From Spirochaetales bacterium (GTDB lineage: Bacteria > Spirochaetota > Spirochaetia > Treponematales > Treponemataceae): a DNA stretch of 47,194 bases. Location: assembly GCA_003246335.1 (NCBI GenBank), contig QKAR01000016.1, forward strand, positions 1-47,194, written 5' to 3'. Numbering within the stretch: position 1 is the first letter of the stretch; every line of letters starts with the position of its first letter. The translations under genes and the position numbers were made by a program. This document shows positions 1 to 47,194 of the stretch, piece after piece. The notes under the pieces are model-generated. The model was not told the origin of the DNA and made no database searches. It worked only from the letters and a program-made list of their open reading frames with translations.

Positions 1-693
1 CCCGACCGCCAATGCCTCGGCTCAAAACCGTGCCCGGCCCTCAAACCCGACCATCGAGACTATATCGAATTGCTCAGAAAAATCCGCGCCCTCCCCGGGA
101 TCAAGAAAGTGTTCGTCCGTTCGGGGATCCGCTACGACTACGTCGCACTCGACCCCGACAAGGCTTTCCTTCGGGAGCTTTGCGAGCATCACGTATCCGG
201 GCAGCTCAAGGTAGCGCCGGAACATACCTCGAACCGGATTCTCGCGCTCATGCGCAAGAGCACGTACGAAACATACCAAGATTTCGCGCGCGAGTACGCC
301 GCGACGAACGAGCGGCTCGGCAAAAAGCAATTCCTCGTGCCGTATTACATCGCGAGCCACCCCGGAGCGACGCTCGAGGACGCGCTCCATACCGCTCTCG
401 GCCTAAAAGGCTCGGGCTTCGTACCCGACCAAGTCCAGGATTTTTACCCGACGCCGGGCACGCTCGCGACCTGCATGTATTATACCGAGACGAACCCCGA
501 AACCGGCGAGCCGCTGTATGTCGCGAAAGGGGCGCGGGACCGCGCTCGACAACGGGCCCTGCTCCAATTCAACAAAGCGGAAAACGCCCCGCTCGTCAGG
601 GAGGCGCTGAGGGAACTCGGGCGGGAGGATCTCGCGTCAATCCTGCTCGGGCAAAAAAAAAGCGACCGGCAGCGTCGCCGGTCGCGCGATTAA
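1..693 (+). CDS. YgiQ family radical SAM protein, C-terminal part (5' truncated)
   Basis: The reading frame is open from the first base, so the gene starts outside the window and the N-terminal part with the radical SAM CxxxCxxC motif is missing. The visible 230 residues begin with a short Cys motif (C-L-G-S-K-P-C-P) followed by D-H-R-D-Y, then K-K-V-F-V-R-S-G-I-R-Y-D-Y and later L-K-V-A-P-E-H-T. These are typical of the C-terminal half of YgiQ (UPF0313) proteins. The function of the family is not established; radical SAM chemistry with a [4Fe-4S] cluster is expected. The basic C-terminal tail overlaps a hairpin that looks like a terminator for the convergent minus-strand gene. The family assignment is fairly sure; the substrate is unknown. 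Confidence 0.85.
   Translation, partial: PDRQCLGSKPCPALKPDHRDYIELLRKIRALPGIKKVFVRSGIRYDYVALDPDKAFLRELCEHHVSGQLKVAPEHTSNRILALMRKSTYETYQDFAREYAATNERLGKKQFLVPYYIASHPGATLEDALHTALGLKGSGFVPDQVQDFYPTPGTLATCMYYTETNPETGEPLYVAKGARDRARQRALLQFNKAENAPLVREALRELGREDLASILLGQKKSDRQRRRSRD
653..685 (-). terminator. Rho-independent terminator for the 727-1008 gene
   Basis: A perfect 9-bp inverted repeat (GCGACCGGC at 662-670, GCCGGTCGC at 677-685, 6-nt loop) is followed on the minus strand by nine consecutive T residues (653-661). It lies 42 bp past the minus-strand stop codon and inside the last codons of the YgiQ-like gene. Confidence 0.8.
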
Positions 694-726
694 CGTTCTA
701 ATCAATCTCGGGCTAAACCCGTCGCG

Positions 727-1008
727 TTACCACCAACCGAACAGCGTGCCGGCGCGAGTCATATACCACACGAGGACGATGAGTGAAACGACGCTCAGCG
801 TCATGAACCAGTAGGAAACCGAAACGCCGTCTTTTTTCAGCGCAGCCGACTCGAAGACGGAAAGAAAAACGAGAACGAAAAAGCCGATTAACGAGTAAAT
901 CCCGTACATCACGTTATTGTTGGCTATCGCGTCCAGCGAAAGGGTAAAAGAGAATATAAAAATCAGGATGAGCACGAAAAACAAAGATAAAACGGATTTA
1001 TTCTCCAT
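727..1008 (-). CDS. Small three-helix membrane protein, unknown function
   Basis: This 93-residue protein has three hydrophobic segments, roughly residues 6-26, 36-52 and 64-83, separated by short polar stretches, so it should be an inner-membrane protein. No family is recognised. The ATG start is supported by an AAAGGAG ribosome binding site (1021-1027) about 12 nt upstream and by a strong sigma70-type promoter (1034-1062). The gene is monocistronic: it diverges from the FKBP gene and ends at a clear terminator. It has no charged catalytic motif or cysteine pattern that would suggest an enzyme. Confidence 0.7.
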   Translation of the reverse strand: MENKSVLSLFFVLILIFIFSFTLSLDAIANNNVMYGIYSLIGFFVLVFLSVFESAALKKDGVSVSYWFMTLSVVSLIVLVWYMTRAGTLFGWW

Positions 1009-1033
1009 GGCGATATATGACTCCTTTGGATTT

Positions 1034-1062
1034 ATTATATCCCGCGAGAATCGCTTTGTCCA
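1034..1062 (-). promoter_or_regulatory. Sigma70-type promoter of the small membrane protein gene
   Basis: On the minus strand, TGGACA (1057-1062) and TATAAT (1034-1039) are separated by 17 bp. The -10 box is a perfect consensus and the -35 box matches 5 of 6. The ribosome binding site and ATG follow 20-30 bp downstream. Confidence 0.75.
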
Positions 1063-1072
1063 TCGATTATAC

Positions 1073-1101
1073 TTGCCGCCATCTTTCGATTATGTTATTT
1101 T
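1073..1101 (+). promoter_or_regulatory. Possible promoter of the FKBP gene
   Basis: TTGCCG (1073-1078) and TATTTT (1096-1101) are 17 bp apart and lie 30 bp before the FKBP start. The -35 box is only a 4 of 6 match, so this is a candidate. Confidence 0.45.
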
Positions 1102-1130
1102 TTGTTCATCTCTCTCGACAAGGATTTTTT

Positions 1131-1703
1131 ATGACAATTACGAAAGATAGCGTCGTCAGCATTGAATATACGCTGACCGACGATGAAAAAGAGGTTCTTG
1201 ATTCCTCCGACGGAATGGGACCGCTTGAATACCTGCACGGCCACAACAATCTCATTCCCGGACTCGAGCGCGAACTTGAGGGGAAATCCGCGGGCGACGC
1301 GTTTAAGGTGTCGATTAAACCCGAGGAAGGCTACGGCGTGTATCATGACGAGCTCGTCGTGAAAGTGGACCGAAACCAGTTTCCCGACGACGCGGCGATC
1401 GAGGTTGGCATGCAGTTCGAGGCCGGCGGGCCCAACGGCTCACAAGTGGTTACGGTCACCTCCGTCGAAGCCGATAAAGTCACCGTCGACGCGAATCACC
1501 CGCTCGCGGGCGAAACGCTCCATTTCGACGTGAAAGTCATCTCGGTTCGCGCCGCGACCGAGGACGAGAAGCAAAACGGGCTCGACGACGGCTGCGGGTG
1601 CGGCTGCGGGCACGACCATGACGGCTGCGGTTGCGGCGACGACGAAGACTGCGAATCCGACGGCTGCGGGTGCGGCTCAGGCGGATGCGGCTGCGGGCAC
1701 TAA
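1131..1703 (+). CDS. slyD: SlyD-like FKBP-type peptidyl-prolyl cis-trans isomerase
   Basis: The 190-residue protein has the SlyD layout. An FKBP half comes first (about residues 1-70, with V-L-D-S-S-D-G, P-L-E-Y-L-H-G and I-P-G-L-E). A chaperone-type insert-in-flap region follows (about 70-130, with P-E-E-G-Y-G-V-Y), and then a long metal-binding tail. The tail, about the last 39 residues, holds 10 Cys, 3 His and many Asp/Gly in CGCG repeats. Family members accelerate prolyl isomerisation and in enterobacteria deliver nickel to [NiFe] hydrogenases; the client here is unknown. The ATG at 1131 is preferred over an upstream in-frame ATG at 1017 because AAGG lies 7 nt before it and the FKBP homology begins right there. 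A strong terminator follows. Confidence 0.85.
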   Translation: MTITKDSVVSIEYTLTDDEKEVLDSSDGMGPLEYLHGHNNLIPGLERELEGKSAGDAFKVSIKPEEGYGVYHDELVVKVDRNQFPDDAAIEVGMQFEAGGPNGSQVVTVTSVEADKVTVDANHPLAGETLHFDVKVISVRAATEDEKQNGLDDGCGCGCGHDHDGCGCGDDEDCESDGCGCGSGGCGCGH

Positions 1704-1717
1704 GGAATAAGGGGAAG

Positions 1718-1744
1718 GCCAGCCGATGCGGCTGGCTTTTTTTT
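1718..1744 (+). terminator. Rho-independent terminator after slyD
   Basis: A 7-bp stem (GCCAGCC at 1718-1724, GGCTGGC at 1730-1736) with a 5-nt loop is followed by eight T residues (1737-1744), 15 bp after the slyD stop codon. Confidence 0.9.
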
Positions 1745-1752
1745 GACCCACA

Positions 1753-2772
1753 GTGCGCGCCCAGGACCTATCAAAAAACGAAACTCTCGTCGCCTGGTTT
1801 GGGGCCTTGTGCTTTTTCCTCTCCACGATCGAGTATATGATCCCTAAGCCATTGCCTTTTTTACGGCTCGGCTTGGCGAATATTCCGATCATGCTCTCGA
1901 TCGAGCTTCTTCCGCCAATCCCCTTTATGGCTCTCGTCTTCGTGAAAATCCTCGGGCAAGGCCTGGTCGGCGGAACGCTCCTCTCGTACATTGCGGTCTT
2001 TTCGGCCGCGGGGTCGATCGCCTCGGCCCTCGCGATGCGAGGCCTCAAAAAAACGCTCCGCGGGCGGGTCTCGTGGATCGGCGTAAGCGTCGTGGGCGCG
2101 TTCACGTCCAACGCGGTTCAGCTGCTTCTCGCGCGTCTGTGGATTTTTGGCGAAAGCGCGTGGTTCATCGCCCCGCCTTTTTTCGCCGTTGGTCTCGCGA
2201 GCGGGGCGCTTCTCGGCGCATTCGCGAACCGCTTCGCGAGCCAGTCCAAATGGTACGCGGCGGCTCGCGCGGGGGAAATTTCTCTCCCCGAGGCGCAGAT
2301 GCAGGAAAGCGGCCGAAAGGGCGGCATTACCCGCTTTATCCTCGGATTCGGGCTCCTAACGACGATCCTCTTCTTCGACGAGATATCCCTTCGCGCGGCC
2401 ATACTCGCCATAGCGGCCGGACTATGCCTATTTGACCGATTGAGGATCCGCATGGTCCCCGCGCTTATCACGATGGCAAGCGTCATTCTATTCAACGCCT
2501 TTTTGCCCTACGGGAAAGTGCTTTTCGCGCCGTTCGGATTTCCCATCACCGAAGGGGCTTTGTCTGCGGGCGTAAAAAAAGCCCTCGCGCTCGAGGGCAT
2601 GGTGTTAATTTCACGATGGACGTTGCGGCGCGGGGTGATCCTTCCCGGGAAACCAGGAAAACTCGTTTCCTCCGCCTTCGGGATTTTCGGCTTTCTCGCG
2701 TCGGGGAAGGGTCGATTCGACCCAAAACGCCCGATAGAAAGCCTTGACGCGATTATGCGCCCACGCGATTAG
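1753..2772 (+). CDS. Gx transporter family membrane protein
   Basis: The 339-residue protein is very hydrophobic. Its first half (about residues 10-165) matches the Gx transporter / heptaprenyl diphosphate synthase component I family: an initial helix with S-T-I-E-Y, then P-K-P-L-P-F-L-R-L-G-L-A-N and V-K-I-L-G-Q-G. This resembles ECF-type substrate-binding components. The second half (about 190-300) has further membrane segments plus a P-I-T-E-G-A-L-S-A-G-V-K-K-A-L motif reminiscent of ECF T-type components, so it may be a fused or extended module. The substrate is unknown. The GTG start sits just past the slyD terminator with no clear ribosome binding site and no convincing promoter, so the start is uncertain. 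The 3' end overlaps the convergent TPR gene by 20 bp. Confidence 0.75.
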   Translation: MRAQDLSKNETLVAWFGALCFFLSTIEYMIPKPLPFLRLGLANIPIMLSIELLPPIPFMALVFVKILGQGLVGGTLLSYIAVFSAAGSIASALAMRGLKKTLRGRVSWIGVSVVGAFTSNAVQLLLARLWIFGESAWFIAPPFFAVGLASGALLGAFANRFASQSKWYAAARAGEISLPEAQMQESGRKGGITRFILGFGLLTTILFFDEISLRAAILAIAAGLCLFDRLRIRMVPALITMASVILFNAFLPYGKVLFAPFGFPITEGALSAGVKKALALEGMVLISRWTLRRGVILPGKPGKLVSSAFGIFGFLASGKGRFDPKRPIESLDAIMRPRD

Positions 2773-3403
2773 CGCCGTCCACTGCTTCTTTATAGTCGGG
2801 CCGGAGTTTCAAAGCGCGCTGATAGGCGGTGAGCGCGCCGGCCTTATCGCCTACGGTCTCGCGAACCGTCGCGAGCCGATACCACCACAGGGAAATCGCA
2901 GGCTCGAGGTAGACGGCGGCGGAATAGGCGATCTCGGCGCGATTAAACATTCGCGTCAGGCGATAAATCTCCCCGACGAAAAAATACGCGGTGCTGATTC
3001 TCTCCCCGCGCGGCGCGGCGTCGATGTATTTTTCCATGTACCGCAAGGATTCTTTATAGTTTCCGAGATAAAAATACCCCTCAGCCATCGTCTCGATAAT
3101 ACGAACGTCCGACGCGATCTTAAGCGCGTCCCCGCACAGGGTCACGGTATCCTGATATTTCCCCTGTCGAATGAGTGACCACCCATAAATCGCGTAAGCG
3201 TCCATATTTGACGAATTAGCCGCAAGATCTTGTTTGCATACCTCGATCGCCTGGGTATAGGCCGCGGAAGCGTCCGCGGTCCGCCCCACGGCCTCAAGGT
3301 CTCGCCCGTTTCTATAGAGCTTCAGCGCGTCCGGTTTATCCTGGGCGGCAAGCGGGAATAAGGCGAATAACGAGACAAAAATAAGCAAGGCACGAATTTT
3401 CAT
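2753..3403 (-). CDS. Exported TPR-repeat protein
   Basis: The 216-residue protein starts with a Sec signal peptide (M-K-I-R followed by a hydrophobic core, likely cleaved after L-A-A-Q near residue 18). The rest is made of tetratricopeptide-like helical pairs, for example around residues 30-60, 66-90, 95-125 and 165-205 with A-L-K-L-R-P-D-Y-K-E-A. TPR proteins are scaffolds for protein binding; this one should act in the periplasm. The ATG at 3403 was chosen over an upstream in-frame ATG at 3430 because it has an AAGGAT box about 10 nt upstream and begins the signal peptide. It follows the UPF0210 gene by 69 bp on the same strand. Confidence 0.75.
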   Translation of the reverse strand: MKIRALLIFVSLFALFPLAAQDKPDALKLYRNGRDLEAVGRTADASAAYTQAIEVCKQDLAANSSNMDAYAIYGWSLIRQGKYQDTVTLCGDALKIASDVRIIETMAEGYFYLGNYKESLRYMEKYIDAAPRGERISTAYFFVGEIYRLTRMFNRAEIAYSAAVYLEPAISLWWYRLATVRETVGDKAGALTAYQRALKLRPDYKEAVDGANRVGA

Positions 3404-3472
3404 GAGACAACTATCCTTTTTTTGGCGCATTTTTTCAACGGGTCGAGCGCAAGTAGAACGGTCCCGTAAGCC

Positions 3473-4834
3473 CTAGTTTCGGAAGCTATGAATCGGGGCG
3501 GGGATGCGTCCGCCGCGGCGAATGAAGGCTTCGCAGGAAAATTTGCTGACGGGCAGAATGGGCGCGCCTCCGAGCAAACCGCCGAATTCCGCCCATTCCC
3601 CAACGCCCTTTCCGGGAACCGGAATAATGCGTACGGCCGTCGTTTTATTATTCACCATCCCGATCGCCATTTCGTCCGCGATGATTCCGGAAATCGTTTC
3701 CTCGGGCGTATCGCCGGGAATCGCGATCATGTCGAGGCCGACGGAGCAAACGCAGGTCATGGCCTCGAGTTTTTCAAGATTGATGGACCCGCAGCGGACG
3801 GCGGCGACCATGCCCTCGTCCTCCGATACCGGAATGAAGGCTCCGGAAAGCCCGCCGACGTTCGTGGACGCCATGACGCCGCCTTTTTTTACCATATCGG
3901 TAAGCATGGCCAAGGCGGCCGTCGTACCGGGCGCGCCCGCCGACTCAAGGCCCATTTCCTCGAGAATGCGCGCGACGGAGTCGCCGACGGCCGGGGTCGG
4001 CGCCAGGGAAAGGTCCAAAATCCCGAAGGGCACGCCGAGACGATTCGCGGCTTCCTGCCCGACGAGCTGTCCCATGCGCGTGATTTTAAACGCCGTTTTC
4101 TTGATGCCGTCGGCGAGAACGTCGATCGGCGCCCCGCGATACTGCTCGCACGCGGCCTTAATGACGCCGGGGCCGGACACGCCGACGGAAAGGACGGACT
4201 CGCCTTCGCCGACGCCGTGAAAGGCCCCCGCCATGAACGGATTATCCTCGGGCGCGTTGCAAAAGACCACGAGCTTGGAACAGCCAAGCCCGTCGCGGTC
4301 GGCCGTGGCGGCGGCGGTTTCCTTGATTATTTTTCCCATTTTGCGAACGGCGTCCATATTGATGCCGTTTTTCGTCGTCCCAAGATTGATGGAAGAGCAG
4401 ACTCGTTGGGTAACGGCGAGCGCGCGGGGTATGGAGTCCAAAAGCCGTTCGTCTCCCGAGGTCATGCCTTTTTGAACGAGGGCGGAAAAACCTCCGACGA
4501 AGTCCACCCCGAGCTCTATGGCTACCTCGTCCAGCGTCTCGGCCCATGGGGTAAAGTCGGTTTCCTCGCTCGATTCGGCGACGAGGGATATCGGCGTGAC
4601 GGCAATGCGCTTGTTGATTATCGGGACGCCGTATTCGGCCTCGATCTCGCGGCCGACCTTCACGAGGTTTCCGGCGGTACGCAGGATTTTTTCGCGAACC
4701 CGCTTACGGGAGGCGACGCCTGAAGGGCCGGCGCAATCGCGCAGCGAAATTCCCATGGTTATGGCGCGCACGTCGAGTTTATAGCGCATGAACATGTCGA
4801 CGGTTTCTTGAACCTCAAGCGGTGAGTACATCAT
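3473..4834 (-). CDS. UPF0210 (PFL family) protein
   Basis: The 453-residue protein matches the UPF0210/DUF711 family over its full length, which is close to the family norm of about 450. Recognisable stretches are [11 protein letters not shown] near residue 20, I-N-K-R-I-A-V-T-P near 75, and the conserved glycine-rich C-terminal part. The family has a fold related to glycyl-radical enzymes, but no reaction is established. It sits 12 bp downstream of an ACT-domain gene, an arrangement conserved in many bacteria and archaea, which suggests the ACT protein is its regulatory partner. The start could be either of two adjacent ATG codons (4834 or 4831). Confidence 0.9.
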
Positions 4835-4846
4835 ACCGAACCGCCG

Positions 4847-5116
4847 TTAAATGCGATGCATGGCGGAAAAGACTCGCTCATGCATCATGTTGATGCTGAC
4901 GCCAAGTTCCTCGCCGAGCGACGAAAGCTCAACCTTGATGTTCTGGACCGAGTTGTCGCTTTGCGACAGGTCCACCATCATCATCATGACGAAATTGCCG
5001 GAGAGAATCGTCTGGGAAATATCAACGATGTTAATCCCGTGGCGGGAAAGATAGGCTGAAACCTTGGCGATGATACCGACCTGATCGGTACCGACGACGG
5101 TGATAATTGCGTTCAT
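4847..5116 (-). CDS. ACT domain-containing protein (UPF0237 family)
   Basis: The 89-residue protein is a single ACT domain. It begins with A-I-I-T-V-V-G-T-D-Q-V-G-I-I-A-K-V and continues with I-N-I-V-D-I-S-Q-T-I, the typical ligand-binding loop and second strand. Stand-alone ACT proteins of this type bind small ligands, often amino acids, and pair with UPF0210 proteins encoded next door, as here. The ATG has a GAGG box 7 nt upstream. The upstream region carries a 12-bp perfect inverted repeat overlapping a plausible promoter, so the pair may be controlled by a repressor or an RNA hairpin. Confidence 0.9.
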   Translation of the reverse strand: MNAIITVVGTDQVGIIAKVSAYLSRHGINIVDISQTILSGNFVMMMMVDLSQSDNSVQNIKVELSSLGEELGVSINMMHERVFSAMHRI

Positions 5117-5126
5117 TCAAAACCTC

Positions 5127-5163
5127 GCAAGCCGTATCATAGTAAAGAACGGATACGGCTTGC
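5127..5163. repeat. 12-bp perfect inverted repeat upstream of the ACT gene
   Basis: GCAAGCCGTATC (5127-5138) and GATACGGCTTGC (5152-5163) are exact reverse complements separated by 13 bp. On the minus strand it could be an RNA hairpin directly before the ribosome binding site of the ACT gene. As DNA it could be an operator, because its arms overlap the candidate -35 and -10 boxes. Confidence 0.8.
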
Positions 5164-5165
5164 AA
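5136..5165 (-). promoter_or_regulatory. Candidate promoter of the ACT-UPF0210 operon
   Basis: On the minus strand TTGCAA (5160-5165) and TATGAT (5136-5141) are 18 bp apart. The -10 box matches 5 of 6 positions. Both boxes overlap the inverted repeat at 5127-5163. Confidence 0.5.
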
Positions 5166-5179
5166 GAGCGGGCCTAGAA

Positions 5180-5290
5180 TTATTCGGCCCTCGTCGCCTT
5201 TTTCTCCTTCTTGGCGGCTCGCTTTTCCTTGAGCGAGTGCTGGGGCTTTTTCTTATCTTCGGCCTTGCCCTTTTCTTTACCCTTTGCCAT
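5180..5290 (-). CDS. 36-residue lysine-rich microprotein
   Basis: A short frame encodes 36 residues starting M-A-K-G-K-E-K-G-K. It holds 13 Lys and 2 Arg against 6 acidic residues and contains no aromatic residue. It is supported by a near-perfect ribosome binding site, GAGGAGG (5296-5302), five bases before the ATG, in a gap that would otherwise be unexplained. The sequence is predicted to be disordered or a charged helix, possibly nucleic-acid or ribosome associated. It has no recognised function. Similar small lysine/glutamate-rich proteins may occur in other spirochaetes, but this was not tested. Confidence 0.65.
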   Translation of the reverse strand: MAKGKEKGKAEDKKKPQHSLKEKRAAKKEKKATRAE

Positions 5291-5352
5291 AGACGCCTCC
5301 TCGATGAAAGTCGATACGCTCACTGTAACGCCAGTTTCCCATTTTTTCCAGT

Positions 5353-5955
5353 TTAAAAAAGTATCGGTCGACCCTCGTTTTCGGTGACCTCGCGCAAAGC
5401 CTGCGAGTACGAGGTATCCCGTTTGCTCAGGCCCGCGGCGAACGTCTTCGTGAATTTCATGAACGCCCGCCCCTCGCGCGGCAGGAAAATGACCTTACGG
5501 GGGAGCGTGCCCCCGACGCTATACGAATCCACGGGAATACGCTCCATCGAAAGAAACCCGAAGACGAATTCGATGTTCATTTTTGGGATATCATACGTCG
5601 CCTCGCGAGCCTGGGTAAAAACCGTACTGCCGCCAAAGACTTTCGCGCGCAAATTGCGCTTTTCGCCGCCTTTTTTTAGGATATCGTTGATTAAAAGCTC
5701 CATCGCGTTGACGCCGTATTTGGAAGCGGCGAACGAATCGTTGTCTTGGGGAATTTTTGGGGATGGCAACATGAAATGGTTTAACCCGCCGACCGCCTTT
5801 TTCTGGTCGCTTAACGCCACCGCGATGCAGGAACCCAATAACGTCGAAATAACGATATCCTCGCCCGAGGAATAAAAATCTCCCGGGCCGATATATTTCT
5901 CGGGCTTACCGAATTGGGCGTTTAATTTTAGCCCTTCGGAATCCGGCGAATTCAA
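5353..5955 (-). CDS. cheD: Chemoreceptor glutamine deamidase CheD
   Basis: CheD deamidates Gln residues in chemoreceptors and in some species forms a feedback complex with CheC or CheY-P. The 200-residue protein carries the active-site Cys in T-L-L-G-S-C (about residue 43), the His in G-L-N-H-F-M-L-P (about residue 60) and the A-K-V-F-G-G motif (about 105). The family is normally about 160-200 residues, so it is full length. It is the last gene of the chemotaxis operon and its ATG overlaps the cheY stop in an ATGA, implying translational coupling. No cheC is seen nearby. Confidence 0.92.
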   Translation of the reverse strand: MNSPDSEGLKLNAQFGKPEKYIGPGDFYSSGEDIVISTLLGSCIAVALSDQKKAVGGLNHFMLPSPKIPQDNDSFAASKYGVNAMELLINDILKKGGEKRNLRAKVFGGSTVFTQAREATYDIPKMNIEFVFGFLSMERIPVDSYSVGGTLPRKVIFLPREGRAFMKFTKTFAAGLSKRDTSYSQALREVTENEGRPILF

Positions 5956-6317
5956 GGGATCACTTTCTTTATCGTTTCTATGAGCTTTTCGTTGTTAAAG
6001 GGCTTCACGATCCAGCCAGTCGCGCCGGCTTTTTTCCCTTCTTCGACGACGGAACCCTGGGATTCGGTGGTCAAAACGAGAATCGGCACGAATTTGATCC
6101 CTTCGGTCTCGCGGATTTTCTTAACCATGGTTAAGCCGTCCATGTTCGGCATATTCACGTCGGTAATAACGAGTTGGACTTTTTGCTCCGAAAGCCGTTT
6201 TAGGCCCTCGACGCCGTCAGCTCCCTCAAATACGGTATAGCCGTTTTGCTCAAGGATGAAGCGAACGCTTTGCCGAATCGAGACAGAATCATCCACCACC
6301 AGTATTGAAGCGCCCAT
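5952..6317 (-). CDS. cheY: CheY-like single-domain response regulator
   Basis: The 121-residue protein is a lone receiver domain. The acidic pocket D9-D10, the phospho-acceptor D53 (in T-D-V-N-M-P), T83 and K105 (in K-P-F) are all present, so it should be phosphorylated by CheA. It would then act on the flagellar switch or as a phosphate sink. A good GGAGGG ribosome binding site precedes the ATG. It lies 82 bp downstream of cheB and overlaps cheD by 4 bp. Its position in the operon favours a chemotaxis role over a general response regulator. Confidence 0.92.
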   Translation of the reverse strand: MGASILVVDDSVSIRQSVRFILEQNGYTVFEGADGVEGLKRLSEQKVQLVITDVNMPNMDGLTMVKKIRETEGIKFVPILVLTTESQGSVVEEGKKAGATGWIVKPFNNEKLIETIKKVIP

Positions 6318-6399
6318 ATCATACCCTCCGAATTTTAAACCGAATGTCCGCCTTTATTTTAAAACATAATGGCGATTAATCAAGCGAGATTTTCCGTTC

Positions 6400-7467
6400 T
6401 CAGCGCGACGCCGTTTTTTTGATGACGAAGTCGGCGATCTCGTCAAGCGGGAGGATTTTGTCCACGGCGCCGATCTTAACGGCTTCTTTCGGCATGCCGT
6501 ACACCACGCAGGACGCCTCGTCCTGGGCGACGTTGAACGAACCCGCGTTCTTCATCTCGAGCATGCCATGGGCGCCGTCATCGCCCATGCCGGTCATGAT
6601 AACGCCGATCGCGTTCTTGCCGGCGTACCGCGCGGTCGATCGGAACAGCACGTCAACCGAAGGGCGATGGCGCGAAACGAGGGGTCCGGTCTTAACCTCA
6701 ACGAAATAGCGCGCGCCCGCGCGTTTCAGCAACAAATGCTTATTTCCCGGCGCGATAAGCACGCGCCCGCGCAGGACGGTGTCATTGTCTTCCGCTTCCT
6801 TGATGCTTACCGCGCATATACCGTCCAGGCGGGAGGCGAAGGCCGCGGTGAAGTGCTCAGGCATGTGCTGAACGATCACGACGCCGGGACAATCGATGGG
6901 GAGTCGCTCCAAAAACACGCGGAGCGCCTCGGTGCCGCCGGTCGAGGCGCCGACGACGATAACGCTCTCGGTCGTCTCAATGGACACGGAATGCGTCGGC
7001 ATCGGCATGATAACGTCGGCGGAAAGTTTCGGCGCGACCTCGTGAACGACCGGGGCGACGAGCTTCTTGCGGTTCGTCATGCTCGCGGCGCGCACGGCGT
7101 CGCAAATCATGACGCGGGATTCCTCGATGAATTCCTTGGTGCCGACTTTCGGTTTTTGGATGATGTCCACGGCCCCGAACTGCATCGCCTGAAAAACGTT
7201 TTGGGAGCCTTCCTCCGCCTTGCTTGAGCAGATGATGACCGGCAGCGGATGCTGCGTCATGATTTTCTTGAGGAACGTCAAACCGTCCATCCGCGGCATC
7301 TCGATATCGAGGATAATGACGTCCGGGACCATCGATTTCAATTTTTCGACGGCGTCGTAGGGATCGGACGCGGTCGCTAAAACCGAAAGGTCCTTCTCGC
7401 GGGAAAGGATCTCGGTTAACGTTTGTCGAACGACGGCGGAATCGTCGACGATCATGACGTTTATCAT
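6400..7467 (-). CDS. cheB: Protein-glutamate methylesterase / deamidase CheB
   Basis: CheB removes methyl groups from chemoreceptors when phosphorylated by CheA. The 355-residue protein has an N-terminal receiver (residues 1-120; D8, D9, phospho-acceptor D54, K105). A linker of about 45 residues leads to a C-terminal methylesterase domain. The catalytic triad is visible as S175 (G-A-S-T-G-G), H201 (V-Q-H-M-P) and an Asp near residue 297 (M-T-G-M-G-D-D-G). It starts 3 bp after the cheR stop, with AAGGAG lying at the end of cheR. Confidence 0.96.
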
Positions 7468-7470
7468 GAC

Positions 7471-8292
7471 TCACTCCTTCGGTGGTTTCCGGTATACGGC
7501 GGTAGACACGGGAACGAAATCCAGCTGAACGTTTCCGAGATTTTCCGAATGCCCCATGAACAGATAGCCACCCGGGGCCATGTGCGAGTATATGCGCTCC
7601 AATACTTTTTTTTGCGTCCCTCGGTCAAAGTAAATAAACACGTTCCGACAAAAAACGATTTGGTACTTCTTCCTGATTTGGTAGGCTGAATCCATCAGGT
7701 TCAGGCGCCGAAACAGCGTTTTCTCGCGGATTTCGGGCTTAAAACGCACGGTTCGCTGTTCGGGGTTTTTGCTCCGTAAACAGTACTTTCGCTTATAGGC
7801 GTCGGGAATTTTCGCGGCCTGATGCTCGGTGTATATGCCCGTTTGCGCGACGCGCAACACCGTTTCCGAGATATCGGTGCCCAAAATGCGATATTTAAGG
7901 GAGGCCACCGAGCGAGAATATTCCTCAAGAACCATCGCGAGCGTGTACGCTTCCTGACCCGTTGACGCGGCGACAGACCACACGTTCAGCTCTTCCGCCC
8001 CCGCGCGCACGAGCTCCGGCAATACCTGCCCCGTCAGAACCTCAAAATGATGGTTCTCGCGGAAAAAATCCGTTTCGTTCGTCGTGACGACGTCGATTAA
8101 CTGCTGGATTTCCCGCTCAAAGCCTTCCTCGCCAAAAACGTACGCGCAATACTCCTCATACGTCGAAATCTTCAGTGCGCGAAGGCGTTTCGCCAGCCGA
8201 GACTCGAGCATGATTTTTTTCGAAGGAGGTATCTTTATCCCTAAGTTAGTCTCAATGAATTCCTTAAACTGCTCAAAGGTCTCTGGATTCAT
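7471..8292 (-). CDS. cheR: Chemotaxis protein methyltransferase CheR
   Basis: CheR methylates glutamates of chemoreceptors using S-adenosylmethionine. The 273-residue protein has the all-alpha N-terminal domain (about residues 1-75), N-E-T-D-F-F-R-E near residue 91 and the SAM-binding motif V-W-S-V-A-A-S-T-G-Q-E. Further motifs are G-T-D-I-S and the late C-R-N-V-F-I-Y-F. In the SAM motif the usual Glu of S-T-G-E-E-P is Gln here (S-T-G-Q-E-A), a mild deviation. The start overlaps the cheA stop in an ATGA. Confidence 0.95.
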   Translation of the reverse strand: MNPETFEQFKEFIETNLGIKIPPSKKIMLESRLAKRLRALKISTYEEYCAYVFGEEGFEREIQQLIDVVTTNETDFFRENHHFEVLTGQVLPELVRAGAEELNVWSVAASTGQEAYTLAMVLEEYSRSVASLKYRILGTDISETVLRVAQTGIYTEHQAAKIPDAYKRKYCLRSKNPEQRTVRFKPEIREKTLFRRLNLMDSAYQIRKKYQIVFCRNVFIYFDRGTQKKVLERIYSHMAPGGYLFMGHSENLGNVQLDFVPVSTAVYRKPPKE

Positions 8293-10379
8293 TCAACCGC
8301 CCTTTCGGAAGCGTCCAGAATTTTTTCCACGTCCAGTATCAAGGCTACCGATCCGTCGCCGAGAACCGTCGCGCTTGATACGCCGTCGGCCTGCCGATAA
8401 ATTTTCCCCAGGGGCTTAATGACGGTCTGATTACTGCCCATTACCTGGTCGACGAGAATGCCGAAATGCTGATCCTTGATCGCGACGACGACGATTTGCT
8501 CAATGTGGGACCGTTCGCCCGGGACGGCGAAGAATGCCCGGATGTCGACGAACGGCAATTGGCGATCGTGGAAAATGACGATGTTGGTATCCTTTACGTG
8601 CGTCTCGCGGATAAATTCCAGGCAGCCGACGACGACCGAGAGCGGCAATACGAAATATTCCTCGGAAATGCGCACGAGAAGGCCGTCGATAATGGCGAGC
8701 GTCAGCGGAATCTTCAGGGTGATTCGGGTGAATTCGTTTTCTTTGCTTTCGAGCATGATGGAACCGTTTATCATTTCCATTTGCCGATTCACCACGTCCA
8801 TTCCGACGCCGCGCCCCGATACCGCCGTGACTTTCTCCTTGGTCGAGAATCCCGGCGCGAATAAAAGTCGATATATTTCCTGCTCGGTCAGAACGTCGTC
8901 CGGGCGGATGAGACCTTTAGAGATCGCCTTTTTAAGGATAACGTCCTTATGGAGCCCGTTACCGTCGTCCTCTATGGTGATGTATACCGACGCGCCCGTC
9001 TGTGACGCGCTTAAGCGAATCGTGCCGGATTTCGGCTTTCCGCGCTCCGCGCGAATTTCGGGGCTTTCGATTCCGTGGTCCAGGCTGTTGCGAATAATGT
9101 GGATTAACGGGTCGTTCAGTTTCTCGATGACCGTTTTATCAAGCTCGGTTTCCCCGCCGTCGGTTTCCAACTCGACGTTTTTACCCAGCTCTCCCGATAG
9201 GTCGCGGACGAGCCGTTTAAAGCTGCTGAACGTCGAACCGATGGGTACCATGCGGATGCTCATGGTGTTGTTGCGCAGTTCGTCGGTAAGCCGGCCGAAT
9301 TGCTCGACGATCGACGTGAGCTCGTCGCTCTCGATAAGTTTGCTCGTTTGCTGAATCCGCGCGTGAACGGTAACGAGCTCGCCGACGAGCGACATCAATT
9401 GGTCGAGCTTATCGGATTTTACCCGAATCGTGCTCATGTCCATGGCGGCGGTTTTCGTCTTCTGTACTTTTTGGAACTGTTTTTGCTCCTCAAGGGCGAC
9501 CTTTAAATCGGTCGGAGACACGATTTTTTCGTCCACCAAAAGCTCTCCGATGCGCTTTTGCGCTTTCAGGATACGGTCCAGAGTGCTTCGATCGAGCTTT
9601 CCCCGATCCACCAAAATTTCGCCAAGCTTCTTCGCGGATGCCTCTTCCTCGTCAACGAGATGCTCAAGACACTCGATGCTAATCGAGGAGAAATCCTCCA
9701 CGAAGATAAAAACGTCCCGTATTTCGTTTTCGGACGCTGTCGTCCATACGAAAAGCTCCCATTTCGTCAGGCAGTCCTCGGCCGATATCCCAGAGAGCGG
9801 GGGAATCCCGTCAAAAATAGGAAGGCAGATCGTTTCGCCCAGACTCTTAATTTCGGAAACGACGGAGAGCGGGTTTGCCCCGCGCCGAAACGCGTCCTTT
9901 CCCGGCTCGAACTTTATGTGCCACGTCGCGTGCTGACGCGCGGGAACGTCGGGCGCGGTTAAAGGCTGGGAGTTTTTCACCTCAGGTTTGTCGGTTTTGA
10001 ATCCGACGGTTTGCTTGAACGACTCCAGGAAGACGTCTAAATCAGCGCCGAGCGGCCCGACGGCATCCTCGGGATTCTCGAGCATCCCGAGGATCGTATC
10101 GCGCGCGAATAGGGTATCGTCGATCAATCCCCGGGAAATCGAGAGCTTCCCGTCGCGCAGCGCGGCCAGAATAGATTCGACCTCGTGGGCGAACGTCGAG
10201 ATACGATCAAGGCCGAACATGGCGGCGGAGCCCTTTATCGTGTGCATAACGCGGAAAACCGCGGAAAGGAGATCTTTATCCGAGGGGTTTTCCTCAAGAT
10301 CAAGCAGGGCGGTCTCAAGAGAACCGAGAAGCTCCAGCGCCTCTTCCTTGAAAGTCTCGATGAATTTATCGTTGCTCAT
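8289..10379 (-). CDS. cheA: Chemotaxis histidine kinase CheA with an inserted tandem-repeat module
   Basis: The 696-residue kinase has an HPt domain (residues 1-125, phospho-accepting H46 in M-H-T-I-K-G-S-A). A non-standard middle region (about 150-300) follows. Then come the P3 dimerisation helix (about 315), the P4 kinase domain (N box with R-N-S-L-D-H-G, G1 box E-D-D-G-N-G-L, later G-F-S-T-K-E and S-G-R-G-V-G-M-D) and the CheW-like P5 domain to the end. The middle region replaces the usual CheY-binding P2. It contains two tandem 24-residue repeats of the form LGxxLxxxGxxxxxxLxxxLxxQ (residues 251-274 and 276-299). The start at 10379 was chosen because it overlaps the STAS gene stop (ATGA) and begins the HPt domain; an upstream in-frame ATG lies inside the STAS gene. 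Confidence 0.95.
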   Translation of the reverse strand: MSNDKFIETFKEEALELLGSLETALLDLEENPSDKDLLSAVFRVMHTIKGSAAMFGLDRISTFAHEVESILAALRDGKLSISRGLIDDTLFARDTILGMLENPEDAVGPLGADLDVFLESFKQTVGFKTDKPEVKNSQPLTAPDVPARQHATWHIKFEPGKDAFRRGANPLSVVSEIKSLGETICLPIFDGIPPLSGISAEDCLTKWELFVWTTASENEIRDVFIFVEDFSSISIECLEHLVDEEEASAKKLGEILVDRGKLDRSTLDRILKAQKRIGELLVDEKIVSPTDLKVALEEQKQFQKVQKTKTAAMDMSTIRVKSDKLDQLMSLVGELVTVHARIQQTSKLIESDELTSIVEQFGRLTDELRNNTMSIRMVPIGSTFSSFKRLVRDLSGELGKNVELETDGGETELDKTVIEKLNDPLIHIIRNSLDHGIESPEIRAERGKPKSGTIRLSASQTGASVYITIEDDGNGLHKDVILKKAISKGLIRPDDVLTEQEIYRLLFAPGFSTKEKVTAVSGRGVGMDVVNRQMEMINGSIMLESKENEFTRITLKIPLTLAIIDGLLVRISEEYFVLPLSVVVGCLEFIRETHVKDTNIVIFHDRQLPFVDIRAFFAVPGERSHIEQIVVVAIKDQHFGILVDQVMGSNQTVIKPLGKIYRQADGVSSATVLGDGSVALILDVEKILDASERAVE

Positions 10380-10678
10380 TGCGATACCGCCTTTAGGGAG
10401 TTTTCCAACGCCTCGCCGGTCTCGCAACCGATTTCAAAAAGCCCGGTACCCATCAACGTTTTTTTCACGGAGTCGGATAGCGTTCCCGCAAAATGTATTT
10501 CGCGTTTTTTGCCGGCGGCTTCCTTGAGCGTCGCGACAAGCAGCTGAATCCCGGACAGGTCTATCGCTTCCGTTTGCGTCAAATCCACGACAACGGGCTT
10601 ATCGCCAGCCCCAAGGGCAAGCAGGTTTTTTTTGTTTTCGTTCGCGAACTCAATCGTGAGAGAAGTTAGACTATTCAT
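10376..10678 (-). CDS. STAS-domain protein (anti-sigma factor antagonist type)
   Basis: The 100-residue protein is a single STAS domain, with V-V-V-D-L-T-Q-T-E-A-I-D-L-S-G-I-Q-L-L in the region that normally holds the phosphorylatable Ser. STAS proteins act in partner-switch circuits, flipping between a kinase and a phosphatase, or as scaffold subunits. Here it is the first gene of a chemotaxis operon and overlaps cheA by 4 bp, so a role tied to CheA signalling is likely. The start at 10678 is supported by AAGGGAG about 10 nt upstream; an upstream ATG at 10759 has no such site. Confidence 0.85.
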   Translation of the reverse strand: MNSLTSLTIEFANENKKNLLALGAGDKPVVVDLTQTEAIDLSGIQLLVATLKEAAGKKREIHFAGTLSDSVKKTLMGTGLFEIGCETGEALENSLKAVSQ

Positions 10679-10762
10679 CGCGCGGACACTCCCTTCGCGC
10701 CCCTTCGGGGGCATTCGACTCGATTTCTGACAATTCCTCAACTTATACTGAAGACCCAATCG

Positions 10763-10791
10763 ATTTTAGCACTGAATATCTCGGCTGTAAA
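10763..10791 (-). promoter_or_regulatory. Promoter of the STAS-cheA-cheR-cheB-cheY-cheD operon
   Basis: On the minus strand TTTACA (10786-10791) and TAAAAT (10763-10768) are 17 bp apart, each matching 5 of 6 consensus positions. Transcription would start near 10756, giving a leader of about 77 nt. That leader contains a short GCCCC/GGGGC hairpin (10699-10712) just before the ribosome binding site. Confidence 0.65.
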
Positions 10792-10873
10792 ACGAACGAG
10801 ACACCGTTACATACTCCAATATCGATCAGTTCTAGTGTAGATTCTCATAAATTCGCTGTCAAATTCGCGCTTC

Positions 10874-10902
10874 TTTACCTCACGAGCGCCAACAAGTACA
10901 AT
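10874..10902 (+). promoter_or_regulatory. Candidate promoter placed directly before rlmJ
   Basis: TTTACC (10874-10879) and TACAAT (10897-10902) are 17 bp apart. The -10 box ends only 5 bp before the rlmJ ATG and there is no ribosome binding site, so the transcript would be leaderless or nearly so. Confidence 0.55.
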
Positions 10903-10907
10903 GGGTC

Positions 10908-11756
10908 ATGCTCAGTTATCGACACGCTTTTCACGCGGGAAACCACGCGGACGTTCTCAAGCACGCGATGCTCGCGAAAACGCTCATTCGCTTTGGGGAA
11001 AAGAAAAAGCCGTTCATTTGCATCGACACCCACGCGGGGGCGGGAATATACGACTTGCGGGACGCGCGGGCGTCAACGACGGGAGAACACATAGAGGGAA
11101 TTCAGCGATTGCTTTCAGCGGGCGATATCCCTGTTTTTTTTCAACCCTACGTATCGTTCTGCGAGGAGTCCCTCCGTCTTAGCCATTCCTATCCCGGGTC
11201 TCCGACCATCGCGCGTCGTTTTTGCCGACCGGAAGACTCCATCGTCCTGATGGAATTGCATAACGCCGAGATTGACGTGCTGCGGGGAAACGTCGGGAAC
11301 GACGGCCGCGTGCATATCCACCACCGAGACGGGTTTGATGGCCTAACGGCGCTTACGCCCCCGGACCCGCGCAGGGGCATCGCGCTTATGGACCCCAGCT
11401 ACGAAGTCGCCGAGGATTACGACCGCGCCGCGGCCGCGATCCTCGAAAGCAATAAAAAATGGCCGACGGGAACGTTTCTACTCTGGTATCCCATACTCGA
11501 TCGACGACTGCCAGAACGGCAAAGAATGATCGATCGGTTTTTATCCGCGGGGATACCGGGAACGCTCAGGATTGAGCTCATCGTTGGCGCCTCCGACGAG
11601 CAAGGTTTTGGCTTGGCCGGCTCGGGGCTTTTAATCCTTCGTCCGCCGTGGCGACTGGCGGAGGAAGCGACCGAGGCCATGCCGTGGCTTGCGAACACTC
11701 TCGGGGAACCGGGGCGGGCGGAAGCGTCCGTCGAGTGGCTTATCCCCCCAAACTGA
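10908..11756 (+). CDS. rlmJ: 23S rRNA (adenine(2030)-N6)-methyltransferase RlmJ
   Basis: RlmJ methylates A2030 of 23S rRNA. The 282-residue protein begins with the family signature M-L-S-Y-R-H-A-F-H-A-G-N-H-A-D-V-L-K-H. It has the SAM-binding stretch I-D-T-H-A-G-A-G near residue 42 and the catalytic M-D-P-S-Y-E near residue 163, a DPPY-type motif in which Ser replaces the second Pro. The length equals the family norm of about 280. The ATG is fixed by the signature at the N-terminus. No Shine-Dalgarno sequence is visible; a -10 box lies 5 bp upstream. Confidence 0.93.
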   Translation: MLSYRHAFHAGNHADVLKHAMLAKTLIRFGEKKKPFICIDTHAGAGIYDLRDARASTTGEHIEGIQRLLSAGDIPVFFQPYVSFCEESLRLSHSYPGSPTIARRFCRPEDSIVLMELHNAEIDVLRGNVGNDGRVHIHHRDGFDGLTALTPPDPRRGIALMDPSYEVAEDYDRAAAAILESNKKWPTGTFLLWYPILDRRLPERQRMIDRFLSAGIPGTLRIELIVGASDEQGFGLAGSGLLILRPPWRLAEEATEAMPWLANTLGEPGRAEASVEWLIPPN

Positions 11757-11763
11757 AAGAATC

Positions 11764-11793
11764 TTGCATCTCGACCGTGGCCCGTTGTATCGT
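11764..11793 (+). promoter_or_regulatory. Candidate promoter directly before the DNA methyltransferase
   Basis: TTGCAT (11764-11769) and TATCGT (11788-11793) are 18 bp apart. The -10 box ends 6 bp before the ATG at 11800, and no ribosome binding site is present. Confidence 0.5.
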
Positions 11794-11799
11794 ACGCCC

Positions 11800-12729
11800 A
11801 TGCCCGCAGAACGTTCGCCTCGAAATAAGACGCTCACGATCGACGACGTCGAAAGGGCGCTCTACGAAAAAAAACTGGTACTGCCCGCGCGCAGCGACCC
11901 CTTCGAGCTTCAAGACGTCCTGGATCGCGTCATCAACGCCGACGCGCTCGCGGCGCTCGATACGCTGCCGCGGGGTTTCGCCGATCTCATCGTCGTCGAC
12001 CCGCCGTATAACCTCGATAAAAATTTCCACGGTTCCGCGTTCCGCGCGATCCCCGACGACGCATACGAGGCGTACGTCGATTCCTGGCTCGTACCGGCGC
12101 TCGCGCGAGCGAAGGCAACCGCCTCGATTTACGTCTGCTCGGACTGGAAATCGTCAACGGCCGTCTACCGATCCCTGTCCCGACACGCCGTCGTGCGCAA
12201 CAGGATCACGTGGCAACGGGAAAAAGGCCGTGGTGCCGCGCGCAACTGGAAAAACTGCTCCGAGGATATTTGGTTCGCCACGCTCGGCGACGATTATTAT
12301 TTCGACGTCGACGCGGTCAAGCAGCGGAAGAAAGTGATCGCCCCGTATCGCGACAACGGTCAGCCAAAGGATTGGGAAGAGTCGGCGGACGGCAAATTTC
12401 GCCTTACCCATCCGTCAAATTTTTGGGACGATCTTACCGTCCCCTATTGGTCGATGAGGGAAAACACCGACCATCCGACGCAAAAGCCCGAGAAATTGCT
12501 CGCGAAGCTCATTCTTGCGAGCACGCCTCCGGGAGCGATCGTACTGGATCCCTTCGCGGGCTCTGGCACCACGGCGGTTACCGCCAAAAAACTGGGGCGC
12601 CGCTTCGTTACCATCGAGCAAAATCGAGAATATTGCCTCTGGGCGGAAAAAAGGCTCGCGAGAGCGGAATCCGAAACCCAAATACAGGGGTATCGAGACG
12701 GCGCGTTTCTTGGGCGAAACGACGGCTGA
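11800..12729 (+). CDS. Orphan site-specific DNA methyltransferase, beta class
   Basis: The 309-residue enzyme has the catalytic motif DPPY at residues 67-70 (followed by N-L-D-K-N-F) before the SAM-binding motif D-P-F-A-G-S-G-T-T near residue 250. This order marks beta-class N6-adenine or N4-cytosine DNA methyltransferases. Between them are W-Q-R-E-K-G-R and H-P-T-Q-K-P, both common in the family. No restriction endonuclease or specificity subunit lies nearby, so it is probably an orphan methylase with a regulatory or replication role. The recognition site cannot be read from sequence. The ATG at 11800 was preferred over 11689, which lies inside rlmJ. Confidence 0.85.
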   Translation: MPAERSPRNKTLTIDDVERALYEKKLVLPARSDPFELQDVLDRVINADALAALDTLPRGFADLIVVDPPYNLDKNFHGSAFRAIPDDAYEAYVDSWLVPALARAKATASIYVCSDWKSSTAVYRSLSRHAVVRNRITWQREKGRGAARNWKNCSEDIWFATLGDDYYFDVDAVKQRKKVIAPYRDNGQPKDWEESADGKFRLTHPSNFWDDLTVPYWSMRENTDHPTQKPEKLLAKLILASTPPGAIVLDPFAGSGTTAVTAKKLGRRFVTIEQNREYCLWAEKRLARAESETQIQGYRDGAFLGRNDG

Positions 12730-12768
12730 GGCGATGCGCGCGCGATAGGCTTTTTACCGCTTTTCCGC

Positions 12769-12774
12769 TACACT
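12769..12774 (+). promoter_or_regulatory. Possible -10 box directly before ettA
   Basis: TACACT ends 6 bp before the ettA ATG, mirroring neighbouring genes that lack a ribosome binding site. No good -35 box was found, so support comes mainly from the repeated geometry. Confidence 0.3.
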
Positions 12775-12780
12775 TCGCGC

Positions 12781-14547
12781 ATGGCAAAGACATTCGACGA
12801 CAAGAAAATCATTTATACGATGGACCGCGTCTCCAAGAGCCACGGAACCAAGCAAGTGCTGAAAGACATCAGCCTTTCTTATTTTTACGGCGCGAAGATC
12901 GGCGTGATCGGCCTGAACGGCTCGGGAAAATCGAGCCTCCTCAAAATTCTCGCCGGCGTTGATACCGAATTCGCGGGGGAAACGACGTGCGCGAGCGGCT
13001 ACACGATCGGTTATCTTGAGCAGGAGCCGAAACTCGACAGCGGTAAAACCGTTAAGGAAGTCGTGTCCGAGGGCGTGAAGGAAATTACCGACCTTCTCGC
13101 GGAATTCGACGCGATTAACGAGGCGTTCGGGGACCCAGACGCGGACATGGATAAACTCCTCGACCGTCAGGCGAAGGTGCAGGAAAAGCTCGACGCCTGC
13201 AACGCCTGGGACCTCGATAGCCAACTCGACCTCGCGATGGAGGCGCTCCGTTGCCCAGCCGCCGACCAGATCGTCGACGTCCTTTCCGGCGGCGAGCGGC
13301 GCCGCGTCGCCCTCTGCCGACTTCTCCTTCGAAAGCCAGACATTCTCCTCCTGGACGAGCCGACGAACCATCTCGACGCCGAGACGGTCGCCTGGCTTGA
13401 GCGACACCTCCAGCAATACGAGGGAACGATCATCGCCGTCACGCACGACCGCTATTTCCTCGATAACGTCGCGGCGTGGATCCTTGAGCTCGACCGCGGC
13501 GAGGGAATCCCCTGGAAAGGCAATTACTCCGGCTGGCTCGACCAAAAGGCGAAACGCCTCGCGCTCGAGGAAAAAGGCGAGTCCGATCGGCGTAAACAGC
13601 TGGAGCGGGAACTTGAGTGGGTCTCGATGAGCCCGAAAGGCCGTCACGCGAAGAGCAAGGCGCGCATAAACGAATACGAGAAACTCCTCGCGGCCGAGGG
13701 CAAGGAAAAGGTGAAGGACACGAAAATCACGATTCCCGCGGGCCCGAGGCTCGGCAATCTCGTTATAGAGGCGAAAGGCCTCGCGAAAAGCTACGGGGAC
13801 CGGCTCCTATTCGACAACGTCGACTTTCTCGTGCCGCCGGGCGCCATAGTCGGTATCGTCGGCCCAAACGGCGCGGGAAAAACCACCCTATTTAAGCTCA
13901 TCGCGGGCGCCGCGGGCCAAGCCGTGCAAACGGGGGGACCGGACGGCGAAGTCGCGATCGTGAAACCCGACGCCGGCGCCATTCGTCTCGGCGATACGGT
14001 TAAGCTCGCCTACGTCGACCAAATGAGGGGCAAACTCGACCCGGATAAAACCGTCTACGAGCAGCTGTCGGACGGCTACGACATAATCAAGCTTGGCGCG
14101 ACAGACGCGAACGGACGAGGAGTGAACGGGCCCTTGCGGGAAGTGAACGCGCGCGCGTATTGCTCGTGGTTTAACTTCTCGGGCGCGGATCAATCGCGAA
14201 AAGTCGGCGTGCTTTCCGGAGGCGAACGAAACCGGCTTAACCTCGCCATGATGGTAAAAGAGGCGGCGAACGTGCTTCTCCTCGACGAGCCGACGAACGA
14301 CCTCGACGTCAACACGATGCGAGCACTCGAGGAAGCCCTCGACGACTTCGCCGGCTGCGCGATGGTCGTCAGCCATGACCGCTGGTTCCTCGACCGCGTA
14401 TGCACGCACTTGATCGCGTTCGAGGCAAACGGCGAGGTGATTTGGTACGACGGAAACTGGAGCGAGTACGCCGAATGGCGCCGGGAGAAATTCGGCAAGG
14501 ACGCGGACACGCCGCATCGGGGCATTTACCGCAAACTCGAGCGCTAA
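12781..14547 (+). CDS. ettA: Energy-dependent translational throttle protein EttA (ABC-F)
   Basis: EttA is a ribosome-bound ABC-F ATPase that gates early elongation according to energy level. The 588-residue protein has two ATPase domains without membrane segments. Domain 1 has Walker A G-L-N-G-S-G-K-S-S, signature L-S-G-G-E-R-R-R and Walker B L-L-L-D-E-P-T-N-H-L-D. Domain 2 has G-P-N-G-A-G-K-T-T, L-S-G-G-E-R-N-R and L-L-L-D-E-P-T-N-D-L-D. The arm and linker are present, including G-R-H-A-K-S-K-A-R. It is about 30 residues longer than E. coli EttA because of insertions in the second domain (around residues 378-392 and 440-455). It ends next to a hairpin shared with the convergent chemoreceptor gene. 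Confidence 0.93.
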   Translation: MAKTFDDKKIIYTMDRVSKSHGTKQVLKDISLSYFYGAKIGVIGLNGSGKSSLLKILAGVDTEFAGETTCASGYTIGYLEQEPKLDSGKTVKEVVSEGVKEITDLLAEFDAINEAFGDPDADMDKLLDRQAKVQEKLDACNAWDLDSQLDLAMEALRCPAADQIVDVLSGGERRRVALCRLLLRKPDILLLDEPTNHLDAETVAWLERHLQQYEGTIIAVTHDRYFLDNVAAWILELDRGEGIPWKGNYSGWLDQKAKRLALEEKGESDRRKQLERELEWVSMSPKGRHAKSKARINEYEKLLAAEGKEKVKDTKITIPAGPRLGNLVIEAKGLAKSYGDRLLFDNVDFLVPPGAIVGIVGPNGAGKTTLFKLIAGAAGQAVQTGGPDGEVAIVKPDAGAIRLGDTVKLAYVDQMRGKLDPDKTVYEQLSDGYDIIKLGATDANGRGVNGPLREVNARAYCSWFNFSGADQSRKVGVLSGGERNRLNLAMMVKEAANVLLLDEPTNDLDVNTMRALEEALDDFAGCAMVVSHDRWFLDRVCTHLIAFEANGEVIWYDGNWSEYAEWRREKFGKDADTPHRGIYRKLER

Positions 14548-14555
14548 GAGAGCGG

Positions 14556-14572
14556 CCGGGCGTGGCGCCCGG
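14556..14572. terminator. Shared hairpin between ettA and the chemoreceptor gene
   Basis: CCGGGCG (14556-14562) and CGCCCGG (14566-14572) form a 7-bp GC stem with a 3-nt loop between two convergent stop codons. There is no T tract on either side, so it would be a weak or Rho-assisted terminator. Confidence 0.45.
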
Positions 14573-14584
14573 TCACGACGGCCC

Positions 14585-16144
14585 TTAGATTACCGCGAGC
14601 GCTCCCGACTCGCTTTCGCGAACCGTGAAATATTCCATTAGTTTCGAGAGTTGCTCGGCCTGCGCCGAAAGTTCCTCGGACGTCGAGGCAAGCTCTTCGG
14701 ACGCTCCGGCGTTCTGCTGAACGACGGAGTCGAGCTGGGCGATCGCGGACGACGTTTGCTCGACGCCCGTGCTTTGCTCCTTTCCGGCGGCCGTGATTTC
14801 CTGCACGAGATCGGCGGTTTTGCGGATGTCGGGGACCAATTTGCTCAGCATCTCGCCGACGGTCGTCGACGCGGTAACGCTCTTATTCGATAGGACGCCG
14901 ATCTCCTCGGAAGCGGACTGGCTTCGTTCCGCGAGTTTTCTAACCTCGGACGCGACGACGGCGAAACCCTTACCGTGCTCCCCGGCGCGCGCCGCCTCGA
15001 TTGCCGCGTTCAGGGCGAGCAAGTTCGTCTGCCGCGCGATTTCCTCGATAATGGATATCTTCGCCGCGATATCGTTCATCATCGTCACCGCCTCGGAGAC
15101 GGCTACGCTGCTCTGCTGGGCGTCTGAGGCCGCCTGTATCGCGATGCGCCCGGTTTGGTCGGCGTTATCGAAAGTTTGCTGAATCGCGCCCCTCATTTCT
15201 TCCATCGACGAGGAAACCTCTTCCGCACCGCTAGCCAGCTCGCTCGCGCCTTGAGCCAACTGCTGGGCCGCCGCGCTAAGCTCCTTGCTCCCGCCCTTCA
15301 GAACCTGCGATATCTCGCGCGCGTTCACGATAACCGTCGAAACGCGCGAACGCATATCCTCGAGCGATCGCGACAAATCGCCGAACTCGTCTTTTTGCGC
15401 GAGCAAACTCCCGTCAATTTCCGACGCGAGATTTCCGCCACCGATGAGGCCGGCGAACTTCTTTAGCCGGTCGACGGACGACGAGATCGCGCGAGAAAGA
15501 CCGAAGCCCGATATGATCGAGATCAGCAATATTACGGCGAGGCTGATAATCAGCATGGCGAGGATACGTTGGTACGCGCGCTCGGAGTTCTGGAAATTCC
15601 GTTCCGATTCGGCCAGCATAATGCCGGTCAGGTTATCCATCGCGCCGCGCATCGCCGAAAACGCCGAGGAATAATCTCCCAAGTACAATGCCCGCGCGCT
15701 TTCGTAATCGGAACTCTGCAACAAAGCCGTGATTTTATCGGTCAGTTGGGATAATTTTGCGTAATTCTCCTCGAACACGGGAATATCCTGGGATTGTCCC
15801 TCGACGCTCGCGGAGAAAACACCCTCAAAAACCGTGAACCGCTCCTTAATTTGCGCGAGGTTTTCCTCGACGGCCTTGAGGTCATCCGTCATCGCCGCGG
15901 CGTTTCGGTTTTCCGCGTGCAGGAAATACTGGCTAATCGCTATCGACGACTGATACGCGTCCCGGTCGGCCTCAATGAGGTTTTCCACGCCGACCAATCC
16001 GCTTCGATATATTTCGCGGGTCCCGTTGTTAATCGTCCCTAACGAAACGTATATCAACGCGAACCCTACGATAAAAACCGCGATGACCAGGGAAAAAATA
16101 AAAAAAAGTTTTTGGCGGATACGCATATTACCAAGAATGTTCAT
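14585..16144 (-). CDS. Methyl-accepting chemotaxis protein
   Basis: The 519-residue receptor has a membrane segment at about residues 13-34 and a periplasmic four-helix-bundle sensor of about 150 residues. A second membrane segment lies at about 190-212, then a HAMP domain (about 213-265) and the cytoplasmic signalling coiled coil. The hairpin tip [22 protein letters not shown] is conserved and is the site that contacts CheA/CheW. The ligand cannot be predicted. It has a good AAAGGAG ribosome binding site and its own promoter with a perfect -10 box. It is unlinked to the che operon by orientation but only about 4 kb away. Confidence 0.95.
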
Positions 16145-16169
16145 GGGGCCTAGCTCCTTTGCTATGCAA

Positions 16170-16175
16170 ATTATA
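16170..16175 (-). promoter_or_regulatory. -10 box of the chemoreceptor gene
   Basis: A perfect TATAAT lies on the minus strand 25 bp before the chemoreceptor ATG. The -35 region (GGCAAA at 16193-16198, spacing 17) is weak. Confidence 0.5.
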
Positions 16176-16204
16176 GTGCGCGCGCGTGTCCCTTTGCCAT
16201 AAAA

Positions 16205-16233
16205 TTGACAAAGTTTCTGAGCCGCAATACAGT
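16205..16233 (+). promoter_or_regulatory. Sigma70-type promoter directly before the PAS-GGDEF gene
   Basis: TTGACA (16205-16210, perfect -35) and TACAGT (16228-16233) are 17 bp apart. The -10 box ends 7 bp before the ATG at 16241, so transcription should begin at or next to the start codon. Confidence 0.65.
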
Positions 16234-16240
16234 AAAGCCT

Positions 16241-17191
16241 ATGATAGAAGCGAATCCTTCCCTGCTCAACAACGAGTCTTTTCTCGACTTTCTTTTTAAT
16301 AACCTTAACGTCGCGATCTTCGTCGTCGACGAAAATTTGCGCATAAAAATCGTGAATGACCCTTTTAAGGAATTATTTCTCACGAACGACGCGGAAGTGC
16401 TCAACGAGCTCTGCGGAAACGCGCTCGGATGCGAATTCGCCGCGCGCGGCAACGAGCCGTGCGGTACGACGCCCGAATGCGCGGGTTGCGAACTTCGGGA
16501 AGCCTTGCGGCAGGGCATCGACGGCCAGGGAAAGGCAATCACGACCTATCTTTCCAAGGATTTTGTGATCGGTGAGAAAAAAATCCACAAATTTTTCGAG
16601 ATAACGAGCAAAGGCGGCATTTTCGAGGGGAACCCGATCGTAATCGTTGCCATGCTCGACGTGACGGAACTTGAGGAGCAACGGCTTAAAATATTGGAAA
16701 TGGCGAACAGGGACTTTCTCACCGGACTCGCGAACCGTCGCTATTTTTTCGAGATCGGAGAGAATTTGTTCCAGAACGCGAAGCGGGGGAATATCGCGAT
16801 CTCGGTCGCCATGTTCGACATTGACCATTTTAAGCGCATCAATGACACGCTGGGGCACGCCGCGGGCGATTACGTCATTCGAGAGATTTCCGGCGTCTTC
16901 TCCGCGAACCTCCGAAAGTCCGACGTCATCTCTCGGTTCGGCGGCGAGGAATTCTGCGTTCTGCTCCATTGCAAGGACGCAGGGGACGCTTACGCCGTCG
17001 TGGATAAGCTCCGGCTTCTCATCGAACTCCACGTCTTCGTTTTCGCGGGCAAGAAAATTGACGTGACCATCAGCGCGGGACTTACCTCAGTTATCGGCGA
17101 TAATCTCGCGGCAATGGTGGAAACGTCCGACAAAATGCTGTATAAGGCAAAGGCAAACGGGCGTAACCGGACGGAAGAATTCAGCGCGTAA
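16241..17191 (+). CDS. Diguanylate cyclase with a cysteine-rich PAS domain
   Basis: The 316-residue protein has a PAS domain (about residues 15-140) and a C-terminal GGDEF domain (about 150-312), with no membrane segment. The GGEEF active site is at residues 234-238 and the inhibitory I-site RxxD is at 225-228, so it should make c-di-GMP under product feedback. The PAS domain carries a cluster of Cys (L-C-G-N-A-L-G-C, then [12 protein letters not shown]), which could bind a metal, haem or Fe-S group or act as a thiol redox sensor. An in-frame TTG at 16205 was rejected as start because it coincides with a perfect -35 box. The ATG at 16241 lacks a ribosome binding site. Confidence 0.88.
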
Positions 17192-17221
17192 CGCGCAAAA
17201 CCACGGAGAAAAGAAAAAAAC

Positions 17222-17929
17222 ATGAATGACAAATTCAGGAACATAGCGGTATTGATCGACGCGGAAAACGTTTCGCACAGTTTTCTCGAGGACATTTCGG
17301 AGAACGTCGCCCTCTACGGCATCGTCTCGGTACGCAGGATTTACGGCGACTGGACGTCGGAAAAAATGAAGGGCTGGAAGCAACTCCTGCTTGAGTACGC
17401 GATTCAGCCGATCCAGCAGTTCAGCAATACCGTCGGGAAAAATTCCACCGACAGCGCGCTCATCATCGACGCGATGGATTTGCTCTACCTCCAGCACTTT
17501 GACTGCTTTTGCATCGTCTCGAGCGACAGCGATTTCACGCGCCTCGCGAGCCGCATTCGCGAGCAGGGAAAATACGTCGTCGGTATCGGCGAAAAAAAGA
17601 CCCCCACCTCCTTCGTCAACGCCTGCAACGAGTTTATCCACATTGAGCCGCCAAACCGGGAGAGAAGGGAAGATCGCAAAACGACCGAAAAGCTCAACAA
17701 GGCGGAAATACTGCTTGAGCGGGCGGTCGACCAGCTCGCCGACTCTTCGGGATGGGTCATGCTTTCCCAGCTCATGCAGTATATCCGCCAAGTAAAGCCC
17801 GACTTCGACCTGCACGAACTCGGCGTGCGCAAGCCCCTCGATTACTTTACCTCGCGCAAGGACAAATATCGCGTGCAAAAAGAGCGGGAGGACGCCCCGA
17901 GCGCCGTTTTCATCTCGAAAGCCCGCTAA
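17222..17929 (+). CDS. NYN domain protein with C-terminal OST-HTH/LOTUS domain
   Basis: The 235-residue protein has an N-terminal NYN (PIN-like) nuclease domain of the LabA/DUF88 type. I-A-V-L-I-D-A-E-N has acidic D13, a conserved S-T-D-S-A-L-I-I-D-A lies near residue 77, and S-S-D-S-D-F lies near residue 100. The C-terminal part (about 165-225) resembles the OST-HTH/LOTUS RNA-binding fold (L-L-E-R-A-V-D-Q-L and G-W-V-M-L-S-Q-L). Such proteins are thought to cut or bind RNA, but this class has no confirmed bacterial substrate. It follows the diguanylate cyclase by 30 bp with a GGAGAAAAG ribosome binding site and is probably cotranscribed. Confidence 0.85.
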   Translation: MNDKFRNIAVLIDAENVSHSFLEDISENVALYGIVSVRRIYGDWTSEKMKGWKQLLLEYAIQPIQQFSNTVGKNSTDSALIIDAMDLLYLQHFDCFCIVSSDSDFTRLASRIREQGKYVVGIGEKKTPTSFVNACNEFIHIEPPNRERREDRKTTEKLNKAEILLERAVDQLADSSGWVMLSQLMQYIRQVKPDFDLHELGVRKPLDYFTSRKDKYRVQKEREDAPSAVFISKAR

Positions 17930-17995
17930 GCCGACGGCGAGCCCCTCGGGAGTTTTTTAACTAAATCCTCAAATCTCGTTCATCGGAATCTCACG

Positions 17996-18038
17996 CGCGC
18001 TCGCCACACTTGCCGGACGAGCGCGGAACCGTCCGCGC
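17996..18038 (+). promoter_or_regulatory. Two mutually exclusive hairpins in the leader of the ABC importer operon
   Basis: Stem A pairs CGCGCTCG (17996-18003) with CGAGCGCG (18018-18025). Stem B pairs GCGCGGA (18021-18027) with TCCGCGC (18032-18038) around a 4-nt loop. They share bases 18021-18025, so only one can form at a time. Stem B lies about 13 bp before the ribosome binding site, which would allow control of translation or termination. No known riboswitch class is recognised. Confidence 0.4.
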
Positions 18039-18069
18039 GTCCTAATTTCCAGAAGTAAGGAAGGCGAAC

Positions 18070-19215
18070 ATGAAACACATGAGAAGTACCGTTGGCGCGA
18101 CGATCGCCGCCGCGGCGATGCTTTGCGGATTGGCGGGCTGCTCGAAGCAAGCGAGCAAAACCCTCGGCGATGGATCCCCCATCCCGGAATCGCTCAAGCC
18201 CCTCGTTCAGGCGGCGCAAAAGGAAGGCGAGCTCACCGTAATCGCGCTTCCCCACGACTGGGTTAACTACGGCGAACTCATCTCGTCTTTCTCGGCCAAA
18301 TACGGCATTAAAGTCAACGAACTGAACCCCGACGGCTCCTCCGGCGACGAGCTTGAGGCCATTCGGGCGAATAAGGACAACAAGGGCCCGCAGGCACCGG
18401 ACGTCGTCGACATTGGGCTTTCTTTCGGACCGATGGCCAAGAATGAGGGATTGATCCAGTCGTTTAAGGTTTCCACCTGGGACACCATACCCGCCGATAT
18501 TAAAGACGCGGACGGCTTTTGGTACGGGGACTACTACGGAGCCCTCGCCTTCGAGGTCAATTCCGACATCGTGAAAAATCCGCCAAAAGACTGGAACGAT
18601 CTCCTAAAGCCCGAGTATAAGGGCCAAGTGGCTCTCGCCGGCGACCCGCGGACGGCAAACCAAGCAATCATGACGATCGGGGCCGCTGCCATCGCTCAAG
18701 GAGGCAGCTTCGACAACATCGCGCCCGGCCTCAGCTTTTTCGACAAACTCAATAAAGCGGGCAACTTCGTTCCCGTCATCGCGGTTCCCGGGACCGTCGC
18801 GTCCGGGGAAACCCCGATCACGGTGCGCTGGGACTACAACGCGCTCGCGAATCGCGACAAGAGCGCCGGCAACCCCAATATTTCCGTCATCGTTCCCGAA
18901 ACCGGCGTCGTCGCCGGCGTATACGTTCAGGCCATCAGCGCCTATGCGCCTCACCCGAACTCGGCGAAGCTCTGGATGGAATACCTTTATTCCGACGAAG
19001 GACAGCTCTTGTGGCTGAAGGGCTACGGTCATCCGGCGCGCTTTAACGATCTCGCCGCGCGTAACGCTATTCCGGCGGACCTCGCGGCGAAGCTTCCCCC
19101 GTCCGCCGCGTACGCGAACGCGGTTTTCCCCTCAATTGAGGCTCAGGACGCGGCAAAAACCGCCATCGCCGAGAATTGGGACAAAGTCGTCAACGTCAAC
19201 GTCCAAAAGAAGTAA
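18070..19215 (+). CDS. ABC importer substrate-binding lipoprotein
   Basis: The 381-residue protein has a lipoprotein signal peptide ending L-A-G-C, with acylated Cys near residue 24, followed by a family 1/6-type periplasmic binding protein. Recognisable parts are E-G-E-L-T-V-I-A-L-P, D-V-V-D-I-G and the late H-P-N-S-A-K-L-W-M-E-Y-L-Y-S-D-E-G-Q. These fit the iron(III)/polyamine/phosphonate binding-protein superfamily. The ligand is not fixed by sequence. The DtxR-type regulator at the end of the cluster makes iron a reasonable guess, and spermidine/putrescine or an aminophosphonate are alternatives. AAGGAAGG lies just before the ATG. Confidence 0.82.
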   Translation: MKHMRSTVGATIAAAAMLCGLAGCSKQASKTLGDGSPIPESLKPLVQAAQKEGELTVIALPHDWVNYGELISSFSAKYGIKVNELNPDGSSGDELEAIRANKDNKGPQAPDVVDIGLSFGPMAKNEGLIQSFKVSTWDTIPADIKDADGFWYGDYYGALAFEVNSDIVKNPPKDWNDLLKPEYKGQVALAGDPRTANQAIMTIGAAAIAQGGSFDNIAPGLSFFDKLNKAGNFVPVIAVPGTVASGETPITVRWDYNALANRDKSAGNPNISVIVPETGVVAGVYVQAISAYAPHPNSAKLWMEYLYSDEGQLLWLKGYGHPARFNDLAARNAIPADLAAKLPPSAAYANAVFPSIEAQDAAKTAIAENWDKVVNVNVQKK

Positions 19216-19218
19216 CTC

Positions 19219-20118
19219 ATGACGAAAACTTTCTTCGGCTCGGCCGATGGAAGCGAACGCGAAAATGGGCGCAAGCCCCTTTTTCGCGCTGTATTGCCGA
19301 CGCTTCCTTTTTTTATCTTTTGCCTATTATTCCTCATTTTACCGGCGCTTACGATTCTTTCCGGAGCGTTCTTCGATTCAAAGGGGCGTTTTACCCTCGC
19401 GAATTTCGTCAATTTATTCACCCCGAACATAGTGTCCTCGTACGCCGTGTCCATCGAGCTTTCGCTTGCGACCGCCCTCATCGGCGCGGGCGCGGGCTTT
19501 GTATTGGCCTATGGAGCGCAGGGCGGCGGCCTTTCGCCTCGCTATCGGGGTTTCTTACTGAGTTTTTCCGGCGTCGCCTCGAATTTCGCGGGCGTTCCGC
19601 TCGCGTTCGCCTTTATCGCGACGCTCGGCCGCATGGGCCTCTTAACGGCCCTTGTATCCTCGGTTTTTGGTCTCGATCTGTATGGGAAAGGTTTCAGCCT
19701 CTACGGCTTTTGGGGCCTTTGCCTCTCGTACGTGTATTTTCAGGTTCCCCTAATGGTAATCGTCATCACGCCCGCCATTCGCGCGCTGAGGGACGAATGG
19801 CGCGAGGCGGCCCGCAGTCTCGGGGCGTCGCGCTTTCGGTATTGGGCGGAAATCGGTTTTCCCATCCTCGCGCCGGCCTTATGCTCGTCGATATTGTTGC
19901 TGTTCGGCAACGCATTTGGCGCCTACGCGACCGCCTACGCGTTGACCGGCGGGATGCTCAACCTCGTGACCATCCTCATCGGCTCGCAAATACGCGGGGA
20001 CGTCCTGCATAACCCGAACGCCGGATACGCCCTCGCGACCGGGATGGTCGTCATCATGGCGGTAACCGGGACTATTTCGAACGCCCTCAAGAAAAAATCT
20101 TCGCGGTGGCTCGCATGA
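19219..20118 (+). CDS. ABC importer permease subunit 1
   Basis: The 299-residue inner-membrane protein has about six hydrophobic helices. The permease EAA-type loop is visible near residue 195 (E-W-R-E-A-A-R-S-L-G-A-S-R-F-R), where the ATPase docks. It resembles PotB/CysT-type permeases that work as heterodimers. It starts 3 bp after the binding-protein stop and overlaps the second permease by 4 bp (ATGA), so the four importer genes form one operon. Confidence 0.88.
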   Translation: MTKTFFGSADGSERENGRKPLFRAVLPTLPFFIFCLLFLILPALTILSGAFFDSKGRFTLANFVNLFTPNIVSSYAVSIELSLATALIGAGAGFVLAYGAQGGGLSPRYRGFLLSFSGVASNFAGVPLAFAFIATLGRMGLLTALVSSVFGLDLYGKGFSLYGFWGLCLSYVYFQVPLMVIVITPAIRALRDEWREAARSLGASRFRYWAEIGFPILAPALCSSILLLFGNAFGAYATAYALTGGMLNLVTILIGSQIRGDVLHNPNAGYALATGMVVIMAVTGTISNALKKKSSRWLA

Positions 20119-20888
20119 AGATAAAACCTTGGGCGATAGTAACGGCTGGCGTCGGAGGCCTATATTTCGCGTTTCCGCTTCTCGCGGTTTTTTTATTCTC
20201 GTTGCGCGGGGCGAAAGGCCACCTCGGCTTTTCGGCCTATGTTCGCGTTTTTAGAGACCCTCTTTTCGCTAAGAGTTTCCTTTTCTCGGCGGGTATATCG
20301 GTCGCGGTCATGGCGCTCGGCCTCGCGCTCGTCGTGCCGGCGGCCATCGCCGCGCGCAAATCATTACGCGGCCTCCGGCCGGTGATGGACGCCTTGAGCA
20401 ATTTGCCGTTCACCGTGCCGGCGATCGTCCTCGCCTATGGGCTCATCAAGCTCTATTCGAGGCCGCCGTTCGTGCTGACTTCCTCGGTCTTCCTTCTCGT
20501 CGCCGGGAACGTCGTCATATGCCTACCGTACTTATACCGATCGATCGACGCGGGACTGTCCGCGATCGATATAAAGGCGCTTTCGGAGGCCGCGGCGAGC
20601 CTGGGGGCCTCCGGAATACGGACGACCATTCGGGTAATTTTACCCAACATCACGGCCGCCATGCTCGGCTCGTCGTCGATAGTGTTCGCGATGGTCATGG
20701 GCGAACTCACGCTCGCGGTCATGCTCGCCTGGCCCGCTTTCGGGCCGTATATGGCCCTCGTCGGGAGAGACCTGGCCTACGAACCGGCGGCGCTCGCCGT
20801 CTTGAGCTTTTTTTTAACGTGGATTTCAGTCGCGCTTTTTCGCGCGATCATGAACGCTTTTGGGGAGAGACAACGTGACCCATCTTGA
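20115..20888 (+). CDS. ABC importer permease subunit 2
   Basis: The 257-residue inner-membrane protein has about six helices and an EAA-type loop near residue 155 (L-S-E-A-A-A-S-L-G-A-S-G). It is the PotC-like partner of the preceding permease. The ATG at 20115 was chosen because it overlaps the upstream stop in an ATGA; a GTG at 20106 is also in frame. Its 3' end overlaps the ATPase gene by 14 bp. Confidence 0.86.
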   Translation: MKIKPWAIVTAGVGGLYFAFPLLAVFLFSLRGAKGHLGFSAYVRVFRDPLFAKSFLFSAGISVAVMALGLALVVPAAIAARKSLRGLRPVMDALSNLPFTVPAIVLAYGLIKLYSRPPFVLTSSVFLLVAGNVVICLPYLYRSIDAGLSAIDIKALSEAAASLGASGIRTTIRVILPNITAAMLGSSSIVFAMVMGELTLAVMLAWPAFGPYMALVGRDLAYEPAALAVLSFFLTWISVALFRAIMNAFGERQRDPS

Positions 20889-21939
20889 ATTAACGGGCAT
20901 TAAGAAAAAATTCGGATCATTTGAGGCCTTGAAGGGCATCTCGCTCGCCGTCGAGCAGGGAGAATTCCTTTCTTTCCTGGGCGGAAGCGGTTGCGGTAAA
21001 ACGACGACTCTCAGGATCGTCGCGGGATTCGAAACCGCCTCGGCGGGATCGGTACGACTGGACGGGAAGGATCTCCTCGGCGTGCCGCCGGAACGAAGGA
21101 ATCTCGGCTTCGTTTTTCAGCACTACGCGCTCTTCCCAAACATGACCGTGCGCGGGAACGTAGCCTTCGGGCTTAAGGGCCTTAAGCTCGATCGCAAGGC
21201 AACGGCCGACCGAATCGACGAATACTTAGCCCTCGTGCGCATGGGCGAATTCGCGCATCGCTTTCCCCGGGAACTCTCGGGCGGGCAACAGCAGCGGGTC
21301 GCCCTCGCGCGTGCCCTCGCGCGCCGGCCGAACGTCCTCCTGCTCGACGAGCCGCTTTCCGCGCTCGACGCGAAAATCCGTACGCACTTGCGAACGGAGA
21401 TTCGCTCAATTCAGCAAAAACTCGGAATCACGACGCTGTACGTGACGCACGACCAAGAAGAGGCGCTTTCTCTTTCCGACAGAATCGTGCTCATGCGCGA
21501 TGGTCATGTCGAGCAGATCGCCAAACCGAGGGATCTTTACAACCGACCGATTTCGGAATTCGCCGCTTCTTTCGTCGGGACCGCGAACCGCATACCCGCG
21601 ATCGTGATGTCCGCGCCAACGGGAACCATCGCCGTCGGCGGAGGCGAAGCCTCGCTTGGAAAACCGCTTTCCGTCGGCGAGGGAAACGGCATCGAGCTCT
21701 TCGTTCGGCCGGAGCGCGTGTTCCTAAAACGACAATCCGCCGCCGATATCGCCATTCGCGGATCCATTCGCGATCATCGATTTCTCGGCTCGGTGCTGCG
21801 CATCGAGGCCGACGCGGCGGGGCCGGGCGGGAGCTACCGAATTCTCGTCGATACGTTTAACGTCGGTGACGGCTACGACGCGCGCGCCGGGGCTCAGATC
21901 GATCTCTACGTTCGCCCGGAGGACTGTCTCGTGTATTAA
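20875..21939 (+). CDS. ABC importer ATP-binding protein
   Basis: The 354-residue ATPase has Walker A G-G-S-G-C-G-K-T-T, the Q-loop F-V-F-Q-H-Y-A-L-F-P, signature L-S-G-G-Q-Q-Q-R and Walker B L-L-L-L-D-E-P-L-S-A-L-D. The switch His lies in V-T-H-D-Q-E-E-A. A C-terminal TOBE/regulatory region (about residues 235-354) is typical of PotA/FbpC-like subunits. The start is taken as GTG at 20875, 5 bp after a GGGGAGAG ribosome binding site; an in-frame TTG at 20860 is less likely. It ends 41 bp before the DtxR-type regulator gene. Confidence 0.9.
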   Translation: MTHLELTGIKKKFGSFEALKGISLAVEQGEFLSFLGGSGCGKTTTLRIVAGFETASAGSVRLDGKDLLGVPPERRNLGFVFQHYALFPNMTVRGNVAFGLKGLKLDRKATADRIDEYLALVRMGEFAHRFPRELSGGQQQRVALARALARRPNVLLLDEPLSALDAKIRTHLRTEIRSIQQKLGITTLYVTHDQEEALSLSDRIVLMRDGHVEQIAKPRDLYNRPISEFAASFVGTANRIPAIVMSAPTGTIAVGGGEASLGKPLSVGEGNGIELFVRPERVFLKRQSAADIAIRGSIRDHRFLGSVLRIEADAAGPGGSYRILVDTFNVGDGYDARAGAQIDLYVRPEDCLVY

Positions 21940-21942
21940 GTG

Positions 21943-21971
21943 TTGTTTCGGGCGAAATTATAGAGTATATT
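21943..21971 (+). promoter_or_regulatory. Candidate promoter of the DtxR-type regulator gene
   Basis: TTGTTT (21943-21948) and TATATT (21966-21971) are 17 bp apart in the short gap after the ATPase gene. The -10 box ends 9 bp before the ATG and there is no ribosome binding site. Confidence 0.55.
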
Positions 21972-21980
21972 GATTACGCA

Positions 21981-22391
21981 ATGCCCGATTCCCTGAGCGC
22001 TTCTAAACAAGATTACCTCGAAACGATACTTGATTTCACCGTTGACGCGGGCGAAGTGCGCTCAATCGACATAGCCCGCGCCCTGGGCGTCTCGCGCGCA
22101 AGCGTGAATAAATCCCTGACTGCCTTGCGCGAAACGGGGCTCATTGAGCACGAGCATTACGGAAACGTGAAACTTACCGAAAAAGGCGTTAAGGTCGCCC
22201 GACAAGTCCGCGCCCGGCACAACGCGCTGAAGGAATTCCTCCTCAACGTCCTCAAAGTCACGCCGGAAACGGCGGAAAACGACGCATGCAGGATGGAACA
22301 CGCCATTAGCCGGGAAACCGCCGCGAAATTGGAAGAATACCTGAAAACACTTGTCGCTCCCGGCGGCGCGAACGCGCCGCGCGAGGAGTGA
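21981..22391 (+). CDS. DtxR-type metal-dependent transcriptional regulator
   Basis: The 136-residue protein has a winged helix (about residues 8-70, recognition helix around S-R-A-S-V-N-K-S-L) and a dimerisation/metal-binding domain. It has no C-terminal SH3 domain. The primary metal site reads C103, E106, H107 (A-C-R-M-E-H). The Cys matches iron-responsive DtxR/IdeR; manganese-type MntR has Glu there. H80 matches an ancillary-site His, but the ancillary Glu four residues on is Lys (K84). It probably represses metal uptake genes when metal is bound, and the importer just upstream is the obvious candidate target. It converges on the hydrogenase operon with a 3-bp gap. Confidence 0.87.
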   Translation: MPDSLSASKQDYLETILDFTVDAGEVRSIDIARALGVSRASVNKSLTALRETGLIEHEHYGNVKLTEKGVKVARQVRARHNALKEFLLNVLKVTPETAENDACRMEHAISRETAAKLEEYLKTLVAPGGANAPREE

Positions 22392-22394
22392 CCC

Positions 22395-23867
22395 CTAGTC
22401 CGGCTTTTTTCCCGCCGCCGAATCCTGGCAGCTTTCAACGTATTTTTTTAGCTGCACTAAGGCGATTTTCGGGTTCGTGAGAACCGAGGGCCCCGCGATA
22501 CAACCGCCCTCGCACGCCATGACCTCGACGAGGTTCGCCTCCGCCGGTTTATTCTCCGCGTTCGCCTTGCCGAAAAGCGCGAGTTGCTTCATGCCCGCCT
22601 TATTGAGCCCGTTAATGACGAAGGGCCGCAAACGCTCCGGATTTTTCAGCCGAATGCGTACCGCCTCGGAAACGCCGCCGGATTGGGCGAAATTCCTACC
22701 GCTCGGCGAGGGGCGGGCGTCGCAAGGCTGGGTTTCGCATTGCGCGATGTCTATTTCCTTCGCGACGAAAAACGCACCGATCTCCTCCGCGGAAAGAACA
22801 TAATCCACGAAGGGGTCGTCTATTCCCTCTTTTCGTTTCGCGAGGCATGGCCCGATGAAGACCGAGAGGCAGTCGGGGTTGTCGCGTTTCGCGGCTTCCG
22901 CCGTGTAATGCATGGGAGAGCGGGTATCCGAAATACAGGAGGCCAGCTCCGGCACGTGTATCTTGACCGCGCGCACATACGCGGGACAGCAGGACGTGGT
23001 CATGAGAACGTCCCCTCGGTCCATGCGATGCTCGAATTCCTCCGCCTCGTGAGCAGAGGTAATGTCGGCGCCGGCGGCGACTTCGTACACGCCCGAGAAG
23101 CCCGCCTTGAGCAGGGCCGTCTCGAGCTGTCCGGGATGCGCGCGAAATTGCGCTGCTATCGCCGGCGCGTACATCGCGACGACTTTTTTCCCATCCATGA
23201 TATGCCGAATGACGTCCACGAGTTGCCCTTTGTCGGTCATGGCGCCAAACGGGCACTCGCGCATGCAGGAACCGCAAAACGTGCATTTCGAGTAATCGAT
23301 CCGCTCTTTCCCGTTCACGTCCTTTGAAATCGCGCCTACGGGGCATGCCTCCTCGCAGGGCACGGGGATGCGGATTATGGCGTGATAGGGGCAATTCTGC
23401 ATGCAAAGTCCGCAGTTGATGCACTTTGACGAGTCGATATGGGCGCGCCGCCCCGAAATCTCGATGCATTTTTTCGGGCAATTCATCATGCAAGGCCGGG
23501 CGACGCACGCCTGGCAACCGTTCGTCACCAGAAAGTGGGTCTTAACGCAGGCGTTGCACGCCTCGTCGATAACCGTAAGCATCGGCTCCTGCGGGCGCTC
23601 GCGCGCAAGGGCTTCCTGCGCGTACTCCGAGAGTTTCTTCTCGTCATCCCAGTCCTCGATGCTATGTCCAAGCCGCGCGACGACGCGCATGCGTAAAATT
23701 TCCCGGTCGTGATACACGCAGCAGCGGAACGGCTCGGCGTTAAGCGGCGCGATCTCGCGCGGAATGAAATGAACGCCTTCCTCAAGCTTGCCGGCGAGCT
23801 GCATTTTCGCCAAGCGAACTAAAATCTCCTTCTTTAACTGCGATGCCCCGTTGTTAATGTTCAGCAC
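22395..23867 (-). CDS. Monomeric [FeFe] hydrogenase, group B-like
   Basis: The 490-residue protein carries several N-terminal cysteine motifs for [4Fe-4S] clusters between about residues 105 and 210, including C-I-N-C-G-L-C-M-Q-N-C-P and C-T-F-C-G-S-C-M-R-E-C-P. The H-cluster domain follows. Its motifs are T-S-C-C-P-A-Y (C293, C294), I-G-P-C-L-A-K-R-K-E (C341) and M-A-C-E-G-G-C (C452, C456). All H-cluster ligands and the proton-relay Cys are present, so it should be catalytic, with ferredoxin as likely electron partner. The GPC form of motif 2 and the short motif 3 fit group B rather than group A. The GTG start overlaps the upstream ferredoxin-like gene by 14 bp with GGAG in place. HydEFG maturases are not in the window. 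Confidence 0.88.
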   Translation of the reverse strand: MLNINNGASQLKKEILVRLAKMQLAGKLEEGVHFIPREIAPLNAEPFRCCVYHDREILRMRVVARLGHSIEDWDDEKKLSEYAQEALARERPQEPMLTVIDEACNACVKTHFLVTNGCQACVARPCMMNCPKKCIEISGRRAHIDSSKCINCGLCMQNCPYHAIIRIPVPCEEACPVGAISKDVNGKERIDYSKCTFCGSCMRECPFGAMTDKGQLVDVIRHIMDGKKVVAMYAPAIAAQFRAHPGQLETALLKAGFSGVYEVAAGADITSAHEAEEFEHRMDRGDVLMTTSCCPAYVRAVKIHVPELASCISDTRSPMHYTAEAAKRDNPDCLSVFIGPCLAKRKEGIDDPFVDYVLSAEEIGAFFVAKEIDIAQCETQPCDARPSPSGRNFAQSGGVSEAVRIRLKNPERLRPFVINGLNKAGMKQLALFGKANAENKPAEANLVEVMACEGGCIAGPSVLTNPKIALVQLKKYVESCQDSAAGKKPD

Positions 23868-24114
23868 TTGCGATCTCCATAACTTTATCCATGACCACCG
23901 GAAGGGTGGCGCTTTCTATCATTTCGCCATTGACGCTCACGAACGGCGCCCGACCCTTCGTTCCCGCGTGGCACATGCCGAGGCATGGAGCCCCTTCAAG
24001 CGCGACGCGTTCCCGAACGTCCTCGGGCAAACTCTCGTTAAGCAATAAAATATCTGACGCGCCCATGACGAAACAGGCGGTTCCCGTGCACACCCGCACG
24101 CGTATTTTTTCCAT
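23854..24114 (-). CDS. Thioredoxin-fold [2Fe-2S] ferredoxin (NuoE-like), second copy
   Basis: The 86-residue protein has the [2Fe-2S] ligand pattern C-T-G-T-A-C followed about 35 residues later by C-L-G-M-C, as in the C-terminal domain of NuoE and related hydrogenase subunits. It probably carries electrons to or from the hydrogenase encoded immediately downstream, with which it overlaps. GGGGAG lies before the ATG. It is the fourth gene of the five-gene operon and a paralogue of the first. Confidence 0.85.
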   Translation of the reverse strand: MEKIRVRVCTGTACFVMGASDILLLNESLPEDVRERVALEGAPCLGMCHAGTKGRAPFVSVNGEMIESATLPVVMDKVMEIASAEH

Positions 24115-24137
24115 ATGACTCCCCTCGAAATGTTTCC

Positions 24138-25367
24138 TTAAATATAGTGGATCACGACTTCTTTGAGATAATGATCTTCCAAAATAGCCTTAATTTTTAA
24201 AACGACGTTTCGGCGTATCTCAAGCTCGACCGGCATATTCGGGTCTTGATGCGCCTCGTTGATTTTTGTCCCGACCATAAAGGTGATGCGATCGCTATCG
24301 AGGAGCATCTCGATGATCTTCGAGGCGCCGTTCTCGTGAGAGGAGCCCGGGATCCCGGAGCCCCCGGGAGCGGCGCTTCGCTCGAGGATTTCCGCCACAC
24401 GGCCGAGGGTAATGATCCCTTCCGTCACTAAGTCGGCTCCGGGCATCGTGGACATGGGAGGAACGACCGGATCAAGGTCCTTCAAATTGATTTTGACGTC
24501 GACGCCCAAGTGGCGCGCAAGAATATTGGTCGTCGTGCCGCCGCAGACGATCTTCCTTCCCCCGAATTCCGTGAAGGCGCGCGTCATTTCCGCGTCGCGT
24601 TCCGGGTTCACCGGAGGTCCGGTCAAGACGAGCAAGTCGCGGGGGTGGCGGAAGTATATCACCCCGCAGGTGATATCGTCCTTCGGCAGGTACGCGTCGT
24701 GAAATTGCGCGTTAAGGACGATTTTCCTGGCGAGCTCGCGGGCGCTAACGTCGCCGTTTTCGCTGATGCATTTCAGGACGAAGTCCTGCACGTTGCAGGC
24801 GCCCCACCCGAACGGGTACGGTCGCGAACCCATCCCCGATTGCGTCACGCCGTCGGAGAAAAAAATGAGTCGATCGCCCGGAACCGCCATATAATCCGAA
24901 TAATAGAGGATAGCCTCGCGCTTGGGGGCGGCTTTTTTGTTTTTGCGCTCTATCGGCGTACATTGCTTAATCGGCTCGACAACCGTGTTTTTCCGCACCA
25001 GTATATAATAGGGGTTATCGTATTCCATGACCCTGACGCGCGCGTTTGGCTCGATGTCGACGAGGGTAAACGTCGCGTAACTGATTCCTCGTTCCTTGCA
25101 GACGGGCAAGGTATCGAGAATGATCTTCGCGGCACGCTTGATCGGTATGTCGGACGCCACGAATTTCAGGGCCATCGTAGCCGTTAGCGTGGAAAGGACG
25201 CCCGCCTTTATGCCCGAACCGAGGCCGTCCGACAGAACGGTAATGATCCGCCCGTCGGTGTCGTGCTTTTGCGAGAGAAACGCATCGCCGGCAGCCCCTT
25301 GGTGATGCTTCTTGACCTGATAGTGACCAACTTCTACGAAAGCGCCGGTCGCGACTAAATCGCTCAT
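24138..25367 (-). CDS. SpoIIE-type PP2C protein phosphatase with an extra C-terminal domain
   Basis: The first 235 residues form a SpoIIE/RsbU-type PP2C domain: H-Q-G-A-A-G-D, T-V-L-S-D-G-L-G-S-G-I-K-A, I-F-F-S-D-G-V-T-Q and the late K-D-D-I-T-C-G-V-I. These supply the metal-binding Asp residues. Such enzymes usually dephosphorylate STAS-domain anti-anti-sigma factors. The remaining 170 or so residues are an unrecognised domain with R-K-I-V-C-G-G-T-T-T-N-I-L-A-R-H near residue 265 and a conserved-looking end. The ATG overlaps the stop of the HydS-like gene (ATGA), so the phosphatase is translationally coupled to the sensor. Its own sensory input is not obvious, which makes the hydrogenase-like sensor the probable input. 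Confidence 0.85.
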   Translation of the reverse strand: MSDLVATGAFVEVGHYQVKKHHQGAAGDAFLSQKHDTDGRIITVLSDGLGSGIKAGVLSTLTATMALKFVASDIPIKRAAKIILDTLPVCKERGISYATFTLVDIEPNARVRVMEYDNPYYILVRKNTVVEPIKQCTPIERKNKKAAPKREAILYYSDYMAVPGDRLIFFSDGVTQSGMGSRPYPFGWGACNVQDFVLKCISENGDVSARELARKIVLNAQFHDAYLPKDDITCGVIYFRHPRDLLVLTGPPVNPERDAEMTRAFTEFGGRKIVCGGTTTNILARHLGVDVKINLKDLDPVVPPMSTMPGADLVTEGIITLGRVAEILERSAAPGGSGIPGSSHENGASKIIEMLLDSDRITFMVGTKINEAHQDPNMPVELEIRRNVVLKIKAILEDHYLKEVVIHYI

Positions 25368-27097
25368 TCGCCGGCATCCTCCAGGTCAGTGAAAGACTCA
25401 ATGATGGAATTAAGCGAAGCCTCGGTCTCGGCCGCGTTTTCCCCGAGCAAAAACGCGATTTTCTGCACCACCGCGAGGTTTTTGTCTATAACGCGCTTCG
25501 CTTGCTTTATCACCCGATCCCGTTGGATTTGCGGCGCGGTAACGTCCTGGATGACGCCGCAGGCGCTTTCACCTTTTTCTATGGAAAAAACCGTCGCGTG
25601 GAAAATTTTTTTGCCTTCGCGCAGCTCGTGCTCAACGGCGTCGGGCCCGTCGCCCGACATGACGTCGCGGAAAAATCGCGAAAGGCCCGTGATTTTCTCC
25701 AGATCCGCGCCTTCCATACCCGGTTTCGCCTCGAACATCGAATAAATTTCCCCGCCCATGAGCCGGGCGAAATTCTCGTTGCACTCGATGATTTTCAGCG
25801 AGGAATCGCAGATAACCACACCCGAAGGAATGGCGCGAATAAGGCCATTCGCCTTTTTTTGGGCGAGTTTGCGCATGTACGAAACGCACATCGTGCGCTC
25901 GGCGTGGTGATCGAGCATCGCCGCGGCGAAACTTCTGCAGGTATCGTACCCGCAACTCCCGCAATTGAGCTCATCTTGCAACTCGAGTTTTCCGACTTGG
26001 CGCAGCGCGGCGCGAATTTCCTCGTCAGTATGGCTGATGGGCGTCGGTAACGCGACCGGAAGCGTATCGCCCATTTCGGGCCGCGCGGCGTCGAGCGTCT
26101 CGCGCGCGCTTTCCGCGTAATCGAGAAGATCGATTCGTTTTATGGCGGTTGGGGCATGATGTGACGTTTGCGGGCCGTTCACGCAGCCCCCCGGACACGC
26201 GAGAAGCTCCATGAATAAGGGGGAAGTCAGCTTATCGGGCTCGAGGCCGCGGATAGCGAGCTCGATTTCGTCCAGACCCGTCACGGACATCATGTGTACT
26301 CCGTCAGAGCCGGGATACTTCTTGATAGCCGCGATCATCCCCCCGTCGATGGGGTACAGAGAACCTTTAGCCGCCCGTTCGGGGATAAACTCGCCAGAGC
26401 CGTTTCCCGCGTCCATGCGAGCCGGATCGATCCCGGCTTGCTCGAACCAATGCTTTAAGTCACGGAAAGTAATCGCGCAGTCAACCGTTTTCCATACGTC
26501 GGCTTCGCGTTTTTTTGCGATGCAGGGACCGATGAAGACGATGCCCACGTCGGGGCCCAGCTCGCGCCGTAAATACCGGGCATGTGCCAAAAGAGGCGAC
26601 GCCCGATCGGTAATATAGGGTGCGTATTCCCGCATATACCGCTTAATAAACTCTACCGCCACGGGACACGCCGAGGAAAGGAAGAGTTTTTGGCGGGAGG
26701 AGGGATCGCGGCTCCCAAAATCCTCGGCGAGCATGGAGGAAACGAGGTCTGCGCCGATAGCCGTCTCCGAGACCCCGTAAAAGCCCAGTTTTTTTAGCGC
26801 CGCGACGAGTTGCCCGGGATTAATTCCGGAAAACTCCGAGGCGAAAGAGGGTGCAAGCGAAACGACCACGCGATCCTTAAGCGATAAAAGCTGACGGGCG
26901 CGGGCTTTATCGTCCCGAACGCGCTTCGCGCCGGCCGGACAGATCGTCACGCAGTGGCCGCAGAGTACGCAAAGCTCGGAAACGACCATGGCATGCCCGT
27001 TCTCGACGCGAATGGCCTTTACCGGGCACTCGCGAATGCACTTGTAACAATCTTGACACTGCGTCTTTTCAGTATATATGGGGCTCTGGAAATTCAT
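25364..27097 (-). CDS. HydS-like sensory [FeFe] hydrogenase with PAS domain (group C)
   Basis: The 577-residue protein has a 2x[4Fe-4S] ferredoxin domain (C14, C17, C20, C24 and C43, C46, C49, C53), then an H-cluster domain. Its motifs are S-S-A-C-P (A143, C144), I-G-P-C-I-A-K-K-R-E (C192) and A-C-P-G-G-C (C301, C305). A further Fe-S module follows (C-G-S-C-G-Y-D-T-C near residue 395), then a PAS domain (about 440-540) and a short helical tail. The proton-relay Cys before the ligand Cys is Ala, as in the putative sensory hydrogenase HydS of Thermotoga maritima. This predicts low turnover and a role as H2 or redox sensor. There is no kinase, cyclase or other output domain. The start at 27097 overlaps the upstream gene in an ATGA and has AAGGA upstream. 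Confidence 0.88.
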   Translation of the reverse strand: MNFQSPIYTEKTQCQDCYKCIRECPVKAIRVENGHAMVVSELCVLCGHCVTICPAGAKRVRDDKARARQLLSLKDRVVVSLAPSFASEFSGINPGQLVAALKKLGFYGVSETAIGADLVSSMLAEDFGSRDPSSRQKLFLSSACPVAVEFIKRYMREYAPYITDRASPLLAHARYLRRELGPDVGIVFIGPCIAKKREADVWKTVDCAITFRDLKHWFEQAGIDPARMDAGNGSGEFIPERAAKGSLYPIDGGMIAAIKKYPGSDGVHMMSVTGLDEIELAIRGLEPDKLTSPLFMELLACPGGCVNGPQTSHHAPTAIKRIDLLDYAESARETLDAARPEMGDTLPVALPTPISHTDEEIRAALRQVGKLELQDELNCGSCGYDTCRSFAAAMLDHHAERTMCVSYMRKLAQKKANGLIRAIPSGVVICDSSLKIIECNENFARLMGGEIYSMFEAKPGMEGADLEKITGLSRFFRDVMSGDGPDAVEHELREGKKIFHATVFSIEKGESACGVIQDVTAPQIQRDRVIKQAKRVIDKNLAVVQKIAFLLGENAAETEASLNSIIESFTDLEDAGE

Positions 27098-27354
27098 TGG
27101 CTTTCCTTGCATAATTTATGCAGAAGGAGATCATCGAGCATTTCAGGCTCTACGCCCTGAAATAATTCGTCGTTAATTCGGATGTTTGGCCCGTCTTTGC
27201 AATGGCCTTCGCAAAGGCACCCCCGCACCTCGACGTGGGCGGACAGATTGTGTTCGGAGAGGAAAGACTCAATACTTTCGGCATTGATGTTGTTCCCGCG
27301 GGAAAAGCAGGAGCTTCCCATGCAAATCGTTATACAGGTCTCGGGTGTTTCCAT
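27094..27354 (-). CDS. Thioredoxin-fold [2Fe-2S] ferredoxin (NuoE-like), first copy
   Basis: The 86-residue protein has C-M-G-S-S-C near residue 11 and G-C-L-C-E-G-H-C about 35 residues later, the [2Fe-2S] pattern of NuoE C-terminal domains. It is the first gene of the hydrogenase operon and overlaps the HydS-like gene by 4 bp, so it probably passes electrons to that sensor. The ATG at 27354 is preferred over 27387 because AAGAGG lies 8-13 nt upstream and the predicted promoter ends between the two. Confidence 0.85.
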   Translation of the reverse strand: METPETCITICMGSSCFSRGNNINAESIESFLSEHNLSAHVEVRGCLCEGHCKDGPNIRINDELFQGVEPEMLDDLLLHKLCKESQ

Positions 27355-27374
27355 AGCGTCAGGCCTCTTGGTAG

Positions 27375-27403
27375 ATGGTATAAACAAATATTGAATTAGT
27401 CAA
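27375..27403 (-). promoter_or_regulatory. Promoter of the hydrogenase operon
   Basis: On the minus strand TTGACT (27398-27403) and TACCAT (27375-27380) are 17 bp apart. The transcript would begin near 27368 and the first ATG is at 27354. Confidence 0.6.
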
Positions 27404-27413
27404 ATTGAATTAG
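27391..27413. repeat. Direct repeat TTGAATTAG in the hydrogenase/methyltransferase divergent promoter
   Basis: TTGAATTAG occurs at 27391-27399 and again at 27405-27413, a 14-bp period. The first copy overlaps the -35 box of the hydrogenase promoter, and with the following bases it also forms TTGA-N5-TCAA. This could be a regulator binding site. Confidence 0.55.
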
Positions 27414-27422
27414 GAGTTAAAT

Positions 27423-28232
27423 ATGAATTACGAGCGCCCTAAGAATGACGAACGAGCGATCATCATAGAGAATCTCGCGGATTTTTACGACGCCATCCAA
27501 GAATATTATGACGAACTCTTTCCCATAAGCGAGAAAGCGCTGCCTTTTTTTCTCGGCCTTAAGCGAGACCTGGCCGAGCGGTCGCCGGTTCAGCCCGCGC
27601 CGATGGTTAGGTATCTGGGGCTCGGCTGCGCAGCGGGGAATTTGGAGAACAAGCTGCAATGCGAAGGATTTGACGTAACCGGGGTGGACGCCAATCCCCG
27701 AATGATCGAAACAGCTAAAAGGCGGATGAAACGCGGCTCCATGAACCTTCGGTTTTTCGAAATGCCCATAATCGACATTGGGCGATTCCTGAAACAAGGC
27801 TCGTTTAACGTCATCGCCTGCCTCGACGACGTCCTTCCATACATCTCGAGCGAGACCCTTTTGCGAAAATTTTTTCATGACGCGAAGGGCCTTCTCGCGC
27901 CCAACGGAGCGCTCGTCGTCGAAACGATTAATTACGACGCCATGAGCGCAAGCGAACCCACGAAAATCTCGCCTCGAGAATCCATCAGGGTCAAGCTCGA
28001 CCGCGCGTATTTTCCCGCCGGGGACGGCGCTCTTTTGCTCGAAGCCGCCTTGGAACAGGGCAACGGAACGACGATCCACGTCAACAAATCCGTGCGCGTG
28101 TTCCCGCTCACGAAACGAGCCGCGGAAACGTACGCGCGCGAAGCCGGTTTCTCGGAAATCTCCGTATTCGGCGACTTTGACGGCCGCGAATGGACTGCCG
28201 GAGGAGAAAAAACCGTTATCGTTCTAAAATAA
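27423..28232 (+). CDS. Class I SAM-dependent methyltransferase, substrate unknown
   Basis: The 269-residue protein has a Rossmann-type SAM site: Y-L-G-L-G-C-A-A-G-N-L-E near residue 64 (motif I) and G-V-D-A-N-P-R-M-I near residue 89 (acidic end of strand 2). A-C-L-D-D-V-L-P-Y near residue 138 fits motif IV of small-molecule methyltransferases. The substrate cannot be named. It diverges from the hydrogenase operon, with a good AGGAG ribosome binding site, and is transcribed alone; its stop lies 18 bp from the convergent ricT stop. Whether it is functionally linked to the hydrogenases is unknown. Confidence 0.78.
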   Translation: MNYERPKNDERAIIIENLADFYDAIQEYYDELFPISEKALPFFLGLKRDLAERSPVQPAPMVRYLGLGCAAGNLENKLQCEGFDVTGVDANPRMIETAKRRMKRGSMNLRFFEMPIIDIGRFLKQGSFNVIACLDDVLPYISSETLLRKFFHDAKGLLAPNGALVVETINYDAMSASEPTKISPRESIRVKLDRAYFPAGDGALLLEAALEQGNGTTIHVNKSVRVFPLTKRAAETYAREAGFSEISVFGDFDGREWTAGGEKTVIVLK

Positions 28233-28250
28233 TCCCTGTGCCGTATAGCG

Positions 28251-29168
28251 CTACACGATGCGCCATTTACCGTCAACTTTGCTCATGCGCGAAGAAGGGA
28301 TTTCCAGCACACGACCGTCCTCTCCTTGGAGGCGTATCATGCGGGTCAGGGGATTTACCTCGGTCACCCGAAAGTTCGATTCGTCGTAGTACAGCCGAAT
28401 TCCCTCGTTCGGAAGGTTTTTTCGCTCCTCGCAGTACCAATCGTGCTCGTACGAAAGGCAACAAAGGAGTCGGCCGCACTGGCCCGATATTTTCAGGGAA
28501 TTAAGCGAGAGATTCTGATCCTTCGCCATCCGAATCGAGACGGGCCGAAGTTTGTCGGTAAGGGAATGGCAGCAATACGGCCGCCCGCACACGCCGAGGC
28601 CGCCCGTAATGCGCGACTCGTCCCGAACGCCGATCTGCCGAAGCTCGATGCGCATCTTGAAAATCGAGACGAGGTCTTTCACGAGATCGCGAAAGTCGAC
28701 GCGATTTTCCGCGCTGAAAAAAAACAGAATTTTGGGCTCGTCCAATAAATAATGCGTCGCGATGAGCTTCATCTCGAGCCGATGCATGATGGCTTTCTCG
28801 CGAAAAACCGCGAACGCCTGCTCTTCCTTTTGCCGCAAGTCCGCGGCATGGGCGAGGTTCTGCTCGTCGGCCTTTCGGTCTATGACCACGACGTCGTCCG
28901 GCTTAATGCCGATAGGCGCGCGAACGGTGCCCATCACCACGGCGAGGTCCTTGCCGTATCGCGTGGGCACCAACACGTAGTCGCCCGGCGCGACCTCCAG
29001 CGAGGGATGCGTCGCGTAAAGGCTCTCGCTCGAGTACTCAAGCTTGAGGTGATACAGGGGCGAGGGATACACATAGGCCCCGGCCTGAACGTCTACGACT
29101 TCCGATTGCGGATCTTCCAAACTCGAAAGATCCTCGGCATGAATATCGTCATTGAACTCTGAACTCAT
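28251..29168 (-). CDS. ricT: PSP1/RicT family protein (YaaT-like)
   Basis: The roughly 305-residue protein matches the PSP1 domain family. The C-terminal part carries the Cys motifs G-R-P-Y-C-C and C-G-Q-C-G-R-L-L-C-C-L-S-Y-E. In B. subtilis RicT, with RicA and RicF, binds [4Fe-4S] clusters and promotes RNase Y-dependent mRNA processing; here the partners are not visible. The preceding gene is YaaR-like, as in Bacillus, where yaaR and yaaT are near neighbours. The start is uncertain: ATG 29168 has GGCGGAGAG just upstream, while GTG 29192 overlaps the upstream stop (GTGA). Confidence 0.88.
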   Translation of the reverse strand: MSSEFNDDIHAEDLSSLEDPQSEVVDVQAGAYVYPSPLYHLKLEYSSESLYATHPSLEVAPGDYVLVPTRYGKDLAVVMGTVRAPIGIKPDDVVVIDRKADEQNLAHAADLRQKEEQAFAVFREKAIMHRLEMKLIATHYLLDEPKILFFFSAENRVDFRDLVKDLVSIFKMRIELRQIGVRDESRITGGLGVCGRPYCCHSLTDKLRPVSIRMAKDQNLSLNSLKISGQCGRLLCCLSYEHDWYCEERKNLPNEGIRLYYDESNFRVTEVNPLTRMIRLQGEDGRVLEIPSSRMSKVDGKWRIV

Positions 29169-29188
29169 TCTCTCCGCCTCGCGGTTCG

Positions 29189-29731
29189 TCACGATAAAAG
29201 ATCGACTAACAAACCATTAATTTCCTCGATCCTCCCCAACAAGGCCAAATGGTCTTTTTGGTTGGAGAGGATCCCTGCAGCCAACTGCTCCAGTTTCTCG
29301 TCGATAATGCGCACTTGCGTGAATTTCTTGGTACGGGCACGAATCCGAACGGATGAGGTTTTTTCGGAAACCTCGAAAGCCTGTTCCACCACGTAACGCA
29401 CGAAAGAACGGACGGAATCTTTGTACGCGATGATCGCGTCCGGCGTCTGTCTTTCCTTTAGGCGGTCTCCCGCCGAATTAACCTCGTCCAAAAGCGTTTC
29501 AAGGATTTTCTCGGGCGGCAGGCCGACGAGACGTTCGGGAACGGCGAGGGTGCCCGTCTCCTCGGAACGATCGATTTCGCCCGAGACTAGCCGCGAGAAA
29601 CTCCGAACGCCTGCGCGGTCTTTTTTCCGGGCGTCTTCCGCCTTTCCGCCGGTTGCGCGCAACGCGGCTTGTCCGGCGATTGACGCGAAAAAAGGGGACG
29701 ACGAATCGACGGAACCCGGTGCGCCAGCCAT
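29189..29731 (-). CDS. YaaR (DUF327) family protein
   Basis: The 180-residue soluble protein is largely helical after a low-complexity N-terminus. The part from about residue 75 (L-L-D-E-V-N-S-A-G-D-R-L, Y-K-D-S-V-R-S-F-V-R-Y-V-V, then K-F-T-Q-V-R-I-I-D-E-K-L-E-Q-L-A) matches the DUF327/YaaR family. Its function is unknown. It lies 2 bp after the bactofilin gene and overlaps or nearly touches ricT, so all four genes appear cotranscribed. The conserved pairing with RicT suggests a shared process. Confidence 0.8.
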   Translation of the reverse strand: MAGAPGSVDSSSPFFASIAGQAALRATGGKAEDARKKDRAGVRSFSRLVSGEIDRSEETGTLAVPERLVGLPPEKILETLLDEVNSAGDRLKERQTPDAIIAYKDSVRSFVRYVVEQAFEVSEKTSSVRIRARTKKFTQVRIIDEKLEQLAAGILSNQKDHLALLGRIEEINGLLVDLLS

Positions 29732-29733
29732 CG

Positions 29734-30162
29734 CTACCGCCCGGTAACGGCCGCCAACGCCGAGTCGGCAAGGGCCTTTCGGTTATTATACTCGGAAAGA
29801 GCCGCCTCGTACCGCTCCTGATCGTTTACCGCGAAGCAGGCTCCATGCAAAATGACGGAGTCCTCGACCACCAGTTTTTTCGTGATAACGGAGCCCCAAA
29901 CCATCCCCGAAGAGAGGATCGTAACGCCTTCGGGCGCGACAACGTCGCCCTGCACGATCCCTCCCACCGTTATCACCTGCGCCCGAACGTCGCCGCGGAT
30001 GCGCGCGTTCTCGCCGACGATGACGCGACTGTTCGTTTCGAGGCTACCGTCAAGGTCCCCGTCTATTCGGATAAAGCCGGCAATTTTCAGGGATCCCTTA
30101 ATGAACGAGCCCGGACCTACCAACGTATTGATTGAAACGTCTTCTGAATTCTGAAAAATCAT
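29734..30162 (-). CDS. Bactofilin
   Basis: The 142-residue protein has the bactofilin core (about residues 15-110) of short beta-helix repeats, with G-S-F-I-K-G-S-L, I-D-G-D-L-D-G-S-L, V-I-V-G-E-N-A-R-I-R-G-D-V and G-I-V-Q-G-D-V. Bactofilins polymerise into nucleotide-free filaments that position cell-wall enzymes and shape the cell. The C-terminal 30 residues are helical and may mediate partner binding. The upstream gene is an M23 endopeptidase 12 bp away, a pairing seen in other helical or stalked bacteria, which suggests the bactofilin scaffolds that peptidase. Confidence 0.93.
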   Translation of the reverse strand: MIFQNSEDVSINTLVGPGSFIKGSLKIAGFIRIDGDLDGSLETNSRVIVGENARIRGDVRAQVITVGGIVQGDVVAPEGVTILSSGMVWGSVITKKLVVEDSVILHGACFAVNDQERYEAALSEYNNRKALADSALAAVTGR

Positions 30163-30174
30163 CCCGACCCCAGC

Positions 30175-31200
30175 TCAGTTGCCGGAAACCTTAATGTTAA
30201 GGTATTTCATGGGATCAACGACATCCGAGCCGATATGCACCTCATAATGGAGATGCGGTCCCGTGGAGAGACCCGTGCTGCCGATATATCCGATCACTTG
30301 GCCTTGCTGTACGTATTGCCCCCGGGTCACGCGAAAAGACTGTAAATGCGCGTATCGGGTGTAAAATCCATGCTTATGCTTAATTACGATGTTGTTTCCA
30401 AAATCCGGCGCGTAATCGACGGCGACGACCTGCCCGTCCGCTGTCGCCAACACGGGATCGCCGGAGCGATACGTTGAAAGGTCAACGCCTTTGTGAATAT
30501 ACCACTGACCCGTAAACGGGTGGCGATTTTGGCCAAAAGCCATCGACACGTGCCCGATTCCGCCCTTAATGGGCCACAAGCTCGGTATATCGGAAAATAA
30601 AGTGTTTTGGGAATCCAAAAGCTTGCCGATTTCCTCAATCGGCTGAACGGAATTTTCCAAATAGCCGGTGAGGCGCTGAAGCTCGGCGACTTCCTTCACC
30701 GAGCCTTGGGCGGATTCGCTTACGTTAAACAAGGAAGAAAGATCCCCGTTTTGCATTGAGCTTTTCGCCGCCGAGGTCGCGGAATCCAAACCGACCAACG
30801 ACAGGGTCCCGGAAAAGGCGGATTGGAAATTCTGCGCGGCTTTCAGGAGGTTGCCCGTTTCGTCCTTGAGTTGATCGAGGCTCGCGCGGTTTTCCCGGGC
30901 TTCGGCTTGAAGAGCGGCGATTTTTTGTCCAGAAACGATCGAGTTTCGGGAAAACAAGAAAAAAGATGCCAATATGCCGCAGAGCGCGACCACGAAAAAT
31001 ATCACGGAAAAGAAGGAAGTCTGAAAATTGATGACCTTTTTTTGAGAATGCGGGACGACCATGATCGTGAGCTTTTTTCGACCGCCGCGAAACACGGCTG
31101 CGCACGCGCGACCAACCGCCGCGAAACACTGCGCGAAAAAGCGCCCTATCGCGCGGAAAATCGTATTCTCGATTCTCTTATATCCTCGAGTTCTGGGCAC
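30175..31200 (-). CDS. Membrane-anchored M23 peptidoglycan endopeptidase
   Basis: The 341-residue protein has a basic cytoplasmic N-terminus of about 60 residues, one membrane helix (about 62-85), a coiled-coil stretch (about 95-130) and a linker. The C-terminal LytM/M23 domain (about 215-335) shows the zinc ligands in H-K-G-V-D-L-S and H-L-H-Y-E-V, so it is probably an active zinc endopeptidase cutting peptide cross-links in the periplasm. The cytoplasmic tail could meet the bactofilin encoded next. The start is a GTG at 31200, 8 bp after GGGAG; an ATG 6 bp upstream is out of frame. Confidence 0.92.
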   Translation of the reverse strand: MPRTRGYKRIENTIFRAIGRFFAQCFAAVGRACAAVFRGGRKKLTIMVVPHSQKKVINFQTSFFSVIFFVVALCGILASFFLFSRNSIVSGQKIAALQAEARENRASLDQLKDETGNLLKAAQNFQSAFSGTLSLVGLDSATSAAKSSMQNGDLSSLFNVSESAQGSVKEVAELQRLTGYLENSVQPIEEIGKLLDSQNTLFSDIPSLWPIKGGIGHVSMAFGQNRHPFTGQWYIHKGVDLSTYRSGDPVLATADGQVVAVDYAPDFGNNIVIKHKHGFYTRYAHLQSFRVTRGQYVQQGQVIGYIGSTGLSTGPHLHYEVHIGSDVVDPMKYLNIKVSGN

Positions 31201-31234
31201 GCCATTCTCCCTTTTAAAGTCTTAAACCCATGAA

Positions 31235-31264
31235 ATTATACCATAGATTAAAAAACGCTGTCAA
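31235..31264 (-). promoter_or_regulatory. Strong promoter of the M23-bactofilin-YaaR-RicT operon
   Basis: Both hexamers are perfect on the minus strand: TTGACA (31259-31264) and TATAAT (31235-31240), 18 bp apart. This is the best sigma70-type match in the window and implies high constitutive expression. Confidence 0.85.
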
Positions 31265-31292
31265 ACCCGCGACTACCCCGGGAATCTTTTTG

Positions 31293-31321
31293 TTGACGGC
31301 GCGGGTCCCCTGTGGTATTGT
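31293..31321 (+). promoter_or_regulatory. Promoter of the tatD-dus operon
   Basis: TTGACG (31293-31298) and TATTGT (31316-31321) are 17 bp apart, matching 5 of 6 and 4 of 6. It is divergent from the M23 operon promoter. Confidence 0.7.
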
Positions 31322-31363
31322 TAACTCAACGCAGTCCTTTCGGACGCAACCACTCTCTCACGG

Positions 31364-32146
31364 ATGTCAGCCATGCAATTTTTTGATACTCACGCTCATA
31401 TAGGGCTCATCTACGAAGACCCTATAGAACAACTTCGCGTCATTCAAGAGGCGAAACAGGCCCAAGTTACTCGCGTACTCAGTATCTGCAATAGTCTGCA
31501 TGACTTTAGCGTGGTATATCCCACGCTCAAGACCGCGCCATCAGTCTATCACGCGGTCGGCGTTTCCCCATCCGAAGTGACCAATCCCGGCAAGGATTGG
31601 GTTCGCATTGTCGAAGAAGGGTTAAAACTCCCCAACGTCGTCGCCCTAGGGGAAATCGGCCTCGATTATTTCCGCAAATTCGGCGACAAGCGCTCGCAAA
31701 TCGAGCTTTTTATCACGCAACTGGAAATCGCTAATAAGGCCGATATGCCCGTCATTATACATAATCGGGACGCTGGCAAGGATGTATTAGACATACTTGC
31801 GGAACGCCTGCCCGAGCCAGGAGGAGTGCTTCACTGCTACTCCGAAGACGCGGAATACGCGCGCATCGCGCTCGACCTCAACCTTTATTTTTCTTTCGCG
31901 GGTAACCTGACGTACCGAAACGCGCGGAATCTGCACGAAACGGTCCTTTCGCTCCCTCTCGACCGAATTCTCGTCGAGTCCGAAAGCCCCTTCATGGTCC
32001 CCGCGGAGTTCCGCGGCAAGCGAAACATGCCGTCATACACGCCCTCGACCGTGCGGTTTATGGCGGAAATGCTCGAGATGTCGCTCGAGGATTTATCCGC
32101 TCAATTATGGACGAATAGCTGTAAATTTTTCCGCCTTCCAGAATGA
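31364..32146 (+). CDS. TatD family metal-dependent hydrolase
   Basis: The 260-residue protein is a TIM-barrel hydrolase of the TatD type, usually metal-dependent nucleases. Metal ligands visible are D-T-H-A-H (H10, H12), the Glu of G-E-I-G-L-D, the His of V-I-I-H-N-R-D and the His of V-L-H-C-Y-S. The last ligand motif, normally E-T-D-x-P, reads E-S-E-S-P, with Glu207 in place of Asp. The usual G-V-H-P-H is G-V-S-P-S. It may therefore be altered in metal use or activity. The start may be ATG 31364 or ATG 31373; neither has a clear ribosome binding site. The stop overlaps the dus gene (ATGA). Confidence 0.85.
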   Translation: MSAMQFFDTHAHIGLIYEDPIEQLRVIQEAKQAQVTRVLSICNSLHDFSVVYPTLKTAPSVYHAVGVSPSEVTNPGKDWVRIVEEGLKLPNVVALGEIGLDYFRKFGDKRSQIELFITQLEIANKADMPVIIHNRDAGKDVLDILAERLPEPGGVLHCYSEDAEYARIALDLNLYFSFAGNLTYRNARNLHETVLSLPLDRILVESESPFMVPAEFRGKRNMPSYTPSTVRFMAEMLEMSLEDLSAQLWTNSCKFFRLPE

Positions 32147-33204
32147 GCGAACCCGAAAAACTCTACCATCCCGTCTCCATCGGCGACTTGCGGGTTCCGG
32201 GGAATTTATTTTTGGCCCCGGTCGCGGGTTATTCGGACCGGGCTTTTCGCTCGATATGCGTGGAAAACGGCGCGGCATTCACGTACACGGAAATGGTGTC
32301 CGCCGAGGCTCTCGTGCGCGAGTCGGGAAAAACGCACGCGCTCATGAGCCGCGCCCCGAACGAAACGGCGTACGCCGTCCAACTTTTCGGAGGAGCGCCT
32401 GAACGGGTCGCCGAGGCGGCGCGAATCGTCTACGAAACGACGGACGCCGAGTGCATCGACATCAACGCCGGATGCCCGGTTCCCAAAATATGCAAGACGG
32501 GCGCCGGCTCCTCCCTGACGCGCGACCCCGAGCGGCTTTTCGCGATTACCCAAGCGACCGTTCGCGCGATACGCGAAGCCGAGCGCGAACGCCCCGAGAG
32601 CCTTCGCGCGCAACCCATGCCAATTACGGTTAAAATTCGATCCGGGTGGGACGATGCCACGGCCTGGCAGGCCGCCGCCGACGCGGCAATCGCCGCCGGC
32701 GCGGCGGCGGTCACGCTCCATCCAAGAACCCGATCCCAGGGGTACGAGGGAACCGCAAACTGGAGCCTCATCGCCCAGCTTACGGCCCACGCGAGGTCCG
32801 CCGCCCCCCAAATACCGATATTTGGGTCGGGAGACTTGTTTTCTCCGGAAGCCGCGCGCGACATGCTAAAAGAAACCGGCTGCGACGGCGTGATGTTCGC
32901 GCGCGGAGCGATGGGGAATCCGTTCATTTTCGCGCAAACGCGCGCGCTTCTCGAAAACGGCGAGTACGCGGAAATTCCGGCGGATATACGCCTCGCCGCC
33001 GGATGGAACGAATTGGCGCTCCTCGTCAAGGACGCCGGAGAACGCACGGCCTGCCGAGAAATGAGGAAACGCTTTTGCGCCTACTCGAAGGGCATCGACG
33101 GAGGGGCGACGCTGAGAACGGAGCTCGTGAAAGCCGAAACGATCGCCGATTACCGCGAAATTTTCGTCCGCCGAGGGCTCTCGTTCAGCGAAGGCTCCGC
33201 GTAA
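32143..33204 (+). CDS. dusB: tRNA-dihydrouridine synthase (Dus family)
   Basis: Dus enzymes reduce uridines in tRNA using FMN and NADPH. The 353-residue protein has the FMN-binding barrel start (N-L-F-L-A-P-V-A-G-Y-S-D-R-A-F-R) and the catalytic Cys motif I-N-A-G-C-P-V-P-K-I-C-K-T-G-A-G-S-S-L near residue 108. I-T-V-K-I-R-S-G-W-D, T-L-H-P-R-T-R-S-Q-G-Y and the late G-V-M-F-A-R-G-A-M-G-N-P-F-I-F follow. The G-R/A-R-G-A-x-G-N-P form fits the DusB-like group; the exact position modified is not certain. It is coupled to tatD by a 4-bp overlap. Confidence 0.9.
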   Translation: MSEPEKLYHPVSIGDLRVPGNLFLAPVAGYSDRAFRSICVENGAAFTYTEMVSAEALVRESGKTHALMSRAPNETAYAVQLFGGAPERVAEAARIVYETTDAECIDINAGCPVPKICKTGAGSSLTRDPERLFAITQATVRAIREAERERPESLRAQPMPITVKIRSGWDDATAWQAAADAAIAAGAAAVTLHPRTRSQGYEGTANWSLIAQLTAHARSAAPQIPIFGSGDLFSPEAARDMLKETGCDGVMFARGAMGNPFIFAQTRALLENGEYAEIPADIRLAAGWNELALLVKDAGERTACREMRKRFCAYSKGIDGGATLRTELVKAETIADYREIFVRRGLSFSEGSA

Positions 33205-33240
33205 AAGAGCGATTACCGCGGGCAAGCGACGCGATCGACC

Positions 33241-33269
33241 TTGAATAAGCGCCAGCCTCCGTCTAATAT
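33241..33269 (+). promoter_or_regulatory. Promoter of the DUF5312-dgc-glucosidase-rhomboid operon
   Basis: TTGAAT (33241-33246) and TAATAT (33264-33269) are 17 bp apart. The -10 box ends 7 bp before the ATG at 33277 and no ribosome binding site is present, so a leaderless transcript is predicted. Confidence 0.65.
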
Positions 33270-33276
33270 GGTCACT

Positions 33277-34914
33277 ATGGGGTTTCTGCAAAGAATATTC
33301 GCGCAACTGCAAATTTTTTTCGAAACCTTACTTGCCGGCTCGTCCCCGGAAGTAAAGAAGAAACAGCAATTGCGCGAATTCTGCCATTTACTCAAGGATT
33401 GCGACCCGCCGCTCGTTCGCGCAGACGGGTACCTCCTGCCCGCGTTTCCCGCCGGTTTGTTTCAACTCTATCAAATTTTCGCCCCGGTTCGCGAAACGCT
33501 CACCGCGACCGTCGCGCAACAAGACAAGCGCAAGTCCGAAAAATACCGCGACTATCTCCTTGAACTCGCCTTTACGCCCGATCAGCGAGCCCAACGCAAA
33601 GCGGCGACCCTGCAGGATCGACTCACGGCGCTGAGCGCGCGAACCGCCCCCGCCGAGCGAATGATCGAGGACCAAGGGAAAGTTTTCGGTTTTTTCTTGA
33701 AATCCCTCGAGTCGAAGCAAATGCAAAACGTGGAGACGCTGCTTAACGAGTTAGACGCCCTCGCGGATTTTTGCGTTTTTGACTTCAATTCCTTTTTCGC
33801 GTTTTTTGATCCCGCGTTCCGCGCCCATGAGGGCCTAACGACGACCGTCGAGACCCCAAGCTTTAAGGCAATTGACCCGGCGGAAGTCGTGCCGGCGCTC
33901 CTCGATCTATACTACGTGGTCTCCCGGCTGAACCTAACGGATACGATCCAAGACCTCGTCTCGATCCTGGACGCGAAAAAAAACGGGGTTCCCCTCGAGG
34001 AAGAAGTATCATCTCGCGTATCTAAAATTTTCCAATCAGGGCGATGGCTTCTCGCGAACCGAGTGGGGCCGGAAACCCTCTTGAGAATCCTTCGGGTGCA
34101 GAAAAACGACCCCTCGTTCGCCCCGGACCTACCGACGCAAAAAAGCGACTATGTGGCGCAATACAAGTCGCGCATCACCGAGCAATTCCACAGCGACTCG
34201 CGAAAGATGCTCAAGGACCGCGAACTCTGCGAGCTCAACGACATGATCGCGAACACGTTCGGATCGATACAGCTTGAGACGATCGAAGGCTACTCCGAGT
34301 CCACGAATACGCTCATTCAAGAGTTCACGACGTCCTCGCTGGAATGGATACAGCCGCTGGAAATCATAAAGACCTTCGCCATCCATTTTTTCGCCCCGTA
34401 CTTTTCTTCCATACTAAAGTCGCTGATCGTCGAGGGGTATTTTAACAACCGAACCCTACAAACGACCCTTTCTGCCGCCTATTACTATTGCGAGTCCGTC
34501 ACGGGGAAAATTCTCGAATTCGAGACGTTGTTCCGCAACGATCAGCAGTTCAGCGTGAAAAAGCTCACTGCCTACCTCACCGAGCTTCAAAACGGCATGG
34601 ACTTCGCGAGCCCGATCCGCAAGCTGATCGGCGGCATGAACGGGCAGGCGAAAGTGCTCGTCCAGCAAGCCGTCAACCAATACGCCGAGGTGTATAATTT
34701 CGCGAATATCATCATCGACGACAGTAAGCGAACAGTCCCGGAGTATATCACGAACATTAGGACGCTCACCGCGTCCGCGAAAAACAGCGATTCGTTCGCC
34801 GCTATGGAACGGGAAATCGGGGTCTTCCGTAATTTTCTTGAAATAATGAAAAAATATGCTATAGTAGGTACGTTATCCAACCCGGTAGGCATTTCTGAAC
34901 AAACGGAGAGTTGA
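33277..34914 (+). CDS. DUF5312-like spirochaetal protein, unknown function
   Basis: The 545-residue protein is mostly helical and soluble, with no signal peptide, membrane segment or catalytic motif that I can recognise. It resembles the DUF5312 proteins annotated in treponemes, but this rests on memory of the family rather than a search. It is the first gene of a tight five-gene operon. Upstream in-frame starts (TTG 33241, ATG 33268) fall inside the predicted promoter, so ATG 33277 is chosen. An 8-bp gap separates it from the diguanylate cyclase gene, which suggests a shared signalling role. Confidence 0.7.
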   Translation: MGFLQRIFAQLQIFFETLLAGSSPEVKKKQQLREFCHLLKDCDPPLVRADGYLLPAFPAGLFQLYQIFAPVRETLTATVAQQDKRKSEKYRDYLLELAFTPDQRAQRKAATLQDRLTALSARTAPAERMIEDQGKVFGFFLKSLESKQMQNVETLLNELDALADFCVFDFNSFFAFFDPAFRAHEGLTTTVETPSFKAIDPAEVVPALLDLYYVVSRLNLTDTIQDLVSILDAKKNGVPLEEEVSSRVSKIFQSGRWLLANRVGPETLLRILRVQKNDPSFAPDLPTQKSDYVAQYKSRITEQFHSDSRKMLKDRELCELNDMIANTFGSIQLETIEGYSESTNTLIQEFTTSSLEWIQPLEIIKTFAIHFFAPYFSSILKSLIVEGYFNNRTLQTTLSAAYYYCESVTGKILEFETLFRNDQQFSVKKLTAYLTELQNGMDFASPIRKLIGGMNGQAKVLVQQAVNQYAEVYNFANIIIDDSKRTVPEYITNIRTLTASAKNSDSFAAMEREIGVFRNFLEIMKKYAIVGTLSNPVGISEQTES

Positions 34915-34921
34915 TCTAAGT

Positions 34922-35965
34922 ATGGGAAAGGCAAAAAAAACCGGCATGGGGGAAACGTCAACAGAAAAGCAGATCTACGATCTGAAACAACTCCTTGAAA
35001 TTTCCAAGAGCCTCAATTCCGTCATCGACTCCTCGACGCTTATCGAGGCGATTTTGTATACCTGCATGGGACAAATGAAAACGCTCGGCATCGCGATTTT
35101 CACGAAGAAAAATTTCGACGCCACGAGCTTCCAGCTCAACCGGAATTACTGCGGGTTTGACCTTGACGGCAGCAGCGACTATTCGATTCCAGAGGGGCAT
35201 CCTTTCATCAAGCTCATGAACACCCTCAACACCTGCGTTACCATCGAGGAGATACAGGGCAAAATCGAGGTTGACGACTCGCTGAAGGGCTTAATCTCCC
35301 TCCAGCCATCGCTTGTCGTGCCGATGAAGGCGAAAAACCACGTTAACGGGCTGCTCCTGCTCGGCGAGCAAATAACCGAAGAACCCTACTCCGATTACGA
35401 AAAGGAGCACATTCTCAACATCGCGGCCCTTGCCGCGATCGCCATCAGCAACGCGGCCCTCCTCGAGATGACCACTACCGACATGATGACCCATCTCAAG
35501 CTAAAGCATTACTTCTATACCGTGCTGATGGAAAAGCTGGAGATCAGCCACTCCCAAGACATGCCGGTTTCCGTTCTCATGCTCGACATCGATTTCTTCA
35601 AGCGCTTCAACGATACGTATGGACACTCATGCGGCGATATCGTGCTGCAAATGGTCGCCTCGGTAATACAGCAGAACACCCGAGCCCAGGACATGGCGGC
35701 GCGATACGGCGGGGAGGAATTCGTCGTCATGCTTTGCGACACGTCCGAGAAGACCGCGGCCAAAATCGCGGAGAGGATACGCGCGTCGATCGAAAATCTC
35801 GACATCCTCTACGAAGGCCAACACCTCAACCTCACGATATCCATCGGTGTCGCTCAATATGACCCCGAAAACGACTCGACCGCGCGCGTTCTCGTCGACC
35901 GCGCGGACAAGGCGCTCTATAACTCCAAACAGACGGGTAGAAACAAAGTCTCGGTCGCGGGCTGA
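34922..35965 (+). CDS. Diguanylate cyclase with N-terminal GAF-like domain
   Basis: The 347-residue soluble protein has a GAF-like sensory domain (about residues 20-175, with P-S-L-V-V-P-M-K-A and G-L-L-L-L-G-E) and a GGDEF domain (about 185-345). The active site GGEEF is at residues 263-267 and the I-site RxxD is at 254-257, so it should make c-di-GMP under feedback. The usual L-T-G-L-x-N-R-R motif at the domain start is degenerate (M-M-T-H-L-K-L-K-H). GGAG lies 14 nt upstream of the ATG. It ends in a TGATG overlap with the glucosidase gene. Confidence 0.9.
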   Translation: MGKAKKTGMGETSTEKQIYDLKQLLEISKSLNSVIDSSTLIEAILYTCMGQMKTLGIAIFTKKNFDATSFQLNRNYCGFDLDGSSDYSIPEGHPFIKLMNTLNTCVTIEEIQGKIEVDDSLKGLISLQPSLVVPMKAKNHVNGLLLLGEQITEEPYSDYEKEHILNIAALAAIAISNAALLEMTTTDMMTHLKLKHYFYTVLMEKLEISHSQDMPVSVLMLDIDFFKRFNDTYGHSCGDIVLQMVASVIQQNTRAQDMAARYGGEEFVVMLCDTSEKTAAKIAERIRASIENLDILYEGQHLNLTISIGVAQYDPENDSTARVLVDRADKALYNSKQTGRNKVSVAG

Positions 35966-37611
35966 TGGGTGGGGAAACCGCGCCGTGGTGGAAGACGGCC
36001 GTCTTTTACCAAATATACCCGCGAAGTTTCAGGGACACGAACGGAGACGGCGTTGGGGACCTTCCCGGAATCATAGAAAAACTCGACTACATCGCCGACC
36101 TCGGGATTTCCGCGCTTTGGGTTTCTCCTTTTTTCCGGTCGCCGATGGACGATTTCGGTTACGACATTTCCGACTATCGCGACGTCGATCCCTCGTTCGG
36201 TTGCTTTGCCGACGCGCGGACCCTCATAGCGGAATGCCACAAACGCGGATTGAAAATTGTTTTTGACCTCGTCATAAACCACACGTCTGATCAGCACCCC
36301 TGGTTCATCGACGCGCGACGCTCGAAGGACAATCCCCGCCATGACTGGTATATATGGAAACCGCGAACTTCGCCGCGCACGGGGAAACGCCTCCGAAAAC
36401 CGAATAACTGGGTCTGCCAATTCGAGTTTAAAAGCGCTTGGTGGGATAACGAGGAAACCGACGAATGGTATCTCGCCACGTTTACGCGCCATCAACCGGA
36501 GGTTAACTGGCGAAACCCCGAACTTCGCGCCGCCATGTACGACGTCGTCCGTTTTTGGCTAACCGAAGGAGTCGATGGGTTTCGCATGGACGTCGTGAAT
36601 TGGTACGTAAAGGACGCATATTTTCGCTCAAACCCCCTTTCTCTCAACGCGAATCCCGACATTTTCCAGCGCCACGTGTATGACCGCAATCAGCCGGAAA
36701 CCCACGAGATTTGCCGTGAAATTCGCGCCATCGCCGAGGACTATCCGGGAGACCGCGTGCTTATCGGCGAAATTTTTTCCCGCGAGCCATCCATCGCCGC
36801 CTCTTATCAAGGGAACGGGGACGACGAACTCCATCTCGCCTTTAACATGGAATTGCTCTACCGCAAATGGAACGCGAAAAAGCTCGCCGCGTCGATAAAG
36901 AAATGGTATGGAGTCCTCCCCGAACGCGGGTGGCCGAATTTCACGCTCAGCAACCACGACCAGCCGCGGCACGCGACGCGTTTTCAATCGAAAAACCCCG
37001 CGACCCAAAAAAAACGAACGCAAATCGCCGCGATGCTGCTGCTTACCCTAAAAGGCACACCGTTTCTTTATTACGGGGAAGAGCTTGGACTACAGAACGC
37101 CAAAATCCCGCGCGCAGAGCTCGTTGACCCGACAGGAATCACGTTTTGGCCGCTACCGATGGGTCGCGACGGAGAGCGAACACCCATGCCGTGGAACGCC
37201 GATCCCGGCGCGGGTTTTACGGACGCTAAAACGAAACCGTGGCTGCGCTTTTCCGCCGATGTGGAAAACACGAACGTGCGACGCGAGCAAAACGACGAAA
37301 CATCGCTCTGGCGATGGTATCAAGCGCTCCTGGGCATCCGAAGAAGCCACCAATCGCTACAAACGGGAACGATCGAATTCTCGTTCGAGGGACAGCGGGG
37401 CGTTATCGCGTATCGAAGGCAGAGCGCCCCCGAGGGCGAAGCCGAATGCCCCAAAGCGATCGATTGCTACCTTAATCTCTCAAACAAAAGCCGAGCGGTC
37501 CCTTCGCCGAAAGGAACTGTCTTGCTGAGTAATTCGCGCGAAACGGGAATGAAACTCGAATCGAAGACTTTGGTACTTGCCCCACACGAGGCCTTATTGG
37601 TAATTTTTTAG
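35965..37611 (+). CDS. Alpha-glucosidase, GH13 family
   Basis: The 548-residue enzyme belongs to glycoside hydrolase family 13, probably the oligo-1,6-glucosidase/alpha-glucosidase group (G-V-G-D-L-P-G-I-I-E-K-L-D-Y near residue 29). The catalytic nucleophile is D209 (G-F-R-M-D-V), the acid/base E269 (I-G-E-I-F) and the transition-state stabiliser D332 (N-H-D-Q-P-R). No signal peptide is present, so it acts on imported maltose-type or isomaltose-type oligosaccharides in the cytoplasm. The ATG shares bases with the diguanylate cyclase stop. Its place inside a signalling operon is unusual. Confidence 0.93.
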   Translation: MGGETAPWWKTAVFYQIYPRSFRDTNGDGVGDLPGIIEKLDYIADLGISALWVSPFFRSPMDDFGYDISDYRDVDPSFGCFADARTLIAECHKRGLKIVFDLVINHTSDQHPWFIDARRSKDNPRHDWYIWKPRTSPRTGKRLRKPNNWVCQFEFKSAWWDNEETDEWYLATFTRHQPEVNWRNPELRAAMYDVVRFWLTEGVDGFRMDVVNWYVKDAYFRSNPLSLNANPDIFQRHVYDRNQPETHEICREIRAIAEDYPGDRVLIGEIFSREPSIAASYQGNGDDELHLAFNMELLYRKWNAKKLAASIKKWYGVLPERGWPNFTLSNHDQPRHATRFQSKNPATQKKRTQIAAMLLLTLKGTPFLYYGEELGLQNAKIPRAELVDPTGITFWPLPMGRDGERTPMPWNADPGAGFTDAKTKPWLRFSADVENTNVRREQNDETSLWRWYQALLGIRRSHQSLQTGTIEFSFEGQRGVIAYRRQSAPEGEAECPKAIDCYLNLSNKSRAVPSPKGTVLLSNSRETGMKLESKTLVLAPHEALLVIF

Positions 37612-37612
37612 C

Positions 37613-38251
37613 ATGAACATTCCTACCGCAATCCGTAAACCCTTCCGATACGAATATTGGAACGCGACGCTCGTCATCGTCGGGGTCAATTTAGTCGTCT
37701 ATATGCTCACCGCGCTTTTTCCAGAAGTCTCGCGATACCTCGCGATGAACCCCCAGTTCGTCCTGAAAGGAGGTATGTTTTGGCAGCCGTTCACGTACCA
37801 GTTCGTTCACGGCGGGTTATGGCATTTACTCTCAAACATGATTGGGCTTCTTTTTTTCGGATTGGCGACGGAGAGGAGGCTCGGCTCGAAAGAATTCGTC
37901 CTGCTCTATTTTCTTTCAGCCACGCTTTGCGGGATTCTATCATTGGCGATCTATGTCCTCAGCGGGGCGTGGTACGTTTTCCTGATCGGGGCGTCCGGCG
38001 CGGTATTCGCGATAGTGCTCGCGTATGCGGTCCTTTTTCCCGGGGCGACGGTGTATATCTGGGGCATACTCCCCATTCCCGCGCCGCTTTTGGTTATCGG
38101 TTACGCGGCTATCGAGGTCTTCAACGCCGTAACCGGCAGCAATCGCGGAGTCGCGCACGCGACGCACTTAATCGGCTTCGCGGTCTGCTGGTGCTACTTT
38201 CTCGTCCGCTTCGGGATAAACCCGGCAAAAGTTTGGTCGAGAGGCCGATGA
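37613..38251 (+). CDS. Rhomboid family intramembrane serine protease
   Basis: The 212-residue protein has about six membrane helices. The catalytic dyad is S128 (G-A-S-G-A-V-F) and H185 (A-H-A-T-H-L-I-G-F). The conserved H-G-G-L-W-H-L-L-S-N-M loop with the N-terminal H is present near residue 66. Rhomboids cleave membrane proteins within the bilayer. It starts 1 bp after the glucosidase stop and overlaps the next gene by 4 bp. Confidence 0.92.
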   Translation: MNIPTAIRKPFRYEYWNATLVIVGVNLVVYMLTALFPEVSRYLAMNPQFVLKGGMFWQPFTYQFVHGGLWHLLSNMIGLLFFGLATERRLGSKEFVLLYFLSATLCGILSLAIYVLSGAWYVFLIGASGAVFAIVLAYAVLFPGATVYIWGILPIPAPLLVIGYAAIEVFNAVTGSNRGVAHATHLIGFAVCWCYFLVRFGINPAKVWSRGR

Positions 38252-38901
38252 GAGCGAGGGCGACACTCTTCCTCGCCTTGGCCGTTTGCGTCCCGATGCC
38301 GACGAGCGGCGAGGCGCCCCGTGAAGTGCGCGCGCCCGTTTGGGTGTATTTTGAAAGCGTACCGGGCCAATCGGCCGCCTTGCCCCCGAGAAAGGAATTA
38401 AGCGACAGCGCCCGATTCGTCGTCGGCGGCATGGTGTATGGATGGAAATTTAGCTACGTCCCGAGCGACGCGACGCGCGGCGTCGCGGAATTTTTCGAGC
38501 TTTCCCCCGTCGCGGAAATCGCGCCAAACGATCCCCGGTTTACGCTCGAGGACGTCGCGCCAACTTATCCCCGACTTAACTGCTGGGCGGTCTTCACCCT
38601 CGACGATTCCGTAAAACGGTGGGTAACGTATTGGGCGTCCGTGAACATTCCCAACGGCAGGGGACGCGGTCGGGCGAACCGCGACGAGGAAAGCGAGGGT
38701 ATCCGAAAGGCGTACGAGGCCGCGATTCGAGACTCGATCAGGTCGTACGCGCGAACGCAGGAAAAAAACAAACCGAAGGAGATTCTCGGCGAGGTACTCC
38801 TGAAAAACGCGCCAAGACTTTTCGCCGACGAAGGGTATTTCGTCGCTGACGTTCAGACGCTCATCAACATAGAGGAAATGGTGCCGTACCGGGAATTTTA
38901 G
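38248..38901 (+). CDS. Exported protein of unknown function
   Basis: The 217-residue protein starts with a likely Sec signal peptide (M-R-A-R-A-T-L-F-L-A-L-A-V, cleavage near G-E-A at residue 23). The mature part begins with a beta-rich region (V-W-V-Y-F-E-S-V, G-G-M-V-Y-G-W-K-F-S-Y, then F-F-E-L-S-P-V). A central helix follows, and the end reads Y-F-V-A-D-V-Q-T-L-I-N-I-E-E-M-V. No family is recognised. The ATG at 38248 overlaps the rhomboid stop (ATGA); a longer reading of this frame extends back across the rhomboid gene and is spurious. Its partner could be the membrane protease just upstream. Confidence 0.75.
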   Translation: MRARATLFLALAVCVPMPTSGEAPREVRAPVWVYFESVPGQSAALPPRKELSDSARFVVGGMVYGWKFSYVPSDATRGVAEFFELSPVAEIAPNDPRFTLEDVAPTYPRLNCWAVFTLDDSVKRWVTYWASVNIPNGRGRGRANRDEESEGIRKAYEAAIRDSIRSYARTQEKNKPKEILGEVLLKNAPRLFADEGYFVADVQTLINIEEMVPYREF

Positions 38902-38917
38902 CGGGTAAGGGTGGGCT

Positions 38918-40609
38918 TCAATCGACGGGCAACTTAACGCTTACGCACGTGCCCTCGACGTTGCTGTCGACCGCGAAGGAACCGCGAATTTGCTCGACGA
39001 GAGCCTCGATCATCTCGAACCCCAGGGTATCGTTTTGATGGATATCGCCTTCGAAGCCGACGCCGTCGTCGAAGAGTCCTATGAAAATTTCCGTATCCCC
39101 AACCCGCTCAAAGACGATCCGAATTTCGCCCTTCCTGCGATTCGTGAACGCGTGCAAGACGCTGTTCGAGACTAATTCATTGAGGATGAGCGCGAGAGGC
39201 AACGCTTTCTCGATCGGCAAAAAAACGTCGTCCCCGGTCACGAGGCAGGAAATCGAAAGGCCGACGTCCGCGTATTGCGCGACGAGGAAATCGCAAAGCC
39301 CCGTTCCGTAGCGCTGCAGGTCAACGAGGCGAAAATCGGAGTAGCTGAACAAGGTCTCGTACACCAAGGAAAGCGCCATGACGCGCGAGTGCGTCGTCAT
39401 GAGGGATCGCCGAACTGTCTCGTCGGAAGAATGCTCGATTTGCAGGTTTATCATGCTCGATAGCAACTGCAAGTTATCCATTATTCGCTGCCGCAACTCG
39501 CGAAGCGTCTGGTCCTGCTCGTGAATCGTGCGGCGGTTCGCGAAACTGCGCTCTTCCGCGATATTCGCCAAAAAATTAAAAGAGTCGACGAGGTCGGCGA
39601 TCTCGTCGCGGGTGCGCCCCGGCGCGATGCGCACGTCGTACATGCCCTCGGCGAGCATTTTCGTTCGCTTGGTGAGCGTTTCGATCCTGCGAACGAGCAA
39701 GACGCGGGCGAGCGAGAGGGAAAGAAAGGACGCGAGGGCCAACGCCACGAGCATGGCGCACAAAAGAGCGATAGCGGGTGCGTTCGCCGAATCGCGAACC
39801 TCTGCCCACGGAAGCCGCACCGAAACGTATATTGGCGATTTTGCGTCGCCGACGGCTCCGGCCGCGACGAGGTATTCCCCGTCGCGCAAAGCGATGCGGC
39901 GCGCGAGGGAGTCATGATTGCCCACCGCGTACGACAGCAGGCGCGAGTCAACATCCTCACCGAACTTTACCGGCGAAATCGTGCGATACGAGCTCGTGAA
40001 TAGGGTATGGCCCGTCGCGTCGAATATTTCCAAAAAGCCGTTCGAGGGCATGCGGTTCACCGAAAAGTCCTGGTAATATTTCCGCAAGTCAAAGGCCGCG
40101 ACGAGGACGACGAAGGAACCGGACCGCGTCCATACGGGGAGCGCGAACGGCAAGGACGGGAGCCCCGTCGATTTACTCGTGATGAACTGCCCGACCGTAA
40201 ACGCCTTATTGGCCATCGCCCGCGAGAAATACTCCCGATCGGCGAGGGTGTAGCCGGTGACGTCCACACCCGACGAAATAACCAAGCCGGTGGAGTCCGC
40301 CGCGAGCAAGGTAGAATAATCCTGATACGTGAGCATTAACGCGCGTAAGTAGACGCTCAGCCGCTCGTTTCGGGACTCCTGCACGACGTCGGACTGGGAT
40401 ACGGCGAGCAGCATCTCCCGACCGTTATCGAGAATGAGTCGCTGCTCGTTCAAAAACGTTTCGCATAAGTCCGAAAGGGTTATTGTTTTTTCGCGAAGAA
40501 AGGAATTTCGATACGAATGCGCGGAAAAAAGCGCGATGACGACCGTGGGAAGGACAGCGGTAAGAACGATGATAAAAAGTTTTGTTCTGACGCGAACCTT
40601 CTTACGCAC
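38918..40609 (-). CDS. Histidine-kinase-like sensor lacking the phospho-acceptor His
   Basis: The 563-residue protein has a membrane segment (about 10-30), a dCACHE-like periplasmic sensor (about 35-275), a second membrane segment (about 278-300) and a HAMP domain. A HisKA_2/HWE-type core follows, with an HATPase domain that keeps the N box (L-I-L-N-E-L-V-S-N-S) and G box (F-D-D-G-V-G-F). The dimerisation motif normally reads E-I-H-H-R-V-K-N-N-L-Q. Here it is E-L-R-Q-R-I-M-D-N-L-Q, with Arg373 and Gln374 in place of both His. It may signal without His phosphorylation, act as a Ser/Thr-type kinase like RsbW, or be inactive. The GTG start is followed by M-R-K-K-V-R. It diverges from pheS. Confidence 0.85.
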   Translation of the reverse strand: MRKKVRVRTKLFIIVLTAVLPTVVIALFSAHSYRNSFLREKTITLSDLCETFLNEQRLILDNGREMLLAVSQSDVVQESRNERLSVYLRALMLTYQDYSTLLAADSTGLVISSGVDVTGYTLADREYFSRAMANKAFTVGQFITSKSTGLPSLPFALPVWTRSGSFVVLVAAFDLRKYYQDFSVNRMPSNGFLEIFDATGHTLFTSSYRTISPVKFGEDVDSRLLSYAVGNHDSLARRIALRDGEYLVAAGAVGDAKSPIYVSVRLPWAEVRDSANAPAIALLCAMLVALALASFLSLSLARVLLVRRIETLTKRTKMLAEGMYDVRIAPGRTRDEIADLVDSFNFLANIAEERSFANRRTIHEQDQTLRELRQRIMDNLQLLSSMINLQIEHSSDETVRRSLMTTHSRVMALSLVYETLFSYSDFRLVDLQRYGTGLCDFLVAQYADVGLSISCLVTGDDVFLPIEKALPLALILNELVSNSVLHAFTNRRKGEIRIVFERVGDTEIFIGLFDDGVGFEGDIHQNDTLGFEMIEALVEQIRGSFAVDSNVEGTCVSVKLPVD

Positions 40610-40625
40610 TCTTTACTGGGCTCCG

Positions 40626-40655
40626 TTGAAAGTGATATAAATAGGTTTATATCTT
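40626..40655 (+). promoter_or_regulatory. Candidate promoter of pheST
   Basis: TTGAAA (40626-40631) and TATCTT (40650-40655) are 18 bp apart. They are followed by an AGGAG ribosome binding site and the pheS ATG. The region overlaps a perfect inverted repeat. Confidence 0.5.
40634..40653. repeat. Perfect inverted repeat between the divergent kinase-like gene and pheS
   Basis: GATATAAA (40634-40641) and TTTATATC (40646-40653) are exact reverse complements separated by 4 bp. The palindrome covers the spacer and part of the -10 box of the pheS promoter, a typical operator position. Confidence 0.7.
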
Positions 40656-40669
40656 AACAGGAGTTATCG

Positions 40670-42226
40670 ATGGATGTACAGTCGATCGTCAAAAATCTGC
40701 ATCCGCTTGAAATCCGTGTCATCCGCGCCTACGCGCCCGGCGCCGAGCTCACGGCGGACACGCTCGTAAAAGACCTGGACTACAAGCCTGGGCACGCGAA
40801 CCAAGCGTTTTCATGGCTCGGGGGAAAGGGTCTCATAGAGGAAGTTCGCAGGGAAGCCCGCACTTTTTTTGAGATTACGGAACTTGGCAGAACTTTCGCG
40901 AAATCGGGCACGCCCGACGAGCGCATTCTCGTGCTTTTAAAGGACAAGGGCCCGCATTCCCTCCCGGAAATAGCGACGGCGCTTGGACTTGAAAATAAAG
41001 ACGTCGGCTCGGCATTCGGCACGCTATCCAAAGAAGGCGCCGTCAAAATGGACGAGAATAAGAAGGCGGCCTTCGTCGAGATGCCCAAGGGAACGCGACA
41101 CGCGATTACCGTCGCGCTCATTAGGCTCGCCGCCGAAAATCCCTCCGGGACCCTTGACCAGGCGACGCTGTCCGCGGACGAAGTTTCGGTCATGGGAACG
41201 CTCGCGAAAAAGCGAGGGGCCGCCGATTCCCCTTTCAGGGTCGCGGAGCGCGAAACCGTCGTGTATCGCCTCCTTCCCGAGGCGACGCAGGTGAAAGCCG
41301 CGCTCGACTCGGCGGGAATCACCGGGGACGAGATCGGGTCGATAACGCCCTCGATGCTTAAGTCAGGCGAATGGAAGTCGGGCTCGTTCCGCGGCTACAA
41401 CATCGCGGTTCCCCCGGCGCGCGTAATCCCGGGCCGCAACAATCCCTACGTCAGCTTCCTGGAAAGCGTTAAGGATAAGCTTTGCTCCCTCGGCTTCGAG
41501 GAATTCGACGGCCCGCTCGTCGAGACCGAGTTCTGGAACTCGGACGCGCTTTTCATGCCGCAATTCCACGCGGCCCGCGACATTCACGACGCGTATTATC
41601 TGAAAAACCCGACGACGGCGAAGTCCATCGAGGAGCCATGGCTCTCGAACGTCGCCGCCGCGCATGAAAACGGCGGGACTACGGGCAGCCGAGGATGGAA
41701 TTACTCGTTTGACCGGGAGTTCACGAAACGCCTTTTACTCAGGAGCCAGGGAACCGCGCTTTCGGCCCACCAACTCCACACGGCTAAAATTCCGGGTAAG
41801 TACTTCGGTATCGCCCGATGCTTCCGCTACGACAAAGTCGACGCGACCCATCTTTCCGACTTTTACCAAACCGAGGGTATCGTCCTCGGCGACGAGGTAA
41901 ACTTGCGGACGTTGCTCGGGTTCCTTGAAATGTTCGCGGTCGAAATCGCCGGAGCGACCGAGGTTAAGTACGTACCCGGATATTTCCCGTTCACCGAGCC
42001 TTCGGTCGAGGTGCATATTAAGCACCCCGTCCTCGGCTGGTTCGAACTCGGAGGCTCGGGCATTTTCCGCCCCGAAGTCACCCGGGCCATGGGCATCGAC
42101 GTGCCGGTTCTCGCGTGGGGAATCGGAATCGACCGTATGGCGCTGATGGCCCTCGGGTTGAATGACCTACGCGAGCTGTTCAGCTCGGACATCGAGGGCG
42201 TTCGCCTCAGAAAGGCTAAATACTAA
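40670..42226 (+). CDS. pheS: Phenylalanine--tRNA ligase alpha subunit, archaeal/eukaryotic type
   Basis: PheS charges tRNA-Phe with phenylalanine together with PheT. The 518-residue protein is much longer than the bacterial form (about 330). It has N-terminal winged-helix domains (about residues 1-190) typical of archaeal and eukaryotic alpha subunits. The class II catalytic core (about 240-518) has motif 2 around F-G-I-A-R-C-F-R-Y-D and motif 3 around A-W-G-I-G-I-D-R-M-A. This type is known in spirochaetes and is attributed to ancient transfer. AGGAG precedes the ATG. It is followed 12 bp later by pheT. Confidence 0.95.
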   Translation: MDVQSIVKNLHPLEIRVIRAYAPGAELTADTLVKDLDYKPGHANQAFSWLGGKGLIEEVRREARTFFEITELGRTFAKSGTPDERILVLLKDKGPHSLPEIATALGLENKDVGSAFGTLSKEGAVKMDENKKAAFVEMPKGTRHAITVALIRLAAENPSGTLDQATLSADEVSVMGTLAKKRGAADSPFRVAERETVVYRLLPEATQVKAALDSAGITGDEIGSITPSMLKSGEWKSGSFRGYNIAVPPARVIPGRNNPYVSFLESVKDKLCSLGFEEFDGPLVETEFWNSDALFMPQFHAARDIHDAYYLKNPTTAKSIEEPWLSNVAAAHENGGTTGSRGWNYSFDREFTKRLLLRSQGTALSAHQLHTAKIPGKYFGIARCFRYDKVDATHLSDFYQTEGIVLGDEVNLRTLLGFLEMFAVEIAGATEVKYVPGYFPFTEPSVEVHIKHPVLGWFELGGSGIFRPEVTRAMGIDVPVLAWGIGIDRMALMALGLNDLRELFSSDIEGVRLRKAKY

Positions 42227-42238
42227 GGAGATCCGGTC

Positions 42239-43963
42239 ATGCCAAAAATAGAAGTGAATGAGCGGCTGTTCTTCAGCCTGGTCGGGGAAACCTATAACTA
42301 CGACGAGCTCGAAAGCCGTCTCACCTGCGGGAAGGCCGAGCTCGACGAAAAACCCGACATGAGCGCGAACGCGGCCGAGCGAATCATCAAGATTGAGCTT
42401 AACGACACGAACCGCCCCGACCTTTGGTCCACCGCGGGAATCGCGCGCCAACTGCGCCTTCACAAAGGCGGGGCAAAACGCGACTATAAGCGTTTTTTCT
42501 CCCGCGCGGGCAAGGCACGCGACGCGCAAAACCGCGTTGTCACGGTTGACCCCGCGCTCAAGGATATCCGTCCCTTTATGGCGGCGTTCGTCATTTCCGG
42601 AAAACCCATCGACGAACCGATGCTCCTCGACATCATTCAAACGCAGGAAAAACTGTGCTGGAACTACGGCCGCAAGCGGCGCTCGATCTCTATGGGCGTA
42701 TACCGCTCCGCCTCGATTGCCTGGCCGATTTCCTATAAAGCCGTCGATCCGGACAAAACGAGCTTCGTGCCGCTTGCCTGCGACGCGCCCATGACCTGCC
42801 GCCAAATTATCACCGAGCACCCCAAGGGCAAAGAGTACGGCTGGATATTAAAGGACAAGGCGAAATTTCCCCTACTCGTCGACGCGAAAAACGAGGTTCT
42901 TTCCATGGCGCCGATCATCAACAGCGCCACGCTCGGAGCGGTGCAAGTCGGGGACAGCGACCTTCTCGTCGAGATGACGGGGACCGACATGCTCACGCTC
43001 ACGCTCGCGACCAGCATCGTCGCTTGCGATTTCGCCGACGCGGGATACGAAATCCTTCCGGTTCGGGTCGAGCATCCGTACGACACGCCCCTTGGAAAAT
43101 CGGTCACGACGCCTTTCTATTTTCAGGAATCGACCGAGGCTTCCCTGTCGGCGATCAACAAACTGCTCGGTGCCGAGCTTTCGGGGGGGGAGATTCGCGA
43201 CGCCTTGGAGCGCATGGGTTGCGAAGTCGAGATTTCGGGCGAAACCGTCAGCGTCTGGCCGCCGGAATACCGCAACGATTTCCTCCATGAAGTGGACATT
43301 ATCGAGGACGTCATGATGGGGAAGGGCATGGCGTTCTTTAAGCCGGAACGGCCCCGCGATTTCACGATCGGACGCCTGTCGCCGCTGACGCTTTTCAGCC
43401 GTAAAACGAAAAGCCTCCTCATCGGTCTCGGTTATCAGGAAATGATCTTCAATTATTTGGGTTCCGGCAAAGACTATATCGAGCGGATGAACCTCGCTGG
43501 GCACGCCGAAGGCGAAAAAGTAATCGAAATATCGAACCCGATGACCGAAAACTATCAGTTCGTTCGAGCCTCGATTTTGCCGAGCCTACTCGCAGCCGAA
43601 GCGCCTTCGGGCAACGCGGTATACCCGCATCGAATTTTCGAAATTGGAAAAGTGGCCTACCGAGACGAACAGGAAAATACCGGCACGAAGACCCGCCAGC
43701 ATGTCGGATTCCTGACCGCCGCGAATGACGCAAACTTTAACGAGGCCGCGAGCCAAGTGGCGAGCATCCTGTATTACCTTGACCACGAATATTCCGTGAC
43801 GGAATCCGATGACCCTCGCTTTATTCACGGGCGTCAGGCCTCTATCGTCGTGAAAGGCAAAAAAATCGGTATTTTTGGCGAGTTGCATCCTGGAGTCTTG
43901 GAAAATTGGACCATCACGACTCCCTGCGTCGCGGGAGAAATCGATCTGGAAGAGTTAATGTAA
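42239..43963 (+). CDS. pheT: Phenylalanine--tRNA ligase beta subunit, archaeal type
   Basis: The 574-residue protein has the compact archaeal-type beta subunit; bacterial PheT is about 800 residues with tRNA-binding extensions. It includes the B1-like N-terminus, a B3/B4-type editing region (about residues 90-230, with R-R-S-I-S-M-G-V-Y) and the B5 domain. The catalytic-like module at the C-terminus has F-N-Y-L-G-S-G-K-D and N-P-M-T-E-N-Y-Q. AAGGAG precedes the ATG. A strong terminator follows the stop codon. Confidence 0.94.
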   Translation: MPKIEVNERLFFSLVGETYNYDELESRLTCGKAELDEKPDMSANAAERIIKIELNDTNRPDLWSTAGIARQLRLHKGGAKRDYKRFFSRAGKARDAQNRVVTVDPALKDIRPFMAAFVISGKPIDEPMLLDIIQTQEKLCWNYGRKRRSISMGVYRSASIAWPISYKAVDPDKTSFVPLACDAPMTCRQIITEHPKGKEYGWILKDKAKFPLLVDAKNEVLSMAPIINSATLGAVQVGDSDLLVEMTGTDMLTLTLATSIVACDFADAGYEILPVRVEHPYDTPLGKSVTTPFYFQESTEASLSAINKLLGAELSGGEIRDALERMGCEVEISGETVSVWPPEYRNDFLHEVDIIEDVMMGKGMAFFKPERPRDFTIGRLSPLTLFSRKTKSLLIGLGYQEMIFNYLGSGKDYIERMNLAGHAEGEKVIEISNPMTENYQFVRASILPSLLAAEAPSGNAVYPHRIFEIGKVAYRDEQENTGTKTRQHVGFLTAANDANFNEAASQVASILYYLDHEYSVTESDDPRFIHGRQASIVVKGKKIGIFGELHPGVLENWTITTPCVAGEIDLEELM

Positions 43964-43990
43964 AAAGCCGCGTCTCGCGCCGTTTTCAAA

Positions 43991-44017
43991 GCCCTGCCGT
44001 CGAGGCAGGGCTTTTTT
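43991..44017 (+). terminator. Rho-independent terminator after pheT
   Basis: GCCCTGCC (43991-43998) and GGCAGGGC (44004-44011) form an 8-bp stem with a 5-nt loop followed by six T residues. On the other strand it is followed by TTTGAAAA, so it could also stop transcripts coming from rex. Confidence 0.9.
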
Positions 44018-44085
44018 ATGCGAAACGCGCGCAAGATTTAATTTTCGAAAGAAAAGCTAGCTTGTCTTTTTATGAATTGAGTAAA

Positions 44086-44754
44086 TCACTCAGAAATGCC
44101 TGAACGCAGCGCAATTCGACCCGCACCCAGTTCGCTCGCGATTTTCGCCAACCGAGAACCGATATCATCGCGATCGACGATCACGTCGGACGGAAACGCG
44201 AGGGACAGGCCGGAAAGGTCGCAAACGCCCGCAATTTGCGAATCCCCCATTGCCGTTAGCGCGTTCGTCGCGTCTTCCGGGTCCGAAATGGCGAAAACGG
44301 CAAGGCGGATGTTCATGCGGCGCACAAGATCGGGAAATTTATTCATCGGCAAAATATCATGCCCATGGCAGTCCATGCCTATGCGCACGGGATTCGAGTC
44401 AAAGACGGCGATGACGTTAAAACCATGGCGAAAAAGGGTCCCGTCGAACAAGATAGCCTCGGCAAGCGGCCCGGAACCGACCAGAAAAACGTCGGCGTAA
44501 TCATCCCCGCCTAAAAACGAAGAAAGGACCTCGATGGTATTCTGAACGGGAAAACCGCAACGCGCGCGGCCTTCCGCGCCGACCATCGACAAATCCTTAC
44601 GAACCTGGATGGCCCCTAAGCTGAGCCGATCGCCGAGAAAATCCGAAGAAAGCCACAAAGTGCCTTTATCGGCCTCTTCTCGAAACAGGCGAAGGTAGAA
44701 CGGGAGGCGACGGACGGTTGGAAGCGGGATACCCCGGGGATTCATACTACGCAT
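44086..44754 (-). CDS. rex: Redox-sensing transcriptional repressor Rex
   Basis: Rex represses fermentation and respiration genes and is released from DNA by NADH. The roughly 222-residue protein has an N-terminal winged helix (about residues 10-80, with P-T-V-R-R-L-P-F-Y-L-R and L-G-A-I-Q-V-R-K-D-L) and a Rossmann domain. The nucleotide loop reads V-G-S-G-P-L-A-E-A-I, where the usual last Gly is Ala. Later motifs are V-F-D-S-N-P and A-V-F-A-I-S. Starts at 44754 (GGAG 12 nt upstream) and 44745 are both possible; a -10-like box sits 7 bp before the latter. It lies 34 bp after nfnB and may be both cotranscribed and separately transcribed. Confidence 0.87.
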   Translation of the reverse strand: MRSMNPRGIPLPTVRRLPFYLRLFREEADKGTLWLSSDFLGDRLSLGAIQVRKDLSMVGAEGRARCGFPVQNTIEVLSSFLGGDDYADVFLVGSGPLAEAILFDGTLFRHGFNVIAVFDSNPVRIGMDCHGHDILPMNKFPDLVRRMNIRLAVFAISDPEDATNALTAMGDSQIAGVCDLSGLSLAFPSDVIVDRDDIGSRLAKIASELGAGRIALRSGISE

Positions 44755-44758
44755 TTTA
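44753..44758 (-). promoter_or_regulatory. Possible internal -10 box before rex
   Basis: TAAAAT on the minus strand ends 7 bp before the ATG at 44745. The -35 region is weak, so this is tentative. Confidence 0.3.
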
Positions 44759-44788
44759 CCGCTATCTCCGGGGTTCCGCCAGTTTTTT

Positions 44789-46285
44789 TTATAAAGAACG
44801 AAGGTACTCGTCGATACCGGCGGCGGCCTTTCGACCGTCACCCATCGCGAGGATGACCGTAGCGGCGCCTTGCACGATATCTCCGCCGGCGAACACGCCC
44901 TTCATGGAGGTTTCGCCCTTATCTCCGACGACGATGTTCCCGCGCTTATTCACCGTGAGCTCGGGAGTCGTTCCGGTGACGAGGGGATTCGACTCGTTTC
45001 CAAGGGCGACGACGCAGGCGTCGACTTCCATGGTGTATTCGCTTCCCGCGATAGCGACCGGACTGCGGCGTCCGGAGGCGTCGGGCTCGCCGAGCTCATA
45101 CCGAAGGCATTCTACCGCGCGAACGCGGCCTTTTTCGTCCCCGATAATTTTCGTGGGATTCGCGAGAAAGTCGAAAATGACGCCTTCTTCCTTCGCGTGA
45201 TGCACTTCCTCGACGCGAGCGGGCATCTCGGTCTCGGTTCTTCGGTACACGATATGAACCTCTTCGGCCCCGGTTCGAAGCGCCATGCGGGCCGCGTCCA
45301 TCGCGACGTTTCCGCCGCCGAACACGGCGACGCGTTTCGCGGTGAACAGGGGAGTGTCCGCGACGCCGCGGTCGTAGGCCTTCATCAAGTTAGATCGAGT
45401 GAGAAACTCGTTCGCGGAAAACACGCCGACGAGATCCTCGCCCTCGATGTTCATGAACTTGGGGAGTCCGGCGCCGTTCGCGACGTACACCGCGCTGAAT
45501 CCGTCCTTCTCCATCAAGTCGCGCACGGTTCGCGTGCGCCCGACGAGATAATCGCAGACGATTTCCACGCCGAGGGCTTTCAGGTTTTTTACCTCTTCGT
45601 CGACGATGGATTTCGGCAGGCGGAATTCGGGAATACCGTAGACAGTAACGCCGCCCGGCTTATGGAACGCCTCGAAAATCGTGACGGAGTGACCAAGACG
45701 CGCTAAGTCGGCGGCGGTCGTCAAACCGGAAGGCCCGGAACCGACGATCGCGATTTTCTTCCCGCTTGGGGCAGGTTTCGCGACGGAAACCGCCGCGCCT
45801 TTCTGCTTCGCGCTCGCGCGATCCGCGAGGAATCGCTCGACGCGGCCGATGGCAACGGCCTTTTCGGGATCTTTTTCGGCCTTACCGACCGTGCAGGCGG
45901 CCATGCACTGCTTTTCCTGGGGGCAGACGCGTCCGCATATGGCGGGAAGCATGCTGCTCTTGCGAATGATCGAGAAAGCGTCGTCGAATTTTCCGGCGGC
46001 GGTCTCTTTGAGGAAACCGCGGATATCGATGCCGACGGGACAGCCGGAAACGCACGGGGCGTTCGCGCAGCCAAGGCAGCGGGCCGACTCGACGACCGCT
46101 TGATCCTCGCTGTAGCCGATCGCAACTTCCTGCATATTCCGCGCGCGAACGCGCGGTTCCTGCGCGGGCATATCCTGCTGAGGGATAGCGCGCCGGTCTT
46201 TCGGGGTCAGCGTCGCGGTAGCGAGACGCGCCCGCAATTCAGAAGCCTCTTTATAGAGCGTTTCGGGATTTTTATAACCGCTCAT
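44789..46285 (-). CDS. nfnB: NfnB-like NADPH-binding flavoprotein (glutamate synthase small-chain family)
   Basis: The 498-residue protein has an N-terminal double [4Fe-4S] region (C-L-G-C-A-N-A-P-C-V-S-G-C-P near residue 58 and C-G-R-V-C-P-Q-E-K-Q-C near residue 95). An FAD site follows (V-G-S-G-P-S-G-L-T-T-A-A near residue 160), then an NADPH site (V-F-G-G-G-N-V-A-M-D-A near residue 300). With NfnA it should form the electron-bifurcating NADH-dependent ferredoxin:NADP+ oxidoreductase. Glutamate synthase small subunit and sulfide dehydrogenase SudA are alternative readings. The ATG shares bases with the nfnA stop (TAATG) and has GGGGAGGG upstream. Confidence 0.87.
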   Translation of the reverse strand: MSGYKNPETLYKEASELRARLATATLTPKDRRAIPQQDMPAQEPRVRARNMQEVAIGYSEDQAVVESARCLGCANAPCVSGCPVGIDIRGFLKETAAGKFDDAFSIIRKSSMLPAICGRVCPQEKQCMAACTVGKAEKDPEKAVAIGRVERFLADRASAKQKGAAVSVAKPAPSGKKIAIVGSGPSGLTTAADLARLGHSVTIFEAFHKPGGVTVYGIPEFRLPKSIVDEEVKNLKALGVEIVCDYLVGRTRTVRDLMEKDGFSAVYVANGAGLPKFMNIEGEDLVGVFSANEFLTRSNLMKAYDRGVADTPLFTAKRVAVFGGGNVAMDAARMALRTGAEEVHIVYRRTETEMPARVEEVHHAKEEGVIFDFLANPTKIIGDEKGRVRAVECLRYELGEPDASGRRSPVAIAGSEYTMEVDACVVALGNESNPLVTGTTPELTVNKRGNIVVGDKGETSMKGVFAGGDIVQGAATVILAMGDGRKAAAGIDEYLRSL

Positions 46286-47142
46286 TATGCCCTCCCCGTC
46301 GCGAGTTTTTCGGCAGCCGCGGTGAGCCGGCACGCGTGCTCGGCTTCCTCCGGCTTATAGGACGACAAGCGGCGCATCATCGAGTCGAAATCGACCTGAT
46401 GGCCGTCGAACTCGGGGCCGTCGACGCACACGAATTTCGTCTTTCCGCCCACGTTTACGCGGCAACCGCCGCACATGCCCGTTCCATCGACCATGATCGT
46501 ATTGAGGGACACGACGGTATGAACGTCATAGGGCTTGGTGGTGGCGGCGCAGAATTTCATCATAATGGGAGGACCGATCGCGACGACCTCGGAAGGCTTC
46601 GCGGATGACTCGCAGAACGCCTTGAGCGGCTCGGTAACGAGGGCCTTCCGACCCTTGCTGCCGTCGTCGGTGCAGATGATGAGCTCATCCGCGATCGCGG
46701 ACATTTCCTTCTCGAGCACGAGAAGGTCGGCCGTTCGGGCGCCCATGATGACGATGACTTTGTTCCCGGCCTTTTTCATAGCCTGCGCGATGGGGTGCAT
46801 CGGAGCGACGCCGATACCGCCGCCCACGCAGACCACGGGACCGTCGAACTTCTGGATATGCGTCGGTTGCCCTAGCGGGCCGAGCAAATGGGCGATCGAC
46901 TCGCCTGCGTTCATCTCCGCGAGGAGTTTAGTGGTTCCGCCGACCGCCTGGAAAATGATCGTCACCGTGCCGGCCTTTTCGTCGGCGTCGGCGATGGTCA
47001 GCGGGATACGCTCGGAGTACTCGTCGTCGAGCATCAAAATGACGAACTGTCCGGGCTTGCGGGACGCGGCTATCGCCGGCGCCTCGAGCACCATCAAGAA
47101 TACGTCTTTGGAAAGCTGTTCTTTCTTGAGAATTTTCGTCAC
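46285..47142 (-). CDS. nfnA: NfnA-like FAD/NAD-binding [2Fe-2S] subunit
   Basis: The 285-residue protein belongs to the ferredoxin-NADP reductase-like family that includes dihydroorotate dehydrogenase electron-transfer subunits. The flavin motif E-R-I-P-L-T lies near residue 44, the NAD loop V-G-G-G-I-G-V-A-P near residue 107, and the [2Fe-2S] ligands in D-G-T-G-M-C-G-G-C-R-V and F-V-C-V-D-G-P-E-F. Encoded directly before NfnB, it is the small subunit of NfnAB (or SudB). The GTG start has AAGGAA upstream, which overlaps the end of a further upstream gene. Confidence 0.88.
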   Translation of the reverse strand: MTKILKKEQLSKDVFLMVLEAPAIAASRKPGQFVILMLDDEYSERIPLTIADADEKAGTVTIIFQAVGGTTKLLAEMNAGESIAHLLGPLGQPTHIQKFDGPVVCVGGGIGVAPMHPIAQAMKKAGNKVIVIMGARTADLLVLEKEMSAIADELIICTDDGSKGRKALVTEPLKAFCESSAKPSEVVAIGPPIMMKFCAATTKPYDVHTVVSLNTIMVDGTGMCGGCRVNVGGKTKFVCVDGPEFDGHQVDFDSMMRRLSSYKPEEAEHACRLTAAAEKLATGRA

Positions 47143-47152
47143 GGAAATTTCC

Positions 47153-47194
47153 TTATTTCATCGACTTGCCGTAATAAGCGGCGGTGTAGATCGC
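47153..47194 (-). CDS. C-terminal end of an upstream gene (truncated by the window)
   Basis: An open frame on the minus strand runs in from the window edge and ends with ...Y-Y-G-K-S-M-K and a TAA stop. It ends 10 bp before nfnA on the same strand, so it is probably the gene before nfnA in the same operon. Only 13 residues are visible, too few to name it. Confidence 0.6.
   Translation of the reverse strand, partial: AIYTAAYYGKSMK

Follow-up and report, generated by a model that had tools for sequence, protein, structure and literature searches.

The window, meaning the whole 47,194-nucleotide stretch of gut spirochete DNA that was analysed (Spirochaetales bacterium, contig QKAR01000016.1), carries five minus-strand genes at 22395-27354. 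Their place and strand were confirmed by the sequence. The genes and their features are listed in the direction of transcription.

27375..27403, minus strand: possible sigma-70-like operon promoter, TTGACT-17-TACCAT
27094..27354, minus strand: upstream thioredoxin-like [2Fe-2S] ferredoxin, 86 aa, ATG at 27354; PF01257, E 2.7e-7
25364..27112, minus strand: HydS-like sensory [FeFe]-hydrogenase, 582 aa from 27112, 577 aa from 27097
26939..27058, minus strand: two [4Fe-4S] motifs of HydS (Cys19-Cys58)
26171..26872, minus strand: H-domain of HydS with Ala148 (Ala143 from the second start); PF02906, 158.5 bits
25883..25969, minus strand: C-terminal four-Cys FeS motif of HydS (Cys384, 387, 392, 409); PF04060
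25538..25843, minus strand: PAS domain of HydS (about residues 424-525)
25391..25537, minus strand: C-terminal tail of HydS (residues 526-574), candidate HfsC-facing element
24138..25367, minus strand: HfsC-type SpoIIE/PPM phosphatase, 409 aa, ATGA overlap with HydS
24654..25346, minus strand: PPM catalytic domain of HfsC (residues 8-238)
24141..24653, minus strand: C-terminal Rossmann-like domain of HfsC (residues 239-409); no family found
23854..24114, minus strand: second thioredoxin-like [2Fe-2S] ferredoxin, 86 aa; PF01257, E 1.3e-7
22395..23867, minus strand: group B [FeFe]-hydrogenase, catalytic type, 490 aa, GTG start, TSCCP motif

The first-pass annotation had read these genes as a ferredoxin, a HydS-like protein, a SpoIIE-type phosphatase, a ferredoxin and a group B hydrogenase. 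All five identities were borne out by Pfam/NCBIfam and the coordinates, as was the ATGA overlap between the HydS stop and the HfsC start. The last gene belongs to group B (TIGR04105, 533.2 bits vs. a cut-off of 450), and both small ferredoxins are of the PF01257 thioredoxin-like [2Fe-2S] type, not the 4Fe-4S type. The promoter candidate is weak, since a search of the region for sigma-70-like promoters found 2 sites vs. 2.5 expected.

Pfam/NCBIfam identified two 4Fe-4S motifs, the H-domain, the C-terminal four-Cys FeS motif and a PAS domain in HydS. The PAS match is weak in Pfam (PAS_8, 21.2 bits; cut-off 21.8), and the HydS family profile matches solved PAS structures (best E 4.9e-5). Pfam/NCBIfam gave no sign of a kinase or cyclase domain in HydS, which agrees with the earlier description of a PAS-bearing protein without either output. 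HydS has two candidate starts, the first ATG at 27112 and the sixth codon at 27097, which overlaps the stop of the upstream ferredoxin as ATGA. The proton-relay position had been given as Ala143; this numbering holds if HydS starts at the sixth codon, and from 27112 the residue is Ala148. The first-pass annotation had described this alanine as a change known in HydS. Alanine is common at this position among the 119 unique HydS rows (Ala 75, Asn 22, Cys 8, other 14, of which 6 are gaps) but not defining, as the HydS of Ruminococcus albus has Cys. The H-cluster ligands Cys149, 197, 306 and 310 are each kept in 112-114 of these rows, the remainder being mostly gaps, and the C-terminal FeS cysteines in 115. 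Three tail residues are near-invariant: Q550 (118/119), G557 (119/119) and E558 (118/119). The apparent internal stops in Bacteroidales HydS were dismissed; they look like ordinary gene ends, and the genes were read as 618-aa frames.

The SpoIIE match of HfsC (PF07228, 50.2 bits) is confined to residues 38-237. The PPM fold and the metal-binding Asp and catalytic residues are kept, as judged from the sequence and the predicted structure. The AlphaFold2 model (mean pLDDT 89.9) begins directly at the PPM core, with its first confident helix at residues 52-71. Neither a sensor domain of its own (Pfam) nor a regulatory helix of its own (AlphaFold2 model) was found in the HfsC chain. The C-terminal domain matched no Pfam family above cut-off and had no significant PDB sequence relative (best E 0.52). 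A fold search, with the Rossmann domain of molybdopterin oxidoreductase/NuoG compared, placed it in the Rossmann-like class only. RsbP carries its PAS domain in its own chain. HfsC does not have this one-chain sensor and helix, the PAS domain and tail being on HydS. HfsC otherwise resembles SpoIIE and RsbP in the PPM fold and conserved catalytic residues. SpoIIE is set by a regulatory helix that contacts the switch helices, and the same is proposed for RsbP (PMC5468089). In the proposed arrangement, HfsC would differ from them in that PAS and helix are on another protein, and it adds the Rossmann-like domain.

The operon resembles HydDB group C3, the putative H2-sensing hydrogenases linked with a Ser/Thr phosphatase. 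The hydrogenase-phosphatase link is already in print, under the label "phosphatase-linked (putative)" (PMC5037454). The H-domain plus PAS also agrees with the description of the class in PMC6776011. The window operon has the four H-cluster cysteines, the fused PAS and the Ser/Thr phosphatase gene alongside, and the C3 assignment rests on these domains and gene neighbours. Nothing seen in the window falls outside C3, whereas the hydrogenase-free CooS-linked loci L086-L088 do. Some HydS proteins of the literature, TamHydS among them, are described as having lost the proton-relay Cys and as having a C-terminal FeS motif; they were likened by description only, and TamHydS lacks the PAS domain present in the window HydS.

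The HydS locus of R. albus 7 (pRUMAL01) shares the ferredoxin-HydS-HfsC-hydrogenase order, the HydS/HfsC overlap and the tail motif, and its HfsC likewise has a C-terminal domain. Identity is 33% for HydS and for HfsC, and the hydrogenase at the same place is 38% identical to the window group B enzyme over 416 alignment columns. The R. albus locus differs in its relay residue (Cys vs. Ala in the window) and in its two upstream ferredoxins, with none between HfsC and the hydrogenase, where the window has its second. On its upstream side it has Rex, adhE and an APH-type phosphotransferase in addition. Likened by the papers' description only, hfsABCD of Thermoanaerobacterium has four genes instead of five, encoding among them a PAS-bearing hydrogenase (HfsB), a serine phosphatase (HfsC) and a ferredoxin-linked hydrogenase (HfsD).

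We compared the neighbourhoods of HfsC across genomes. The phylum sample comprised 296 genomes, with 42 HfsC copies in 41 of them. All 42 copies lie directly downstream of a PAS+tail protein, and all 42 PAS+tail proteins lie directly upstream of HfsC. This reciprocal pairing is what a direct partnership between PAS+tail and HfsC predicts. In addition, the PAS+tail model reaches G557/E558 (model positions 145-146) only in the 42 HfsC-adjoining proteins of this sample. A wider survey took 40 of the 42 phylum copies (all but the window's own and that of G270), and its 80 named loci are the best 80 of at least 573. For 120 of the 123 copies surveyed, HydS, or in three cases a short PAS+tail form, stands upstream of HfsC in the same orientation and no more than 300 bp away. 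Among these, 119 were scored by script and L128 from match coordinates, and two (L057 and L102) are one contig. The gap was at most 30 bp in 113 of 119 pairs. The co-occurrence of HydS and phosphatase exceeds chance. With open frames of 388-488 aa in the 42 phylum copies of HfsC, no natural HydS-HfsC fusion came to light. Outside the phylum sample, HydS and HfsC are apart in L120, L163, L168 and the Acetoanaerobium record L202; a PAS+tail protein is present elsewhere in these genomes.

The H-domain is absent from three of the 42 phylum copies (G003, G039, G061); the other 39 retain it, judged by frame length. In the three, the order is CooS-CooF-ferredoxin-PAS/tail-HfsC-NuoE-NuoF, and the succession of ferredoxin, PAS, tail and HfsC is unchanged (Pfam on one). 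Given that the pairing is constant while the H-domain may be missing, the PAS+tail/HfsC pair, rather than the hydrogenase, looks like the core of the gene set. We give somewhat less than even chances to a broader reading, in which the conserved unit is a split sensor phosphatase. PAS+tail would give HfsC its missing regulatory helix in trans, and the front ends would vary, mostly an H-cluster domain and, in one phylum family, a CooS-CooF/NuoEF operon without it.

The three CooS-linked versions also bear on what is sensed. The input could be the redox state of ferredoxin or Fe-S carriers, not H2, with the [2Fe-2S] ferredoxin, PAS+tail and HfsC as the core and the H-domain as one possible electron entry. 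Of 119 pairs, 99 have a PF01257-type ferredoxin immediately before them, with contig ends left in the count. Deletion of hfsA, the first gene of its operon and perhaps the equivalent of this ferredoxin gene, is described as giving the hfsB phenotype, although it also lowered hfsB-D expression (PMC5707799). However, the H-domain and its ligands are mostly kept, which argues that binding of H2 or CO is under selection in most copies, and we consider a purely redox input rather unlikely.

Alternatively, HydS might serve the group B hydrogenase and the ferredoxins as a subunit that turns over slowly or transfers electrons, its phosphatase link being secondary. A group B hydrogenase is downstream in 51 of 119 pairs, and PMC13277313 raises the possibility that HfsABC forms a hydrogenase. 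None is downstream in the other 68 pairs (contig ends not excluded in either count), whereas HydS-HfsC adjacency is nearly constant. Furthermore, hfsB deletion is reported to have raised hydrogenase activity (PMC5707799). We hold this role to be very improbable.

We also looked at covariation between HydS and HfsC by MI-APC, starting from the window and 119 surveyed pairs, 120 rows in all, of which the runs used 119, then 114, 110 and 50. In the main set (110 rows), tail columns were 2.0-2.8-fold enriched among the top pairs. This exceeded all 16 clade-preserving shuffles, whose maxima were 2.5 (top 30), 2.1 (top 60) and 1.8 (top 100 and 200), and also the HydS-hydrogenase control (50 rows), which reached 1.4-1.65-fold. 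Set against 60 fixed-weight shuffles, the data had 40 tail pairs in the top 200 vs. null means of 38.3 and 41.7, and a tail-to-switch-helix mean z of 0.179, with null maxima of 0.184 and 0.173. The excess is not robust as evidence of contact: fixed-weight clade-preserving shuffles reproduce most of it, and it depends on weighting.

We think it probable that the operon encodes a group C3 sensory [FeFe]-hydrogenase whose H2 or redox signal sets HfsC in trans via the PAS domain and tail. The H-cluster and Fe-S relay would read H2 or redox state and alter the PAS domain. The tail would then contact the HfsC switch helices (alpha1/alpha2) and turn the phosphatase up or down, like the regulatory helix of SpoIIE or that proposed for RsbP. 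Genetic and expression work in Thermoanaerobacterium and R. albus suggests that genes of fermentation and of the hydrogenases would be adjusted by this output. On comparative sequence grounds, signalling from a putative H2- or redox-reading HydS to the adjacent phosphatase is well supported. The first-pass annotation had proposed that the signal passes by protein contact to a phosphatase acting on a STAS or other phosphoprotein. The 42/42 pairing agrees with a direct partnership, and signalling from HydS to the phosphatase is the published hypothesis, for HydDB group C3 (PMC5037454) and for R. albus (PMC6776011); the STAS target is not supported. A sensory role for hfsB has been suspected since 2009, according to PMC5707799, and the literature found agrees that no mechanism has been worked out. 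In T. saccharolyticum, deletion of hfsA or hfsB raised adhE transcripts and ethanol, and deletion of hfsC or hfsD did not (PMC5707799). After hfsABCD deletion in T. thermosaccharolyticum, hfsD alone put back gave high ethanol (PMC11837493). The phenotype there does not require HfsC, which counts against the reading we prefer. In R. albus, an eight-gene cluster with a ferredoxin-only hydrogenase, an alcohol/aldehyde dehydrogenase and a sensory hydrogenase falls 111-fold in co-culture (PMC6776011). This is apparently the HydS cluster compared here.

SpoIIE, RsbU and RsbP act on STAS anti-anti-sigma factors. With SpoIIE and RsbP as precedent (PMC5468089), HfsC might dephosphorylate such a factor, opposed by an RsbW-like kinase, and PF01740 proteins are present in 34 of the 41 HfsC genomes. 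Searching with PF01740 only, not STAS_2 (PF13466), we found no match in the other seven at E 0.001. Among the matches listed, none lies within 10 kb of HfsC, the nearest being at about 13.5 kb (G194) and 13.9 kb (G263). No STAS or RsbW-like gene is within the window operon, and in the window's genome STAS and HATPase_c_2 matches adjoin other SpoIIE phosphatases (C88, C58). We consider this target highly doubtful. The kinase opposing HfsC might instead be encoded with hydrogenase genes, as the HATPase of bifurcating-hydrogenase operons or as an APH-type phosphotransferase. HATPase homologues occur in 21 of 41 HfsC genomes vs. 32 of 255 without HfsC. In G293, the HATPase gene follows HfsC in the same orientation at a distance of about 1.9 kb, immediately past the group B hydrogenase. 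The APH/RIO-like gene of R. albus belongs to the HydS cluster. However, the HATPase is missing in 20 of the 41 genomes, its excess may merely reflect possession of hydrogenases, and Pfam found no APH-like gene among the five window genes. Such a kinase seems improbable, and its identification by co-occurrence was rejected, the HATPase excess not being universal.

What is new here, from genome comparison, is the reciprocal pairing in the phylum and the hydrogenase-free CooS/NuoEF versions. In the literature searched, which mostly excludes subscription journals, we saw neither the CooS-linked version lacking a hydrogenase nor the HydS tail described. A 2026 paper still treats groups C and D as putative sensors, and according to its introduction, involvement of the C-terminal cluster in sensing or signalling had been proposed but not put to the test (PMC13104023). 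The tail/HfsC pairing narrows the question of how sensory [FeFe]-hydrogenases pass their signal to PAS+tail and HfsC, and the three near-invariant tail residues and the natural hydrogenase-free version offer a handle on HydS signalling. This route matters for the choice between ethanol and acetate/H2 in fermenters. It also matters for H2 in the rumen, an environment reported to be rich in group C enzymes (PMC6776011). If the split sensor phosphatase is real, the H2 sensors of group C3 would form a single branch within a larger family of PPM phosphatases that are switched by redox state and have a Rossmann-like domain of their own.

The five genes that the first-pass annotation had read as coupled were borne out by domain matches. 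They lie head-to-tail on the minus strand, with a divergent methyltransferase gene on one side and a convergent gene for an iron-dependent-repressor-like protein on the other:

22395–27354, minus strand, five-gene operon
27423–28232, divergent from the operon, methyltransferase gene
21981–22391, convergent, iron-dependent-repressor-like gene, with 3 bases between it and the hydrogenase gene's end

The operon encodes, in order, a [2Fe-2S] thioredoxin-like ferredoxin, the HydS-like sensory hydrogenase (HydS), a SpoIIE-type phosphatase, another ferredoxin of that type and, last, a group B hydrogenase scoring above the TIGR04105 cut-off. We call the phosphatase HfsC after the name of the Thermoanaerobacterium protein. 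The ATGA overlap of the HydS and HfsC genes was confirmed, and an alternative HydS start at 27097 would give an ATGA overlap with the preceding gene as well. The proton-relay residue, first numbered Ala143, keeps that number if HydS begins at this second possible start; counted from the first ATG, it is Ala148. Upstream of the repressor-like gene is an ABC-transporter cluster (named by eye).

We then compared the distribution of HfsC with that of the PAS domain and C-terminal tail of HydS in 296 genomes of the phylum, drawn evenly from a larger group. Full-length HfsC was found in 42 copies in 41 genomes (E ≤1.3e-33); the phosphatase domain alone matched at eight further places. A PAS+tail profile built from HydS residues 413–582 gave 42 strong matches (E ≤5.7e-40) in the same 41 genomes. 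The remaining profile matches (E 8.8e-10 or weaker) ended by model position 141, and the G557/E558 motif, at model positions 145–146, is beyond their reach. Directly upstream of each of the 42 HfsC copies, in the same orientation, was a single PAS+tail protein, leaving no PAS+tail protein unpaired. The pairing was fully reciprocal in the phylum sample. It was also close to general in a neighbourhood survey of 123 HfsC copies, from 80 named loci (the best of at least 573) and 40 phylum-sample loci, with one contig counted twice (as L057 and L102). HydS, or in three cases a short form lacking the hydrogenase domain (H-domain), lay within 300 bp upstream of HfsC in 120 of the 123 copies; 119 were scored by script, and the other was L128, whose start was hidden by an open frame at the contig end. 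The survey copies without an adjacent HydS were L120, L163 and L168, and a fourth, Acetoanaerobium L202, came from a plasmid search. Since a PAS+tail protein is encoded elsewhere in all four of these genomes, the two genes can be apart beyond the phylum sample. In Acetoanaerobium noterae (L202:6983–8164), HfsC is downstream of CoA-transferase-like genes (by eye) and its PAS+tail partner is elsewhere on the record. At L124:6335–8001, HydS appears as two overlapping frames of 262 and 293 aa, perhaps through a frameshift or an assembly fault. Among the best 80 of at least 573 named loci, the nearest relatives of the window HfsC (66–68% identity) were from rumen and gut Spirochaetaceae/Treponema metagenome genomes, so an uncultured spirochete resembling treponemes is the most likely source of the window.

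The tail was strongly conserved. Among 119 unique HydS rows, Q550 was present in 118, G557 in 119 and E558 in 118, matching the Fe-S cysteines in constancy. The relay position was variable among these rows, and Ruminococcus albus HydS has Cys there.

In three genomes of one family, G003 (locus L088), G039 (L087) and G061 (L086), the upstream partner of HfsC was a PAS+tail protein of 173–186 aa without an H-domain. Domain content was checked in Pfam for one of the three, and genome searches gave no H-domain (PF02906) place at the HfsC partner in any of them. The gene order is identical in all three: CooS, CooF, ferredoxin, PAS/tail protein, HfsC, NuoE, NuoF and a NuoG-N-like protein; the CooS, CooF and PAS proteins of G003 were named by Pfam and the others by eye. 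Of the other 117 survey loci, each spanning at most about 17 kb, none showed a CooS-like gene. Hydrogenases occur elsewhere in G003 and G039, and one of those in G003 is a fusion of an H-domain with a histidine kinase; none was found in G061, a genome 71% complete. At L199:7250–9331, a 693-aa H-domain protein is fused to HisKA and HATPase domains (C1-like); NuoF-like and group A-like hydrogenase genes neighbour it (by eye), and the HfsC partner in this genome lacks an H-domain. The PAS domain, the tail and HfsC are common to the hydrogenase-free and hydrogenase-bearing versions, and a [2Fe-2S] ferredoxin usually precedes the pair (99 of 119 pairs). Judged by gene content, the hydrogenase part of the system appears optional.

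The window's genome holds seven PF02906 places, the window pair included. The others are:

C17 and C47, places adjoining NuoF-like genes (named by eye from ORFs)
C78, a protein of 412 aa
a partial place at a contig end
C111, L006:181–2433, minus strand, a 750-aa protein combining 4Fe-4S motifs, an H-domain and an FeS motif with an MCP signalling domain

The C111 protein is a putative C2-type H2 chemoreceptor, and a CheW-like gene (by eye) adjoins it. The C-terminal stretch of the C47 hydrogenase (L099:1969–3957) resembles, by eye, the two short [2Fe-2S] ferredoxins encoded in the window operon.

Adjacency, co-occurrence and conservation are established by the comparison; the mechanism we propose goes further. 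The H-cluster and Fe-S relay would register H2 or redox state, the signal would pass through the PAS domain and tail, and the tail would set the HfsC switch (helices alpha1/alpha2) in trans; in its structure model, HfsC has no regulatory helix of its own. The candidate interface lies between tail residues 526–574 and HfsC helices 52–71/76–86. We infer the tail–HfsC contact and the direction and identity of the signal. In T. saccharolyticum, adhE expression and ethanol reportedly rose on deletion of hfsA or hfsB, not of hfsC or hfsD (PMC5707799). This partly fits the mechanism, as if HfsB restrains something needing HfsC and HfsD. However, hfsD alone is reported to suffice in a T. thermosaccharolyticum hfsABCD deletion (PMC11837493), which counts against this reading.

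A STAS protein, suggested earlier as the phosphatase target, is a weak candidate, because 7 of the 41 HfsC genomes had no match to PF01740, the STAS family searched, and none of the matches listed was within 10 kb of HfsC. For the opposing kinase, one candidate is the HATPase protein of the bifurcating-hydrogenase operon, present in 21 of 41 HfsC genomes vs. 32 of 255 others. In G293, a HATPase gene directly follows the hydrogenase of the HfsC operon; in the window's genome, a stand-alone 211-aa HATPase_c protein (C17, L098:4388–5023) is encoded alongside NuoE- and NuoF-like genes (by eye) in a putative operon for a bifurcating hydrogenase. The other candidate is an APH/RIO-type phosphotransferase of R. 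albus (pRUMAL01, L200:4974–5723), encoded between the adhE and ferredoxin genes of the HydS cluster.

This R. albus 7 locus, found in the plasmid collection search (three records), has the order Rex, adhE, APH-type phosphotransferase, two ferredoxins, HydS, SpoIIE phosphatase and hydrogenase. Its HydS and HfsC are each 33% identical to the window proteins and its hydrogenase 38% (416 alignment columns), and its HydS retains Q550, G557 and E558. HydDB (PMC5037454) divides [FeFe] group C into histidine kinase-linked C1, chemotactic C2 and phosphatase-linked C3, all putative; by its anatomy, the window pair would be C3. The same idea is in print for R. albus (PMC6776011): an H-cluster and PAS subunit is described alongside a putative Ser/Thr phosphatase, through which downstream regulators may be modified. 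The observation at the window locus holds up and belongs to an already known kind, and its hypothesis is already published as putative. What is added here is the reciprocal pairing of the PAS/tail protein with HfsC, a hydrogenase-free CO-dehydrogenase version and a concrete candidate interface.
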